13,632 bases of DNA from Candidatus Delongbacteria bacterium (lineage in GTDB: Bacteria; UBA4055), in NCBI GenBank assembly GCA_016937995.1, contig JAFGVM010000094.1:1-13632 (forward strand), given 5' to 3'. How positions within the stretch are numbered: the stretch's first letter is position 1; the number at the start of each line of letters is the position of its first letter. The notes below the pieces were generated by a model that saw only the letters and a program-made list of their open reading frames with translations, made no database searches and was not told the origin of the DNA. Shown here piece by piece: positions 1 to 13,632 of the stretch. The translations under genes were made by a program, and so were the position numbers.

Positions 1-22
1 ACTCTGTTTTTCTGTTTGACAT
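1..22 (-). CDS. Start of an unidentified gene, truncated by window edge
   Basis: Read on the minus strand, an ATG at 22-20 is preceded by a purine-rich GGAGGGG at 31-25, a good Shine-Dalgarno match, and opens a frame reading M-S-N-R-K-T-E before the window ends. It lies about 60 nt downstream of the cyclophilin stop codon on the same strand, so the two could be co-transcribed. Nothing can be said about its function from seven codons. The call rests only on the ribosome binding site and the open frame. Confidence 0.4.
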
Positions 23-81
23 TTCCCCTCCATTTTAGCCTTATATTTGTAATATAACACTTCGTGAGGGGACATATGTCA

Positions 82-1614
82 CTATTTAACCAATAACATT
101 TTCTTTGTCTCAGAAATACCATCACATTCTAATTTATAAAAATATATCCCACTATTCAGTTCATTCGCATTGAATTTGATCTTATGAAGACCTTTATCAA
201 GTTTCCTGTTAACAAGATCAGAAACCAGCTGACCGGAAAGGTTATATACAGACAACTTAACATCCTGAGTTTTATCAATTGAAAAAGTTATCTCTGTTAC
301 TGGATTGAACGGATTCGGGTAATTCTGATATAACTCATAATTATTAATTATTAATTGTTCATTATTAATTGAAGTAGAAACTCCGCCTTTGAAAGTTATA
401 TCATCAACCCATGCACAATCATCACCTTCATCTCCGGAATTGTTTTTTTCATAGATCCATTTAAAAGTATGTGTTCCTGCAGGAACCGGTATTGTCGATT
501 TTCTCCATGATGACAGACCACTGTTCTGCAGTTTCTCATACCTGTTAATATAAAATTTCAAGTAGTCAGCACCTGTTTCAGAAGAAACTTTATGCCAGAA
601 AGATATTTCACCGTCAGTCTCATAATTCATCTCAACTGTTATTTCTGCAGTTTGATTATACCCGATATCAGAAGACTTTATACAGTAAGTGCCTTCATAA
701 GAATTATCTGTATCGATTGCCCATCCTGCATCACCTCCGAACTGCCATGGATATTTTATAAGGTCACCTGTTTCAAAACCCTCGATATTGTATTCTGAAG
801 GATCATAACCAGTAACATCAAATTGAAATGTTTCATAAAATGCACCAGATTCACCCTTCAAAGTTATCGTTGATGTACCTGTTGAAATTGTATCCCCTGT
901 CTGTAGAAATAAACTATTTTCCATCAGTTCTGCAAATACTACAGTTGGATCACTGTTGTTCTCTAGTGATACTACAACACTGCTACTGTCTCTAGCTGCA
1001 AAAAGATTTGAAACATCTATTTCGATAAATTCTTGCTTTTCAATAATTTTATTACTGATATAATTCTGTAAGTACACACCTTCAGCAGGAGGAGAATAAA
1101 CGACCCTGATACTATCAATTGTAACCGGAACTACAGGTCTGTCATCAATAGTAGGCACATAACTTATACTATATACAACATCCAATCCTTCAATGACCTT
1201 TCCGAAAACAGAATAATGATCATTAAGATGTGGATAAGACTCTACTGTAATAAAATACTGAGAACCACCTGTATCAGGTCCGGCATTTGCCATTGATAAT
1301 ACACCTGGAGCATTATGATTCAGATCCGGATGAAATTCATCTGGAATAGTATAACCCGGACCACCTGTACCGTCACCTAAGGGGTCACCATCCTGTATCA
1401 TAAAACTTTGTATAACTCTGTGAAAGATCAAATCATCATAAAATTTTGCATTGGTCAGATCTATAAAATTATTCGCAGTGATCGGAACATGATCCTCCCT
1501 CAGCTGAGCTTTAAAATTACCCTTTGAAGTGTACCATTGTACGATCGTTTGAGACACAGTGATCGAACTGAGCAATAAAATTGATACAAATAATATTTTG
1601 AATTTTGACAACAT
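82..1614 (-). CDS. Secreted cyclophilin-type peptidyl-prolyl cis-trans isomerase with type IX sorting domain
   Basis: A 510-residue protein with four parts. Residues 1-22 form a signal peptide. Residues about 23-172 form a cyclophilin domain with most of the active site: FHR at 64-66 (catalytic Arg66), Phe71, Gln74, SQYF at 118-121 (Gln119, Phe121), Leu130 and His133. The position of the usual Trp is replaced by His129. Residues about 277-410 look like a beta-sandwich of the kind found in secreted FCB proteins. Residues 428-510 are a type IX secretion C-terminal sorting domain, starting YQNYPNPFNP and ending in the usual KKMLLVK. The family isomerises Xaa-Pro bonds. Here it should act outside the outer membrane or on the cell surface, rather than in the cytoplasm. 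The start is supported by AAGGAG at 1625-1620, five bases from the ATG. The cyclophilin and sorting-domain calls are firm; the role of the middle domain is unknown. Confidence 0.93.
   Translation of the reverse strand: MLSKFKILFVSILLLSSITVSQTIVQWYTSKGNFKAQLREDHVPITANNFIDLTNAKFYDDLIFHRVIQSFMIQDGDPLGDGTGGPGYTIPDEFHPDLNHNAPGVLSMANAGPDTGGSQYFITVESYPHLNDHYSVFGKVIEGLDVVYSISYVPTIDDRPVVPVTIDSIRVVYSPPAEGVYLQNYISNKIIEKQEFIEIDVSNLFAARDSSSVVVSLENNSDPTVVFAELMENSLFLQTGDTISTGTSTITLKGESGAFYETFQFDVTGYDPSEYNIEGFETGDLIKYPWQFGGDAGWAIDTDNSYEGTYCIKSSDIGYNQTAEITVEMNYETDGEISFWHKVSSETGADYLKFYINRYEKLQNSGLSSWRKSTIPVPAGTHTFKWIYEKNNSGDEGDDCAWVDDITFKGGVSTSINNEQLIINNYELYQNYPNPFNPVTEITFSIDKTQDVKLSVYNLSGQLVSDLVNRKLDKGLHKIKFNANELNSGIYFYKLECDGISETKKMLLVK
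334..372 (-). repeat. AT-rich short repeat encoding the linker before the sorting domain
   Basis: Within the cyclophilin gene, the stretch joining the beta-sandwich to the sorting domain is built from repeated ATTAAT/AATAAT units and encodes an Asn/Ile-rich linker (INNEQLIINNYE). One 15-base unit, 341-355 (minus strand ATTAATAATTAATAA), recurs exactly in the intergenic gap at 9996-10010. Both copies are pure A/T, so chance similarity is quite possible. Confidence 0.45.
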
Positions 1615-1697
1615 TTTTACTCCTTCTTTACGTTTGAAAACAATAGTGTTATTTTAAGTAAAATCATTGAGCTTTACAAGCAATAAAAAAACTTATC

Positions 1698-1728
1698 TTG
1701 AGAATTTTGACTAATTTATCTATACTTG
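1698..1728 (+). promoter_or_regulatory. Possible Bacteroidota-type promoter of the acetyltransferase gene
   Basis: A TTG at 1698-1700 is followed after 20 bases by TATACTTG at 1721-1728. This resembles the Bacteroidota -33/-7 pattern (TTG, about 19 bases, TAnnTTTG). The -7 box ends four bases before the ATG at 1733, so a transcript from it would be leaderless or nearly so. This agrees with the lack of any Shine-Dalgarno sequence there. The match is imperfect and the surroundings are AT-rich. Confidence 0.25.
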
Positions 1729-1732
1729 GTAT

Positions 1733-2311
1733 ATGAATCTAACGATAAAACAAGTTCCAATATCATTTCTTAAAAACTATCACGAAGTTCCAATTCGGTT
1801 TACATCTGATGTGATCTACCCCAAGGAAATATTTTCTGGAATTGTAGAGGATATTAAACTAGTTGAAATACCTGTCCCGATCTTTACAAAAGACTATGAT
1901 GAGCATGAATCTCCATTCAAATGGTCAGAGAACTGGGATATTTCCAACTGGCGAATTTTAAGAGCTGAACTTGATGGCAATTATGTCGCCGGAGCAGTTA
2001 TTGCGTATAACACGAACGGTGTAAATATGCTTGAGGGAAGAGATGATATTGCAGTTTTGTGGGACATCAGAGTTTCTCCTGATCACAAAGGAAAAGGTAT
2101 CGGGGGAAAACTTTTCAGGGAAGCGGTGAAATTCGCTGAAGAAAAGAATTGTGAATTTTTAAAGATCGAGACTCAGAATATCAATGTAAATGCGTGTAAG
2201 TTTTACAAAAAGATGGGATGCTATCTCGGTAAATATTCAGTTGATGCCTACAAAGACCTCACTGATGAGATCATGATGATGTGGTATTATGATATTCATC
2301 CACAATGCTAA
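1733..2311 (+). CDS. GNAT family N-acetyltransferase, streptothricin acetyltransferase-like
   Basis: A 192-residue soluble protein. The acetyl-CoA binding motif A is clear: DIRVSPDHKGKGIGGKLF, with the pyrophosphate loop at 119-124 (K-G-K-G-I-G) after the beta-4 strand. Motif B follows as ETQNINVNACKFYKKMGC, with Tyr158 in the usual general-acid position. The ETQ-N-N-ACKFY signature and the C-terminal WYY strand resemble, from memory, streptothricin acetyltransferases of the SatA/Sat4 type, which acetylate the beta-lysine amine of that antibiotic. The substrate here is unproven, and many chromosomal homologues act on other amines. The gene stands alone on the plus strand, divergent from the cyclophilin and 87 nt ahead of the START gene. 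No Shine-Dalgarno sequence precedes the ATG. Confidence 0.85.
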   Translation: MNLTIKQVPISFLKNYHEVPIRFTSDVIYPKEIFSGIVEDIKLVEIPVPIFTKDYDEHESPFKWSENWDISNWRILRAELDGNYVAGAVIAYNTNGVNMLEGRDDIAVLWDIRVSPDHKGKGIGGKLFREAVKFAEEKNCEFLKIETQNINVNACKFYKKMGCYLGKYSVDAYKDLTDEIMMMWYYDIHPQC

Positions 2312-2336
2312 TATTTTTCAAACATTTTTAAACCAC

Positions 2337-2367
2337 TTTACTAACGTTTCTTTAATTTTTTACTAAC
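2337..2367 (+). repeat. Pair of 9-bp direct repeats upstream of the START/PHP-GT4/GH13 unit
   Basis: TTTACTAAC occurs at 2337-2345 and again at 2359-2367, spaced 22 bases start to start (about two helical turns, same DNA face). They sit 32-62 bases ahead of the START gene and could be an activator or repressor site. The gap is AT-rich, so coincidence is possible. Confidence 0.35.
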
Positions 2368-2383
2368 ACTGATTAGCTACTTT

Positions 2384-2399
2384 TAAGCAAAAAAGCTTA
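2384..2399 (+). promoter_or_regulatory. Small hairpin abutting the START gene start codon
   Basis: TAAGC (2384-2388) and GCTTA (2395-2399) can pair around a six-A loop. The last paired base is the A of the ATG. No Shine-Dalgarno sequence is visible upstream. The hairpin is weak, at five base pairs, and could affect initiation or be incidental. Confidence 0.25.
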
Positions 2400-2977
2400 T
2401 GAGTAGAAGATCAGCATTATTTATTTTTATTACCTCTCTGCTTTTCTCAGAAACCTGGGAACTGAAAAAAAGCACAGATTATTATAAAGCATATACAAAA
2501 GGTGATAGAACCAAGACATACAGGATCGAATCAAATTTCAGTCTTAATCCTGATGAAATATTCAATTTTCTTACTTCATTTGATAAGTTCCATAAAATAT
2601 ATAACAACATTGAATCAATTGAAATTTTATATAAAAATGACTCTACTGTAATTCATTATTCTGTTATGGACTCACCCTGGCCGGTTTCTAACAGAGATTT
2701 GATAACAAGGATTGATTTTAAAAAAGTTGATGGAACATACATTATGAAATCTTGTGCAGCTGACGAAATGAATATACCTGTAAAAAATGACCTTGTCAGA
2801 ATAAGTGAATTTAATGAAAAAATCATCATCAGACCTGACGGTTCGAATAGATCAGAGCTTATTATTGAAGGAAAGATCGGTTTTGGAGGTAATATACCCC
2901 AATGGCTTCAGAGTGCAGCTTTGTTATCGGGACCAATAACTACAATGGACAAATTAAAAGAAATTTCAAGGAGATAA
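2399..2977 (+). CDS. Exported START/SRPBCC-fold lipid-binding domain protein
   Basis: A 192-residue protein with an N-terminal hydrophobic segment (residues 4-17, SRR then ALFIFITSLLF). This reads as a signal peptide or membrane anchor, so the rest should lie in the periplasm. Residues about 19-190 match the START-domain pattern: W20-E-L-K at the start, then DSPWPVSNRDLITRID at 91-106, the hallmark of bacterial START proteins, and a C-terminal helix GGNIPQWLQSAALLSGPITTMDKLKE. START domains bind lipids or other hydrophobic ligands in a deep cavity; the ligand here is unknown. The stop codon follows directly on the Shine-Dalgarno of the PHP-GT4 gene, so the two genes are translationally coupled. 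No ribosome binding site is visible for this gene; the ATG is chosen because it starts the signal peptide. Confidence 0.85.
   Translation: MSRRSALFIFITSLLFSETWELKKSTDYYKAYTKGDRTKTYRIESNFSLNPDEIFNFLTSFDKFHKIYNNIESIEILYKNDSTVIHYSVMDSPWPVSNRDLITRIDFKKVDGTYIMKSCAADEMNIPVKNDLVRISEFNEKIIIRPDGSNRSELIIEGKIGFGGNIPQWLQSAALLSGPITTMDKLKEISRR
2968..2973 (+). promoter_or_regulatory. Shine-Dalgarno AAGGAG that fixes a TTG start
   Basis: AAGGAG ends six bases before TTG at 2980-2982. It overlaps the last codons of the START gene, whose TAA is at 2975-2977. An in-frame ATG at 2902 would instead overlap the START gene by 76 bases, has no comparable ribosome binding site, and would add 26 residues encoded entirely within the START reading region. 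Confidence 0.8.
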
Positions 2978-2979
2978 AA

Positions 2980-5643
2980 TTGGGAACAAAATTTCAGCAA
3001 GAACTAAGAAAAGAATTAAATTCTTTTTTTGAACAGGAAGAAAAGAAATTCTCTAAAAAAGATCTGATAAAAATAGACCTTCACTGTCATGATCACAACA
3101 GTGATGTAACTGATGAACTGCTGGGAAGAATACTTAATGTTCAGGAAACATGGCTGAAGACTGAAGATCTCGTAAATTCTTTAAGAGCAAACAATTGTGA
3201 CGTTGTAACTATAACAAATCATAATAGTGCATTATCAAATTTTCAACTGCTTGATAAAGGAATTGACGCACTTGTCGGAGCGGAATTCAGTTGTATTGTC
3301 CCTGATTATGAGATAGGAATTCATGTTTTGGCTTATGGTTTTACAAAAGAACACGAAGTTGTGATGCTTGAACTCAGAGAGAATCTGTATGATTTTCTTA
3401 AATATTGCAGAAAAAATGATATCCCTACAATCTGGGCACATCCACTTTTTCATTATAAATCACAGGGTATTCCTCCTTTTGATTTCTTCTGTAAACTATC
3501 ACTCCTTTTTGAAAGATTTGAAGTAGTCAACGGTCAGAGAAATACATGGCAGAATCTTCTTATAAAGATCTGGCTTGAAAATACAACAAAAGAAGATTTC
3601 GATGCCTGGGCAAAAAAATTTAACATAGATCCTTATGAATATTGTAACTTTCCCTATAAAAAAGTTTTTACTGGTGGTTCTGACAGCCATATGGGAATTT
3701 TTGCAGGTCAGACAGGCTCATATTTATATGTCAGAGACCTTGAGAATAGAAAGAAAAAAGAAAAGCTTTCAGATCTTGCTCTTGAAGCAATAAAAAAAGG
3801 TGATATAGCAGTTTACGGATCAAATCAGAATACTGAAAAGCTGACAGTTGCATTTATAGACTATTTTAATCAGATATGTCTGAATTTCAAAGATCCCGGT
3901 TTGAACAGATTGCTGCTACATAAGGGTTCTGTAATTGATAAGACTATTTCATTTATCATTTCAAATGCAATATCAGAGATCCAGAACCACAAAGTAACTA
4001 TCAAATTCATTGACCTTTTCCATAAATCATTTCTTGGTAAAATACCGAACCATTTTAGAAAGCTTCTTATTTCAAAAGCATATAAACCAATTTTTGATTC
4101 TGCGGTTCAAATAGCAGAAGCAGGAAAAGATAAAACTCCTGGTTCTGTAAAAAAATATTCTGAGCAGATCAATAAAATTTCAGACCAGCTTAATCATGTA
4201 TTATTTTCTAGACTGAAGAAAAAACTTGATGAAATAGATTTTGATAAAAAATTCGAGAATACTTCTCTTGATAATATTATCAGTTTTCTTGAACTCCCTA
4301 CTAATCTCAGAAAGTATTCAGGTAACAAAGAACCAAAGAACAGTAAAATGGCATATCCAGACATACCAAAGTTTCTTGATGGTCTTTCTTTTCCAATGTT
4401 GACGTCACTGATAATTCTTGCAGCAAATTTTACAAGTTCAAAAACACTTACAAAACTAAGACCTTTATACAATCAATTCGCTGAAAAAACCGGAAAACTT
4501 AAACATCCTAAAAGAATGCTTTGGCTGACAGATACTTATGGTGACAAGAATGGAGTTTCTATGTCACTACAGGCAATGCATGAAGAGATCAAAAAACGAA
4601 ACCTCCCTATTGACATTCTTGTCTGTTCAGATAAAATTAAACCTGATGATCATCTCATTGTTTTGAAGCCTGAAATGACATTTACACTTCCTTTTTACAA
4701 GCAGCAGGAGTTAAGAATACCTAATTTTCTAAAAATACATTCAATTTTTCAGCAAAATGAGTACGACAGGATAATTTGCTCTACTGAAGGAATAATGGGT
4801 CTAGCTTCACTATATCTGAAACACGCATTTTCTGTACCGACAAATTTTTATATTCATACAGACTGGATTACTTTTACTAAAGATGTTCTCGGTTTCGACA
4901 TACATGAGATCAACAGAGTAAGAAGATATCTTAGAGCATATTACGGTGCTTTCGATAAACTGTTCGTTCTTAACACTGATCAAAAAACATGGCTTAACAG
5001 TAATGAAATGGGATTCAAAGATGAGGATGTTATAGTCACAGCTCATTGGGTAGATGAGATATTCAAACCAATTGTTGACCATTTCAAAGGTCCTATGAGT
5101 ATTGATGACACATTATATTTCATGGAAGAACCCGGGAATCCGATCATTTTATATGCCGGTAGAATAAGCAAAGAAAAAGGTGTGATGGAGCTGCCTCAGA
5201 TCTACTACGGGATTAAAAAACATATCCCTGATATAAAGATCATAATCGCAGGGACCGGTCCTGCAGAAGATGAACTGAAAAAAGAATTACCTGAAGGTAA
5301 GTTTACCGGTTGGATAAACCACGATGATCTACCTGGACTCTATTCCTCTTCCGACCTTTTCATATTACCTTCTAAATTCGATACTTTCGGCTGTGTTGTA
5401 ATTGAATCTATGAGCTGCGGTCTTCCGGTAATATCATACAATACAAAAGGTCCAAAGGATATAATTCAAGATGAAAAAAATGGCTATCTTGTTGAAACGA
5501 TAGAAGATATTATTGAAAAAGCTGTTGAATATCTAAGTAATAAAAATAAATGGTCAGACTTTAAAAACAGTGCAGTAAAAAGATCAAAAGATTTTAATGC
5601 AGATAAAATAGTTAATGATTTTCTGAAAGCAAATGACCTTTAA
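2980..5643 (+). CDS. Fusion of PHP metallo-phosphoesterase and GT4 glycosyltransferase
   Basis: An 887-residue cytoplasmic protein, starting at TTG. The PHP domain (about 30-280) keeps all expected metal ligands: H35-x-H37 and D42, H81 (in TNHN rather than TDHD), E102, H115, H154 (AHP), and D235-x-H237 (SDSH). Residues about 285-510 are a helical, charged region with no recognised domain. The GT4 domain (about 512-885) shows GDKNGVS (521-527), HTD at 626-628, GRISKEKG with Arg728 and Lys733, and D801-x7-E809 in DTFGCVVIESMSCG. These are hallmarks of GT-B retaining transferases using nucleotide sugars. The STEGIMG and HTDW segments recall SqdX/MgtA-like enzymes, many of which glycosylate lipids. 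PHP domains hydrolyse phosphate esters or act in DNA-polymerase proofreading; here a sugar-phosphate phosphatase is plausible but inferred. The 3' end overlaps the GH13 gene by 11 bases. I believe similar fusions exist in other bacteria, uncharacterised. Confidence 0.9.
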   Translation: MGTKFQQELRKELNSFFEQEEKKFSKKDLIKIDLHCHDHNSDVTDELLGRILNVQETWLKTEDLVNSLRANNCDVVTITNHNSALSNFQLLDKGIDALVGAEFSCIVPDYEIGIHVLAYGFTKEHEVVMLELRENLYDFLKYCRKNDIPTIWAHPLFHYKSQGIPPFDFFCKLSLLFERFEVVNGQRNTWQNLLIKIWLENTTKEDFDAWAKKFNIDPYEYCNFPYKKVFTGGSDSHMGIFAGQTGSYLYVRDLENRKKKEKLSDLALEAIKKGDIAVYGSNQNTEKLTVAFIDYFNQICLNFKDPGLNRLLLHKGSVIDKTISFIISNAISEIQNHKVTIKFIDLFHKSFLGKIPNHFRKLLISKAYKPIFDSAVQIAEAGKDKTPGSVKKYSEQINKISDQLNHVLFSRLKKKLDEIDFDKKFENTSLDNIISFLELPTNLRKYSGNKEPKNSKMAYPDIPKFLDGLSFPMLTSLIILAANFTSSKTLTKLRPLYNQFAEKTGKLKHPKRMLWLTDTYGDKNGVSMSLQAMHEEIKKRNLPIDILVCSDKIKPDDHLIVLKPEMTFTLPFYKQQELRIPNFLKIHSIFQQNEYDRIICSTEGIMGLASLYLKHAFSVPTNFYIHTDWITFTKDVLGFDIHEINRVRRYLRAYYGAFDKLFVLNTDQKTWLNSNEMGFKDEDVIVTAHWVDEIFKPIVDHFKGPMSIDDTLYFMEEPGNPIILYAGRISKEKGVMELPQIYYGIKKHIPDIKIIIAGTGPAEDELKKELPEGKFTGWINHDDLPGLYSSSDLFILPSKFDTFGCVVIESMSCGLPVISYNTKGPKDIIQDEKNGYLVETIEDIIEKAVEYLSNKNKWSDFKNSAVKRSKDFNADKIVNDFLKANDL

Positions 5644-7252
5644 AAATTTTGGGAAATACGCTAACTGCTGGTGGAAGTACGGAGTAATATATCATATCTA
5701 TGTTTTAAGTTTTAAAGACTCAAATGGTGACGGTTACGGGGACATTAGAGGAATTATAGAAAAACTTGATCATATCATAGATCTTGGAATAACAGCTATC
5801 TGGCTTTCACCTGTATTCAAATCACCAATGAGTGATTTCGGTTATGATATAGACGATTATTATTCAATCGATCCTGTATTCGGTAAAATGAGGGACATTG
5901 AAGAGCTAATACTCAGGTGTCATGAAAAAAATATTTTCATAATTTTTGATATGGTCATGAATCATACATCTGTTAAACATAAATGGTTCACTGAATCAAA
6001 AAAATCATTAAACAGTGATAAAAGAGACTGGTATATCTGGAAAAGTGGAAAGAATGGGAAACCACCTAACAACTGGAAAACGATTTATGGTAAAACAGCC
6101 TGGGAGTATGATAATAATACAGATCAGTATTATTATCATTCTTTTCTAAAAGAACAACCTGACCTAAACTGGAGAAATCCGGAAGTAAAAAAAGAATTCG
6201 GGAAGATATTCAGATTTTGGTTGGATAAAGGTATTGACGGTTTCAGACTTGATGCTGTTAATTTTATTATAAAAGACATAAAATTACGGGAAAATCCTGG
6301 TCTGTTCGAGATCATTCTTGGTAAAAGAAAATTCTATTCTAGGAACAGATCAAGTTCTTTAAAACTGCTGCAGCATTTCAGAAAAATTATAAATTCATAT
6401 GACAACAGAATGTTGATCGGGGAAATTTTTGCACTACCTCCGGGAGAGTCCGATGTTGTTAGTTATTATATGTCAGAAGGTGATGATACTTTGAATATGG
6501 CTTTTGATTTTTCTCTCTTATTCCAGAAATGGTCTGCATCAAGTTATTTTAAAGCAATTATTAGATCATATATCAGTATGCCATCGAAAGGTTGGCCTTC
6601 GATCGTTTTTTCTAATCATGATCTTAACAGAAACATCAGTTACGATGATCAAAAAGCCAGAATAAAACTTATATTGATGTTAACTTTGAAAGGAACTCCT
6701 TTTATCTATTACGGTGAAGAAATAGGAATGAGAAATGGAATTATCAGAAAAAATGAAATTAAAGATCCAATGGGGAAAATATACTGGCCTATTTATAAGG
6801 GAAGGGACAAAGCAAGAACTCCAATGCAATGGGACGATTCTGAAAATTCAGGCTTTTCAACTGCCGCACCATGGCTACCTATAAATAAGAACTTTGAAAA
6901 TAATAATATATCAGATGAAAGATCAAAAAAAAATTCTCTTTTTACTCTTACTAAAAAACTTATCAAATTAAGAAATTCATACTCCTCATTACATAAAGGT
7001 GATTGGATTCCGTTGATAAAAGGGGAAAAAGGAATCATTGCATATTTAAGAACATATGGAACAGAAAGAACATTAGTGGTTCTTAATTTTAGTAATACAA
7101 ATAAAAAGTTAATGCATTTCAATAAAATGGAATGTGTTTTATTGCTTTCTACAGGTACAAAAAAGAGACACAAGCTACAATTCCTGAAAAATTTTGTGAT
7201 AGAACCTTATGAGGGTTTGATCTTTTTATTAAAAAAAGAAAAATACTATTGA
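5633..7252 (+). CDS. GH13 alpha-glucosidase / oligo-1,6-glucosidase-like enzyme
   Basis: A 539-residue protein without signal peptide, hence cytoplasmic. It has a full GH13 (beta/alpha)8 barrel: a calcium-loop motif DSNGDGYGD (29-37), region I DMVMNH (106-111), QPDLN (175-179), GFRLD with nucleophile Asp207, IGE with acid/base Glu264, and SNHD with transition-state Asp330. QPDLN in conserved region V is typical of the oligo-1,6-glucosidase group, which covers alpha-glucosidases, trehalose-6-phosphate hydrolases and trehalose synthase, rather than neopullulanases. The SNHDLNR segment differs from the common NNHDQPR, so substrate preference cannot be read off. A C-terminal beta domain runs from about 440. 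The ATG lies inside the end of the PHP-GT4 gene, with only a weak GAAAG upstream, suggesting coupled translation. It probably hydrolyses or transfers alpha-glucosyl units made or imported by its operon partners (inference). Confidence 0.92.
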   Translation: MTFKNFGKYANCWWKYGVIYHIYVLSFKDSNGDGYGDIRGIIEKLDHIIDLGITAIWLSPVFKSPMSDFGYDIDDYYSIDPVFGKMRDIEELILRCHEKNIFIIFDMVMNHTSVKHKWFTESKKSLNSDKRDWYIWKSGKNGKPPNNWKTIYGKTAWEYDNNTDQYYYHSFLKEQPDLNWRNPEVKKEFGKIFRFWLDKGIDGFRLDAVNFIIKDIKLRENPGLFEIILGKRKFYSRNRSSSLKLLQHFRKIINSYDNRMLIGEIFALPPGESDVVSYYMSEGDDTLNMAFDFSLLFQKWSASSYFKAIIRSYISMPSKGWPSIVFSNHDLNRNISYDDQKARIKLILMLTLKGTPFIYYGEEIGMRNGIIRKNEIKDPMGKIYWPIYKGRDKARTPMQWDDSENSGFSTAAPWLPINKNFENNNISDERSKKNSLFTLTKKLIKLRNSYSSLHKGDWIPLIKGEKGIIAYLRTYGTERTLVVLNFSNTNKKLMHFNKMECVLLLSTGTKKRHKLQFLKNFVIEPYEGLIFLLKKEKYY

Positions 7253-7260
7253 AAAATAGT
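7245..7260 (-). terminator. Weak hairpin with U-rich tail at the end of the small orphan gene
   Basis: Six A/T-rich base pairs (ACTATT / AATAGT) close a four-base loop. On the minus strand they are followed by ATTTTTCTTTTTTT. The hairpin covers the overlapping stop codons of the convergent genes. The stem has only two G-C pairs, so termination would be inefficient. Confidence 0.3.
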
Positions 7261-7635
7261 CATCAGATCTTCATCCAGACTTCTTAATATCATATCTTTT
7301 TCATATGATTTATTAAGACATACTTTCACATTACCTATTATTTCCTGAAGGTCGTTATGTAACTTTTCAATAATATCAAATGAATCAATAAATAGTTTTT
7401 TCTTATCTAACAGGATATATATCTCATCCTGGATATCATCATCCCTGTTGTCATGATCTTCAACATCAAGATACAAAGATTCCATTTCGTGATTAATGGC
7501 ATTTACTTCGTCAAGATAATCCATATTGTTGTATTTTCCCATTATATCACCGATCTCAGCTGTAGCTTTTGAAAGTTCATCTTTCAGTATAAGAACTTTT
7601 GTTCTTAATCTTACAATGTCATTATAATCTTTCAT
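7246..7635 (-). CDS. Small acidic helical protein, function unknown
   Basis: A 129-residue protein I do not recognise. It lacks a signal peptide or membrane segment. It is rich in Asp, Glu, Lys, Leu and Ile, with no proline, and shows heptad-like spacing of hydrophobic residues over most of its length (for example the leucines, isoleucines and valines across residues 8-30 and 82-110). It is therefore probably an all-helical or coiled-coil protein. It carries an unusual run of acidic residues, VEDHDNRDDDIQDE (58-71). It is convincingly a gene: AAGGAG at 7647-7642 lies six bases from the ATG. Its stop codon overlaps the GH13 stop codon region by seven bases in tail-to-tail orientation. Possible roles as a structural or adaptor protein are guesses. 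Confidence 0.75.
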   Translation of the reverse strand: MKDYNDIVRLRTKVLILKDELSKATAEIGDIMGKYNNMDYLDEVNAINHEMESLYLDVEDHDNRDDDIQDEIYILLDKKKLFIDSFDIIEKLHNDLQEIIGNVKVCLNKSYEKDMILRSLDEDLMTIFQ

Positions 7636-7674
7636 ATTTTTCTCCTTTTATTTGAAATTTAGAGATTGAAATTT

Positions 7675-7680
7675 ATTATA
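7675..7680 (-). promoter_or_regulatory. Possible -10 box (TATAAT) of the small orphan gene
   Basis: A perfect TATAAT on the minus strand lies 40 bases upstream of the start codon. No good -35 box is seen 16-18 bases further upstream. The context is AT-rich, so the match is weak evidence. Confidence 0.25.
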
Positions 7681-7735
7681 TGATGAGGACGCGATCAGAT
7701 TATTGTTCGTATTTTGTTTGTATTTTATTAAAAAG

Positions 7736-7801
7736 AAAAAGTGCGCTGGTAAACATTCCCGTAGGAGGAGGATAGCCACTCGTAGGGACAGCACACTTTT
7801 T
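7736..7801 (-). terminator. Long-stem structured element / terminator of the secreted PHP gene, candidate ncRNA or REP-like element
   Basis: Arms at 7736-7748 and 7789-7801 pair over 13 positions. On the minus strand all 13 pair (AAAAAGUGUGCUG with CAGCGCACUUUUU, one G-U), whereas the plus-strand RNA has a C/A mismatch at 7744/7793. The functional RNA is therefore probably minus-strand. It starts nine bases after the stop codon of the secreted PHP gene, and the 3' arm runs into U-rich sequence, so intrinsic termination is likely. The 40-base interior is unusually G+C rich for this genome. It holds an inner TCCC/GGGA helix (7757-7760, 7785-7788), two direct copies of CGTAGG (7760-7765, 7781-7786) and, on the RNA strand, CCUCCUCCU (7771-7763), which resembles the 16S anti-Shine-Dalgarno. 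A simple terminator would not need so elaborate a loop. Confidence 0.7.
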
Positions 7802-7810
7802 TATTTAAGA

Positions 7811-9814
7811 CTATTTTTTTAAGCTGTTCTTCGCTACTATATAATAGAATTTCTTTGCGTCAGTATAAGGAGTAACATACTGATTTGTTGCTACATTCAC
7901 TTCAAATGAGAATGTTCCGTTAGGATCATCCGACGAATATACATCATAACTGTCTGCATCAGTCGATTCGTCCCAGCTTATTGTAAGGTTCGTTCCAATT
8001 ACACTTGTACTAATATTCAAAGGTGTTGAAGGAATAACTTCCCCAGGGATTGTGTAATCGATATGCAGTACCGGTGGATATCCACCCTCGTATGGATCTG
8101 CAACACGCTCGTCAGAATCTATATCTTCCTGCCAGAAAATAAAACTCATGCTGTTACCGCTGGCCCATCCTTCTCTGTCAACTACTTCCTGAATAACATT
8201 ACTCATATCAGGAAAATAATATACTGATTCAGCTGACCAGGATGGTGGATTTATCCATTCAATGTAATTTGCAGTTAAAGTTCTGTCAGAAACATTATAA
8301 TCGCTCGTTGTAAATGCAGGTGAATTATCAATATCTTCCGCAGCGAACAAAATATGATTTAAAGTTTTTGTATCTGATTCATCAGCTCTGACTTCAATAT
8401 AGGCTGAATCTATAATTGCACCCTGAGGAATGTTAATATTCTGGAATCTGATTCCTACTTTTTGATCTCCTCCGTCATCACAGAATTCCAAATCACTGCT
8501 GTCAGTATACATACTACCACCACTCTGTTCTTCAACATCATCCATTCCAGAAATAACAGAAATACTTATCGATGCTGAATTACTTATAGTAATGAAAGCT
8601 GTTTTTGTTTCAGTATCAGATCCGAATTCATTAGATGTTGTAAGTGAAACTTCATAAGTCCCTAATGATGAATATGAAACTGTAGGATTCTGTTCAGTAC
8701 TTGTAGGAGGAGTACCTCCGGTAAATGTCCATGACCATGATGTAGGAGCATTTGCAGAATTATCAGCAAAATTGATCATTTCACCAGGAATTGCATTGGT
8801 TTTATCTGCAACAAAGTCGGTTACCGGAGGTGTCTCTGAGTATGTTTCAAATCCAAAAGGCTGTGTATATGTACTACCGTATGTATTATATAATATTGCT
8901 CTTACAAATTGTACGTCAGTATAGGCCGAATAATCAAAAGTTGTTCCACTTCCAACAGTAGTTGTTCCTGGACCGATCCAGTCTATACTTGTGTATCCGG
9001 TTGCTGTTATAGTTATTGTTTTATTTAGATCATCAACTGTTATATCTGAGATTCTTGGCACAAGAGCATCACCTGAACGACCGGGTTCATAACAAAAATA
9101 GAATGCTCCTTCCTGTTGTGACGTCCTTAATGCATCTTCTGTTTTTTCAGGCATAAGCATAAACTGATAGTTTCCATATAAATGATCTGTAGTATGTTTG
9201 TCGTCATTTGAATAACCCCACACCAGTTTACTATATTGAGAGAAATAATTTTCATTTATATTGTCCCAGAGCTCTCTGTCATCAGGATATCTGTCACCCT
9301 GATTGTAGACTTCCAGTCCAACGCAAGACGGATAATTTGAATACCATGGAATATACCATGCCCAGTCATTTGGTGTATAATAACGTCCCGGATGATTTAT
9401 CAGAGAAAGTCCACCGCTTGCATCAACATGAGGAATCCCGTCTTCAATACCTGCATCACTGCTAGTAAAATCATAAAAAGCATTCATGTGATGAGAGTTA
9501 GAGTATTCATTTCCTCTTACTGCTATCATTCCCGGATTTGACGGCCATGACCATGTAGTATAATCATGGTCTGTAATTGCCAGGATATCATAACCTGCTG
9601 AATAATACTGATCTATAACTTCAGATGGAGAATCAGCCCCGTCACTGTTGGTTGTATGGGTGTGAAAATTTGCTTTGTACTGACCGTATGTACTCCAGTT
9701 AACATTTTCGTATGGATTCAATGTTAAATTCACATACGATTTAACTACTTGACCATTAATGATCTGTACGATCATTAATAATATCATTGCTGAACATTTG
9801 AATATATTTTTCAT
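7811..9814 (-). CDS. Secreted PHP-domain protein with PKD, DNRLRE and FN3 modules
   Basis: A 667-residue exported protein. Residues 1-21 form a signal peptide ending NGQ. The PHP domain (about 44-250) has an intact metal-ligand set: H51-x-H53, D58, D82-H83, E103, His109 nearby, H141 (NHPG), and D205-x-H207 (DDKH). A PKD domain follows (about 331-411, with WSWTF and the YEVSLTTSNEFG strand). Next come a DNRLRE-type beta domain (about 418-588) and a fibronectin type III domain (about 595-662). No type IX sorting domain is present, so the protein may be periplasmic, surface-bound or exported by another route. Secreted PHP proteins probably hydrolyse extracellular phosphate esters; the substrate is unknown. 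The start at 9814 is preferred over the ATG at 9856 because GGAGGG (9823-9818) precedes it and the signal peptide begins there. It is divergent from the TonB receptor and ends at the structured element. Confidence 0.9.
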   Translation of the reverse strand: MKNIFKCSAMILLMIVQIINGQVVKSYVNLTLNPYENVNWSTYGQYKANFHTHTTNSDGADSPSEVIDQYYSAGYDILAITDHDYTTWSWPSNPGMIAVRGNEYSNSHHMNAFYDFTSSDAGIEDGIPHVDASGGLSLINHPGRYYTPNDWAWYIPWYSNYPSCVGLEVYNQGDRYPDDRELWDNINENYFSQYSKLVWGYSNDDKHTTDHLYGNYQFMLMPEKTEDALRTSQQEGAFYFCYEPGRSGDALVPRISDITVDDLNKTITITATGYTSIDWIGPGTTTVGSGTTFDYSAYTDVQFVRAILYNTYGSTYTQPFGFETYSETPPVTDFVADKTNAIPGEMINFADNSANAPTSWSWTFTGGTPPTSTEQNPTVSYSSLGTYEVSLTTSNEFGSDTETKTAFITISNSASISISVISGMDDVEEQSGGSMYTDSSDLEFCDDGGDQKVGIRFQNINIPQGAIIDSAYIEVRADESDTKTLNHILFAAEDIDNSPAFTTSDYNVSDRTLTANYIEWINPPSWSAESVYYFPDMSNVIQEVVDREGWASGNSMSFIFWQEDIDSDERVADPYEGGYPPVLHIDYTIPGEVIPSTPLNISTSVIGTNLTISWDESTDADSYDVYSSDDPNGTFSFEVNVATNQYVTPYTDAKKFYYIVAKNSLKK

Positions 9815-10207
9815 AAACCCTCCGTTTTTTTCTTTTTCCTGTAAATTAAAATACAAATGTTAATTCAGTATTTAATTGGTTTGAGAAAACAGTGATATTT
9901 ATGTTAATATTCTGTATGTGCCATATATAATAAAATTTACACTTTATAAGTATTATATATTACTTATAAAGTTTTATTAGTTTAATAACAAATTCATTAA
10001 TAATTAATAACCGCTGATATCGATTATAAGTAATCCTGAAAAAACTTATTCCTAACATGTTAAAAATAATTATACCTGCTTAACAAAATCTAATCACTTA
10101 TCTAATTCAATCTTAGCATATAAATAACAGCATTTTAAGGTTCGTCTAAGATTTATTTAACAATCTGTGGACATATTTATCCTGTAAATTTTAACTCAGG
10201 AGAAAAA
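9815..10207. other. Divergent AT-rich intergenic region of 393 bases
   Basis: This gap separates the minus-strand secreted PHP gene from the plus-strand TonB receptor gene. It must hold promoters for both, but I see no convincing -35/-10 or -33/-7 pair. What stands out is the 12-bp inverted repeat at 9941-9972, a third copy of its inner motif at 10024-10032, and an A/T repeat at 9996-10010. The receptor's AGGAG is at 10198-10202. No open frame with a ribosome binding site and no RNA gene is apparent. Confidence 0.6.
9941..9972. repeat. Perfect 12-bp inverted repeat, possible operator
   Basis: ACTTTATAAGTA at 9941-9952 and TACTTATAAAGT at 9961-9972 are exact reverse complements around an eight-base spacer. 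The inner nine bases, TTATAAGTA, recur at 10024-10032. The repeat lies between divergent genes, about 130 bases from the PHP start and 236 from the receptor start. It could be a protein-binding site or an AT-rich hairpin. Confidence 0.55.
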
Positions 10208-13189
10208 ATGGATAGCCGTAAAATTAGAATTTCTATCAGGAGCTTTTTAATACTGTTCCTGATTATCACTACTTCGATAACAGCACAAAGATTTCAGTAT
10301 GGTAGACTGAAAGGAACTGTAAAATGTAACGAGTCAAATTCACCTTTGGAAGATGTTAATGTTTACCTTGAAAATGGTTACGATGAACATACTATAGGTT
10401 GCGCTACTAATGAAGAAGGTGTTTACTTCATAAACAACATTCCTCCGGGCAAATATACTTTTATCGCCGAATGTCTTGGTTATGAAAGAATTGAGATCGA
10501 AGATTTTGAAATTAAAGGTAATGAATACAAATATTATGATTTCGATATGTCTATCTCAGTAATGGAACTGGAAGGCATAGAGATCGTTGCGGAAGCTGAC
10601 AAAACAACAAAGGAAGTTCAGCTTATATCAAGAAAGGAAGAAGTTAAAATAATGGATGCGATCAGTTCTGAAGAGATCTCTTCTTATGGCAGTAGTGATG
10701 CTGCATCAGCTATGGAACACGTTACTGGTGCTTCTGTAGAAGGAGGTAAATATGTTTATGTCAGAGGTTTAGGTAACAGATATTCAACTGTTCACCTTAA
10801 TGGTGTAGAACTCCCTTCTGCTGATCCTGACGAAAATTCATTCCAGCTGGACCTTGTGTCATCATCAGTTATGGACAACATAACAACTTCAAAGTCCTTC
10901 ACACCGGACAAACCCGGAAATTTTGTAGGAGGTCTAATTGATATTAATACAAAAAGTCTTCAGGAAGATAAACAGCTTGATGTCTCTGTTTCGAACGGTT
11001 ATAACACAAATACAACATTCAATGATTATTTGACATATCAGGGTGGTGATACGGACTGGCTTGGATATGATGACGGTACCAGAGATATCCCTGATGAACT
11101 ACAGAATGTGGACCTAAAAGAGCTGATCGCAATTCCTATTGTAGGTACATCCAATGACAGTATTCATGATGCTCAGACAGCTAAGGTTCTTGATCTTCAT
11201 CATTATTCTAAAGCATTTAACAATATAATGACCCCAATTATGGAATCTGCACCTGTCAATCAGAGTTATAATCTTAATTACGGGAAAAAATTCAGATTTT
11301 CATCATCCAGCTTTTTTGACCTTATTTCTACAATTAAATATTCAAGAAAATTCAGTTCCTACGATGACAGGATAATTAACAATTATATTCTTACCGGAAC
11401 AGGAGCAGATGAATTATCAAATGAACTGGAATTCATTGAAGTTAAAGGTGAGGACAACGTCAATATTAACGGACTTCTTAACCTTCAGTATAATTTAACA
11501 AGAGATCATAGTTATTATTTTAATACAGTCTTTACACAAAGTGCCACTGATATTGCAAGATATATATCCGGTCATTATTACGATGGCAATATGGATCCGG
11601 AAGCTACCTATGAAACAAGAGTACTCAAATGGATCGAAAGACAGCTTATTACCAATCAGTTAAGAGGTAACCACAGGTTTACAAAGTTCTTTGATACAAG
11701 TTTTGACTGGAATATGGCTTACAGCCTTACATCTCAGGACGAACCTGACACAAGATTCTTCAGCGACCATTATATGCTTGAATATGATGTTGATGTTTAT
11801 GAAGATCCTGTTACAGGTGACCTTGTAGTAGATACTTTGGGAACTTACAACAACTATTTTATAACTCCGTCTCTTTACAAACAACCTTCAAGGTATTTCA
11901 GGGAAATGGATGAGGACAGTTATAACATTGATCTAAAATTCACTTTGCCTTTCACTATTTATAAAAATGCGGATTCGAAATTTAAAACAGGATTTTACTT
12001 TTCTGCAAAAGACAGAACATTCAGAGAAAGAGTATTCCAGATAACTAATCAGGAACAGCTTGCATATAATGATTATGATGCAGACCCTTTTTCGTATTTT
12101 TCAGACGGTATGGGTATTATTGATGTAACTCCAGTTGGACCAACGAATGTAAGATATACATGGGGAAATTATCTTGTAGATGCTTCTGAAGACAGATCGA
12201 ACTATGACGGACATCAGTATGTAACTGCATTTTATGGAATGACTGAAGTACCTGTCATTGACAGAATTGATCTTACAATAGGAGCACGTTATGAGATAAC
12301 TGACATGGAAGCTGCTACTCAGGATTCAACATATGAACAGGGAAAAATTAAAGAAACTGATATTTTACCTGCGGGAATTTTAAACTATAGAATACTTGAT
12401 AATCTCATTGCGAAACTGTCTTACGGGAAAACACTGGCAAGACCATCAATAAGAGAACTGGCTCCTTTCCCTTCACTTGATTTTGCCGGTGGTTTCTTTT
12501 TTACAGGAAACAATGAACTTGAAAGAACTTTAATAGACAATTATGACGTAAGATTCGATTTTTACGAAAGACCGGGTGAATTATATTCATTAAGTTTCTA
12601 TTATAAATACTTTAAGAATCCTATAGAAAAAGCTTTCCTCAATGATAATAAAGAAACTCAGTATCAGAATGTACCGAGAGCTGAAGTAAAAGGTATTGAG
12701 ATAGAAGTCAGAAAAGATCTTGATCAGATACATCCGTTCTTAAAATACTTTTTCGTATCATCCAATTTTTCATATATAATTTCGGAAGTTAAGATCCCTG
12801 AAAGTGAAATGACTGCCATACTTATTGCAGATCCTGATGCAGATGACACGAGACCTCTACAGGGTCAACCCGAATACATTTTTAATTTCTATGTACAGTA
12901 TCAGAACAGAGATACTGAAACACATGCTAGTATCAATTACAATCTAACCGGAGAAAAACTTTCTGAGAACAGTAAAGGTGGAACACCGGATATTTACGAA
13001 CTGCCTAAACATAATCTAAACTTTTCTCTAAGTCAGAAATTCTGGGATAATTATTCTGTAAAATTCGGTATTTCCAATATTTTGAATTCTGCTACTGAAA
13101 AAGTCTATCACTATAAAGGCGAAGATTACATTTTTACAAAATATAAAACAGGCAGCGAATATTCATTGTCTTTAAGCTATTCGCTTTAA
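10208..13189 (+). CDS. TonB-dependent outer-membrane receptor with carboxypeptidase-regulatory-like N-terminal domain
   Basis: A 993-residue receptor. Residues 1-27 form a signal peptide ending SITAQ. Residues 33-115 form a carboxypeptidase D regulatory-like domain (LKGTV...PLEDVNVYLE...GVYFINNIPPGKYTFIAECLGY). A TonB-box-like LEGIEIVAEA follows at 121-130. The plug (about 146-250) carries VRGLGNRYSTVHLNGVELPS at 185-204 and TPDKPGNFVGGLIDI. The beta-barrel extends to a C-terminal strand ending SLSYSL. Such receptors import large or scarce substrates across the outer membrane with TonB-ExbBD energy; no SusD partner is seen, so glycan uptake is not implied. The RGLGNRY plug type is common in FCB genomes beside secreted beta-rich proteins, as here. 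The start has AGGAG five bases upstream. The substrate cannot be predicted. Confidence 0.93.
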   Translation: MDSRKIRISIRSFLILFLIITTSITAQRFQYGRLKGTVKCNESNSPLEDVNVYLENGYDEHTIGCATNEEGVYFINNIPPGKYTFIAECLGYERIEIEDFEIKGNEYKYYDFDMSISVMELEGIEIVAEADKTTKEVQLISRKEEVKIMDAISSEEISSYGSSDAASAMEHVTGASVEGGKYVYVRGLGNRYSTVHLNGVELPSADPDENSFQLDLVSSSVMDNITTSKSFTPDKPGNFVGGLIDINTKSLQEDKQLDVSVSNGYNTNTTFNDYLTYQGGDTDWLGYDDGTRDIPDELQNVDLKELIAIPIVGTSNDSIHDAQTAKVLDLHHYSKAFNNIMTPIMESAPVNQSYNLNYGKKFRFSSSSFFDLISTIKYSRKFSSYDDRIINNYILTGTGADELSNELEFIEVKGEDNVNINGLLNLQYNLTRDHSYYFNTVFTQSATDIARYISGHYYDGNMDPEATYETRVLKWIERQLITNQLRGNHRFTKFFDTSFDWNMAYSLTSQDEPDTRFFSDHYMLEYDVDVYEDPVTGDLVVDTLGTYNNYFITPSLYKQPSRYFREMDEDSYNIDLKFTLPFTIYKNADSKFKTGFYFSAKDRTFRERVFQITNQEQLAYNDYDADPFSYFSDGMGIIDVTPVGPTNVRYTWGNYLVDASEDRSNYDGHQYVTAFYGMTEVPVIDRIDLTIGARYEITDMEAATQDSTYEQGKIKETDILPAGILNYRILDNLIAKLSYGKTLARPSIRELAPFPSLDFAGGFFFTGNNELERTLIDNYDVRFDFYERPGELYSLSFYYKYFKNPIEKAFLNDNKETQYQNVPRAEVKGIEIEVRKDLDQIHPFLKYFFVSSNFSYIISEVKIPESEMTAILIADPDADDTRPLQGQPEYIFNFYVQYQNRDTETHASINYNLTGEKLSENSKGGTPDIYELPKHNLNFSLSQKFWDNYSVKFGISNILNSATEKVYHYKGEDYIFTKYKTGSEYSLSLSYSL

Positions 13190-13215
13190 ACCAATTAACA
13201 TTAAATGGAGGTAAA

Positions 13216-13632
13216 ATGAAAAAACTGGTAATGCTGTTATTAACAGCTGTTATCGCAACTCTGACCGCCGCAGATATATCTATCTATGACGACGGATCAG
13301 GTACCGGTACAACAACATGGACTAGTGATAATGTATATTATCTCGAGAACATGGTTTTTGTAAATTCCGGTGACACACTTACTATTGAACCCGGTACTGT
13401 TATCAAAGGAAGATACAGTACAGGTGTTGATGCAAGTGCGTTGATCGTAGCAAGAGGTGGATACGGTATCTTTGAAGGTACTGAATACGCACCTATCATT
13501 TTCACATCAGAGTATGATGATTTCTCAGCTCCGCTTGAAACAAGAGGACTCTGGGGTGGTGTTATCGTTCTCGGTGCTGCTGAACTTAACTCAACTGAAA
13601 AAGTATCTCAGATCGAAGGTATCCCTGAAACT
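13216..13632 (+). CDS. Secreted beta-helix-like protein, 3' end beyond the window
   Basis: The first 139 codons of an open frame that runs off the window end. A GGAGGT at 13207-13212 precedes the ATG by three bases. The protein begins with a signal peptide (MKKLVMLLLTAVIATLTAA, residues 1-19). A repetitive beta-strand pattern follows: NSGDTLTIEPGTVIKG, then ALIVARGGYGIFEGTEYAPIIFTSEYDD, then RGLWGGVIVLG and a QIEGIPE segment. From memory, this pattern recurs in FCB exported proteins encoded next to TonB-dependent receptors, and it looks like a parallel beta-helix. A C-terminal sorting domain would be expected beyond the edge. It starts 26 bases after the receptor stop, so the two are almost certainly one operon. 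Its function is unknown; ligand capture for the receptor is a reasonable guess. Confidence 0.85.
   Translation, partial: MKKLVMLLLTAVIATLTAADISIYDDGSGTGTTTWTSDNVYYLENMVFVNSGDTLTIEPGTVIKGRYSTGVDASALIVARGGYGIFEGTEYAPIIFTSEYDDFSAPLETRGLWGGVIVLGAAELNSTEKVSQIEGIPET

Follow-up and report, generated by a model that had tools for sequence, protein, structure and literature searches.

The stretch of Candidatus Delongbacteria DNA analyzed here (13,632 nucleotides, hereafter the window) carries a gene whose 887-residue product joins an intact PHP phosphoesterase domain, through a probably helical middle region, to an intact GT4 glycosyltransferase. We favor, with somewhat better than even confidence, the view that this fusion is a Pho-regulated enzyme of membrane-lipid remodeling, the PHP domain supplying diacylglycerol and the GT4 domain glycosylating it. 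The data supporting this proposal are the intact fused domains, the recurrence of the fusion, the kinship of its glycosyltransferase with Agt/SqdX-like enzymes, gene neighborhoods containing Pho and phosphorus-free-lipid genes, and Pho-box-like repeats in its promoters; it is because these are taken together that we suggest the role. We found no description of a PHP–GT fusion in the open-access literature, and a paper on the PhoB regulon of D. vulgaris names no such fusion gene.

The fused gene and its domains

The operon and the parts of the fused gene are as follows.

2399-2977, + strand: operon gene 1, lipid-binding protein of START-like type whose N-terminus resembles a signal peptide (PF01852 E 1.9e-7, above cut-off)
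2968-2973, + strand: Shine-Dalgarno sequence AAGGAG, read from the sequence, 6 nt 5′ of TTG-2980
2980-5643, + strand: fused PHP–GT4 gene, an uninterrupted ORF of 887 codons with a TTG start
3067-3825, + strand: PHP phosphoesterase domain, residues 30-282 (ligand conservation; hhalign to canonical PHP)
3826-4506, + strand: conserved middle, residues 283-509, likely helical (alignment, hydropathy, low-confidence helices)
4507-5109, + strand: GT-B N-terminal (acceptor) half of GT4 (N-half profile matches)
5110-5640, + strand: GT-B C-terminal (donor) half with R728, K733, D801 and E809 (PF00534 E 1.8e-32)
5633-7252, + strand: GH13 alpha-glucosidase-like enzyme, catalytic motifs intact (PF00128 E 6.5e-132)

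An in-frame ATG lies upstream at 2902; we prefer TTG-2980 as the start because AAGGAG stands 6 nt before it and because a TTG at the equivalent position is the start codon in the relatives L008 and L007. The GH13 gene, whose product is closest among solved structures to alpha-glucosidases (E 1e-115), overlaps the end of the PHP–GT4 gene translationally. The START-like gene also precedes the fusion in L008 and L076, the full order START – PHP-GT4 – GH13 is seen again in L008/G005 and G006, and G010 has PHP-GT4 – GH13; GH13 is co-operonic and overlapping in those Delongbacteria loci that extend far enough. One Candidatus Delongbacteria MAG and one UBP11 MAG are the named relatives, both at about 70% identity. 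In two further members of the clade, a six-hairpin-glycosidase-like gene of 798-881 aa overlaps the PHP-GT4 start (L095:5904-8300, L097:10943-13588); it has a weak rhamnosidase-type match and parallels the GH13 partner in Delongbacteria.

The sequence-only reading of this DNA had taken the gene for a true fusion with both catalytic halves intact, and the relatives bear this out. An assembly or frameshift artefact was considered as the source of the fusion and dropped, since about 27 long ORFs from unrelated families carry it; the sole break seen is in G006, where PHP and GT lie on adjacent ORFs. Profile search found the PHP+middle module in 38 of 386 sampled bacterial genomes, which represent roughly 30 families; in most cases a GT4 is part of the same ORF, which is then about 790-920 aa long. 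In a maximum-likelihood tree, the window protein groups with those of Delongbacteria and, with 100/100 support, with L067, L095, and L097, which come from two other families. Given this spread and this placement, the architecture has been kept over long distances. A search of viral contigs returned no relatives.

The PHP domain of the window protein has all seven ligands (H35, H37, H81, E102, H154, D235, H237) in the motif set HxH, H, E, H, DxH of the PHP superfamily (PF02811), and all seven are complete in 26 of 30 family members. PF02811 does not match the window protein at the Pfam gathering threshold, and the best family member reaches E 0.0017; we regard the domain as real despite this sub-threshold score because the family PHP profile matches, by hhalign, both a canonical PHP protein encoded in the window's genome (probability 94.7%, motifs I-III aligned) and a standalone 332-aa PHP protein (99.6%, E 5e-25). 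That standalone protein belongs to a second, unfused PHP–GT partnership, in which it is immediately followed by a GT28-like glycosyltransferase gene (L077:8090-10211, L078:8214-10308, L079:8157-10255). The TNHN variant of the second PHP motif, to which the earlier reading drew attention, is present and proves to be a feature of the window's clade: residue 80 is Asn in 6 of the 30 members and Asp in 24, and the ligand H81 is unchanged.

The GT4 assignment is certain, PF00534 matching above its cut-off, and the R/K...E-x7-E-like catalytic motif of GT4 is present as R728, K733, D801, and E809. These four residues are complete in 25 of the 30 members; of the other five, one has Glu at D801, one is changed at two sites, and three are without the GT C-half. 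Losses occur on the PHP side as well. PHP catalysis is evidently dispensable in some members, since the site is degenerate in L068, where several ligands are lost, and the motif-II His is absent from L070, L071, and L073; the degenerate domain of L068 also indicates that the glycosyltransferase can persist without a PHP site. Selection in turn seems to act on the PHP domain independently, because the three members lacking the GT C-half (L080, L069, and L091) keep it.

The middle region, described as uncharacterized in the earlier reading, matches no Pfam family in the window protein (residues 283-509) and is found in every member, at about 160-230 residues. AlphaFold modeling of the whole chain from a three-sequence alignment gave a pLDDT of 39, and in this low-confidence model the middle is mostly helix. 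Hydropathy and alignment mark its end adjoining the GT domain as a hydrophobic segment, and the window's clade has an additional hydrophobic insert at residues 466-484, a patch that, judged by its composition, may be in contact with the membrane. Profile searches of the PDB gave no match for PHP+middle; the rest of the protein matches GT4s only.

Kinship of the glycosyltransferase half

Among the collected GT4s, those scoring best against the GT-half profile include an A. baumannii glycosyltransferase adjoining a PAP2 phosphatase, a P. aeruginosa glycosyltransferase adjoining PlcH-PlcR, one lying immediately downstream of SqdB (UDP-sulfoquinovose synthase E 4e-139), which we call SqdX-like because of that position, and a Sphingomonas glycosyltransferase right after a gene labelled UDP-2,3-diacylglucosamine diphosphatase. 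This label is often given to PlcP-like proteins, and the Sphingomonas gene is presumably one of them. From gene order, we infer that the P. aeruginosa enzyme is PA0842/Agt2. Agt2 has been shown to produce glucuronosyl-diacylglycerol (GADG) (PMC8528852). The comparison set was picked in part by similarity to the query, and the argument accordingly lies in how the genome's own GT4s rank and in what partners the best matches have: the window's genome has seven other GT4 loci, which rank below the lipid glycosyltransferases, and a profile of the N-terminal (acceptor) half matches Agt2, the PlcP-adjacent enzyme, and the SqdX-like enzyme and none of the GT4s at those seven loci. A search of plasmids for full-length homologues found none; the matches there are to GT halves only, and these are annotated Agt relatives. 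It is well supported that the GT half is closest by profile to glycerolipid glycosyltransferases of the Agt/SqdX-like kind, and by similarity it may share their specificity.

This kinship bears on the analogy drawn by the sequence-only reading, which compared the fusion with sucrose-phosphate synthase/phosphatase (SPS/SPP). On such a model, the glycosyltransferase would make a phosphorylated soluble glycoside such as a compatible solute or a sugar, the PHP domain would dephosphorylate it, and the GH13 enzyme would turn over an alpha-glucoside. The co-operonic, overlapping GH13 gene of the Delongbacteria loci and the six-hairpin-glycosidase-like gene beside two further clade members are what one might expect of such a pathway. 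Against it, TIGR02472 covers only 102 C-terminal residues (782-883) at 47.8 bits against a cut-off of 576, the N-half profile matches lipid glycosyltransferases, and HAD/SPP phosphatase domains are absent from the Pfam and NCBIfam scans. Pho-box-like promoters and Pho/Ols neighbors are also ill suited to a solute pathway. We consider this model improbable and the analogy probably wrong, the GT half being nearest to glycerolipid glycosyltransferases rather than to SPS and the neighborhoods being those of Pho and lipid genes.

Promoters and gene neighborhoods

Known PhoB boxes have an 11-bp period. A repeat of this period lies upstream of the operon.

2341-2368, + strand: Pho-box-like triple direct repeat CTAACG-n5-TTTAAT-n5-CTAACA, 11-bp period

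It scores 15/18 (shuffle p 0.005-0.007). In L007, L008, and L076, the corresponding position holds three CTRACA hexamers with an 11-bp period, scoring 17-18/18, a value that no shuffle attained, so that all four of the Delongbacteria operon promoters examined have 11-bp CTRACA repeats. The CTRACA consensus was built on three operon promoters, and the pst/pho promoters and those outside Delongbacteria are independent tests of it. Repeats are also found 5′ of phoB, pstS, and a phoU-linked porin in the window's genome (p 0.000-0.015); only 14 positions in 72 kb of that genome score at least 15, and nine of these are in the promoters just named or upstream of the window's TonB receptor. Outside Delongbacteria, six of about 30 promoters (L086, L088, L089, L090, L094, and L098) reach p<=0.03, where about one would be expected. 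The published PhoB box consensus is CTGTCATNNNNCTGTCAT (PMC8528852).

Elsewhere in the window, Pho-box-like repeats scoring 15-16/18 occupy 10135-10173, immediately 5′ of a TonB-dependent receptor gene (10208-13189). A divergent gene (7811-9856, − strand) encodes a secreted protein that combines a PHP domain (PF02811 E 1.8e-4, below threshold) with a PKD domain, possibly an extracellular phosphoesterase, and has a homologue downstream of the operon in L008. The receptor's repeats and this divergent secreted PHP gene suggest that more of the window may be phosphate-regulated. A further gene (82-1614, − strand) encodes a secreted cyclophilin-like protein ending in what appears, by eye, to be a type IX secretion sorting signal.

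Genes of the Pho system accompany the fusion in several relatives. In L008/G005, genes for a response regulator and a kinase run divergently from the operon; the closest curated counterparts of these two are PhoB (E 2e-69) and PnpS/PhoR, calls that fall below strict cut-offs. At this locus phoU, with a pstB-like gene beside it, is 9.7 kb off. The same regulator adjoins the fusion gene in L007, and PstB and PhoU are close by in L082/L084, above cut-off in L082. The repeats and the phoBR/pst neighbors together make phosphate-starvation (Pho) control of the fusion operon a well-supported prediction.

Genes for phosphorus-free lipids are found beside others. An OlsB/OlsA-like pair is divergent from the fusion gene in L089 and L090. 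In L080, genes run in one direction for PAP2, GT4, a PHP protein, GT4, a lysylphosphatidylglycerol-synthase-type membrane protein (LPG_synthase_TM), and OlsF (E 3e-209, above cut-off).

L080:9419-13615: tandem of a GT4, a PHP–middle–GT-N protein without a GT C-domain, and a second GT4, in the OlsF/PAP2/LPG_synthase_TM cluster

The sequence-only reading had held that halves occurring as separate proteins amid unrelated gene neighborhoods would count against a joint function; this locus of genome G057 presents another picture, its PHP–middle–GT-N protein directly adjoining separate GT4s within an OlsF/PAP2 cluster. In L088, L089, and L090, the gene after PHP-GT4, which overlaps it or follows at once, encodes a radical SAM protein of about 420-430 aa.

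Enrichment was assessed in 31 fusion-bearing genomes, counting neighbors up to 12 kb from the PHP gene. PF13444 (OlsB/OlsF type), present as one copy in each of eight genomes, lies within that distance in three (0.07 expected; P 5e-5, or 0.002 with related genomes counted once); phoU does so in four (0.53 expected; P 0.002, or 0.016 with related genomes counted once), and PAP2 in three (0.35 expected; P 0.006). The P values are modest once related genomes count singly (0.002-0.016), and most loci have neither a Pho nor a lipid gene within 10 kb. None of the 31 genomes has a strong PlcP homologue; the best match is a weak metallophosphoesterase at 32% identity, whereas accepted PlcPs share 46-47% identity (PMC8528852).

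These neighborhoods weigh on a further explanation, in which the protein is a glycosyltransferase for a cell-surface or lipid-A type polysaccharide and its PHP domain is regulatory or vestigial. The degenerate PHP site of L068, a locus near LpxB and DUF374 genes, would fit, as would the extra GT4 genes and the DUF2334 protein found at some loci. A vestigial domain would hardly keep its seven ligands in 26 of 30 members, however, or outlast the GT C-half in three of them, and no capsule or O-antigen cluster is evident around most members; we give this explanation little credence.

A proposed role in lipid remodeling, and known systems

Replacement of phospholipid by glycolipid is a major bacterial response to phosphate scarcity, and its genes serve as markers in environmental surveys. 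We think it probable that the fusion carries out such a replacement. Active PhoB would bring about transcription of the operon; the PHP domain would hydrolyze a glycerolipid phosphoester (a phospholipid, in the style of phospholipase C, or phosphatidate) to diacylglycerol and phosphate; and the GT4 domain would move a sugar from a nucleotide-sugar onto the diacylglycerol so made, giving a phosphorus-free glycolipid that stands in for phospholipid. At the membrane, the middle region would keep the two sites next to each other; binding or shuttling of lipid would fall to the START-like partner. In this scheme, what we infer is the PHP substrate, the sugar donor, the channelling, and the contact of the middle with the membrane. 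Since the neighborhoods are those of Pho-regulon and phosphorus-free-lipid genes, the order of reactions is likely the reverse of that in the SPS analogy, phosphoester cleavage coming first and glycosylation second. The GH13 enzyme and the six-hairpin-glycosidase-like gene of L095/L097 fit poorly, having no obvious place in glycolipid synthesis; these partners could turn over or extend the glycosyl head group, or the clade could make a different glucoside.

The part played by the PHP domain is the least secure element of the scheme. The substrates known for PHP enzymes are soluble nucleotides and phosphomonoesters, and we know of no PHP-family phospholipase or phosphatidate phosphatase; the earlier reading was right to call a PHP domain coupled to sugar transfer unusual. 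The protein might instead be a Pho-regulated glycolipid synthase whose PHP domain, rather than making diacylglycerol, hydrolyzes the UDP/UMP by-product or another small phosphate ester, driving glycosyl transfer forward and recycling the phosphate. The glycosyltransferase, promoter, and neighborhood evidence fits this equally, the known substrates of PHP enzymes count in its favor, and the PAP2 phosphatases adjoining some members could provide the diacylglycerol. PAP2 is near three members only, however, and the partners of the related stand-alone glycosyltransferases (PlcH, a PlcP-like gene, PAP2) are lipid-directed, which makes diacylglycerol supply the parsimonious role for the PHP domain; we think by-product hydrolysis unlikely, though less so than the soluble-glycoside or polysaccharide explanations. 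The boldest form of the lipid-remodeling proposal, that the PHP domain is a phospholipase C or phosphatidate phosphatase feeding its fused GT4 in a widespread, undescribed class of enzyme that evolved independently of PlcP, we hold tentatively, at slightly less than an even chance.

If the proposal is correct, one protein does a job known elsewhere from two separate enzymes, many anaerobic and uncultured lineages have a second, unrelated solution that plcP-based surveys have missed, the PHP superfamily gains a lipid substrate, and diacylglycerol channelling within a single chain becomes directly testable.

The closest known counterpart is the PlcP–Agt system of Sinorhizobium/Agrobacterium, roseobacters, and P. 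aeruginosa (PA3219-PA3218, PA0842), in which PlcP cleaves phospholipid to diacylglycerol and Agt, a second protein, adds glucose or glucuronate (PMC8528852). The fusion resembles it in the genomic coupling of a phosphoesterase to a GT4, in a GT half that is profile-close to Agt2, in its association with phosphorus-free lipids, and, at the sequence level, in PhoBR-type control with Pho boxes. It differs in that its phosphoesterase is a PHP domain rather than a calcineurin-type PlcP, and in that a single chain, with a conserved middle of 160-230 residues, combines both predicted activities. By analogy, the fusion would work like PlcP–Agt; it is not a member of that system, since it lacks the PlcP phosphoesterase by which the system is defined. 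A genetic precedent in anaerobes for the glycolipid role may be found in Dde_3613 of Desulfovibrio alaskensis G20, a glycosyltransferase required for all MGDG and GADG at low phosphate, the mutant ('agt') losing all glycolipids under phosphate limitation (PMC5193443). It is termed an Agt homologue and has many homologues in anaerobes, and a PHP domain is nowhere mentioned (PMC5193443). The link with SqdX/SqdB sulfolipid synthesis is that the GT half detects a SqdX-like glycosyltransferase immediately downstream of SqdB; unlike there, a UDP-sulfoquinovose synthase was not seen near the fusion, and a PHP domain is attached. The SPS/SPP fusions likewise join a GT4 to a phosphoesterase, but theirs is a HAD phosphatase rather than PHP, the SPS similarity is confined to the C-terminal half of the GT, and the gene context is other. 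Finally, the pairs of L077-L079 place a related PHP protein immediately before a glycosyltransferase gene; they differ from it in being separate proteins, with a glycosyltransferase that is Glyco_tran_28_C-type and not GT4.
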